Origin: a virus
Virus record (IMG/VR): IMGVR_UViG_3300028030_000036
Span: 1 to 36,591 of that record
Strand: one strand, 5' to 3'
DNA: 36,591 nucleotides
Part shown: piece after piece, positions 1 to 36,591 of the stretch
Layout of the letters: the number at the start of each line of letters is the position of its first letter
How positions within the stretch are numbered: the stretch's first letter is position 1
Notes under the pieces: model-generated
What the model was told of the DNA's origin: nothing
What the model saw: the letters and a program-made list of their open reading frames with translations, nothing else
The model's database searches: none
Translations under genes and position numbers: made by a program

Positions 1-37
1 TCCAAAATAAAAAAAAAAAAAAAAAATTCCCTCTGAA
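1..37. repeat. Left copy of imperfect terminal direct repeat with A18 tract
   Basis: This stretch reads TCCAAAAT, then 18 A, then TTCCCTCTGAA. The last 38 bases of the window read TCCAGAATT, 19 A, then TCCCCCCGAA, so the two ends align in the same orientation with a few substitutions and homopolymer length differences. Such a match is expected when a circular or terminally redundant genome is opened inside a long A run and the two ends carry sequencing errors. A real short terminal repeat is the alternative. Confidence 0.6.
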
Positions 38-41
38 TCGG

Positions 42-115
42 GACAACTACCCATATCCATACCCCCTATACTGCTCCCGGCGACGATATCGGCGTCCACC
101 CGGACACCCGGACCG
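42..115. repeat. Left member of a diverged repeat set shared with the right end
   Basis: GACAACT (42-48) is followed by CGTCCACCCG (93-102) and CACCCGGACCG (105-115). The right end has the same three blocks in the same order and orientation at 36442-36489, with a shorter gap. No gene is supported in 1-169. Besides these blocks it holds a perfect 7-bp stem-loop at 124-144 (CGCCCTC/GAGGGCG) without a T tract, and a GTGACCGACG decamer at 156-165. Confidence 0.4.
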
Positions 116-169
116 GGTAGGTACGCCCTCTTGTATCGAGGGCGGCTCTCAATAGGTGACCGACGCGCA

Positions 170-460
170 TTACCAGAGCAGGTTTGCATATGCCATTTGC
201 GCTACTCGGATTGCTTCCTCGCGGTTCTGGGAAATAGCCGCAATATAGAGTTCGTTTTCTGGCCCTCTGTATTCCATACTTATGACTCCCGGAAGCCGCT
301 CGATTTGCCACAAAAGGTGGTTGATTGGTGTGCTAGCTTGCTGTACGGAAAACATGGCGGCGTGCAAGTCTTTTTCGGACCACACTTGTGTTCCAATGGC
401 ATTTTCGCATATGGCCACAAAATGCTTCTCTAGCACATTTGACGTTGGTTTTTTGATCAC
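170..460 (-). CDS. Hypothetical protein, 96 aa
   Basis: I do not recognise a family. The GTG start at 460 is chosen because a strong GGGAGG ribosome binding site lies just upstream, overlapping the end of the previous gene, whose stop is only a base away. A longer reading that begins near 541 would run far into that gene and lacks such a site. The protein is a mixed alpha/beta sequence with a WSEKD segment early, a PGVISMEYRGPENELYIAAIS stretch that looks like a beta hairpin, and a helical C-terminal part rich in Glu, Arg and Ala. It is the last gene of the leftward transcript from the promoter near 1350. If the genome is circular, that transcript would continue across the window ends. Confidence 0.7.
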   Translation of the reverse strand: MIKKPTSNVLEKHFVAICENAIGTQVWSEKDLHAAMFSVQQASTPINHLLWQIERLPGVISMEYRGPENELYIAAISQNREEAIRVAQMAYANLLW

Positions 461-461
461 T

Positions 462-716
462 TTATTCCTCCCAGTTTTTTGGTAAAGCGGCGAACCAAGA
501 CTCATCTTCATAAAAAACGGACACTTTCGCTTGTTTCCCATTGAGTTTTATCGTTCCGGTCCACTCATTTTCATCGGATGGGTATTCGAGAATTTCCATT
601 TTCTCACCTAAAATCGATGACATACTGTCTAAAGCCATGCATTCTTCGTCTTCACCAACCCCTGTCCAAATCCAAGGGTCGCTTTCGTCTTCGCTTTTAA
701 TCACAATGTTGCTCAT
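462..716 (-). CDS. Small acidic hypothetical protein, 84 aa
   Basis: The family is not recognised. The protein is strongly acidic with a high tryptophan content (DPWIW, NEWTG, DESWF, KNWEE). Strongly acidic small early phage proteins are often protein- or DNA-mimic inhibitors of host factors, but nothing here proves that role. The start has a GAGGAAAC ribosome binding site. The first 15 bases around the start (positions 708-722) are identical to those of the next gene upstream (1256-1270). The gene is second in the leftward block and its stop abuts the GTG start of the following gene, suggesting coupled translation. Confidence 0.75.
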   Translation of the reverse strand: MSNIVIKSEDESDPWIWTGVGEDEECMALDSMSSILGEKMEILEYPSDENEWTGTIKLNGKQAKVSVFYEDESWFAALPKNWEE

Positions 717-789
717 TTTCGTTTCCTCGTCGTAGTTGCTGTTTCGGCCTTTTGGCCTCGTCAGTCCGGGTAAAGCACTCGGAGACAGC

Positions 790-809
790 GAAAGCCTTCC
801 TTGGCTTTC
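790..809 (-). other. Intergenic stem-loop between two leftward genes
   Basis: GAAAGCC (790-796) and GGCTTTC (803-809) form a perfect 7-bp stem with a 6-base loop, directly after the stop of the upstream gene. Neither strand shows a convincing T run next to it. It may be an mRNA stability element or a weak attenuator. Confidence 0.4.
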
Positions 810-817
810 TTTCTGCT

Positions 818-1264
818 TTATTCGGCTGCCGGAATTTTTGCAGATTCGATTTGCTCTTCGGTGATTTCGCCGCGTTTTAGTGCGCCTCGGATCCGGTTGC
901 CTGCGTTCATTTTGCGCTGGCCTTCGTTGAGGTGCTCGTATTTCGCCCTCAGGATTCCGGCATCGACCCCGATCAATTTTTCTGCAAGGTCGATTGCTTG
1001 GAATCCGGTCAGCCCGGTTAACTTAATGCTGGTCACGTCGCCGCATCTGAGGCTTTTGCGCCCTGTGGCTGTTGTGCTGATTTCGTACCCGGCTCGGTAT
1101 TTCCTCAAGATTTCAGCCATGTTCTTGCCACTCTTTATCAGGAGTGCTGCGATCTCAGCCAGCCAGAGCAGGTCTTCGTTGCTTAGCTTCCCGATTTTTG
1201 CGCCGGGCCAAGTCTTTTTCAGATTTTCGATCAGCTCTTTGCGTTCTGTTTTTGCGTTGCTCAT
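818..1264 (-). CDS. Early protein, paralogue of the 157-aa protein at 32553-33026 (148 aa)
   Basis: The function is unknown. The start at 1264 is preceded by AGGAGAACG; a longer reading to 1420 would run through the promoter and is rejected. The C-terminal third contains LAEKLIG, RAKYEHLNEGQRKMNAGNR and IRG, which lines up with LADKFIG, RYAKLNRGMQRMNIGNRIRG in the protein at 32553-33026. The shared stretch is about 45 residues and basic, so nucleic-acid binding is a reasonable guess. The N-terminal part is lysine rich with a segment ISTTATGRKSLRCGDVTSIK. The gene sits first behind a consensus sigma70 promoter, and a GCGGC/GCCGC hairpin lies just upstream of its ribosome binding site, suggesting high, regulated expression. 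The two paralogues also share their promoter architecture. Confidence 0.8.
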   Translation of the reverse strand: MSNAKTERKELIENLKKTWPGAKIGKLSNEDLLWLAEIAALLIKSGKNMAEILRKYRAGYEISTTATGRKSLRCGDVTSIKLTGLTGFQAIDLAEKLIGVDAGILRAKYEHLNEGQRKMNAGNRIRGALKRGEITEEQIESAKIPAAE

Positions 1265-1337
1265 TTTCGTTCTCCTGCGGCTTTGCCGCGTCGTGTGTTT
1301 GTCGTGTCGGGAAGCTGGCTGCCTCTCGATGGTTCCC

Positions 1338-1398
1338 ATTGTACCATGGGGCGGAAGGTGTGTCAATCCCCGGCGAATTCCGAGCCGACGAACGGTAT
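1338..1398 (-). promoter_or_regulatory. Leftward sigma70 promoter P1 with upstream box
   Basis: On the minus strand the -35 is TTGACA (1361-1366) and the -10 is TACAAT (1338-1343), with exactly 17 bp between them. An ATACCGTTCGTCGG box (1385-1398) ends 18 bp before the -35. It drives the 818-1264 gene. The box lies inside a 20-base exact repeat (1381-1400) of positions 33126-33145, which precede the paralogous gene. Confidence 0.85.
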
Positions 1399-1400
1399 TG
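1381..1400. repeat. 20-bp exact repeat upstream of P1
   Basis: CGAGCCGACGAACGGTATTG occurs here and at 33126-33145, at the same distance from a leftward -35 hexamer in both cases. The two downstream genes are paralogues, so either the promoter and gene were duplicated together or the box is kept by selection for a regulator. Confidence 0.85.
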
Positions 1401-1686
1401 CAAAGCCCGATGAGAGCCAAGTGAGGAAAAGCGCGCAGGGTCAGGCGGGCGCAGATGCGCGAAAGCCCGGCATGCGTGATTGCCTTTCGTGTGCGGGCGT
1501 GTGGTTTTTGCTGCGCGGGCGCGAATGTGCGCGCGGGAACATTTTGCGACCCCCTACCCTTTTGCTAACCCTATACCCCCGGAAGCGAAGCTTGGGCAGA
1601 CGATTTTGAGCGTTTCCTGTTTTCGACACCCGCTTCGACATTTGCCTATCAATATCACTCGCGCGCGTACACGTAAAAAAGGTCAC
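1401..1686. other. Non-coding divergent control region
   Basis: No gene is supported between the leftward promoter and the rightward one. Open frames here are arginine- and proline-rich shadows without ribosome binding sites. The first half is GC-rich with repeated CGCG/GCGC words around 1517-1545. The second half is pyrimidine-rich with runs such as CCCCCTACCC and TATACCCCCGG. The sharp change in composition and the position between divergent transcripts would suit an origin or regulatory region, but no iteron set or AT-rich unwinding element is obvious. Confidence 0.4.
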
Positions 1687-1746
1687 ATACCGTTCGTCGC
1701 CTCCTGTGCATTCCGACTTGACACGGGCCGTCTGGTGTGTTATAAT
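1687..1746 (+). promoter_or_regulatory. Rightward sigma70 promoter P2 with upstream box (late operon)
   Basis: The -35 is TTGACA (1718-1723) and the -10 is TATAAT (1741-1746), spacer 17 bp. An ATACCGTTCGTCGC box (1687-1700) ends 17 bp upstream of the -35. This is the only rightward promoter I could find ahead of the structural genes, so it probably drives the roughly 20-kb late operon. The consensus hexamers imply recognition by host RNA polymerase, modulated by whatever binds the box. Confidence 0.85.
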
Positions 1747-1766
1747 CATGTGAAGAGGTGGCGAGA

Positions 1767-2054
1767 ATGGAACCAATAACAAATCATATCGCCTTTTCTG
1801 ATGGGTTGCTCTTACATAGAGAGCATGAACTTGATAGAAGATTACTAGAGAGTCCAGAGTGTCAAGCACAGGCAATACACAGGCAATTAGTGAAAATGTC
1901 GATAGTCCGACGTTTGCCCCTGTCTGTGTTACCGACGATGACATCGAAATCCAGAAAGGAAAGGATTGGCCGGGCGTTGAGCCGTCCCATAAAGCATTCG
2001 CCTATGAATACGTCTCAAACGGATACAATCATTCCGATGCAGCAGAGAAAGTAG
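1767..2054 (+). CDS. Possible small leader protein overlapping terminase small subunit
   Basis: An ATG with a well-spaced AGAGGT ribosome binding site opens 21 bases after the -10 of the only rightward promoter. The first roughly 45 residues (MEPITNHIAFSDGLLLHRE onward) look like ordinary protein, but after 1859 the frame overlaps the terminase small subunit gene in another frame and becomes arginine/serine/proline rich, as expected for a shadow. Three readings are possible: a genuine overlapping gene, a leader peptide coupling translation into the terminase gene, or the true N-terminus of the terminase protein reached by a frameshift. A GTG at 1758 in the same frame is a weaker start. The family is not recognised. 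Confidence 0.4.
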   Translation: MEPITNHIAFSDGLLLHREHELDRRLLESPECQAQAIHRQLVKMSIVRRLPLSVLPTMTSKSRKERIGRALSRPIKHSPMNTSQTDTIIPMQQRK

Positions 2055-2422
2055 GATTGCCAAGATCAAGTGGTCTTCGAATAAGGCGTCTTCCTCTTGT
2101 TACAGCATTTATCGCTTGGATTCAAGAAGCGAAATTCCAAACTACTATTATCACTAAGGAATTCATTGAGTGTAAACTTGACGATCTTTACGATATGGCA
2201 ATCGGTGAGGTAGACGTTCCCTGTGTAACAGGATCAGGGGAAACTTTCTCTGCCCCCAAATTTCAGGGCGGATTGGCTCTTCAGATACTTCAAGAACGCT
2301 CAAAAATGAACGGGATCACTAAACAAGAAGAAAAGGATAATTCCGGCGTTACTGTGGTCATAAGTATGGAAAACGCAATCGGTGCTCCGGTGACTATTGA
2401 GGGCAAATGTTCCGATGCCTGA
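1859..2422 (+). CDS. terS: Terminase small subunit
   Basis: This is the DNA-recognition subunit that marks phage DNA for packaging and hands it to the large subunit. The protein is 187 aa from a GTG start. Residues about 50-85 hold a helix-turn-helix-like pattern typical of small terminases (YVSNGYNHSDAAEKVGLPR), followed by a helical oligomerisation segment and a charged tail. The GTG at 1859 is used because an in-frame stop lies at 1835-1837 and no ATG follows until well into the conserved region; its ribosome binding site is weak, so translation may depend on the overlapping upstream frame. It overlaps the large-subunit gene by 8 bases, which supports the assignment. Confidence 0.75.
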   Translation: MSSTGNTQAISENVDSPTFAPVCVTDDDIEIQKGKDWPGVEPSHKAFAYEYVSNGYNHSDAAEKVGLPRSSGLRIRRLPLVTAFIAWIQEAKFQTTIITKEFIECKLDDLYDMAIGEVDVPCVTGSGETFSAPKFQGGLALQILQERSKMNGITKQEEKDNSGVTVVISMENAIGAPVTIEGKCSDA

Positions 2423-3800
2423 GATAGCCATACCGCACAATTGGACAGCGAGACCGCATCAATCAAATTTTATGCGCGCAATGCTCGTAGACGAAATGAA
2501 GCGTGCTCTCTGTGTTTGGCACAGGCGCGCAGGAAAAGATTCAGCCTCCCTTAATTTCACGGCAATTGAAACACAGCGAAACCCAGCTACATATTGGCAC
2601 ATGTTGCCCACAGCAATTCAAGCCCGTCATGTTGTTTGGGATGCAATAGACCCGCGCACTGGGGTAAGGATTATCGATCAAGCCTTCCCAAAGGAAATTC
2701 GCGCCGGAATCAACAACACAGAAATGAAAATCGAATTCAAAAACGGTGCTATTTGGCACTGTGTCGGAAGTGATAACTACGATCGATTGGTAGGGGCAAA
2801 CCCGCGAGGGGTAGTGTTCTCTGAGTATTCCTTGTCTGACCCACGGGCATGGGATTACATTCGCCCCATCCTTCTTGAAAATGATGGATGGGCGCTTTTT
2901 ATTTACACATTTCGCGGCAAAAATCATGGATATGACTTGAGCGAAATGGCCAAGAAGAATCCAAAGTGGTTCTGTGAAATACTTGATATCGAGCATACAT
3001 TCCGCGATCAGGAATGTACTCAGCCAATAATCACAAAGGAAATGTATCAGGAAGAAATCGATTCTGGCATGGACCCGCAATTGGCGTTGCAGGAGTATTA
3101 TTGTAGCGCAGATGCTGGTCTTTTTGGGGCATACTACACCGAGCAGTTAAAGCTCGCAAAAATAGGAGATTATCCATGGAATCCTTCGAAACCCGTCCAT
3201 ACATTCTGGGATATTGGACTCCACGACGATACAGCAATTTGGTTCGGCCAGGAGTCAGAGAGCAATTCGGATCTTATCAATATCATCGATTATGAAGCAG
3301 GCCCAAATATCGATTTCATAAAGTGGATTGGTCGGTTGAAAAATAAGCCCTATACCTATGGTGTGCATTCTATGCCACACGATTTCAAGAAGCGTGACTG
3401 GAAGGATGGAAAATCTGCCCAGTCTGTGGCCGATAAATTCAATTTCGAAATCGAACTTACTCCGAATATACCCGTCAAACAAGGAATAGATGCGGTTAAA
3501 GCATTCCTGCCTCGATGCCGGTTCGACAACAATCCTGACGTAATGCGCGGGTGGGACTCTTTGTCTAATTACCGAAGGGAATACAATGATAAGCTGAAGA
3601 TATTTCTTGATCGCCCGGCCCACGATTGGACTTCACACGGGGCTGATGGGTTCAGGTACATGTCAATAGCATGGCCAGAGAATTATGTGGCCTCCACCTT
3701 CGATTATACAGTGGAAACTGCTATAGGCGGACACGTGAACAGCCTAAACAGCCAATCAGCTATGCAAAGAATGATGGCGCAAATGGGACCGGTACAATGA
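2415..3800 (+). CDS. terL: Terminase large subunit (ATPase-nuclease)
   Basis: This motor protein pumps DNA into the prohead and cuts it. The 461-aa protein has a Walker A-like HRRAGKD at residues 36-42 and a Walker B region VVFSEYS (133-139) with catalytic Glu137. A coupling motif follows (IYTFRGKNHG, about 163-172), then an RNase H-like nuclease domain beginning at FWDIGLHDDT, with Asp266 as a metal ligand candidate and further acids near Asp323 and in HGADGF. The ATG at 2415 overlaps the small-subunit stop. A TTG at 2397 in the same frame would add six residues and is less likely. Placement between small subunit and portal is standard for tailed phages. Confidence 0.93.
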   Translation: MPEIAIPHNWTARPHQSNFMRAMLVDEMKRALCVWHRRAGKDSASLNFTAIETQRNPATYWHMLPTAIQARHVVWDAIDPRTGVRIIDQAFPKEIRAGINNTEMKIEFKNGAIWHCVGSDNYDRLVGANPRGVVFSEYSLSDPRAWDYIRPILLENDGWALFIYTFRGKNHGYDLSEMAKKNPKWFCEILDIEHTFRDQECTQPIITKEMYQEEIDSGMDPQLALQEYYCSADAGLFGAYYTEQLKLAKIGDYPWNPSKPVHTFWDIGLHDDTAIWFGQESESNSDLINIIDYEAGPNIDFIKWIGRLKNKPYTYGVHSMPHDFKKRDWKDGKSAQSVADKFNFEIELTPNIPVKQGIDAVKAFLPRCRFDNNPDVMRGWDSLSNYRREYNDKLKIFLDRPAHDWTSHGADGFRYMSIAWPENYVASTFDYTVETAIGGHVNSLNSQSAMQRMMAQMGPVQ

Positions 3801-5434
3801 CGCCATTTCAAATAAAAAATAAGTACGTCACATTAAAAGCGGACAGATCTGCGCTCGAATCCTTATGGGATCTGATCGAGCAGTTTGTTATGCCATTTCG
3901 TGGCGAATTCTTTTCGTCATCAAACGGCGAACAATCCGTTGATTGGAGAAAACGCAAGCTTTATGATTCTACTGCAGTGATGGCTGCCCAGAATCTCGCA
4001 GCTGCTATTCAGTCTAATTTAATCAACCCATCTACCCGATGGTTCGATTTAAAATTCAGATCAAACGATCTTATGTCGAATGATGAAGCAAGGGAATGGC
4101 TTGAAGAGTGCGCCTCGATTATCTATTACACCCTTAACGAGTCAAACTTTAACAGGGAAGCTTCTGAATCCATACTTGATATGGTGGGATTCGGTACTAC
4201 TGTAATCAACGAAGAAACAAAAGAGCTGGATAATGGCGGATTGCGATTGGATTTTTCGTCTATGCCAATATCAGAAGTGGTTTTTGAAGAAGATTCCGAT
4301 GGTGGCCTTGTTGCAGTGTATCGCGAGCTTAACTGGACTGCCCTGCAGATAATTGACAAATGGGGCGATGATAACCCTCTGATCCCGCAAAAAGTTAGAG
4401 ACAAACTGGGAACGGATGACGAAGGGAAGGACAAATTTAAGATAATTTTCTGTATTCATAAGCGCGATACTGATGCAGATTTGACTAAGAAGGTTTTGGC
4501 TGCAAAACTCCGTCCGTATGCTTCTCGGTACATATTCTTCGATGACCCGGCAGACTTGGCGGAAGAGGGTGGGTATTATGAAATGCCATCATTCATTCCC
4601 CGCTGGAGGAAGACATCTGGGTCAAAATGGGGGCATAGCCCGTCTGCTGTTGCTCTTGCCGACATCCTCACTGTTAATGAGTTGGTGGAAGTTGTTCTTG
4701 AGAATGCTGCTAAGGCAGTAGACCCTGCCACATTCGTGACTAAAAAGGGACTTTTATCGACGTTGAAGCTTGGCCGAGGCGGTCTTACTGTAGTACGTAG
4801 CAAGGATGATATTTGGGAATACAATACATCAGCCAGATTTGATGTCGGTGCTTTGGAAATCAAGCGGCTACAAGATCAAATCAACAAAGCATTTTATGTA
4901 GACCAGTTGGATTTAAAAGATTCTCCCGCAATGACCGCTACGGAAGCACAAATCAGGTATGAATTGATCCAACGTCTTGTTGGCCCAACGTTGAGTAGAT
5001 TCCAAACTGATTGGTTGAACCCCTGTATATCCCGAACTTTTGGAATTTTGTACCGATCTGATATGCTGCCTGAACCGCCGCAAGTCGTAAAGGACGCTCA
5101 GGCCCAATTTGATATCGAGTATACCGGCCCAATGGCCCGAAGCCATAAACGTGAAATAGCGATATCAATCCAGAATTGGCTGCAAACGTTATCGGAAGTA
5201 TCCGGTGTGCTGCCTGAAGTAATTGATGTTCCTGACCCGGATAAGGTGGCTACTAAACTTGGTATTCTTGGGGGTGTTCCGGCTGATATCATGAGAAGTG
5301 ATACGGAAATATCGGAAATTAGAGACGAAAGAAGAAAAGCACAGGACGCTCAAGCACAAGCTGAAATGGATAAGATGAAGTCAGAAGCGGCTATGAACAA
5401 TGCAAACGCAGATAAGGTGTCAAATGGACAATAG
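3797..5434 (+). CDS. Portal (head-tail connector) protein, T7 gp8-like
   Basis: This is the dodecameric ring at the DNA-entry vertex, which nucleates head assembly and docks the tail. The start at 3797 forms an ATGA overlap with the terminase stop; a longer frame to 3671 would lie inside the terminase gene. The 545-aa protein matches the podovirus head-to-tail connector pattern: an N-terminal helical part with LESLWDLIEQFVMP, a conserved DSTAVMAAQNLAAAIQSNL block near residue 55, central TATEAQIRYE, and a charged coiled-coil tail rich in Lys, Glu and Gln. Length agrees with the T7 gp8 family (about 535 aa). Confidence 0.9.
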   Translation: MTPFQIKNKYVTLKADRSALESLWDLIEQFVMPFRGEFFSSSNGEQSVDWRKRKLYDSTAVMAAQNLAAAIQSNLINPSTRWFDLKFRSNDLMSNDEAREWLEECASIIYYTLNESNFNREASESILDMVGFGTTVINEETKELDNGGLRLDFSSMPISEVVFEEDSDGGLVAVYRELNWTALQIIDKWGDDNPLIPQKVRDKLGTDDEGKDKFKIIFCIHKRDTDADLTKKVLAAKLRPYASRYIFFDDPADLAEEGGYYEMPSFIPRWRKTSGSKWGHSPSAVALADILTVNELVEVVLENAAKAVDPATFVTKKGLLSTLKLGRGGLTVVRSKDDIWEYNTSARFDVGALEIKRLQDQINKAFYVDQLDLKDSPAMTATEAQIRYELIQRLVGPTLSRFQTDWLNPCISRTFGILYRSDMLPEPPQVVKDAQAQFDIEYTGPMARSHKREIAISIQNWLQTLSEVSGVLPEVIDVPDPDKVATKLGILGGVPADIMRSDTEISEIRDERRKAQDAQAQAEMDKMKSEAAMNNANADKVSNGQ

Positions 5435-5660
5435 CAACAAATTTGATGCCGAGGATATCGTTGAAAACGAAGAAAGGATCAACGAAGCTTATTCTCGACT
5501 GTTTGCTACTATGCATGGCCAGATCGTAATGAAAGATTTGATGGAAAATTTTTATCGCAGATCGTCTATTTGCCCAGGCGATCCTTATCAAACCCACGCA
5601 AACGAAGGCGCGCGTGAAGTAATACTTTACATAGAGGAAAAATTAAATGCCAATAAATGA
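5424..5660 (+). CDS. Bbp19-like small phage protein
   Basis: A 78-aa protein starting at an ATG with an AAGGTG ribosome binding site and overlapping the end of the portal gene by 11 bases. The pattern RLFATMHGQIVMKDLM, then a GDP with THANEGAREV and a final helical ILYIEEKL matches the Bbp19-type family that lies between portal and scaffold or capsid genes in many podoviruses. Its molecular role is not settled in that family. The position suggests a part in head assembly. The last bases overlap the start of the scaffold gene. Confidence 0.75.
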   Translation: MDNSNKFDAEDIVENEERINEAYSRLFATMHGQIVMKDLMENFYRRSSICPGDPYQTHANEGAREVILYIEEKLNANK

Positions 5661-6474
5661 GATTAGTTGGAACGAGGAAGCAGAGGGTTCATCTTCTCTG
5701 TTGGAATCGCCAGCCCTCGCGGATTTTAAAGACGTGAATGGTTTGGCTAAAGCCTTTTTGGACACAAAGTCCTTGGTAGGCCAAAGTTTGCGCGTACCCT
5801 CTAAGGAAGCTGGCGAGGAAGACATCAAAAAATTTCACGAACAGCTGATGGAAAAAGTTCCAGGGCTTATTCCTGCCCCGGACATTACGGATGATGAACA
5901 GGTAGCCATGCTTATGAAAAAGCTTGGTATGCCTGAAGACATCGACGGTTATGAAGTTCCTGAAATTGATGGAATTGATTTGCCCGATGATCGAATAAAG
6001 TTCATGAAAGAAGTAGCCATGAACTCGAACTTGACTAAAAATCAGTTCAAGAAGTTGTCCGAGCTTATGTTGTCGGCGGATAAAGAATCCATTACCGAAG
6101 CACAAACTCGAATTCAGCAGGAAATTGAAGGATTGCGTAGCGAATGGGGCGCAGCTTTTGAGAGTAAATACAGTAAGGCTATCAAGATGGCAGAAGTAAC
6201 CGGCGCTCCTAAAGAGCTGGTTCAACTTCTGGTAGAAAAGAAAGCTCCTGTTGAAACTGTCAAATGGCTGGATAGCCTTGTTGGCTCTCTTGGTTCGGAA
6301 GATTTCCAAATGGCGGTGCAAGATGCCGGTGATGGCGGAATCACTCCATCGGAGGCGCGGGAACGTGCAAATGAACTCCGTAACAAAATCCATAACATGT
6401 CCCCATCTGACCCGTCTTACAAGACGACGTTGGATAAAATTATGGCTATGGACAAGCTAGCAAGAGCCAGTTAA
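5647..6474 (+). CDS. Capsid assembly scaffolding protein
   Basis: Scaffolds guide capsid protein into a prohead and then leave or are degraded. The 275-aa protein is acidic and helix rich. It has the typical podovirus block in which KLGMPEDIDGYEVPE (about residues 97-111) is followed by long charged helices, and a C-terminal basic helix ending LDKIMAMDKLARAS that would contact the capsid shell. GAGGAAA precedes the ATG, which overlaps the stop of the previous gene. Position between portal and major capsid gene agrees. Confidence 0.85.
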   Translation: MPINEISWNEEAEGSSSLLESPALADFKDVNGLAKAFLDTKSLVGQSLRVPSKEAGEEDIKKFHEQLMEKVPGLIPAPDITDDEQVAMLMKKLGMPEDIDGYEVPEIDGIDLPDDRIKFMKEVAMNSNLTKNQFKKLSELMLSADKESITEAQTRIQQEIEGLRSEWGAAFESKYSKAIKMAEVTGAPKELVQLLVEKKAPVETVKWLDSLVGSLGSEDFQMAVQDAGDGGITPSEARERANELRNKIHNMSPSDPSYKTTLDKIMAMDKLARAS

Positions 6475-6521
6475 CTGATTACTCTAAAAACTTTTACTTA
6501 ACCTTAATATAGGAAAAAGAA

Positions 6522-7430
6522 ATGCCAATTTCAATTTCAAATGAGTACATCGAAACGTTCCAAAATAACGTTATCCATCTGGCTCAGCAAAAGCAATCCA
6601 AGCTGCGTCAGTACATCATGGAAGTCAACAAGCAATCCGAAGCCCATAACTGGAATCGTCTGGATGCTTCTGTTGCCCGTGACAAGACCAGTCCCCGTAT
6701 GGTTTCCCCTGCTGGCGGCAATGGGTCCGGTGCAGTAGGCTCGACCGACGGTCTTGATTGGACTGTGCGAAAGTCTCTTATTAAAACCATCGATACTGGT
6801 GAAGTGGTTGAGCGATCTGATATCGCGCAGACTCTCATTGATCCGAAGTCGAATGTGACTATGAATCTAGTCGCTAATATGAACCGGAAAATCGACGATA
6901 TCATCATTTCTGCGGCAAATGATCCTTCCCGCGATGGCTCTGGCTCTTCTGTTGCACTCCCGGCAGCCCAGCAAATGGGGTCGGCCACCGATATCATCAG
7001 CATCGACACTCTGCTAGAAGCTCAGGAAATCTTCGCCGCTGCGGATGTCGATCCAGATGAAAACAAAGTGCTGGTCATCGGACCGAAGCAACAGCGTGTT
7101 CTCATGAGCCTGCTGCAGGTCCAATCGAGTGATTTTCAGAGTTCAAAGGCTCTGGCCACTGGTTTCTTGCCGAATTTCATGGGCTATGACATCATCGTGT
7201 CGAATCGTTTGGGCAACACAACTACTCCGCCTACTGCCGGTGAGATTTATTGCCTGGCTTTCACGAAACAGGCAATTGGTTTGCACGTGGCCCGCAACAT
7301 GAGTCCGGTTGCTGCCGAACGTCCTGATATGTCCTTTGCGTGGCAATGTTACGTGGATATGGACTTGGGTGCGGTGCGCGTTGAAGATGAACATTTCGTT
7401 CAGATCCATCTGAAAGACGCTCTGGCGTAA
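6522..7430 (+). CDS. Major capsid protein
   Basis: This is the main shell subunit, expected to have the HK97-type fold. The 302-aa protein starts after AGGAAAAAG and follows the scaffold gene. The N-terminal part (EYIETFQNNVIHLAQQKQSK) and the central GLDWTVRKSLIKTIDTGEVV and KIDDIIISAANDP blocks are typical of the phage capsid family seen in many non-T7 podoviruses. A C-terminal VDMDLGAVRVEDEHFVQI closes the domain. A perfect 32-bp palindrome follows 15 bases after the stop and may set its mRNA stability or limit readthrough, which fits the need for many copies. Confidence 0.88.
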   Translation: MPISISNEYIETFQNNVIHLAQQKQSKLRQYIMEVNKQSEAHNWNRLDASVARDKTSPRMVSPAGGNGSGAVGSTDGLDWTVRKSLIKTIDTGEVVERSDIAQTLIDPKSNVTMNLVANMNRKIDDIIISAANDPSRDGSGSSVALPAAQQMGSATDIISIDTLLEAQEIFAAADVDPDENKVLVIGPKQQRVLMSLLQVQSSDFQSSKALATGFLPNFMGYDIIVSNRLGNTTTPPTAGEIYCLAFTKQAIGLHVARNMSPVAAERPDMSFAWQCYVDMDLGAVRVEDEHFVQIHLKDALA

Positions 7431-7445
7431 TTCGCGGTTAAACTA

Positions 7446-7477
7446 TTGGTTTGTGACCGATATCGGTCACAAACCAA
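7446..7477 (+). promoter_or_regulatory. Perfect 32-bp palindrome after the major capsid gene
   Basis: Positions 7446-7461 and 7462-7477 are exact reverse complements (16-bp arms, no loop), with TGACCGATATCGGTCA at the centre. There is no T run after it, so a simple intrinsic terminator is unlikely. In T7 a terminator sits at the matching place after gene 10. Possible roles are an RNA processing or 3'-protecting hairpin, partial attenuation, or a dimeric protein binding site, since the same core motif recurs elsewhere. Confidence 0.7.
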
Positions 7478-7493
7478 GAATTGAGGATATAGA

Positions 7494-7883
7494 ATGGGTA
7501 TCAGGTTTAGAGATTCAGCTGCAAATGCCATGTTGGCAGCTAGACGTGATGAAATCGACGTGGGGGCTGGTGCTTCTACTATTGTGATAAGAACGGGTGG
7601 AGTTCCTACCAATCTTACTGACGCAGAAAGTGGAACTTTACTGGTTTCGTTTGACTTAGCTGCTCCATCATTCGGTGCACCAGCTTCAAGGTCTATGGCT
7701 GCAACCCTGCCACTTTCCGCTACGGCTTCAGGTACTGGAACTGCTGGTCATTACCGAGTATTCGACGGTAACGGCGCTATTGTCGAAGACGGGGTTATCG
7801 GGGCCGATATGACCATTGACAACACATCCATTGCTAATGGTCAGACTGTTAATATTATATCGTGGACTAAATCATTCGCGTAG
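7494..7883 (+). CDS. Small structural protein, possible head decoration protein
   Basis: The 129-aa protein starts after TGAGGAT. It begins MGIRFRDSAANAMLAARRD, then has ASTIVIRTGGVPTN, a GTLLVSFDL strand, AGHYRVFDGNGAIVEDG and a C-terminal beta-rich NGQTVNIISWTKSF. This pattern is widespread next to capsid genes in tailed phages and is usually labelled hypothetical or decoration protein. The beta-rich composition and high Ala/Gly/Thr fit a virion surface protein. The assignment rests on position and general pattern, not on a catalytic motif. Confidence 0.65.
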   Translation: MGIRFRDSAANAMLAARRDEIDVGAGASTIVIRTGGVPTNLTDAESGTLLVSFDLAAPSFGAPASRSMAATLPLSATASGTGTAGHYRVFDGNGAIVEDGVIGADMTIDNTSIANGQTVNIISWTKSFA

Positions 7884-7900
7884 GCTAGGGGGCAGGCGTC

Positions 7901-8356
7901 ATGTTTAAGGGTTTTTTTGGTAGATTGTTTGGTTCTTCTGAGGCTGGTAATACACTTATCGAGGGCGGAATAAACGCCATTGACAAGCTTGTTTATACGA
8001 GAGAAGAAGAAGCCGAAGATAAAGCCAAGGCAAAGACTGAACTTATGAGCGTGTATATGGCTTGGCTTACGTCTACCTCCGGGTCAAGATTGGCGCGTCG
8101 TCTTCTTGCTCTTATTGTTACGGGCATATGGGCAGCAGAACATGTGACTAGTGTAGTGTTAAGGGTTTTTTCTGTTTTTACGAATGATAGCGGGGCTTTA
8201 ACTAGTGATAAGTTTATAGCCGCTGCAGATATGCTATCCACAGAAGCTATTGACAACACCCCCTTAGTGGGGGTCGTTTTGCTATTCTATTTTGGTGGCC
8301 CTGCTGCTGTTGAGGGAGTTAAGGGTTTGGTTATGAAGTGGACTGAAAAAAAGTAA
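7901..8356 (+). CDS. Holin-like membrane protein (3-TM family type)
   Basis: Holins make the inner-membrane lesion that times lysis. The 151-aa protein has a short amphipathic N-terminus (FKGFFGRLFG), a charged Glu/Lys/Ala segment (about 35-55), then hydrophobic spans near residues 67-90 (LALIVTGIWAAEHVTSVVL) and 121-140 (LVGVVLLFYFGG), ending in a basic tail. This is the layout of the 3-TM holin family also found in gene transfer agents. It is followed by a one-span coiled-coil protein, as in lysis cassettes. The endolysin is not here but on the other strand at 34327-34641. Confidence 0.6.
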   Translation: MFKGFFGRLFGSSEAGNTLIEGGINAIDKLVYTREEEAEDKAKAKTELMSVYMAWLTSTSGSRLARRLLALIVTGIWAAEHVTSVVLRVFSVFTNDSGALTSDKFIAAADMLSTEAIDNTPLVGVVLLFYFGGPAAVEGVKGLVMKWTEKK

Positions 8357-8359
8357 AGT

Positions 8360-8758
8360 ATGCATACAGAACAAGAGAAAGAAATTCATGCGATCAAAAC
8401 ACAACTTGATAGCCTTACAAAGGGAAATTGGTTCCAAAAAAACATGGGGGTCGTTGTTTTGATGATGATCCAGGTTATATCTGCGGTTGTGTTTGTTGTT
8501 ACTATCGGAACTCAGGCCAATAGCAACTCGCTCAGCATTGCCGAGAATAAAGTAGCTATCGGTACTAAGGCCAGTTATAAGCTTTTGCAGCTTGAGTTGG
8601 GAAATCGAGATCAAAAAATTTTGAATCTCGAATCTAACGGTAAGAGTATCCAAGCGCAAAACGAAAAATTGTTCGAAAAGCTGGAAGAAAAAGTGGATAA
8701 GGGAAATTTACTACTGCAGCAGATCCTGCGGGAAATGCCCAGAGGTTCTAGAGACTAA
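8360..8758 (+). CDS. One-span membrane coiled-coil protein, spanin-like
   Basis: The 132-aa protein has a short charged N-terminus, one transmembrane segment at about residues 30-50 (MGVVVLMMIQVISAVVFVV) and a long coiled-coil C-terminus (residues about 60-125) ending in basic residues. This is the topology of an inner-membrane spanin (Rz-like) or of a holin-associated protein. No outer-membrane spanin with a lipobox is evident inside it. It directly follows the holin-like gene by 3 bases. The assignment comes from topology and context only. Confidence 0.5.
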   Translation: MHTEQEKEIHAIKTQLDSLTKGNWFQKNMGVVVLMMIQVISAVVFVVTIGTQANSNSLSIAENKVAIGTKASYKLLQLELGNRDQKILNLESNGKSIQAQNEKLFEKLEEKVDKGNLLLQQILREMPRGSRD

Positions 8759-8777
8759 TTACGTAGAGGAAATTTGA

Positions 8778-9332
8778 ATGCCTTCCATTTTAAACAACAG
8801 CACAGGAAAACAGTTACTATTTGCGGATCACGCTACTGATTTTGGTGCGTCCCCAGCTACAGCGGCAAACTCGTTGATTATCGGTACACCCATTGATGTG
8901 CAGATTGATTTGACCGGCGTTGTTGTTGATGCCGGGCGGGCTTCTGCGAAGTTTGATTTCGGTATTGATCGCCCGCCTTTATATCGGCTTGACGCCTGTA
9001 TTGAGCATGCAGCAGCGCAATCAGACGGATTTTCTGTTGATTTTTGGTACGCAGGCTCGCCATCAAGTGTGGCTGGCACTGGCAATCCTGCGGGTTTGAC
9101 CGGTGCTGATGAAGCCTTTACTTATACGCGCGGGAAAGATGGACAGTTGATCAGTATAGGTTCCCTGCAGTTGGTGGCATCTGCTATTAATATTGGATTC
9201 GTCGGATTCGTAAGGCCGACCCACCGATATGGAATGATAGTATTGCGCAATAAAGGATCTGGTGCAATGGGCAGTATAATGGATGAAACACACTTTACAC
9301 TTACCCCTATTGAGTATGATCAGGGTGCGTAA
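8778..9332 (+). CDS. Putative virion structural protein, 184 aa
   Basis: I do not recognise a named family. The start follows AGAGGAAA. The sequence is beta-rich with little charge; segments such as SLIIGTPIDVQIDLTGVVV, DFGIDRPP, GFSVDFWYAG and FVGFVRPTHRYGMIVLRNKG suggest a beta-sandwich. It lies in the late operon between the lysis-like genes and a LamG-like protein, and its stop overlaps the next start (TAATG). A role in tail or adsorption apparatus is inferred from position and composition. Confidence 0.65.
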   Translation: MPSILNNSTGKQLLFADHATDFGASPATAANSLIIGTPIDVQIDLTGVVVDAGRASAKFDFGIDRPPLYRLDACIEHAAAQSDGFSVDFWYAGSPSSVAGTGNPAGLTGADEAFTYTRGKDGQLISIGSLQLVASAINIGFVGFVRPTHRYGMIVLRNKGSGAMGSIMDETHFTLTPIEYDQGA

Positions 9333-10072
9333 TGTATATTCCCGATTTAGCGCTTGAATATCCTGATTTGGAGGCGGGCATCTTGCCTCCAAATAATATT
9401 ACGCTGAATAAAGATTCGCCGCTTTCTAGAGGTGTTTTGCGCGCATGGAACTTAAGACCTAATGTACATCGGCAAATAGTGGGGTACAAGGAGGATAGCG
9501 GGTCTTACGCAGAATCTGGAGTAGATTTTTTTAATGATTTCCAGAACGGCCACCCCTATTTCAATGGGGCTGAGCGGATAGAGCTTTGCGGCGCGCATGG
9601 GATAAGGGAAGACGCAAACAGGTCTCTGTTTACACTAGCGGTTACAATGTCTCCTAATGTGCTTGGTATTAAACAATATATGTTTGCTGGTTATTCTGGC
9701 TATATTGCATTGCTACTGAATACCAGTAATTTGATATTGTTTAATAAGGCAGGGTCTGCTGCTCTGGCAACAAGTAGCACAGTTGCAGAAGTTGGCAAGC
9801 TGTATCGAATTGTAATAGTGTACGATAGAGATAATCTTGTTAACGCCGACCGACATAAACTTTATGTTAACGGGGTGCTGGAAGACTCAAACAACGCCGC
9901 CGCTGCTTCATTTTCGTGGTACACAAACCCTTTCTGCCTTGGCTGCCGATCTCCTGGATATTATCATTTTAAAGGGATGATCGATCATCCTGTGATATGG
10001 GGCAGACCTTTGAATGATGCAGAGGTGATGATGGATTACAAAAACCAACTTGAGTTGTACAGGACGATCTGA
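9332..10072 (+). CDS. LamG/concanavalin A-like domain protein
   Basis: The 246-aa protein has a short N-terminal segment (about residues 1-65), then a LamG-type beta-sandwich: FTLAVTMSP, IALLLNTSNLILFNKAG, GKLYRIVIVYDRDN, HKLYVNGVLEDSN and the closing GMIDHPVIWGRPLNDAEV. That last pattern, a strand followed by LxxxEV, is characteristic of LamG/laminin-like folds in phage adsorption proteins. Such domains bind carbohydrate or serve as virion appendages. Start and stop overlap both neighbours (TAATG and TGATG), implying translational coupling and co-assembly with the two flanking proteins. Confidence 0.75.
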   Translation: MYIPDLALEYPDLEAGILPPNNITLNKDSPLSRGVLRAWNLRPNVHRQIVGYKEDSGSYAESGVDFFNDFQNGHPYFNGAERIELCGAHGIREDANRSLFTLAVTMSPNVLGIKQYMFAGYSGYIALLLNTSNLILFNKAGSAALATSSTVAEVGKLYRIVIVYDRDNLVNADRHKLYVNGVLEDSNNAAAASFSWYTNPFCLGCRSPGYYHFKGMIDHPVIWGRPLNDAEVMMDYKNQLELYRTI

Positions 10073-10743
10073 TGTTTTTAAGCTCGTTTATTTTGCCGGA
10101 TTCTGCTACTACTGGCATAAATATTAGTGCCTCTCAGGTTGAACTACCAGAATCGCAATACATAGCTGCGCGCGTTTACGTTTATTGCTCCATTTCAAAT
10201 TTAGAACAGTATGAAAATGGAGCGATTATATCTACTGTTGATGTTTCTTCTGTAATAGCGAACATTGAAGCAAGCGATAACTCAGCGCCTGTTGCTAAAG
10301 TGGTCATTGAGATAGTCGCCTTGAACTACGAGGATTATGATATAAGTACTATTTCCGCTGTGGTAGGTAGTGGTATTAGGAATATCTCGGCTGACCAGAT
10401 TGAAAGTGATGGCACAAACTTTATAAATACAACCCTGGACATAAACATATACGCAGCTCAAGTGGAGTTGCCAGAGTATTATAAGGCATTAAACAAAACA
10501 ATAAACGAACAAATGATTAGCTTTTTTAAACGAAACGGGTCAGTTTCAGATTCGTTCAAAAAAGCCGAAATTGAGTTCTTGTTGGCTAGCGGTGTTGTTA
10601 GTTCTGATTTGCATAGTATGTGGATGGAGTATTTAAGTTCTGAGTTAGCGTTAGACCCAACTTTCAACGACAGATGGATGGAGTATTTATCCGGGAAAGG
10701 AATCCAAGGAAATACCATAAATGATAAGATTATTAACTTATAA
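10072..10743 (+). CDS. Putative structural protein with internal repeats, 223 aa
   Basis: The family is not recognised. The sequence contains INISASQVELPE at residues 16-27 and a near copy INIYAAQVELPE at 124-135, indicating duplicated beta modules of about 108 residues. The C-terminal part has WMEYLSSELALDPTFNDRW and then WMEYLSGKG, a small helical repeat that resembles C-terminal modules of phage tail or fibre proteins. The start is coupled to the previous gene (TGATG). Likely role: part of the adsorption apparatus together with the LamG protein. Confidence 0.65.
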   Translation: MFLSSFILPDSATTGINISASQVELPESQYIAARVYVYCSISNLEQYENGAIISTVDVSSVIANIEASDNSAPVAKVVIEIVALNYEDYDISTISAVVGSGIRNISADQIESDGTNFINTTLDINIYAAQVELPEYYKALNKTINEQMISFFKRNGSVSDSFKKAEIEFLLASGVVSSDLHSMWMEYLSSELALDPTFNDRWMEYLSGKGIQGNTINDKIINL

Positions 10744-10761
10744 CTCGTAGGAGAGTGAAAA

Positions 10762-11109
10762 ATGAGAAAAGGTTTGAGAAAAGATGAAGTAAAGCAGATA
10801 AACGAGCTGTTAGCCAAGGGGAAGTCCTATGACTACATTAAGGATATTTTCTGCCAGTTTGTGATTGAATCCGCTATCGATGAAATAATCGATGGCCATA
10901 AGGCTGCGGTAGAATCTGAAAAGCGTGAAGCTGAAGAGCGGCAGGCAAAAATGCAAGAAGAAATCCGAAAAGCTATTGCCGCCGATCCTTCGGCCATTAC
11001 TATCGATCCGAATCATCCTGAAACGGAAACTCCTGAAACGGAAACTCCTGAAACGGAAACTCCTGCGCCAAAGAAGAAAACTTCGCGGAAAAAGTCTGCC
11101 AGTAAATAA
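10762..11109 (+). CDS. Hypothetical protein with Glu-Thr-Pro repeats and lysine-rich tail, 115 aa
   Basis: A good AGGAGAG site precedes the ATG. Residues 1-55 look like a helical domain with a helix-turn-helix-like start (LRKDEVKQINELLAKGKSYD). Residues 48-75 form a charged coiled coil, and then the tail has PETET units encoded by three perfect 15-bp DNA repeats, ending in a lysine/serine-rich basic stretch. The low-complexity linker plus basic tail could bind DNA or membrane. It lies just upstream of tail tubular protein A. The function is unknown. Confidence 0.7.
   Translation: MRKGLRKDEVKQINELLAKGKSYDYIKDIFCQFVIESAIDEIIDGHKAAVESEKREAEERQAKMQEEIRKAIAADPSAITIDPNHPETETPETETPETETPAPKKKTSRKKSASK
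11017..11061 (+). repeat. Three perfect 15-bp tandem repeats in a coding region
   Basis: The unit CCTGAAACGGAAACT occurs three times without change (11017-11031, 11032-11046, 11047-11061). It encodes the Pro-Glu-Thr-Glu-Thr linker of the 115-aa protein. Lack of any drift suggests recent slippage expansion, so copy number may vary between relatives. Confidence 0.9.
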
Positions 11110-11134
11110 GTTTGTGCTACTCTAGGGGATTGCC

Positions 11135-11731
11135 ATGATAACCAACGAAGATATAGTAAACCAGGCTCTAGGGCTTCTTAGTGCATCTCCTATTGTGTCG
11201 CTATCTGACGATTCTGTTGAAGGTAAGATCGTCAGATTGTCTTTCTATAATCTTCGTGACGCTGTTCTTGAAGAGCTTGATTGGTCTTTCGCTAAAGCGA
11301 TTTTTTCTTTAGCGAAAGACGTAGTGCCCCCGGACCATAAATGGTCTAACAGATTTCTTATCCCTGATGAAACTTTAAGGGTTGTTTCTGTTAACGGTAA
11401 CAAAAGAAGCCAGCCGTGGGAAATCAACGGAAATTATATCATGGCTGATTTCGATTCTGCCGATGTTGTGGCTATTAATAGAGTGGACAACCCTAACTAC
11501 TTTTCAAACATGTTTGTTCAGGCTCTTGTGTTCAGATTGGCGTGGACGTGGGCTGTTCCTCTTGTTAAAAGTAAAACTTTAGCTCGCCAATATAAAGAGG
11601 ATTATGTTGATCTGATTAATGAGGCCATTTCTTCTGACAGTATGCAGGGTACTCCAGAGAATATAGGTCAAGGAAGATTGATAGAATCAAGGATTGGAAT
11701 AGGATCGGGATTTATTGGCCCAGAAGTATGA
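11135..11731 (+). CDS. Tail tubular protein A (T7 gp11-like)
   Basis: This is the adaptor ring between the portal and the nozzle of short tails. The 198-aa length equals that of T7 gp11 (196 aa). The start of the protein (NEDIVNQALGLLSASPI) and the block NLRDAVLEELDWSFAKA are hallmark sequences of the family, as is the later ALVFRLAWTWAVPL helix. AGGGGAT precedes the ATG. The stop overlaps the next gene as ATGA. A 14-bp inverted repeat lies inside the coding region at 11284-11320. Confidence 0.88.
   Translation: MITNEDIVNQALGLLSASPIVSLSDDSVEGKIVRLSFYNLRDAVLEELDWSFAKAIFSLAKDVVPPDHKWSNRFLIPDETLRVVSVNGNKRSQPWEINGNYIMADFDSADVVAINRVDNPNYFSNMFVQALVFRLAWTWAVPLVKSKTLARQYKEDYVDLINEAISSDSMQGTPENIGQGRLIESRIGIGSGFIGPEV
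11284..11320. repeat. 14-bp perfect inverted repeat inside tail tubular A gene
   Basis: GTCTTTCGCTAAAG (11284-11297) and its exact reverse complement (11307-11320) flank a 9-base loop CGATTTTTT. The arms encode parts of the conserved WSFAKAIFSLAKD. A 14-bp perfect stem is unlikely by chance within a gene and would form a strong mRNA hairpin. A translational or processing role is inferred only. Confidence 0.75.
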
Positions 11732-13953
11732 GTAAAATATATAAATTTCAAGGCGATTTTTCCTCTGGGGAGTTATCGGAGGAAATGTTCTCTAGGGTCG
11801 ATGACCCTAAGTTTTTGACTGGTTTATCTTTATGTGAAAATTTCGTGCCTACTCCTCAAGGAATGCTTAGAAGGAGAAAGGGCAATAAGAATATGTACAC
11901 GGTGTCGGCAACTGACGGCCTATTGATACCTTTCTACTCGTCTGATGATAAATCGTTTGTTATTTCTATAACGGATGATGGTTTTCTGAGAGCATTTAAT
12001 AGAACTGGCATATTAGCCAATTCCACTTCTCCAGACGATATTTTACTGGATGTATCATCGTCTGAGGTATTTGACGTCTCTGCTATAAATTTAAGAGAAA
12101 AGTGGTACAGTGATGGACTTTTTCACCCCCTGACTACGGATTCTTCAGTCCTCCACCTATATTTATCCGGTAGTTTTTCTGATGGGTGCGACCCCTTAAC
12201 AGGGAACGAGTATAATGTGTTTGAGATATCCCCTTCTACGGGAAGAGAAAACGATGATATTGTGCTATCCATCAACGTATCCAGTCTAAATGTCGGGGAC
12301 TCTTCGGCCAGGGTTAATGTCGGAACTACTGAAGGCGGGAATGAATTAGGAACTTCGGTTATAAATTCTACTGGTCTTGTCTCTATGACAGTTAATCCGG
12401 GCGGGGCATCAGTTGTATTTGTATCTTTGTACGGTAATTATTTCTCTAGTTCTTTTGGTGATTGTCAGCAGGCCACTATTTCTATAGACTCGATATCAGC
12501 TAAACAGAATGGGGTGTCTGGGGGTTCTGAGGTAGCACACTTTTTTAGGACCGAAGACTTGCACAATATTCAGTATGAAATGCACCCTATAAAAGATGAA
12601 TTATGGCTGACAAATGGGAATCATCAGCCATACATAATAGCATATGACAGCGCGTCTAAATCAATGTCTATAAGAGGTGCAATTTCCTCCGGCGACATAA
12701 CTAACCCTCCTGCGGATTGGTCTGTCCCTGTGTCACTAGGAAATCCCGTAGATCCTAATGCTAATTTCCCTGTTTCTATGACCTTTCACCAAGGGAGGTT
12801 GTGGTTTGGTGGCACTCCTAGCCAGCCAAATTCCCTATACGCTTCATCCGCAAATGGTCAGTACAGCGACTTTGGGACTCCCGACCAAACTACTGCTGCC
12901 ACCCCTATTGAGCTATATATAGCATCTAGATGTGAAGTCAGATGGCTTGCTTCATCTGACTCTCTTCTTGTGGGAACAAATATAGGGATATACAGCCCAG
13001 AATCATCAACTGGCTTACTTCAGACAACCGATATATCTGCCAATTTTAAATGCGGGTACGGAGTTAACAAATCTAAACCGATATTTGCTTCTTCTATGCC
13101 GGTCTTTGTATCAAAGGAAGGTAATTTGTTAAGGGATTTATCATTTACAAGGGAAGGGCAAGAATTTTTTAGTAAAGAAATAAACTTCGAAAACCTTAGT
13201 CTTAATAGATACGGCAATTTTAGTGATTTAGTATTTTCTAAGGTGGGCAATTACATATTAGCAATATCAGGGGACAACGTAGCAGGGTGCGCGTATAATA
13301 AACATATTGGAAGAGTTGGATTCTTTATTGTGTCTTCCTCTTTTGCCTGCAAATCCCATACTATGTTTACTGATTCTGCTGGCTCTGCATATTGTGTTTT
13401 ATACTACGATGCCGTGTCAGACAGTCTACATTTGTGTTGGGAAAGCGATGTTTACATGGATAATTCCGGAGATTTTTATTCTGGAATCTCCACTAATTCT
13501 TTTACAATCCCTCACTTGGCTGGCAAGACTGTGGGGGTAATTGCTGATGGGGAATTTTTCAGTGAAGTATCTATAAATTCTTCGGGGGAAGGAAAGTTGC
13601 CCAACTCGAGTAAGGCCAATAGTTTTACTGCTGGGGTACTATTTTCAAGCAAAATATCAACTCTTCCATCTTCTACTGTATACAATTCGGTTGATAATTC
13701 ATTTTCATCATATAAATCGATTGATAGAATAACCGTGTCATTGGTAGATTCTACTAATCCAGTGATAAATGGTTATAGGACCCCTGACGAATTATCCAAC
13801 GGGTCTTCTGGATATCCAATCCAAAAAACTAAGAAGCTCAATCAAGCGGCTAACGGCATAGACGAAGATGCCATTATCACTATAGAACAAAATCAGCCAT
13901 ACCCCTGTAACATATCAGCAATATATGGATCGATATCGGAGAATAAATTATGA
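11728..13953 (+). CDS. Tail tubular protein B (T7 gp12-like nozzle)
   Basis: This protein forms the tail nozzle. It is 741 aa, close to T7 gp12 (794 aa). The N-terminus has the family pattern FSSGELSEEMFSRVDDPKF, then LCENFVPTPQGMLRRRKG, where the NF and the following Gly-Arg block are typical. Later blocks (MTFHQGRLWFGGTP, SSDSLLVGTNIGIY, HIGRVGFFIV) match beta-propeller strands. Residues about 155-265 hold an inserted beta-rich segment with an Ig-like composition, which might reach the cell surface. The ATGA overlap with tubular A and the ATGA-type overlap with the next gene support an assembly cassette. Confidence 0.88.
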   Translation: MSKIYKFQGDFSSGELSEEMFSRVDDPKFLTGLSLCENFVPTPQGMLRRRKGNKNMYTVSATDGLLIPFYSSDDKSFVISITDDGFLRAFNRTGILANSTSPDDILLDVSSSEVFDVSAINLREKWYSDGLFHPLTTDSSVLHLYLSGSFSDGCDPLTGNEYNVFEISPSTGRENDDIVLSINVSSLNVGDSSARVNVGTTEGGNELGTSVINSTGLVSMTVNPGGASVVFVSLYGNYFSSSFGDCQQATISIDSISAKQNGVSGGSEVAHFFRTEDLHNIQYEMHPIKDELWLTNGNHQPYIIAYDSASKSMSIRGAISSGDITNPPADWSVPVSLGNPVDPNANFPVSMTFHQGRLWFGGTPSQPNSLYASSANGQYSDFGTPDQTTAATPIELYIASRCEVRWLASSDSLLVGTNIGIYSPESSTGLLQTTDISANFKCGYGVNKSKPIFASSMPVFVSKEGNLLRDLSFTREGQEFFSKEINFENLSLNRYGNFSDLVFSKVGNYILAISGDNVAGCAYNKHIGRVGFFIVSSSFACKSHTMFTDSAGSAYCVLYYDAVSDSLHLCWESDVYMDNSGDFYSGISTNSFTIPHLAGKTVGVIADGEFFSEVSINSSGEGKLPNSSKANSFTAGVLFSSKISTLPSSTVYNSVDNSFSSYKSIDRITVSLVDSTNPVINGYRTPDELSNGSSGYPIQKTKKLNQAANGIDEDAIITIEQNQPYPCNISAIYGSISENKL

Positions 13954-14393
13954 GAATGAGAAGTCTAAAGAATCAGGGTGGATGGTTTCAGTATGCTCTG
14001 GCCGGGGCATCCGCTGTTTTCTCTTATCAAGCAGCTGAGTCTGCTGGAAAGAAGAATAAGAGGCTTACGAGGGAAAATGTCTCTCTGGCCAGGCTTGATA
14101 CCAAGCAAAAGCTTGAGGACATGGCCAAAACATATAAGCAGGTTCAGGGTGAAGCTTTTGCTAGGGCTTCTGCTTCCGGATTTACCAGCAAGGGAAGCCG
14201 AGAGGCATATTTCAAGGAATTGGAGGCAAGTTACAAAACCAATGTTGACTGGGTTAACAAAACATCAAGGCAGCAAATCAGGCAGATACGAGCGGGCGGT
14301 GCTTACCAATCTGATACTATAAAAAATGCAGGTGTTCGCGGCGTATTAGGCGCTGCAACTCAAGCTGCTGGCTGGTATTACGGGAGTAAATAG
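13950..14393 (+). CDS. Internal virion protein, T7 gp14-like
   Basis: In T7, gp14 is ejected first and forms the outer-membrane part of the DNA ejection channel. This 147-aa protein has a hydrophobic Ala-rich N-terminal helix (FQYALAGASAVFSYQAAESAG), a long charged helix (about 35-105) with FARASASGFTSKGSREAY, and a Gly/Ala-rich C-terminal segment. The family is small, Gly/Ala/Gln rich and lies between the nozzle and gp15 genes, as here. The start overlaps the nozzle stop by 4 bases. Confidence 0.75.
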   Translation: MRMRSLKNQGGWFQYALAGASAVFSYQAAESAGKKNKRLTRENVSLARLDTKQKLEDMAKTYKQVQGEAFARASASGFTSKGSREAYFKELEASYKTNVDWVNKTSRQQIRQIRAGGAYQSDTIKNAGVRGVLGAATQAAGWYYGSK

Positions 14394-14395
14394 CC

Positions 14396-16528
14396 GTGAA
14401 GCTTCCTCAAATAAACTATGATGTTCAAAGGTCTTCCACTCCGTTAAACAATACGGCATTACAGGCCAATTCTAGTATCTCTAAGATAGGACTAGTCTCT
14501 GAAGTTGGGAAGGTTGTAAACAGTATAGCCCACCAAGCTGTGGCCCACCAAGCAAACACCGCGAGATCTAATCTTAAGAGAAGAATGTCAGATTGGTCAA
14601 AATCCAACGACGGGAAGCCGTTTTACTCGGCGGACGAGTTGCGGTCCCAAGGAGTTCCGGACGATATTATAGGCGGAAGGGACACTATCCCGGCTTACGA
14701 AGTTCAACCTTCTTTGTTTGAAATGGAATACAAAAAGGCTGTGGAAGAAGAGTCAAAATCAGTATACGATTCTTCATACCGGGACAATTTTAAATCGGAT
14801 GCTATGGATTCCTTTACTGTTGAACACGCTAACAGAGTGGTTAAAGCAAGCCGAGAACAAGTAACCCAACAGAATGCCCAGATACTATCTGATATTGAAG
14901 ACTTGACGCTCAATCGCGATTACGATATCGCGTTGTCCAGAATTGATGAACTTAAATTGCCGAAATCAGATAAGGAAGAAATATTAAGAAACATCAATTC
15001 TGATAAGGAGTTTAATTCGTATATTGATATGGTTAATTTCCGGGACTCAGAGGGGGCAAGAGATGCTCTTAAAAAGTTGAGATCTAGTGACAGTACCAAT
15101 CTAGACGAGCCGAAGCAATACAAGGCAATAAACATGCTGGAGAATTACCTCAGGGAAGAAAGTGCCGGCGACAAATCAAGGGTTGATGACTTAACTTTCC
15201 TCCTCAGCAGAATAGAAAAGAATGCTATATCGGGTGGGAATATTGATATCGATAACTATAGGAAAGTTTATCAGCAAGCCCTAGAAGCGGGAGTAAAGCC
15301 AAAGCATTTGGTTACGGTAGAAACTGCAGTAAAGGCTAATTTAAAGGCTAACGCCGTTGCGAATATGCCTGCTTCAGACCAAATAGCTTTTTTACAATCG
15401 GATAAGCTAAAGTCGTTTACTACTGAAGCAGGCATATCTAATAGTTATATGGAATCCCTTGTTAAGGAGAATATTTCATACATGAACCGTGATGCCATGG
15501 GGTATTACCACAGTAAAAATGGTAATGTTCCTACTATAGATTTCCTAGAAATAGGAGACATTCCGGGGGCGACAGGAAAGGCCTTAGCTGAGAGAATGGC
15601 TCAATGGAAAGTGGTTAAGGATAGACTTGGGGTAACACAAGGAATGCTAAAGAGTGAAGAGGTTGATGTCCTGTCCGATTTATTATTGGAAGCCAAACCA
15701 GAACAAATAACTTCATTCACAGCAGAGGTCAATATGGCTTTGGGCAGGGACGCAACTATTTTGTATGACCAGCTTCGAGCAAAAAGGAAAGAACTCGGCA
15801 GCCTGACCGTTGTCGGTCAATTGTCCGCAATAGGCCAACCCGGACCGGCGTTGCAAGTCTTACGCGGGCACGATTATCGCAAAAATAATCCGGAAATAAT
15901 TCAAAGTTTACAGGAAGATTTCCTGCCCGCCATACACGAAAAATTGAATGGTGTGTTTTCTTTGTCTCCTCGTTATCAGTCTTCTATAAAGAATGCTATT
16001 TTGGATGTTTATGCTGTAAAGGCTTTATCCGAGGGTCTTCCTGTCGATGTTATGGACCAAGATTTACTTGATAGTGCAATTGCCACTGTAACTGGGGGGT
16101 TAATAGAGCATGGGGACAACACTATCGAGCCTCCGTATTACGGTGCGACTCAAGCGACCATGGATAATTGGATAAACAACCTTTCTCCCGATTACATAGA
16201 GCAGGAAGGAGGGGTTTACCATTACAGTCCTTTACAAGTAGTAAACAAACTAAGGAGCGAAGATTTCCAGTTGGAATCTTACGGAAATGGAGAGTATGTT
16301 ATTCAAACGGGAGAGGGCAGGTACTTGGCTAACAAGGAAGGCACTGGGAAATTTGTTCTTAAATTTGATGAATCTGCGCCGGTAACAAGCCAAAGTAGTG
16401 ATGTTTTCATGACCAACGAAGATAGGGTAGATAATTTATATCAGGCATATCAACTATCTGACCCCGAACTGAATAAGGCCAGGAGGTCATACCAATCTCC
16501 TCTTAAAACGTATTTGGAAAATAACTAA
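14396..16528 (+). CDS. Internal virion protein, T7 gp15-like
   Basis: The 710-aa length and location agree with T7 gp15 (747 aa), which forms the periplasmic tube for DNA ejection. The protein starts at GTG 14396, two bases after the gp14-like stop, with GGGAG about 10 bases ahead. The sequence is long-helical and charged throughout, with many alternating Asp/Glu/Lys/Arg heptads, few cysteines and a C-terminal hydrophilic region ending SYQSPLKTYLENN. No enzymatic motif is seen. An imperfect TGACCG-N4-CGGTCA palindrome lies inside at 15804-15819. Confidence 0.7.
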   Translation: MKLPQINYDVQRSSTPLNNTALQANSSISKIGLVSEVGKVVNSIAHQAVAHQANTARSNLKRRMSDWSKSNDGKPFYSADELRSQGVPDDIIGGRDTIPAYEVQPSLFEMEYKKAVEEESKSVYDSSYRDNFKSDAMDSFTVEHANRVVKASREQVTQQNAQILSDIEDLTLNRDYDIALSRIDELKLPKSDKEEILRNINSDKEFNSYIDMVNFRDSEGARDALKKLRSSDSTNLDEPKQYKAINMLENYLREESAGDKSRVDDLTFLLSRIEKNAISGGNIDIDNYRKVYQQALEAGVKPKHLVTVETAVKANLKANAVANMPASDQIAFLQSDKLKSFTTEAGISNSYMESLVKENISYMNRDAMGYYHSKNGNVPTIDFLEIGDIPGATGKALAERMAQWKVVKDRLGVTQGMLKSEEVDVLSDLLLEAKPEQITSFTAEVNMALGRDATILYDQLRAKRKELGSLTVVGQLSAIGQPGPALQVLRGHDYRKNNPEIIQSLQEDFLPAIHEKLNGVFSLSPRYQSSIKNAILDVYAVKALSEGLPVDVMDQDLLDSAIATVTGGLIEHGDNTIEPPYYGATQATMDNWINNLSPDYIEQEGGVYHYSPLQVVNKLRSEDFQLESYGNGEYVIQTGEGRYLANKEGTGKFVLKFDESAPVTSQSSDVFMTNEDRVDNLYQAYQLSDPELNKARRSYQSPLKTYLENN

Positions 16529-17661
16529 TGCCGTCAAGACCAGACAAGTCCATGTATGATAGCCTGACTGACACCCAACTTGACCTTAATCCTAGAGAAA
16601 AAACGGGATTTGTCGAGAATTGGGGTGCAGCACTTGGAGTGGCTGTTGATGAAGAGCTTTCTGTCTCCAGCATAATTAATTCTCCTAACTTTACTGACAG
16701 AAATAAGCAGCTATTTGGCATGGTCAAAGAGGGGAAGATTCCTAACGCCGATGCTTTTTTAATTGGAGATTCATATAGTTACAAGCAATACGATTGGAAT
16801 GCCTTGTCTAGGCACGCCAAGAAGCTAGGGATTGACGTAAAGACTGATTCCGAAATGCTATCCGATAAAACCGATGAGCTTGCTGCCAGAAGGAAATATG
16901 CAGAAGACATCATGTCCAGAGCTAACCTTTCCGGTGTCGTCGGTAAGTTTGCTGGGTATATGAACGCTGGTGCTCTTGATCCTGTGAACGTGGGCGCTTC
17001 ATTGTTTGCCCCCGCAGCTCTAGCCAAATATTTAGGTAATGTTGCCTCTGTCAGAAGAGTAATGATAGCTGAGGGCATAGGAGGCGCAGCATCAGAAGCC
17101 GCTATTGCACCATTTGTCCATGATTGGAAGGAAACGATAGGCGTCGACTACACCTTAGAAGACGCTCTTGTTAATATGGCTGCTGCTGGCTTGCTAAATG
17201 CTGGAATAGGCGGGCTAGCCGCAAAGCTTGGTGCAGTAATAAAAGAAGGAAAGTCGCAGGGAATAGACGTCACTCCCATAGAAATATCAAAACAAGAGTT
17301 AGATCGAGTAAAAGACGAAATGAAAGATATTTCTCCGGAAGATTATTATCGCAATGTGGAGGAGGCCAAAAAACAAATAGAATTACAAAACAAACTTCCA
17401 CCCCCAATAGACGATTCTGGAAATGTTGTGTATGTAGGGCCGGATGGTCAACCAAAGCCTCCCCCTACAAGGGGAGGTAAGCCAGGCAAGCAGTCTAGAT
17501 CTAAAGATAAAGATAAAGATTCTCCTATAGAGGATGTTGAGATATATGTAAGCACTGAAAATGGCTTAGTTAAATCTACTTCTGCAGAAGTTCAAAAGGC
17601 TCTTGATAATAGGATCAAGGACATAGACGAAGAAATGGGAGTTCCTATCTGTAATGGCTAA
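16528..17661 (+). CDS. Internal virion protein, probable N-terminal part of a split gp16-like protein
   Basis: The 377-aa protein precedes a second large internal virion protein and overlaps it by 8 bases. It begins with a short segment containing LDLNPREKTGFVENWGAAL, which resembles capsid- or core-binding N-termini. Residues about 120-240 are Ala/Gly rich with membrane-like helices (GGAASEAAIAPFVHDW, LVNMAAAGLLNAGIGGLAAK), as in ejection channel proteins. The C-terminus is a Pro/Lys/Asp-rich linker with DKDKDS repeats. I see no lytic transglycosylase motif, unlike T7 gp16. Confidence 0.65.
   Translation: MPSRPDKSMYDSLTDTQLDLNPREKTGFVENWGAALGVAVDEELSVSSIINSPNFTDRNKQLFGMVKEGKIPNADAFLIGDSYSYKQYDWNALSRHAKKLGIDVKTDSEMLSDKTDELAARRKYAEDIMSRANLSGVVGKFAGYMNAGALDPVNVGASLFAPAALAKYLGNVASVRRVMIAEGIGGAASEAAIAPFVHDWKETIGVDYTLEDALVNMAAAGLLNAGIGGLAAKLGAVIKEGKSQGIDVTPIEISKQELDRVKDEMKDISPEDYYRNVEEAKKQIELQNKLPPPIDDSGNVVYVGPDGQPKPPPTRGGKPGKQSRSKDKDKDSPIEDVEIYVSTENGLVKSTSAEVQKALDNRIKDIDEEMGVPICNG
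17458..17477. repeat. Intragenic 7-bp inverted repeat
   Basis: CCTCCCC and GGGGAGG flank a CTACAA loop inside the linker-coding part of the internal virion gene. The stem is GC-only apart from one pair, but no T run follows, so a terminator is not claimed. It may simply reflect Pro-Pro and Gly-Gly codons. Confidence 0.35.
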
Positions 17662-19918
17662 AGATTGCATAACCCTCGATGAATTTGAAAAAAAGTACGG
17701 AAGGATTCCTGACGGCGAAACTGCGGATGACGTAAGAAACCGGGCAAAAGAACAAATTAAAAAAGATAAAGAGAATTTGGCAAAAAATATAAAAATCCAA
17801 AAGGCTCTTACTTCCTTCCTTGACTCAGCTAAAAACCCTGAAGAGGCCCTTGTTAACCTGTTGCGGCCTGACAGAATAAACAAAAGCGGGGGTTTGGGAA
17901 CTACTGCTCTTGAATTCGAGCAAGATACCGTAATGTTCCAAGCTCATTCAGATTTGATGGAAATGATGCAAGAATACAAGCCATTTTTAGGAGTAAAACC
18001 TATAACGGATTCCGACCCTAAGAATCTTGTTCGCGTCTTGTATGGGGAATCGGTAGACGATGTTTATGCTTCTAAATTTGCAGAAATGTGGACAAAAGCT
18101 GTAAATAAGCTAGTTGACCGATACAATGCTGCAGGCGGAAGAATTGAAAAAACTGGTGATTGGAATCTCCCGCAGGTTCATTCCACCATAAAAGTCGCTT
18201 CTGTTGATAGGGAAGAATGGGTTTCTTATATATGGGATAAACTTGACTTCAAGAAGATGCGTATAGATAGGATGGCGAAGGTTAAGCAGCATAAAATTTT
18301 ATCTGACGTTTACGATACTATTGCCACTAATGGTCTTAATAAAGGAGTAAAAGATAAAAAAGTTTCACTTGCCAATAGGAGAAATAATGAGCGGTTTTTG
18401 CAATTTAAAGACGCCGACTCGTGGCTTGATTATCAGGGAAAATTTGGCAATGATAACGTTTATGCCTCAATGATGGATTATATCAACGGCCTGTCAAAGG
18501 ATATCGGGGCAATGGAAAAATTCGGAAGCGACCCAGAAGCAATGTTTGAATTCTTGTCTGACTACGCAGTTAAAAAGTCACCTAATCCCGTTAAAGCCTC
18601 TAACAGAGTTCTCAGAGCTAAAAGGATATGGGATAACACTATGGGTCACACTTCGGCTCAAGATACTAAATTTGCTCATGTCGGATCTTCTATAAGAAAT
18701 GTTATGACAGCCACAAAGCTGGGATCGGCCATATTATCTGCTTTTTCTGACATATCCTTGTTAGCCGTTACCTCCGCTTTTAACGGGATGTCAGTAACAA
18801 AGCCAATATTCAGGATGCTAGCTAATATTGCGAACGGGAAGACAAGCGACACAGTTGCATCAAGGCTTCTGTTAGGAATGGAACACGCTATTGATGCTTC
18901 ACACACTGCCAGCAGATATTCTGATGTAGTTGGGCATGGCGCAACCGCTAAATTCGCAGACTTTGTGATAAGAAGTTCTGGCCTTAACCATTGGACCGTT
19001 AGCGGAAAGCAAGCATTCGGAGTAGAGTTTATTGCCCACATAACTCAGGCAATAAAAAAGGGGGAAGGAGTAAAAATTTTCAAGACTTATGGCATCAGCA
19101 AAGATGACATATCCAAGCTCAAGAAGGCTAAAACCTTTACGGATGGTAAGGTGGAATTGCTAGAGATCCAGTCCCTTCCCGTTGATTTGCAGAAGAAAAT
19201 GGTGGCTATGACTTTATCAGAAACGAGGATGGCAATACCGGAACCCGATATGGGAGTAAAGGCTATATTAAACCAAGGGTCTAAATCAGGAACTTGGATA
19301 GGTGAAGTATTTAGATCAGGCACGCAATTTAAATCGTTCCCGGCGACTATGATAACTGGTCATCTGGCTAGAATGTGGAATCAAACCGGCGGCACGAAAG
19401 GTAGATTAGCCTATGGCGCTTCGCTAATAGCTGGTACTACTATAATGGGTGTGTTTGCTACTGTTGCAAAAGACGTGGCTGTTAGAGGAGAAAGACCTAC
19501 AAGAGATAGTATGAATGCTGCGCTCTTGTTTAAAGGCTTTGTTCAGGGCGGGTCCGGTGCATTTGTGGTTGACTTACTGGCATCAAATGCGAGTCCAGGA
19601 TTTTTCAAAACAGGGCTTGCTGATACTTTAGCTGGGCCTACTGCAGGGTATATTGACAGAGTGCTATTTGATATAGTATTCGGAGAGGGTAAAAAGTTAG
19701 CTGCAGGAAAGAAAGATCCTGACAAAGCTGCCATTGCTGTGTTAGCTAAGCAATTGGAAATGACTGTACCGAATCTTCCTTTTGTTAAACTTGCCATACA
19801 GAGAGAAGTTTTATCGCACATGCATAAAGCCGGTGACAATAAATGGCAGAGAAAACAGCGGCAGTATCAGCGAAAAAGAATGAAAGAAACGAACAACAAA
19901 TATTGGTATAAACCTTAG
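17654..19918 (+). CDS. Internal virion protein, gp16-like ejection channel component
   Basis: The 754-aa protein has a helical N-terminal half. Then, from about residue 350 on, comes a series of amphipathic and hydrophobic segments typical of internal virion proteins that cross the inner membrane: SIRNVMTATKLGSAILSAF, SDISLLAVTSAF, then GASLIAGTTIMGVFATVAKD and a Gly-rich GFVQGGSGAFVVDLLAS. It ends with a very basic tail (residues about 725-754, RKQRQYQRKRMKE). The Gly-Thr-Gln-Phe-Lys-Ser-Phe-Pro block near 560 is common in this group. Together with the preceding 377-aa protein it replaces the single T7 gp16. Confidence 0.7.
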   Translation: MAKDCITLDEFEKKYGRIPDGETADDVRNRAKEQIKKDKENLAKNIKIQKALTSFLDSAKNPEEALVNLLRPDRINKSGGLGTTALEFEQDTVMFQAHSDLMEMMQEYKPFLGVKPITDSDPKNLVRVLYGESVDDVYASKFAEMWTKAVNKLVDRYNAAGGRIEKTGDWNLPQVHSTIKVASVDREEWVSYIWDKLDFKKMRIDRMAKVKQHKILSDVYDTIATNGLNKGVKDKKVSLANRRNNERFLQFKDADSWLDYQGKFGNDNVYASMMDYINGLSKDIGAMEKFGSDPEAMFEFLSDYAVKKSPNPVKASNRVLRAKRIWDNTMGHTSAQDTKFAHVGSSIRNVMTATKLGSAILSAFSDISLLAVTSAFNGMSVTKPIFRMLANIANGKTSDTVASRLLLGMEHAIDASHTASRYSDVVGHGATAKFADFVIRSSGLNHWTVSGKQAFGVEFIAHITQAIKKGEGVKIFKTYGISKDDISKLKKAKTFTDGKVELLEIQSLPVDLQKKMVAMTLSETRMAIPEPDMGVKAILNQGSKSGTWIGEVFRSGTQFKSFPATMITGHLARMWNQTGGTKGRLAYGASLIAGTTIMGVFATVAKDVAVRGERPTRDSMNAALLFKGFVQGGSGAFVVDLLASNASPGFFKTGLADTLAGPTAGYIDRVLFDIVFGEGKKLAAGKKDPDKAAIAVLAKQLEMTVPNLPFVKLAIQREVLSHMHKAGDNKWQRKQRQYQRKRMKETNNKYWYKP

Positions 19919-19927
19919 GAGATTACC

Positions 19928-22000
19928 ATGCAGGCAGTAGAAATTCCAGTACATCAATATGTTGGGGATGGCGTCACCACCAACTTTTCCTATAACTTCA
20001 CTATTGAGAGCATAGGTGAAATACTGATAAAAATAGACGATGTTGTTGCTTCAAATGTCACTTATGTCGTAGACGAAGCAACAACATCGGTTGTATTCTA
20101 TGACGCCCCTTCTATGGGAAGTAAAGTAGAGGTTATGAGATCTACTCCCTTGTCTCAAGGGTATGATCTTCCGGGGGCTGATTTCGAAAAAGCTTTGGAT
20201 CAGATGCAGAGGCAAATACAAGAAATAAGTGCCGCCGTATCTGGTATTTATGTCCCTGATGTCCCGGCAATACCCCTTGATCCGGGAGTGTACGTCGTTA
20301 AGGGAGATTATGATACTCTTGCCGATATGATAGCTGATGTGGCCAATGTTTCTGTTGGTCAATCCATCATTTTAGACGGAAGGAATTCTAAAGGCGATGG
20401 AGGAGGTGCTACTTGGAGAGCGGTAGACCCAGCTACAGTCACCACTAATGGCTACAATATTGTGACAGGAAGTTCTGAAGTTGCCTTCCAATTGTACACA
20501 AGCCTTATCCCATTTAGCCAACCGACCGTTATTCCCGCCCAATGGGGCGCTGACGTAACAGGCGCTACTGACTGTACAAATGAAGTTCATGCAGTAAGGG
20601 ATTACGCTAAATCCTCTGGGGCGAACATCTATTTCACTCGCGGGACTTACCTTGGTAACTTCGATTTTCAAGGGCTGAATGCGTCGCAATGGCAGAATCT
20701 CGTCATTTATGGTGATGGAATCAACACCGTCCTTAAGCGGAATTCCGTATTGTCTTCGGTTATTCAGGTTCGGGGGGAGTCGGCTTCTGGGGATATGAGA
20801 TACCCAGTAGTAAAAGATATTACGATAGACGGCGGCGGGTCTTCAACTGTACCTGCAATGAGCGTCAGTTACTGTCAAACCCCTAAGTTCAAAGACATCT
20901 TGTGGCAGAATTGCCATAACAGCCTCATGATGCAAACTAAGGTTTATGACGGTTCGCTTAAAGGGTGTATCGTCCGTGATATGGATCGTACTACTGCAGG
21001 AGGGTATGGCTTTTTCTTTAGTGACGGGTGTAACTATATCACTGTCGATAACTGTTATTTAATAGGGCCGGGGGACGCGAATTCGTCCTATATGATCTTG
21101 ATGGACGGCACTTCAGATGTTCCGGGGTATCACAGGATTATCAACTCCCAGTTTGAAAACTCCTCACACCCGATAACTCTCGTAAATGGCAGGGGTGTAG
21201 TTATCGATAACAATCATATTGAGGGCCATGGTGCACTAACCACAGGGACTGCTGAGTTCCACGGTATAACAATTGCCCCGGATGCAGATGGGGGCGTCGC
21301 GCCGTACGGATCCGGCATAGTTATCACAAATAATAAATTCTGGGGTAAGTCCTCAACTACTGCGTTCGAAGCGTTCATAAATATCGATCTTGACGCCGCA
21401 GGGCAGACAGAAACAGAAGACTTGTTTGCGGGCTGGGTTGTTGAGGGTAATTATTTCGGAATACCTTCAACGCAAGGAGGTGATGCTTATGGGACTAAAG
21501 CAGCCATAAGTTTGAAAGCGTTCAGTTCAAAGGGCCAAATACTCAAGCTTGGGAAAAATAATTGGCATGGCAATGGTGCTGATGCTGGGACGCTCAGGAC
21601 GGATATAGTCCTTACCCCAGCAAATGCTGCGGGCAAAAAAGCTCGGTACGTGTTTGACGGCGAAACTCCGGTTTATGATAACTGGATAACCGGTTCACGG
21701 GAGATATCCGCGCTCAACCGAACAATGTCAGGGTCAATCATTACGACTTATGGTGCGACTGCCGCAGGATCTCTCGCCTTACCTCCTGCCACGTTAGGGA
21801 TGAAGTTCAGTTTTGTTGTTGCCGAGGCTTATTACCTTCAGCTTGACCCCGCATTGGGCGAGAGTTTCAGGCTTGCAAGCGCCGTGGATAAATATATAAG
21901 ATCGTCTGCTACTGCGGGCGACACTCTTACGATCGAGTGCACAGAATCTGGAGTGTGGGATGTTACCCAATCTCAAGGCACGTGGACGTATCAAATTTAA
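19928..22000 (+). CDS. Tail fibre/tailspike with T7-type N-terminus and beta-helix
   Basis: This is the receptor-binding and probably depolymerase protein. Residues 1-105 match the T7 tail-fibre attachment domain (HQYVGDGVTTNFSYNFTI; ending in an ALDQMQRQIQEISAAV coiled coil). From about 150 on there is a pectate-lyase-like right-handed beta-helix, starting with the SIILDGRNSKGDGGGATWRA block and AQWGADVTGATDCTNEVHA, then regularly spaced short strands (VKDITIDGGGSS, GVVIDNNHIEG, IVITNNKFWG). The last 100 residues form a separate C-terminal beta domain. It ends the late operon. The ribosome binding site is AGGAGAT. Confidence 0.85.
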   Translation: MQAVEIPVHQYVGDGVTTNFSYNFTIESIGEILIKIDDVVASNVTYVVDEATTSVVFYDAPSMGSKVEVMRSTPLSQGYDLPGADFEKALDQMQRQIQEISAAVSGIYVPDVPAIPLDPGVYVVKGDYDTLADMIADVANVSVGQSIILDGRNSKGDGGGATWRAVDPATVTTNGYNIVTGSSEVAFQLYTSLIPFSQPTVIPAQWGADVTGATDCTNEVHAVRDYAKSSGANIYFTRGTYLGNFDFQGLNASQWQNLVIYGDGINTVLKRNSVLSSVIQVRGESASGDMRYPVVKDITIDGGGSSTVPAMSVSYCQTPKFKDILWQNCHNSLMMQTKVYDGSLKGCIVRDMDRTTAGGYGFFFSDGCNYITVDNCYLIGPGDANSSYMILMDGTSDVPGYHRIINSQFENSSHPITLVNGRGVVIDNNHIEGHGALTTGTAEFHGITIAPDADGGVAPYGSGIVITNNKFWGKSSTTAFEAFINIDLDAAGQTETEDLFAGWVVEGNYFGIPSTQGGDAYGTKAAISLKAFSSKGQILKLGKNNWHGNGADAGTLRTDIVLTPANAAGKKARYVFDGETPVYDNWITGSREISALNRTMSGSIITTYGATAAGSLALPPATLGMKFSFVVAEAYYLQLDPALGESFRLASAVDKYIRSSATAGDTLTIECTESGVWDVTQSQGTWTYQI
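20038..20089. repeat. 15-bp perfect inverted repeat inside tailspike gene
   Basis: CGATGTTGTTGCTTC (20038-20052) and its exact reverse complement (20075-20089) flank a 22-base loop. The arms encode DDVVAS and DEATTSV segments of the N-terminal attachment domain. The stem would form soon after the start of the last late gene. It may be an mRNA structure or the trace of an inversion or template switch. Confidence 0.75.
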
Positions 22001-22194
22001 CGCAAGTCATTGTCCGATAATCCAAGCTCAAATTGCTGAGCTTGGATGCTTTCAGTTTCTCTCACTATATTGTTTATTGATGCGTGAAGTTTAGGGTTGT
22101 CACCAAGCCTTCTTGTTTTTTGAAGCTTGGTAGTCATTTCCTTTACCGCAAGTCTTATGATCTTCAATTCCAAGTTTAAATTTTTATTTGACAT
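21997..22194 (-). CDS. Small hypothetical protein, 65 aa
   Basis: The family is not recognised. The sequence is helical and charged (NLELKIIRLAVKEMTTKLQK, then RETESIQAQQFELGL), possibly a small dimeric helical protein. AAGGAATATT precedes the ATG, and the start overlaps the end of the nuclease gene by 11 bases, so it is probably co-translated with it. It is the last gene of the leftward replication operon. Its stop overlaps the tailspike stop on the opposite strand by 3 bases. Confidence 0.65.
   Translation of the reverse strand: MSNKNLNLELKIIRLAVKEMTTKLQKTRRLGDNPKLHASINNIVRETESIQAQQFELGLSDNDLR
22021..22046 (+). terminator. Candidate terminator of the late operon
   Basis: TCCAAGCTCA and TGAGCTTGGA form a perfect 10-bp stem with a 6-base loop, 21 bases after the tailspike stop. 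The following bases TGCTTTCAGTTTCTCTC are T-rich but interrupted, so termination may be partial. The element lies inside the convergent 65-aa gene on the other strand. Confidence 0.5.
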
Positions 22195-22624
22195 AATATT
22201 CCTTCCAATGTTTAATTGCTGCGATTATTTTGTCTGACATATAATTGTCACGGCATTTTGCTTCTTTTAGCCAGAACCAGTATTCTCGGCAATCGCTTAG
22301 TTGTTCAATTTTGCTGCCATCGTGCAAGAAGTAGATGTCTACGTCTCCTTCAACTAACTTCGTAATCAGAATTACCGTTCCACCAGCTCTTACTCTGTTG
22401 TTACACCACCTTACTTGAGTTCCTCTTATTTCAGGCATTTTGCTTTTCGAACTTAACTTTTTATACTTCCCATATTTCAGCTCAAGGTGGCCTTCTTCTC
22501 CCCCTAAAAAACAATAATCCACATCTGGTATTCCAGCACTTGTAGCGTGCGATTCCACTCTGCTGGCATGCCATTGACCTGATAAACGAGAACTAAGCTC
22601 AAGCCATAAGTTTCTCTCAGACAT
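22184..22624 (-). CDS. VRR-NUC-type endonuclease
   Basis: This is a PD-(D/E)XK nuclease. The 146-aa protein starts at ATG 22624 with GGAGATTT upstream; a longer frame would enter the datZ gene. The catalytic signature is visible: GIPDVDY (catalytic Asp, about residue 33) followed by GHLELKYGK (Glu and Lys of ExK, about residues 47-49), the classical VRR-NUC arrangement, after an N-terminal helix NLWLELSSRLS. VRR-NUC proteins cut branched or flapped DNA such as Holliday junctions. It overlaps datZ by 8 bases, so it is expressed with the Z-genome genes; it may resolve replication intermediates or degrade host DNA. Confidence 0.8.
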   Translation of the reverse strand: MSERNLWLELSSRLSGQWHASRVESHATSAGIPDVDYCFLGGEEGHLELKYGKYKKLSSKSKMPEIRGTQVRWCNNRVRAGGTVILITKLVEGDVDIYFLHDGSKIEQLSDCREYWFWLKEAKCRDNYMSDKIIAAIKHWKEYYVK

Positions 22625-23123
22625 CGTAAATCTCCGTTTCAAACTCACCAAAATCCATCATGGAAATAACATTCTCAGTGGCAAGGTAGGCTTCCGGATG
22701 CTGCTGCGACATAGCTTCCAGGAATTGATTTAGTTTTCTTCTTGTGTACTCGGCTACCTGCTGCCCATGCCGATCAACTTGATTATATTTGATGAAGTTG
22801 TTGGCGTCAATCAAATCAGCTGCTTTGACTATTACTTGTTCTACAATAGAGCACTTATTTTTCGATTTCCCACCATACACATTGGATTTAATTCCCAATC
22901 TCGATTTAGCGGGCGAGGGTATGTCGCCCGTCATAACTTCATCTAAATCATGGTCTAATGCATACTTAATCACAAAAGTATCATCGATTTGCATTTCTGC
23001 ACAAATCGCTCTCGCTATCATCGACACATTAAATAAATGCTCAGCGAGAGACTGGTCTTTCACCGTAGCCACAATTGTCCACCGCTTTATTGTTTGTGAA
23101 AGCAATATGTCGTTTATGTTCAT
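22617..23123 (-). CDS. datZ: DatZ, HD-domain dATP triphosphohydrolase
   Basis: DatZ removes triphosphate from dATP, clearing adenine from the dNTP pool so that Z is used in its place. The 168-aa protein has the HD metal site in full: His29 in QSLAEHLFNV, His58-Asp59 in ALDHDLDEV, and Asp103 in KAADLID. The TGDIPSP block right after the HD pair and the N-terminal TIKRW are features of DatZ and related 5'-nucleotidase-like HD proteins. Alone this could be a general deoxynucleotidase, but adjacency to mazZ (4-base overlap) and purZ makes DatZ the best call. The start is preceded by GGAGCAG. Confidence 0.88.
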   Translation of the reverse strand: MNINDILLSQTIKRWTIVATVKDQSLAEHLFNVSMIARAICAEMQIDDTFVIKYALDHDLDEVMTGDIPSPAKSRLGIKSNVYGGKSKNKCSIVEQVIVKAADLIDANNFIKYNQVDRHGQQVAEYTRRKLNQFLEAMSQQHPEAYLATENVISMMDFGEFETEIYDV

Positions 23124-23377
23124 TTTCTGCTCCTGTACTTATTTAACTGTTGCTGAACCAAGGCCAGTAAGAAATTTTGCACATCGGCTGCTTCTTCGAT
23201 AATGTGGATCATGTCTTGGTCACTTAACGCTTCTGACAGCTCTTCCAACTCGTTGTCCAGAGCAGACATAATCGATTGATGCGCTGCGTCTTCAATTTTT
23301 CCTTTATGATTGTTCATAGCCATCTTTACTTCAGCCATTGAATTAAGAATTTCCGCCGCCTCTTTGTATTTGTTCAT
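23120..23377 (-). CDS. mazZ: MazZ, MazG-like (d)GTP pyrophosphatase
   Basis: MazZ converts (d)GTP to (d)GMP, feeding PurZ with dGMP. The 85-aa protein has the all-alpha NTP pyrophosphatase signature: the ELEELSE helix (residues 43-49, first Glu cluster) and IIEEAADVQNF (59-69, with Glu61, Glu62 and Asp65 as magnesium ligands). The ATG at 23377 shares one base with the purZ stop (TAATG), and the stop overlaps datZ (ATGA). A longer frame would enter purZ. Family length (about 85-110 aa) fits. Alternatives such as a generic MazG are less likely given the neighbours. Confidence 0.85.
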   Translation of the reverse strand: MNKYKEAAEILNSMAEVKMAMNNHKGKIEDAAHQSIMSALDNELEELSEALSDQDMIHIIEEAADVQNFLLALVQQQLNKYRSRK

Positions 23378-24390
23378 TACACTTCTTCCACGTCTTTTTG
23401 AGCCGGACCCCATCCCATATATCTTATTCTGTCTGGGTAATTGAATCGTATTTCCAATGCTTTATTTTTATCGTAATTACAAAAATTTAGAAAAATTTCA
23501 TCCGGCTGCGTTTCCCAGATAGCATCATTCATCTGCCTGTACGAAAAACCAAACACTCGCCGTTCTCTTTGTGTTACGGTTGTAAGTTCCGGAATTTGGC
23601 CCACCTTCTGCCAAGTTAATTCTTCTTGGTCGTCATAGCACCCGCCAGAAGTACCGCCTACCCTTATTGGATGCACCCTCGCTACGCCAATCACTTTGGT
23701 CAGCATAGGTAATGGAATCATCATGTCAGACATAAATCGAGCGGGGGTACACTCCCGACTTGTGGCGTATGGCCAAAAAGGCTGATTGATTCCTAAGCTA
23801 TATCCTTGTGCACCTTCCAACAGAATTCTTCGAGCACAACTGATTATCATCCTGTAATCTTCGTGGGACACGACTTCAACTCTTCCTTCAGTCAGCACTT
23901 CGTCGGCTTTCTTTGGTATTATGTCCTTATAGTTTCTAGCCAAGCAATGCCCAGGATCTGTTCTTCTGTTTATTTTCTCAATCATGGCAGCTGCAGACCC
24001 CTGCTTCGTGCTACCAATTGTGTGCAAGTGATCCTCTCCGTTAATATGCCTTGGAAGAAGAACGCAAGCGTTAGGGTGTATGGCTACCCTAAATCCACTA
24101 TACCCCAAACTATCGAGGTGGTCTAACTCGGCTATGAGCCTTTCAACACTAAAAACAGCGCCCGGCCCGATAACAGCCCACTCGCAGCTTGGTGACACTA
24201 CTCCGTTGGGCAATACCTTATGCACCATTTTCTGGTCTTTGCTGTCGATGTAGGTATGCCCCGCATTGGGCATATTTGCCGTGACACATACATCATAGCC
24301 TTCTTTTTCGGCTAAGTATCCGGCGATTAGCCCTTTCCCTGTAGATCCGTATTGCAGATCGATTATCATATCAGCTTTCTTCGTGTTCAT
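23377..24390 (-). CDS. purZ: PurZ, phage N6-succino-2-amino-dAMP synthase
   Basis: PurZ joins aspartate to dGMP, giving 2-amino-deoxyadenylosuccinate, which host PurB turns into dZMP. The 337-aa protein is of the adenylosuccinate synthetase fold, but shorter than bacterial PurA (about 430 aa). The P-loop reads QYGSTGKG (residues 13-20) where PurA has QWGDEGKG. The catalytic Asp is thus replaced by Ser16, the diagnostic PurZ substitution. Other family blocks are LLEGAQGYSLG, ANMPNAGHTY and RVGGTSGG. It directly follows the PrimPol gene by 1 base and overlaps mazZ, forming one operon of dZ synthesis genes. Confidence 0.95.
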   Translation of the reverse strand: MNTKKADMIIDLQYGSTGKGLIAGYLAEKEGYDVCVTANMPNAGHTYIDSKDQKMVHKVLPNGVVSPSCEWAVIGPGAVFSVERLIAELDHLDSLGYSGFRVAIHPNACVLLPRHINGEDHLHTIGSTKQGSAAAMIEKINRRTDPGHCLARNYKDIIPKKADEVLTEGRVEVVSHEDYRMIISCARRILLEGAQGYSLGINQPFWPYATSRECTPARFMSDMMIPLPMLTKVIGVARVHPIRVGGTSGGCYDDQEELTWQKVGQIPELTTVTQRERRVFGFSYRQMNDAIWETQPDEIFLNFCNYDKNKALEIRFNYPDRIRYMGWGPAQKDVEEV

Positions 24391-24391
24391 A

Positions 24392-26653
24392 TTATTTACC
24401 TTTTTTCATTGGATTGTCGTCAATAATTGCGCCAGGAATTATTTTATTTATCTTGGCGATTCCTACTTTTATGCTTGGTATCTCATAAACTCTTTGTCTT
24501 CGCTTATTTATAGTAGGTCTAGTTGCCTTTATTCCGTAATCAGTAACTTTCTTAGCAAAAACGTTTTCTATTACTGGCCTTTCTCTCCGTACAGAGGCGT
24601 ATTCCTCATACGCCTCATAAAGTCCTATTTTGCTGACAATAGATGGCCACCCTACATTTTCATCTTCTTTGAGGTCAATGACCGGAATCTTTTCGGAAAT
24701 TAGACACTTTCTCCACCACTGAAATACAGTATCCCCCTGAGTGTTCAACATTCTTTGATCCGACAGTCCTTTTGTCTCGGGGGCTACCCTCAAATCGTTT
24801 GTTATCTCCCGGTTTAGTAATTCATATAGTATAGCAGACTTTCCGCCATTCTTCAACTCATTAAGAATGGCGTTAAAATACTTCCTATCCCCGCACCGTT
24901 CACCGGACACGTCCAATACGAACCATCTTCTAGACCCGGCTCCGGCTGGGATGACCCAATCACTGTTGGAAGCTATGAACACGTGGATCATGTTCCTGTA
25001 TAATAAAGCATCAACGCCTTTCCTTTCTCCTACAAGATTCCTTTCAGTCACCATTCCTTTTAACTTTCCTGCTGTTTTCTTGTTTCCTCCCCATGTTATT
25101 TCATCCGCAAACACGGTGATGGCGTCAAGCAAATGAGCATTAAAGTTCGACGTCAGATGCGTATCGTCTATTAGGTGTCTATGGTGAGGACCGAATAGCT
25201 CACCTATTGTATTAGCTAGAAGTCCCTTACCAGACCCCTCTGGTCCTCTCATTACTACTGCACATCCTTTTGGGTTAGCTGGGTCTTGGACCAAATCGGC
25301 CAACCAGTCTAGTATCCACTCATACAGATCATCGTTGTTGTCGCATAGCACATTCTTAATGTGACTAAAGAATAAATTACACTTTCCTTTCTCAGGTTTT
25401 ACTGAGAACCCGTTCCATGTGTTAAAGTATCCTTCCGGGACTCTGCCATCAGGGAACAAAGAAATTCCATTAATATATGTTCGCCTTCCTTCGTGACCTA
25501 GCCAAACGTCGGCTATTCCCACTCTTTTTGTTTTTCCGCCCACCTTAACTAGGACTGTTTGATTCTGCAGCAAAGTTTTGAACGATTCTTTATCTAGTAG
25601 TTGATAGTGCATATCTGTGTCGCACACTATTTCTCGCTCGGCCAATATTCTTATTTTTCCCCCTATAGATACTACGGCATAAGTCTCGTTCATCTTAGCC
25701 ACTACTTCATCGAAAGAGTTTCCTTTTGCGTCGTGATTTTCTATTTTCCACCCACCTTCTCTAGCGTAAAAGAATAGAGTACCAGCTCTCACGTTACCTA
25801 AATCATCGAACCCTTCCCATCTTATGTAGCATTCCCCGGGTGAATATCTCTCTCCCTTTTTTGACCAGTTGTCCCACAACTCAAGCCCTTCATCGTTATT
25901 CTGCTGAGATTTTATGGCCATCCCTACTTTCAGCCATTTATCATAATCACATTCATTTGGATCTATGAATGTCAACATTTTCTCTATTTGGTCTACTGGG
26001 ACTGCTTCATTGACATCATCCGATGTTACTTGCTCGTTTCCTCTGTTCGATGCAGGAGGATTCCAATGTACCCCTAGTAGATCAGTCATCCATTTCGGTA
26101 TATCTGGTATTGCTTCAGGCCAACTCTTCCACTCGTACATTTTTCCTTCAACAATAGAGGGGAATGCCACTATATGCCCTTTTGAACTAGTTTCCGTTCC
26201 TCCTCTTGTGTCAACACATTTAGCAATCTTATTGGTGGAAGAAGAAGCGTTTTCTTGCCATTTAAATAGCAAGTGGAGTCCATCATTTGGAGTAACTTGG
26301 GTGGGGCATACAGGAAATTCTTCACCCGCTCTTTCGAGTTGCCTCTCGAAGTTTAACAACCCGTCTTCCCCGCCATGCCTGTCTATATCGACAGCAAACA
26401 CTCCTCCCTTTATACCGCATGCTATCCCTATATTCCAGCCAGGGAATCTGCCTTCTTCCGGATGAAACCATTTTGTTATAACCCTTTTGCTTTTTGATGC
26501 GTTTGAATATGACACATTAAATTCTTTAGCCGGGAGTCTTTTTCCGTTCTTTACCAGCGGCAAAACCCTTATGTCCTGATCTATGTACCACAGGGCAGCT
26601 TCGTAAACCTTCCACTCTTGTGATGGGTGCTTCATTATGTCTGCTATTTCCAC
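24392..26653 (-). CDS. Primase-polymerase fused to SF3-type helicase
   Basis: This protein makes primers and unwinds DNA at the fork. The 753-aa product starts at GTG 26653, two bases after the polymerase stop, with AAGGGG upstream; a longer frame would enter the polymerase gene. Order of domains: PrimPol (about residues 20-180) with GIACGIKGGVFAVDID, catalytic Asp89 and Asp91, and GLHLLFKW; a PriCT-2-like helical linker (about 220-300, DYDKWLKVGMAIKSQ); and a D5/SF3-type ATPase with Walker A GPEGSGKG (470-477), Walker B FADE (Asp517, Glu518) and an arginine pair GSRRW near 575. In S-2L a PrimPol is the main Z-DNA polymerase, so this enzyme probably tolerates Z. Confidence 0.9.
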   Translation of the reverse strand: MEIADIMKHPSQEWKVYEAALWYIDQDIRVLPLVKNGKRLPAKEFNVSYSNASKSKRVITKWFHPEEGRFPGWNIGIACGIKGGVFAVDIDRHGGEDGLLNFERQLERAGEEFPVCPTQVTPNDGLHLLFKWQENASSSTNKIAKCVDTRGGTETSSKGHIVAFPSIVEGKMYEWKSWPEAIPDIPKWMTDLLGVHWNPPASNRGNEQVTSDDVNEAVPVDQIEKMLTFIDPNECDYDKWLKVGMAIKSQQNNDEGLELWDNWSKKGERYSPGECYIRWEGFDDLGNVRAGTLFFYAREGGWKIENHDAKGNSFDEVVAKMNETYAVVSIGGKIRILAEREIVCDTDMHYQLLDKESFKTLLQNQTVLVKVGGKTKRVGIADVWLGHEGRRTYINGISLFPDGRVPEGYFNTWNGFSVKPEKGKCNLFFSHIKNVLCDNNDDLYEWILDWLADLVQDPANPKGCAVVMRGPEGSGKGLLANTIGELFGPHHRHLIDDTHLTSNFNAHLLDAITVFADEITWGGNKKTAGKLKGMVTERNLVGERKGVDALLYRNMIHVFIASNSDWVIPAGAGSRRWFVLDVSGERCGDRKYFNAILNELKNGGKSAILYELLNREITNDLRVAPETKGLSDQRMLNTQGDTVFQWWRKCLISEKIPVIDLKEDENVGWPSIVSKIGLYEAYEEYASVRRERPVIENVFAKKVTDYGIKATRPTINKRRQRVYEIPSIKVGIAKINKIIPGAIIDDNPMKKGK

Positions 26654-26655
26654 TT

Positions 26656-28500
26656 TTAACCCCTTGTATTGTCTACTTTCTGTAATGCTTCGTGCCAATT
26701 TCTTCCTGCACCGTTCCAATCTAGCTTTAACGGCACACGAACCCTTCCTTCTTCTTCTATTCTCCTTTTTACTCTATTATAATACGGCTTCCAATCTTCC
26801 GGTAAGCTCATTGAATATGAGTCATGGGTATTCAATATAAGCCTTCCCTCTTCTCCCAGTTCTTCTTCTATTATCTTCCAATTTTCTTTATTTAAATCTG
26901 CCGATGTTGCTTGTATCAATAAGCCGGATGCCTTGTAAGATTTATATCCCCTAGGGAATCTTAGCCTGCGACCTGCTGTTTTTGTGAATATGAATCCTCT
27001 GTCCTCTGCTACCTTTTTGCATCCGTTTGCTAATTCTTTTATTCCAGGTATCCTTTGATGATACCTGTTTATTACCTCTAACGCTTCTTTCCCAGCTTTC
27101 TTATACCTTATGAGTTTGCCGTCTTTTGCTGTAAACTCGTCCCATGCCCATTCCATGCCCATTTTATCGGCTATCGCCCCGTTCCCCGAATTAAATATCA
27201 TAGATAAATTCAGTTGCTTTGCATTCGGTTGGCCAGAATAGGTTGCATTTCTGACTAGTCCCGTAAGAGAAGCAACAAATTCGTGGAAATCTAGGTCTGA
27301 GTTTTCTTTAAAGGCTGCAATGATTTCTGGGTTATTAACAAGATGGGCGAAAACCCGTACTTCGAATGAAGCCATGTCCCCATCAACCCATACTTGACCG
27401 ACGTCGGGTAAGAAAGCTGGCTTGATTATCGCAGCTTTTTCTTTGTTTCTGCTTGGAATTTGCTGCATGGCAGGGTCGTTATAACTAAGCCTTCCAGTGC
27501 CAGTTCCTACTCCCTCGTCACCCTTTGATTGATTTATGCTGGGGTACACTCTATCCTTTATTGCATGTTCAAGAACATGCTTTCCTAGGAATGTATCCCG
27601 CATCTTCATAGTGGACCTTAATTCTAATATGCATTTAGCCGCTGGGTGGTTCATTTCTCTCAAAACATCTGCGTTTATAGATGGCCCTCCTTTTGGAGTA
27701 GTTCCTATTGCCACACCATCCTTTGTCTCCCACACTCCGTCTGATACCTCTACGGGGGAGAACATCTTTTTGATTTGAGGAGAGGAATTTACATTTATAT
27801 TACTTCCAGCCCATTCATCCAAGGTTTTTTGCTCTTTTTCTATTAAGGGAGTAAGCTTGTCCATAGCCTTCTCTGCGTAGTCTAGATCTACTCTTATGCC
27901 CTTCATTTCATTTCTTATGAACGTCGGCATAAGACTAAGCTCAAATTCTACTATTTGCTGTATTCCTTGCCTTTCTATTTCTTCCTGCTGCCATTCCCAC
28001 AGAGCCAATGTGCCTCTTGTGTCCATCTTGGCGTAAGGAGCTACCACTTCGGATGGTGCTTTGTGTATTCTTCCTATTTGAACATTCCTAGTCGGCAGGC
28101 CACCAAATAAATCAGCCATTTTTTGGTATATCGTCGTATCTTTCTCCATCCCCATGTACTTTTTAAGAAGGTCATCTAGTTGATAACTAAACAAATGCTC
28201 GTTTATTTGGCACGCTATTATTACGGTATCTTGGCAATTAACAAGAGGGATGTGGATTCCTGTGTAATCTGACATTTTCACATCAAAACTGGCATTGTGC
28301 ATAATTTTTATGCCATCGTAATGCCTTAACTCATCATTTATCCAGTCAACCGCTTTTGGAGTTTCTCTTATGTCATAGTAGTAGTCTTTGCCATCTGGCG
28401 TACTAAGGCTGAACCCAAAAACCTTATCCGCCCTATACTTTAACCCAGTTGTTTCGGTGTCGTAGGACAGATAAGGAAATTTGTGTAAATCAGGGAACAT
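26656..28500 (-). CDS. dpoZ: Family A DNA polymerase with proofreading domain, DpoZ-like
   Basis: This is the replicative polymerase. The 614-aa protein has an intact 3'-5' exonuclease: Exo I YDTETTG (Asp14, Glu16), Exo II HNASFD (68-73), Exo III YAKMD (156-160). The polymerase palm has motif A GDMASFEVR with catalytic Asp375 (the usual form is DYSQIELR), motif B AKQLNLSMIFNSG (from 427), and motif C THDSYSM with Asp560. The residue after that Asp is Ser where most family A enzymes have Glu. DpoZ enzymes of Z-genome phages prefer dZTP over dATP, helped by their exonuclease. The DpoZ name rests on linkage to purZ, not on a residue known to set preference. The start overlaps the preceding stop (TAATG). 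Confidence 0.85.
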   Translation of the reverse strand: MFPDLHKFPYLSYDTETTGLKYRADKVFGFSLSTPDGKDYYYDIRETPKAVDWINDELRHYDGIKIMHNASFDVKMSDYTGIHIPLVNCQDTVIIACQINEHLFSYQLDDLLKKYMGMEKDTTIYQKMADLFGGLPTRNVQIGRIHKAPSEVVAPYAKMDTRGTLALWEWQQEEIERQGIQQIVEFELSLMPTFIRNEMKGIRVDLDYAEKAMDKLTPLIEKEQKTLDEWAGSNINVNSSPQIKKMFSPVEVSDGVWETKDGVAIGTTPKGGPSINADVLREMNHPAAKCILELRSTMKMRDTFLGKHVLEHAIKDRVYPSINQSKGDEGVGTGTGRLSYNDPAMQQIPSRNKEKAAIIKPAFLPDVGQVWVDGDMASFEVRVFAHLVNNPEIIAAFKENSDLDFHEFVASLTGLVRNATYSGQPNAKQLNLSMIFNSGNGAIADKMGMEWAWDEFTAKDGKLIRYKKAGKEALEVINRYHQRIPGIKELANGCKKVAEDRGFIFTKTAGRRLRFPRGYKSYKASGLLIQATSADLNKENWKIIEEELGEEGRLILNTHDSYSMSLPEDWKPYYNRVKRRIEEEGRVRVPLKLDWNGAGRNWHEALQKVDNTRG

Positions 28501-28754
28501 TAGAACGGAATATCGTCGAAGTTATCATCAAGTTTGTCGGCGTTATCTGCATGTTTTGCTCTTGCATGAGGATCTTTTTCATTGATCTTGATCTTCATGT
28601 AAGTCTTCCCTGCAGCCGACTTATTTATCCACGCTGATAACCAGTATTCTGTTCCTTCAACATCAAGCTGCCCAGTGTAGTCCGGGTGCGAAGAAGTTTT
28701 TTTCTTGTCGTTCTTGAACAGTGCGCCGCTATTCGTGTTGTCGTAATCAGGCAT
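28500..28754 (-). CDS. Small ssDNA-binding-like protein, 84 aa
   Basis: The protein has a beta-rich core: NTNSGALFKND, HPDYTGQLDVEGTEYWLSAWI, and KTYMKIKI, an OB-fold-like pattern often seen in small phage proteins beside polymerase genes. It ends in the acidic tail DDNFDDIPF, the classic C-terminal tip of single-stranded DNA-binding proteins that recruits replication partners. It overlaps the polymerase start by one base. AGGAGAAC precedes the ATG. I infer ssDNA binding; no family name is certain. Confidence 0.7.
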   Translation of the reverse strand: MPDYDNTNSGALFKNDKKKTSSHPDYTGQLDVEGTEYWLSAWINKSAAGKTYMKIKINEKDPHARAKHADNADKLDDNFDDIPF

Positions 28755-28802
28755 TCTAAGTTCTCCTAAAAGCAGCCATCCTTGGCCGGGGGGGGTTAAA
28801 AG

Positions 28803-29564
28803 TTAGTATTCAGCTTCGTCAGCAGGCTTCGCCGGCGAATCTGTGTCACGAACAACATCACGCTGACCAGAGGAGATAGCTTCATACATTGCTTCGCCTT
28901 TCCGGTAGATTTCTTCATTGACGTATCCCATGTGAGACACGCCAAAGTTGAAATAATCCTGACCAGCAGCATTCTGGTCCGCAACCGCAGAAATTTTGTA
29001 AATCCGGCTGAATCGGTCACCGCCGCCCATCTTGATAAGAGTGTTGAATTGGCGGTCAACCTTGCGCTTGGATTTGGCCAGGGAAATCACGATGTCTTCA
29101 GTTGTGCCGTCAGGGTGAACCAAAATCCCGAATTGCTGTCCTGTATCGACAATTTCATATTCCGGATCGCCCTTCTTGTCTACCTTATCATCGTAACCTT
29201 CGGATTGGAATTCGGCTTCAGCTTCAGCTTTTGAACCGAATGCCCCGCAAAACCCGCCACCGGAATTTTGCGATTTCCAGATCACCCATTCCTTGCGGTA
29301 GAAGCAGGGAACAAACATGACCGATTCACCATATAAGGCATTGGACACCGTGTTGAATAGCATACCGGAATCAGCACCTTCGATATAAGCCGGATCATTC
29401 TTCTTGCGCTGAGGCGACAAATCTTGGATGATGCTCAATCGAGGAATCGTAAGGTCATCAATCCCAACCCCTTCTTGCCCGCGACTATTGTCATCATTCA
29501 TCCATTCAGGACGTTCAATTGATACAATCGCGGTTTCTTCTTTCTTAGCTACATTTTTAGCCAT
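28803..29564 (-). CDS. Replication/recombination-associated protein, 253 aa (possible ssDNA-binding)
   Basis: The start is ATG 29564, behind a strong AAGGAG. The N-terminus is lysine rich, then comes DDLTIPRLSIIQDLSPQRKK, a beta-rich middle (MFVPCFYRKEWVIWK, QQFGILVHPDG) and a C-terminal acidic tail ending in Pro/Glu/Asp residues. This architecture occurs in phage proteins encoded near polymerase genes and often labelled ssDNA-binding or hypothetical. The acidic tail and neighbours favour a replication accessory role. A short stem-loop separates it from the upstream gene. Confidence 0.6.
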   Translation of the reverse strand: MAKNVAKKEETAIVSIERPEWMNDDNSRGQEGVGIDDLTIPRLSIIQDLSPQRKKNDPAYIEGADSGMLFNTVSNALYGESVMFVPCFYRKEWVIWKSQNSGGGFCGAFGSKAEAEAEFQSEGYDDKVDKKGDPEYEIVDTGQQFGILVHPDGTTEDIVISLAKSKRKVDRQFNTLIKMGGGDRFSRIYKISAVADQNAAGQDYFNFGVSHMGYVNEEIYRKGEAMYEAISSGQRDVVRDTDSPAKPADEAEY

Positions 29565-29589
29565 TTGGATTTCTCCTTTCACAGTTCTA

Positions 29590-29610
29590 CAGCCTTTTAA
29601 GGGAAGGCTG
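29590..29610 (-). other. Intergenic stem-loop upstream of the 253-aa gene
   Basis: CAGCCTT (29590-29596) and AAGGCTG (29604-29610) make a perfect 7-bp stem with a 7-base loop between two leftward genes. No T tract follows on the transcribed strand, so it is more likely an mRNA processing or stability structure. It would sit near the 5' end of the downstream message segment. Confidence 0.45.
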
Positions 29611-29611
29611 A

Positions 29612-30034
29612 TTACCCTTTAGTAATTGTTGCCACTTGAAATGGCTTGAATTTAATGATGTCATCAGGAGGAATTTCCTCGCCGTCAGCAATCCGGTGCA
29701 TAACAAAAGACTTCAAGGTAGACGAGTTAATAGTATCCGAAATTATGTCTTCAGAATCATGTTCCCGGAGCCAATCCATCAGTTTGTTTTTATCGAGGGT
29801 CGAGCATGACGCCTGAGTTTGTAAGCTGATTCGACCGATGTCGGTCAACTTCACGGTATCTATGCCCATTTCTTCCATCAATTCAGGGATAGCAGTCATC
29901 CGGAGGTAATCCACCTCCTTCCAGATGTCAGCGGCTTGCTCTTTTAAATCCGCGTGCTTTTCGCGTAAAGATTTAAAACTGGCGGCCACTTGGGCCAGGT
30001 TCTTTCCGTTATATTTTTCTTCAAAGTCGTTCAT
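29612..30034 (-). CDS. Conserved phage protein with coiled-coil N-terminus, 140 aa
   Basis: Residues 1-50 are a charged helical coiled coil (SLREKHADLKEQAADIWKE). The block IPELMEEMGIDTVKLTDIG then leads into a beta/alpha part with DWLREHDSEDIISDTINSS and STLKSFV, ending in a short strand. The pattern is common in podovirus early or replication regions, usually without an assigned function. It lies between a 105-aa hypothetical gene and the ssDNA-binding-like gene, on the transcript from the promoter near 30400. I do not assign an activity. Confidence 0.7.
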   Translation of the reverse strand: MNDFEEKYNGKNLAQVAASFKSLREKHADLKEQAADIWKEVDYLRMTAIPELMEEMGIDTVKLTDIGRISLQTQASCSTLDKNKLMDWLREHDSEDIISDTINSSTLKSFVMHRIADGEEIPPDDIIKFKPFQVATITKG

Positions 30035-30040
30035 GTCGTA

Positions 30041-30358
30041 TTATATCCATAGTTTATGCAATCGATAAGTTTTACTTCTATTGTCCCACTTGAGAATTTT
30101 GTGCATTCCGCAAGGAAGATTCGCCCCCACCGCGATATTTACTACTCCTGATGGAGACACAAGGATAAAGTCAATCCCTTGTATATATAGGCTTCGAAAC
30201 TTCTTTATGTCAAGCTCGACCGCCATGTTTATTTCTCTTGACGTAGGCTCAGGTCTGTGCTCATGCTTCGTTATGAAACACACATTTCCCCACTTCTCTG
30301 CTTCTGTGTAGTCGCCCTTGGGGGTGAACTGCGTCACGAAAACTTTTCCTGAACCCAC
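30041..30358 (-). CDS. Hypothetical protein, 105 aa
   Basis: The start is GTG 30358 with a GAGGAA ribosome binding site. It is the first gene behind the leftward promoter P3 (30385-30413), so its leader is about 20 bases. The sequence has strands GKVFVTQFTP, NVCFITKHEH and YIQGIDFILVSPSG, then a C-terminal basic/aromatic segment. No family is recognised. Being promoter-proximal for the replication operon, it may be a regulatory or host-directed early protein, but that is only inferred from position. Confidence 0.65.
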   Translation of the reverse strand: MGSGKVFVTQFTPKGDYTEAEKWGNVCFITKHEHRPEPTSREINMAVELDIKKFRSLYIQGIDFILVSPSGVVNIAVGANLPCGMHKILKWDNRSKTYRLHKLWI

Positions 30359-30384
30359 TATTTATTCCTCATTGTCGTGCTACT

Positions 30385-30446
30385 ATTATAACATGGCGGG
30401 ATCGCCGTGTCAACCCTCCTTTATTCTATCTCCCGACGGGCGGTAT
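30385..30446 (-). promoter_or_regulatory. Leftward sigma70 promoter P3 with upstream box (replication operon)
   Basis: Minus strand: TTGACA (30408-30413), 17-bp spacer, TATAAT (30385-30390). An ATACCGCCCGTCGG box lies at 30433-30446, ending 19 bp before the -35. It should drive the replication and Z-nucleotide genes from 30358 to 21997. The -35 overlaps the stop codon of the upstream gene, and the box lies within that gene. Confidence 0.85.
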
Positions 30447-30781
30447 GGTGCAGAGTATGTATGACAGAATCTGCATACAAACCGATCTTCTGATGGGATG
30501 TAATTCATATTGTTGCCGCAGCACGATGGGGCTTTTTGCTCTGCTTCCTTTGCTGCTTCAATGCTTTTGTTGGTCCACACACTCCTTGAATTTTTGAATG
30601 GATGGTTGCTTTTGGGCTTCGTTTTTCTAGCGTAATTTACTTGTTCTGTTATGGCCCTTTTTACGCTATACCCTCTTCGCATTCTTGAAGTAAAACAAGA
30701 CAGGGACAAATCTGGTAGTGGTGATTTTGCCACCCAATATCTAGCAGGGTAGCCATCATACAATTTTCCTGTGAAACTCAT
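30410..30781 (-). CDS. Putative zinc-binding protein, 123 aa
   Basis: The ATG overlaps the helicase stop (ATGA), so it is co-translated with the helicase. The N-terminal half is basic (MRRGYSVKRAITEQVNYARK). The C-terminal half has SCCGNNM and, 12 residues later, CRFC, which can form a four-cysteine zinc ribbon. Small zinc-ribbon proteins next to helicases often bind DNA. The end of the gene carries the box and -35 of promoter P3, so its coding sequence is under double constraint. The family is not recognised. Confidence 0.65.
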   Translation of the reverse strand: MSFTGKLYDGYPARYWVAKSPLPDLSLSCFTSRMRRGYSVKRAITEQVNYARKTKPKSNHPFKNSRSVWTNKSIEAAKEAEQKAPSCCGNNMNYIPSEDRFVCRFCHTYSAPYRPSGDRIKEG

Positions 30782-32460
30782 GACATTTGCTCCATTACGA
30801 AATCCGCAATCGACTTTTTATCTCGCAGAGCTTTATTAATCTGCTTATCGATTTTATGGTTCATGGTTAGGTTAACATACAAACAAGGGTGCTTTTGGCC
30901 CTTGCGCCACGGGCGACGTTCGCTTTGTTCACGCTGAGTGTAACTAAACGAGTTAGAATAATAAAATGCCACAGTGGCTGCAGTAAGGGTTAGCCCTTTG
31001 CTTCCTATCTGCTGTGAAGTTATAAACGCCGTAACCTGAGGATCAGTTTGAAATTTTTCCATCATATCATACTTTTCTTGGCTGCTTAATCCAGCACCAA
31101 GGTGGACGTAAGTTCCGGGCCGATTTTTCTCGAACCATTTAACTATGTCTTCTCTTTCACGCGAGAACCTGGCCCAAATTATAAACTTACGCTTACTATC
31201 CAATTTTTCTACCTGTTCAATGAGGGCGTCCATCTTGGGATTTTTTCCTGCTATCTTAGTAATCCCATGCTTTGGATCCGACTTTCTCGCCATCGATAAT
31301 TCTTCAGGAGTAAGATCATATGGGAAGTACCCCCCAGTCACTTGCTGGTAACGGGTCATTCTTTCAAGGACTGTTTCAACTTCTATTACTCGATCATCCT
31401 GTGATGCTGTCATCATTTTGCTGGCCATATCATTGAGAATTTTCTTCTGTTCTGATGTAGGCTCAACAATAACCTCTTCATACAAACGTTTGGGCATATC
31501 CTCGACATCAGTAATTTTCACTGTGTACACATAAGGTTCAATTCTTTTAAATAAATCCTTAAGGTTATTGTATCCCACTATTTTGCGCCCTTCAAACCCG
31601 CCCATAACGCAATACCGGTTCTTGAACACAGTATAGTTTTTTACACCGATAATGGACCAGTCAAGGAATCTGAATTGGGAGAACAAATTTTCAACTCCTT
31701 CATCTACAGGAGTGCCATTGAGAATCGACCTGTATTTACACAGCCCGCCCAGTTCCCAGCAAATTTTTGTTCGCTTTGTTGACGGATTTTTTATCGACGA
31801 CGATTCGTCAATAGTCATATATGTTGCGTGTTTTAAAACGAACAGATTAGCTATTTGTTTTGCGTACGGCCCAGTAGACAAAGACTCTACTCCTACCACT
31901 AAAACCTTTAACCGATCACTTGTTTTATTAATCCACTTCTCTGCGTTTTTAGCTGCCCCTGACTCCATTATAAAGATATCATAATCAATAGGACAATGCT
32001 CTTCAAATTCTTTCATCCAAACAGGCTTAATGCCAGTGTCGCATACTATGAGCATGCCGTTTATTTCGCCCATCATAGCCTTTGCTGCGGCAAAATTAAT
32101 CGCTGTGAAAGACTTGCCAGTTCCCATATCCATTATATAGGCAAATGCTTCCTTAACAAAAGACTTATTAAGTGCTTCGCGCTGGCATTTCATGGGGGAA
32201 TTTTTAAACTTGTACCACGACGGGAATGGTAGCCTATTCTTGTCCCCGTCCAGAAGCTCATTTATTTTTTTCATAGCTTCCGGCTCGATGTCACTAGAAT
32301 CAACAACATCGTAAAAATATTTTGCGTTTGCCAGTGTTACAGGCGCTTCCCACTGCTTGTTCTTTACTACCCACTTTCTATCTGGGATAGCTTTTGCTAA
32401 GTGGTTTTCCCAAAATTCACATTTAAATATGAACGCGTTTCCTTCTTTTAATAATCTCAT
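30778..32460 (-). CDS. SNF2/DEAD-like SF2 helicase
   Basis: The 560-aa ATPase has all SF2 motifs: a Q/N-terminal region with CQREAL, motif I MDMGTGKS (112-117), motif Ia LIVCDTGIKPVW, motif II DESS (218-221), motif III LNGTP (247-251), motif V QQIGSKGLTLT and motif VI QREQSERRPWRKGQ (509-522). The QSxxRxxRxGQ form of motif VI is typical of SNF2 proteins. Many purZ podoviruses carry such a helicase; a role in replication, recombination or displacement of host proteins is likely. The protein is preceded by tandem terminators, so its transcription probably depends on readthrough from P4. Confidence 0.88.
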   Translation of the reverse strand: MRLLKEGNAFIFKCEFWENHLAKAIPDRKWVVKNKQWEAPVTLANAKYFYDVVDSSDIEPEAMKKINELLDGDKNRLPFPSWYKFKNSPMKCQREALNKSFVKEAFAYIMDMGTGKSFTAINFAAAKAMMGEINGMLIVCDTGIKPVWMKEFEEHCPIDYDIFIMESGAAKNAEKWINKTSDRLKVLVVGVESLSTGPYAKQIANLFVLKHATYMTIDESSSIKNPSTKRTKICWELGGLCKYRSILNGTPVDEGVENLFSQFRFLDWSIIGVKNYTVFKNRYCVMGGFEGRKIVGYNNLKDLFKRIEPYVYTVKITDVEDMPKRLYEEVIVEPTSEQKKILNDMASKMMTASQDDRVIEVETVLERMTRYQQVTGGYFPYDLTPEELSMARKSDPKHGITKIAGKNPKMDALIEQVEKLDSKRKFIIWARFSREREDIVKWFEKNRPGTYVHLGAGLSSQEKYDMMEKFQTDPQVTAFITSQQIGSKGLTLTAATVAFYYSNSFSYTQREQSERRPWRKGQKHPCLYVNLTMNHKIDKQINKALRDKKSIADFVMEQMS

Positions 32461-32474
32461 TTTCTCACCCTGTC

Positions 32475-32515
32475 GTTAAAAAAGAAACCTCCCTGCCATA
32501 ATAGCAGGGAGGTTT
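32475..32515 (-). terminator. Strong leftward intrinsic terminator
   Basis: AAACCTCCCTGC (32485-32496) and its exact complement (32504-32515) form a 12-bp stem with a 7-base loop. On the transcribed minus strand the stem is followed by CTTTTTTAA. It lies just before the helicase start and ends the transcript of the 157-aa gene. Confidence 0.85.
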
Positions 32516-32541
32516 AAAAATGCTACCCTAGGGAGGGGTAG
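32516..32541 (-). terminator. Second leftward terminator-like hairpin
   Basis: CTACCC (32523-32528) and GGGTAG (32536-32541) form a 6-bp stem followed on the minus strand by CATTTTT. It directly precedes the stronger terminator, so the two act in tandem behind the 157-aa gene. Confidence 0.6.
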
Positions 32542-32552
32542 ACTTGGGGGTT

Positions 32553-33026
32553 CTATGCTGCTTTTGATTCGGAATTCTTTTCCGATGCAGCGGCCTTGGT
32601 TGCCTTAGCCTTTTCTTCGGCGGCAATACGGGCCTTGGTTGCCTTTACAAGAGGGGCCGACACCTTGGCAAACACTTCTTCACCGGTCTTGACGACGTTT
32701 TTATCCTTGTCCAGCACATCGGCTTTTCGCATATGGCCGCGAATTCGGTTGCCGATGTTCATGCGCTGCATGCCGCGATTCAGCTTCGCATAACGAGTGC
32801 GGAAATCGTTTTCACCGATAAACTTATCGGCCAAATCTTGCACTTCTTCCAGAGTCATACCTTCCAACGCCTGTGCCACCGGGTCACCATTGTTCAGGGA
32901 TTTCGTGCCAGCAGCAGTACGGGATGGTTGGTACTTTTCTTTGTTGACCGCAATAGTAACCTTGCTTTCATTGTCAGTGACCGGGGATTCTTGCTCAGAT
33001 GTTGCATCAGGGTTAACTTTTGACAT
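32553..33026 (-). CDS. Highly expressed early protein, paralogue of 818-1264 gene (157 aa)
   Basis: The function is unknown. The C-terminal half carries the shared block LADKFIG, RYAKLNRGMQRMNIGNRIRG, and an alanine/lysine-rich basic tail (AKATKAAASEKNSESKAA) that looks histone-H1-like, which suits a DNA-coating or nucleoid-associated role. The N-terminus is acidic and Ser/Thr rich. It forms a complete single-gene unit: consensus promoter P4, a 5' leader hairpin (GGTAGC/GCTACC, 33057-33074), AGGAGAG, and two terminators after the stop. That arrangement points to high expression. The promoter box is identical to the one ahead of its paralogue. Confidence 0.8.
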   Translation of the reverse strand: MSKVNPDATSEQESPVTDNESKVTIAVNKEKYQPSRTAAGTKSLNNGDPVAQALEGMTLEEVQDLADKFIGENDFRTRYAKLNRGMQRMNIGNRIRGHMRKADVLDKDKNVVKTGEEVFAKVSAPLVKATKARIAAEEKAKATKAAASEKNSESKAA

Positions 33027-33056
33027 TGTACTCTCCTATTCGAGTTTGATTGTTGG

Positions 33057-33074
33057 GGTAGCTGTGCCGCTACC
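33057..33074 (-). promoter_or_regulatory. Leader hairpin at the 5' end of the P4 transcript
   Basis: GGTAGC and GCTACC form a 6-bp stem with a 6-base loop about 10 bases after the -10 of P4. A hairpin at the very 5' end of a message usually protects it from decay, which fits a highly expressed gene. Confidence 0.5.
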
Positions 33075-33082
33075 AGATCGTT

Positions 33083-33143
33083 ATTATACCATATCAGCTA
33101 GGGGGTGTCAATCCCCTTTTATCTTCGAGCCGACGAACGGTAT
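33083..33143 (-). promoter_or_regulatory. Leftward sigma70 promoter P4 with upstream box
   Basis: Minus strand: TTGACA (33106-33111), 17-bp spacer, TATAAT (33083-33088), both perfect consensus. An ATACCGTTCGTCGG box (33130-33143) ends 18 bp before the -35, within the 20-base exact repeat 33126-33145. The box and the -35 lie inside the end of the 60-aa gene upstream. It drives the 157-aa protein. Confidence 0.88.
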
Positions 33144-33276
33144 TGGCTTCTGCTAAGTCATAAAGCTCGTTTACCCACTCCATTACTTTATTGTGAGCTT
33201 CTGTCTCCTTTATGTTTGACCTATCCAGTTCATATTCTATTGCATCAACCAAAATATCCGCTCGACTCATGCTCAT
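33094..33276 (-). CDS. Small hypothetical protein, 60 aa
   Basis: An excellent GGAGGT site lies ahead of the ATG at 33276. The product is helical and acidic (ADILVDAIEYELDRSN, then HNKVMEWVNELYDLAEA) with a basic end. The last part of the gene is shared with the P4 promoter box, so the C-terminal residues may be shaped by DNA function. It lies 3 bases after the zinc-ribbon gene. The family is not recognised. Confidence 0.65.
   Translation of the reverse strand: MSMSRADILVDAIEYELDRSNIKETEAHNKVMEWVNELYDLAEANTVRRLEDKRGLTPPS
33126..33145. repeat. 20-bp exact repeat upstream of P4
   Basis: This is the second copy of CGAGCCGACGAACGGTATTG, the first being 1381-1400. Here it lies inside the 60-aa gene, there in non-coding DNA, so its conservation is best explained by a regulatory role rather than by protein coding. 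Confidence 0.85.
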
Positions 33277-33279
33277 TTC

Positions 33280-33636
33280 TCAACCTCCGCAATTAGGGCA
33301 TTGTGCAAACCCCGGTTTTGGCACGTACAACTTGTCACATGACGGGCACAATATGCCTTTTAACCTACCTACGATCTCCGCATCTGATTTTTTCACAATA
33401 TTGACGTAGCCATCAGGTTCTCTGCTTATGAAGTGGTCTTTTTCTTCTCTTACGTAAGGCACAGTCTCGCCAACAAAGGAAGCATACCACATAAGTGGAT
33501 CTTCACATCCCAGAATAAGAATTTTAGGATATACCTCCTCCGGGTCTCTACGACGACCCCCCACACATATACCGGGTCGACTGACCGACGGGCACGACGA
33601 TATGTCCGACGCCGTCGGGGGCGTACGACGAGTCAT
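33280..33636 (-). CDS. Putative zinc-ribbon protein, 118 aa
   Basis: The C-terminus holds CPSCDKLYV and CPNCGG, two CxxC pairs 17 residues apart, forming a zinc ribbon as in many small DNA- or RNA-binding proteins. The middle part is PKILILGCEDPLMWYASF and VPYVREEKDHF. The ATG at 33636 forms an ATGA overlap with the preceding gene. However, the first 30 residues (Arg/Pro/Ser rich) come from a GC-rich CGACG-repeating DNA segment and may be untranslated; a strong GAGGAGGT lies just before the PKILIL part but is not followed by a standard start codon. Confidence 0.55.
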   Translation of the reverse strand: MTRRTPPTASDISSCPSVSRPGICVGGRRRDPEEVYPKILILGCEDPLMWYASFVGETVPYVREEKDHFISREPDGYVNIVKKSDAEIVGRLKGILCPSCDKLYVPKPGFAQCPNCGG

Positions 33637-33821
33637 CGTGCACCGATCCAGCGCCAGAAGTCGGATGGCACATCAAATCTTTTTATCCAGCGCTCGGCAA
33701 CAGAAGCATTACGGAATCGTAGCTTGCATAGCCAAAAATTTCCGCCCATTTTCGTCACTATTATTTTCTTAAATCTCAGTCCAATAGGCACCGAAATCAT
33801 CTTCCCATATTTATTCTTCAT
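33633..33821 (-). CDS. Small basic hypothetical protein, 62 aa
   Basis: The start ATG 33821 has GGGAGATAAG upstream; a longer frame would run through the preceding gene. The product is very basic (KNKYGKMI, GLRFKKIIVTKMGG, RNASVAERWIKRF) and ends in DFWRWIGAR. It may bind nucleic acid. Overlaps on both sides (11 bases upstream, 4 bases downstream) show tight coupling in the row of small accessory genes. The family is not recognised. Confidence 0.6.
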   Translation of the reverse strand: MKNKYGKMISVPIGLRFKKIIVTKMGGNFWLCKLRFRNASVAERWIKRFDVPSDFWRWIGAR

Positions 33822-34074
33822 GCTTATCTCCCGGCAATACGCCTTCTTCCAGTAACGGATATCCGTTGATGCCCTTAAAACCATTTTCACGAAGCCATTC
33901 TTTTGATTCGCGGCGCATTTCACGGGGAATACCCTCGGTAGTCATATATCTTACTTTGTGCAGGCTTACTAGTACCACTTCTTGACTTGGCGGCACAAGC
34001 CCTTGCTTACGGATCTGCTTTGAAAAAAACACCGTATCAAGTCTTTTCAAAGTTTGGATTTCTTGATTAGTCAT
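33811..34074 (-). CDS. Hypothetical protein, 87 aa
   Basis: AGGAGGGG precedes the ATG, which overlaps the previous stop as ATGA. The sequence begins with a helical LKRLDTVFFSKQIRKQG, then VVLVSLHKVRYMTTEGIPREM and a charged segment RESKEWLRENGFK, ending in an acidic PGDKHEE. The family is not recognised. It is one of several small early-type genes in the leftward transcript from P5. Confidence 0.6.
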   Translation of the reverse strand: MTNQEIQTLKRLDTVFFSKQIRKQGLVPPSQEVVLVSLHKVRYMTTEGIPREMRRESKEWLRENGFKGINGYPLLEEGVLPGDKHEE

Positions 34075-34325
34075 TTAAACCCCTCCTTATGCAAGAAGTT
34101 GATTATTTTCTGGCATTGATCTGTGTCCATGCTTGGGAAATTTTCCGCCTTGAGGTCTGGGATTTCTTTATTCAACCAATCAAGCATGAGCTTTGAAGCC
34201 TCGTTAAAAGTAATTCCTGCTCTCCTTGATTTTGAGCCAATTAAATATCCACACATCTGCTCGACCCTGTTACGCCAGTGGTCCTTTAGCATTTCCTTTA
34301 CAGAAACTGTTTGGCTTGAACTCAT
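34071..34325 (-). CDS. Hypothetical protein, 84 aa
   Basis: The start ATG 34325, with GGTGGG upstream, lies 1 base after the endolysin stop. The product is helical: VSVKEMLKDHWRNRVEQMCG, then SRRAGITFNEASKLMLDWLN, and a final QCQKIINFLHKEGF. No known family or motif was identified. Close spacing to the endolysin gene suggests co-translation but not necessarily a lysis role. Confidence 0.6.
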   Translation of the reverse strand: MSSSQTVSVKEMLKDHWRNRVEQMCGYLIGSKSRRAGITFNEASKLMLDWLNKEIPDLKAENFPSMDTDQCQKIINFLHKEGFK

Positions 34326-34326
34326 A

Positions 34327-34641
34327 TCAATCCCACCCTGAATCTGGGTCATACTCGATGTGGAAATGCGTTTTCTCCCACACTACGTCATACTTCGATG
34401 ATGGAAGAGCTTTAATCAATGCCCTGTGCACTTCAGATTTCTCTGCTTCTGAGAAAAAATTGTGCCGGATATCAACCGCGTAACCGTAATAGTGCAAAGA
34501 CCCGGCACTGTGCTCGCCCTCCAAGCCGGAAGTAATAACAAGCTCTTTGCCCGCCTCTTTGTAAACCTTGTCAGCAGCAATCAGAACCTTTCTCATTTCG
34601 ATTTTCAATCCGGCGATCGAAGCGCCTTTTTTGATTCTCAT
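34327..34641 (-). CDS. Endolysin, M15-type peptidoglycan peptidase
   Basis: This enzyme cuts peptide cross-links or stem peptides in peptidoglycan. The 104-aa protein carries the zinc site of the M15 / D-Ala-D-Ala carboxypeptidase-like family: His50 and Asp57 in SLHYYGYAVDIR and His94 in THFHIEY, with Glu89 as the likely catalytic acid. The ITSGLEGEH stretch before it is typical of VanY/L-alanyl-D-glutamate peptidases. There is no signal peptide, so release would need a holin. It is shorter than T5 endolysin (137 aa) and lies far from the holin-like gene at 7901, on the other strand. GAGAGGATT precedes the start. Confidence 0.85.
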   Translation of the reverse strand: MRIKKGASIAGLKIEMRKVLIAADKVYKEAGKELVITSGLEGEHSAGSLHYYGYAVDIRHNFFSEAEKSEVHRALIKALPSSKYDVVWEKTHFHIEYDPDSGWD

Positions 34642-34642
34642 A

Positions 34643-34789
34643 TTAATCCTCTCTGGCTAAGCCATAGTTAGGGCAAGTTAACTCAGGAACTCCTTCGTCT
34701 TCTTGCTTTGGATGCTCGTACGTCGTGGCAAATATCAAACCATAAACCACAAGAAGTACGAGCGAAAAAAATAGTAGTAAATGCTTCAT
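34643..34789 (-). CDS. Small one-span membrane protein, 48 aa
   Basis: This very short gene begins MKHLLLFFSLVLLVVYGLIF, a basic-hydrophobic signal-anchor, followed by a 27-residue polar, acidic tail (YEHPKQEDEGVPELTCPNYG) with one cysteine. It has GGAG about 10 bases ahead, an ATGA overlap with the previous gene, and ends 1 base before the endolysin start, so it is translationally linked to both. Candidates are an accessory holin or pinholin-like protein, an antiholin, or a spanin partner; no lipobox is seen. The role is inferred from topology and position. Confidence 0.7.
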   Translation of the reverse strand: MKHLLLFFSLVLLVVYGLIFATTYEHPKQEDEGVPELTCPNYGLARED

Positions 34790-34908
34790 TTTTTGTTACT
34801 CCAATAACCCCGCCACCATTGTTGCTTGCCGCACTTTTCACAGTAGCGAATTCGGTCAAGAGTGACATTTTCATTCCCAAGTTTCCATTTATGCCAGCAA
34901 AAGTTCAT
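34786..34908 (-). CDS. Tiny zinc-finger-like protein, 40 aa
   Basis: The gene lies between two ATGA overlaps: its ATG (34908) overlaps the stop of the 269-aa gene and its own stop overlaps the start of the 48-aa membrane protein. The product has NFCWHKW and later RYCEKCGKQQWW, giving Cys-x-His and CxxC pairs that could hold one zinc. Another ATG two codons upstream (34914) is possible. Tryptophan content is high. Tiny zinc proteins of this kind in phages may bind host factors. The function is unknown. Confidence 0.55.
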   Translation of the reverse strand: MNFCWHKWKLGNENVTLDRIRYCEKCGKQQWWRGYWSNKK

Positions 34909-35714
34909 GTCCATAAAGTCCGGTCTACCATGGCGGCACAATACGTAACCACCTTGGCTTCCTCCCGTGTACAAGTTTTCAAAATAGTAGCGATTATGCC
35001 ATGCCATGTTGCGATATTACAAGGGTAATTGCCGTCATAGTCAGGATTCAACCCGATTAACAAAAGGGCAGACGACGTGTCCAAATCTTCCTCGCCCAGC
35101 TCAGCTATTCGTTTCGCAAGCGACATAGCCAAGATTTCCTGATTGGTTTTCTTTGGCGGCAAATCAACTTGATCGACGTCGGTCACATCTTCACTGTCAC
35201 CTACTGTTGCAATCACCGATTCTTCGAAATCATCGACCGACGTAGGCTTCTCCTTTTTGACCTCCTCGCGCACTTCCTTTACTGTGGGAGTCTTTTCGGC
35301 AGGATCAGCAGTCTTTTCAATGACCTTTTTCACAAGATCATCCGAAGCGTTAACCATTTCCGCAAACACAGAAAGTGATGGAGTAGGTGAATCGAGATCA
35401 ACCCTAAACCGCTCGCGATTTCTTGCCATATTCATGGCCCTGTAAGCATCCTGCCGTGAAAGCTCAGGCACATACTTTTTGCGAAGAGTTCCGAACTTGG
35501 CGTCTGTTGTCTGCTCGCGTAATGGGATTAAAATATCCCCCATGTCCATAAACAAAGAAACTGCAGAAGCTGCAAGATTTCTCGATTCCACCCACATTCT
35601 TTTGACTTCTTCCCAAGGCTCAGTAGGGGAAGAAGGCTTTATATACTTCTCCTTACCGGTGGATGGGACAAACTTACTGACCGACTCCTGCCGGGATTGC
35701 TGCTCATTTTTCAT
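34905..35714 (-). CDS. Hypothetical protein, 269 aa, DUF3102-like N-terminal region
   Basis: Residues about 40-105 (SLFMDMGDILIPLREQ, then FGTLRKKYVPELSRQDAYRA and MNMARNRERF) resemble the helical region of DUF3102-type phage and plasmid proteins, where a helix-turn-helix-like segment follows a long helix. Residues 130-190 are a low-complexity charged linker rich in Glu, Lys and Val-Asp. The C-terminal part (EILAMSLAKRIAELGEE onward) is helical with a cysteine pair. GGAGAAAG precedes the ATG, which overlaps the previous stop. A DNA-binding or partition-like role is possible but unproven. Palindrome 35171-35184 lies inside the gene. Confidence 0.6.
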   Translation of the reverse strand: MKNEQQSRQESVSKFVPSTGKEKYIKPSSPTEPWEEVKRMWVESRNLAASAVSLFMDMGDILIPLREQTTDAKFGTLRKKYVPELSRQDAYRAMNMARNRERFRVDLDSPTPSLSVFAEMVNASDDLVKKVIEKTADPAEKTPTVKEVREEVKKEKPTSVDDFEESVIATVGDSEDVTDVDQVDLPPKKTNQEILAMSLAKRIAELGEEDLDTSSALLLIGLNPDYDGNYPCNIATWHGIIATILKTCTREEAKVVTYCAAMVDRTLWT

Positions 35715-35944
35715 CTTCTTTCTCCAGTTACTACGTTATACCCCGCAACCCAATTAGTCTTCAAGACGCCTGACGCTTTGGAAACAGAGTGATTTGCTAA
35801 AATTCGATTCAGCCCTATGATCACAAGGAGTGATCTAAAATCTCTTGGACGAGTAGACACCTCGCGAATAAGAGCCACAAGAACCCGTCTGACTATATCG
35901 TGCTCGGAAGTTAGCTGATTAGCCCTTACATTTGATCCGCTCAT
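35711..35944 (-). CDS. Hypothetical protein, 77 aa
   Basis: The family is not recognised. The start shares one base with the previous stop (TAATG) and the end overlaps the next start (ATGA). The product has a helical core with DIVRRVLVALIREVSTRPRD and SLLVIIGLNRILANH and a basic C-terminus, and is net positive. It is the second gene behind promoter P5. Confidence 0.6.
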   Translation of the reverse strand: MSGSNVRANQLTSEHDIVRRVLVALIREVSTRPRDFRSLLVIIGLNRILANHSVSKASGVLKTNWVAGYNVVTGERR

Positions 35945-36285
35945 TAGTCAACCCTCGTTACAAAAAGTGAACCAGTAAAATCGGTGATTGCGACTATACC
36001 CGAGTCATATAGGTAAACCAGCTCATCCTCCCAGCTCATTCGCATGCGCGGCTTTATTACAGGATCACCGGGATAATGAAGGCAGCCCTTGTCATCTACC
36101 CGACAACCCTTAATTTCTGTTATGCCAAATAGGTAATTGCGCTCTAGTACCTGACGCGCCGTTAAAGGAGTAGGCGTCTGCTCGCGCTCTTGCCTTTGAA
36201 ACCACTCCAATACCGCCGCCCAATGGTTAAGCAAGCTGAAATCGTCAATGGAGCGGTCCAAATCGTGAAAAATTTTTATGTTCAT
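35944..36285 (-). CDS. Hypothetical protein, 113 aa, first gene of P5 operon
   Basis: The start ATG 36285 has AGAGGAAAC ahead and lies about 28 bases after the -10 of P5. A longer open frame upstream would cross the promoter and is rejected. The product begins MNIKIFHDLDRSIDDF, is acidic and aromatic in its first half (FSLLNHWAAVLEWFQRQ), and has a C-terminal region of short strands (IKGCRVDDKGCLHYP, DELVYLYDSGIVAITDF). No family is recognised. As the first product of this leftward early operon it may be a host-takeover protein. Confidence 0.65.
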   Translation of the reverse strand: MNIKIFHDLDRSIDDFSLLNHWAAVLEWFQRQEREQTPTPLTARQVLERNYLFGITEIKGCRVDDKGCLHYPGDPVIKPRMRMSWEDELVYLYDSGIVAITDFTGSLFVTRVD

Positions 36286-36312
36286 GTCGTTTCCTCTATG
36301 TCGTGAACCCCC

Positions 36313-36373
36313 AGTATACCACACAGAGGGCGGGGCGTCAACCCCTATTTCAGATGTGACCGACGAGCGGCCA
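36313..36373 (-). promoter_or_regulatory. Leftward sigma70 promoter P5 with upstream box
   Basis: Minus strand: TTGACG (36336-36341), 17-bp spacer, TATACT (36313-36318). A CCGCTCGTCGG-type box (36360-36370 core) ends 18 bp before the -35 and overlaps the decamer GTGACCGACG (36356-36365) that also occurs at 156-165. It drives the accessory gene row from 36285 down to about 33094. Confidence 0.78.
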
Positions 36374-36441
36374 CGATATTTCGGCCTGTCCGATGTACAA
36401 TGTGTATAAGTCATGGGATATGTGGATATGCGAGTAGATAT

Positions 36442-36489
36442 GACAACTCTCGGACTTATGCTTAACGTCCACCCGCGAACACCGGACCG
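36442..36489. repeat. Right member of a diverged repeat set shared with the left end
   Basis: GACAACT (36442-36448), CGTCCACCCG (36466-36475) and CACCGGACCG (36480-36489) repeat the order seen at 42-115. The flank from 36286 to 36591 holds no supported gene: a leftward promoter with its box, three GATATG words near 36412-36440, and a GGACG/CGTCC inverted pair around 36504-36525 enclosing another ACCGACGG word. This could be an origin, packaging or control region. Confidence 0.4.
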
Positions 36490-36553
36490 AATAAAGCTGG
36501 CTGGACGGACCGACGGCGCGTCCGACAAGGGCGAGTCCTAGCTGTCCCCCCTG

Positions 36554-36591
36554 TCCAGAATTAAAAAAAAAAAAAAAAAAATCCCCCCGAA
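36554..36591. repeat. Right copy of imperfect terminal direct repeat with A19 tract
   Basis: This is the counterpart of positions 1-37: same order of TCCA, an AAT block, a long A tract, a T/C block and GAA. Differences cluster at the A tract and the following pyrimidines, where homopolymer error is common. It suggests that the end of the window continues into its start. Confidence 0.6.

Follow-up and report, generated by a model that had tools for sequence, protein, structure and literature searches.

The stretch of DNA analysed here (the window) comprises 36,591 nt and corresponds to contig C103 of the binned draft genome G000. Its minus strand carries a replication module with the gene order DpoZ-primase-purZ-mazZ-datZ-nuclease, and the structural genes lie on the opposite strand, as in Vibrio phage phiVC8 and Alteromonas phage ZP6. 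An earlier note had placed a purZ-mazZ-datZ cassette at 22617–24390, and the three genes are present there, on the minus strand, with overlaps of 1 and 4 bases, as follows. The PurZ stop codon, TAA at 23379–23377, shares one base with the MazZ ATG at 23377 (TAATG), and the MazZ end at 23120 and the DatZ start at 23123 leave four bases in common. The first ATG of the mazZ frame is at 23413, giving a longer ORF; the ATG at 23377 agrees better with the relatives.

Table 1. Predicted features of the window
Feature	Coordinates	Strand	Description	Basis
portal / head-tail adaptor	3671..5434	+		PHROG 332, E 5e-117; identity 45% phiVC8, 40% ZP6
major capsid protein	6522..7430	+		PHROG 3437, E 1.5e-61; identity 43% ZP6, 36% phiVC8
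small gene after datZ	22184..22651	-	counterpart of ZP6 VRR-type nuclease / phiVC8 p23	PHROG 2165, E 1e-16; 26–32% identity, equivalent position
datZ	22617..23123	-	HD-domain, predicted dATP triphosphohydrolase, 168 aa	PHROG 7076, E 2e-26; S-2L DatZ structure 6zpa, E 4e-8
mazZ (MazZ-2 type)	23120..23377	-	predicted dGTP pyrophosphohydrolase giving dGMP to PurZ	PHROG 9860, E 9e-24; PF01503/PF03819, weakly
purZ	23377..24390	-	predicted succino-amino-deoxyadenylate synthase, 337 aa	NCBIfam, PDB, residues, tree
primase-helicase	24392..26719	-	Prim-Pol, PriCT-2, DUF5906; between dpoZ and purZ	Pfam; 45% identity to phiVC8 primase, equivalent position
dpoZ	26656..28500	-	family A DNA polymerase with 3'-5' exonuclease, Z-selective type, 614 aa	NCBIfam, PDB, residues
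SNF2-type helicase	30778..32460	-	in the same replication module as the cassette	PF00176; 41% identity to phiVC8 helicase

The note had also called the cassette complete. That description suits its three genes, and the set is larger than was recognised, with DpoZ, a primase and a nuclease flanking it; the fourth part that had been overlooked is the Z-type family A polymerase at 26656–28500. Chance matches are excluded for the predicted cassette genes because the E-values are 1.7e-96 for PurZ in NCBIfam, above the curated cut-off, and 2e-26 and 9e-24 for DatZ and MazZ in PHROG. The gene set had been described as known from Z phages, and indeed the identical cassette order has been published for phiVC8 and ZP6 and recurs often in IMG/VR. 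The primase of the module is 42–45% identical to those of these two phages.

The capsid gene marks the contig as a phage of the phiVC8/ZP6 kind, to judge from its predicted product. No exact terminal repeat of at least 15 bases occurs in the contig. When 25 kb of the window were compared with phage records by megablast, no DNA-level match was obtained. A 41-base stretch of the datZ region, searched for exactly, likewise gave no match in IMG/VR, so that neither the window's own record nor near copies were found in this way.

Active-site residues of the cassette enzymes and DpoZ

The window PurZ belongs to the PF00709 family in Pfam, a membership that would also suit an ordinary PurA-like adenylosuccinate synthetase, carried as an auxiliary gene beside neighbours present by coincidence. 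The profile evidence argues against such a reading. The NCBIfam PurZ model, NF038379, gives 322.9 bits (cut-off 300), whereas the best PurA models reach 99 bits against a cut-off of 396. The best matches in the PDB are to phiVC8 PurZ (6fm1, E 2e-108) and S-2L PurZ (7odx, E 3e-54), with PurA at E 1e-19 or weaker, and the identity is 52.9% to phiVC8, 50.4% to ZP6 and 37% to S-2L. The replacement of the P-loop Asp by Ser that the earlier note had pointed out is borne out by alignment: Ser16, in QYGSTGKG, falls at S-2L Ser23 and phiVC8 Ser14, the site of catalytic Asp13 in PurA. A normal PurA is encoded elsewhere in the bin, on contig C542, and has Asp14 at the equivalent position. Together with the tree described below, the models reject the PurA-like reading, which we consider scarcely credible.

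The residues of the S-2L PurZ pocket, like the catalytic residues of DatZ and MazZ, have been defined previously (PMC8342488, PMC8065100). In the window PurZ, the residues of the dGMP, Asp and ATP pockets are as in phiVC8: S16, N42-T46, T128, R142, Q195, R243-V244, T270-T273, R277, N302-F303 and N305. Three of the positions checked differ from S-2L. One Cys is replaced by Ala209, the loop position of S-2L R244 is a gap, and S-2L Q308 is replaced by Asn, the latter two as in phiVC8.

Residue-by-residue comparison with the S-2L enzymes confirms that DatZ has full metal ligands and that MazZ has both Glu motifs, as had been claimed. The DatZ residues matching S-2L are R14, W15, I17, H29, H58, D59, E62, D67, P71, K73, K100 and D103. 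They include the HD metal ligands, the phosphate-binding R, K and K (S-2L R19, K81 and K116) and the sugar and base readers W15, I17 and P71 (S-2L W20, I22 and P79); the identity to phiVC8 DatZ is 38%. In MazZ, the metal acids E43, E46, E62 and D65 are all conserved, as is R84 (S-2L R83). The protein is 48% identical to that of phiVC8 and 54% to that of ZP6, with the genes in an equivalent place, and it fits the phiVC8-like MazZ-2 profile rather than the S-2L-like MazZ-1; it also has the position expected of MazZ-2, between purZ and datZ. MazZ-2 is recognised through conservation, and its base-reading residues are unlike those of S-2L MazZ (PMC8342488); its preference for dGTP is therefore a prediction.

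The polymerase scores 880.8 bits with the DpoZ model NF038380 (cut-off 500) and matches the phiVC8 DpoZ structure 7pbk at E 7e-219. It is 54% identical to phiVC8 DpoZ and 55% to that of ZP6. Residues L432, F436, G526 and S561 occupy the positions of phiVC8 L455, F459, G548 and S583, and insertions 1–3 of the phiVC8 enzyme are present. According to the authors of the phiVC8 study, no single residue explains the Z preference of its DpoZ (PMC8599892); the diagnostic residues are thus evidence of family and not proof of selectivity.

No sign of decay or loss of function of the cassette is seen in the window. The four reading frames are intact, and all checked catalytic residues are retained at about 50% divergence from the relatives, which indicates purifying selection; decay is accordingly a most improbable explanation.

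PurZ phylogeny and related loci

A phylogeny of PurZ against PurA had been set beforehand as a refuting test. In the maximum-likelihood tree of 59 rows, the window falls in the PurZ clade, and PurA is split from all PurZ and PurZ0 sequences with support of 100/100. The window PurZ pairs with IMG/VR locus L032 (100/97), within a clade of 28 rows that contains the window, phiVC8, Vibrio K300 and ZP6 (100/96). The surrounding clade of 38 rows (98/95) holds phiVC8, SH-Ab 15497 and S-2L, the three phages with a worked-out Z pathway, and the window PurZ lies outside the PurZ0 clade. Long branches lead to L021, L023 and PurZ0, and the placement of the window is unaffected by them. The synthetase of L019 (LR756503, a 735-kb phage) was rejected as a PurZ; its loop, QYGDEGKG, contains Asp, and the protein lies with PurA in the tree.

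An alignment query was required to find the relatives in IMG/VR: a scan with the single PurZ protein returned only two remote ones, and the alignment query yielded 362 stretches that encode a relative of PurZ. Among the best 80 of these 362, which were kept, most loci with enough flank show DpoZ on the upstream side and a match to MazZ and/or DatZ on the downstream side. L022, L024, L025, L027, L028 and L051 carry PurZ-like genes with no DpoZ, MazZ or DatZ match in the fetched flank, and these may be lone PurZ homologues. In Vibrio phage K300 (L008:8032-8188), the interval between purZ and datZ is unannotated, yet a profile search finds a MazZ-2 frame there; the annotation therefore misses a gene. 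Among the 96 genomes of its taxonomic neighbourhood, the window alone passes the PurZ cut-off, as expected, since the contig in the bin is that of a phage.

A second, divergent Z cassette lies at L006:10080-14149, on contig C631 (45,444 bp) of the same bin. It comprises a polymerase with 511 bits (DpoZ cut-off 500), an SSB, a PurZ-like protein that falls short of the cut-off (206 against 300 bits), a MazG-like protein and an HD protein. The PurZ-like protein (L006:12494-13444) is 100% identical to that of IMG/VR locus L029, IMGVR_UViG_3300028030_000021. Its NAGHT motif has Gly in place of the catalytic His, the sole case in 104 aligned homologues, and its P-loop reads GKR, not GKG; the DNA frame is open, so a simple frameshift is not the cause. 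In a 17-kb stretch of C631 (L006), there are no CGCG sites, and the observed/expected ratio of CTAG is 0.31. Two different Z-DNA phages, those of C103 and C631, might share one bacterial host lineage, the C631 phage having an altered chemistry or another source of dZTP, but we regard this as unlikely; the more probable causes are an error of binning or decay of the gene.

A predicted 2-aminoadenine genome and its relatives

The presence and order of the genes, the families of their products and the active-site residues are established. The proposed pathway would proceed as follows. MazZ would convert dGTP to dGMP, and PurZ would use dGMP and aspartate, with ATP spent, to form succino-amino-dAMP (dSMP). 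Host PurB and kinases would then convert dSMP to dZTP. DatZ would remove dATP, and DpoZ would favour dZTP over dATP opposite T. The purB and gmk products are the kind of host enzymes that complete dZTP synthesis for phiVC8. Both genes are present in bin G000 (443 and 245 bits, respectively), which may not be the true host, so that the genes are perhaps not the host's.

A different role for the cassette deserves consideration. Its enzymes might only remodel the host nucleotide pool, by turning over dGMP and dATP or by acting, through MazG, on the stringent response, with Z incorporated partly or not at all. Expression of the S-2L cluster in E. coli yields only partial substitution (PMC8342488), and a (p)ppGpp role has been proposed for the MazG gene of ZP6 (PMC8515928). 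Set against this are the Z-type polymerase that sits with the cluster, the Ser of PurZ where PurA has Asp, and the retention in DatZ of I17 (S-2L I22), the residue that spares dZTP. These three features are coherent only if Z is used, which argues against pool remodelling, and we judge that explanation improbable.

A genome with 2-aminoadenine is therefore the prediction that we favour. The contig has the complete known gene set for replacing adenine by 2-aminoadenine, with the four proteins that mark phiVC8-type Z phages, and, by analogy with the relatives, it is very likely that this set leads to adenine-free DNA. We infer complete replacement of A, the activities of the enzymes and protection from restriction enzymes from the characterised relatives; the expected restriction resistance rests on the literature on S-2L and phiVC8, whose biochemistry is described in PMC8342488, PMC8599892 and PMC8065100. 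With high probability, then, the window would represent the near-complete genome of a podovirus akin to phiVC8 and ZP6 in which adenine is replaced by 2-aminoadenine (Z). It adds a well-formed, distant member, at about 50–55% protein identity, to the phiVC8/ZP6 phages with non-standard DNA. The new member leaves the known Z pathway unchanged; it should be of use in comparisons of PurZ, DatZ, MazZ-2 and DpoZ and in gauging the frequency of Z genomes.

Four known systems can be compared with the window. The PurZ0 phages of Arthrobacter, Gordonia and Microbacterium likewise have a PurZ-like synthetase whose loop contains Ser, but they form a separate clade in the tree. No DatZ or MazZ match adjoins PurZ0 in the PurZ0 loci examined, and these phages have the DutZ/DmtZ system instead (PMC12884076). 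The cluster of cyanophage S-2L, datZ-mazZ-purZ, encodes these three enzymes too, and its PurZ and DatZ share their catalytic residues with the window proteins; unlike the window, S-2L has MazZ-1, and a PrimPol in place of DpoZ (PMC8342488, PMC8065100).

The Z-DNA podovirus phiVC8, an Enhodamvirus, shares with the window the order DpoZ, primase, PurZ, MazZ-2, DatZ and nuclease, and they have the portal, the capsid and a 754-aa virion protein in common. The tailspike and early genes differ, as do the G+C content (51% in phiVC8, 44% in the window) and the observed/expected ratio of GATC, which is mildly low in the window (0.71) and 0.02 in phiVC8 (L004). GATC is also nearly missing in L043 (0.04) and rare in ZP6 (L005; 0.23). 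This scarcity in phiVC8, L043 and ZP6 occurs despite the protection that Z-DNA is believed to have; MutH or Dam biology is a possible cause.

ZP6, a Mareflavirus, resembles the window in the cassette and its flanks, but most structural proteins are less than 45% identical, a distance of roughly genus level. Judged by its predicted proteins, the window phage is an ordinary, convincing and previously unlisted member of the phiVC8/ZP6 group and a distant new species; by protein identity its novelty is about that of a new genus, as an estimate and not a formal classification.
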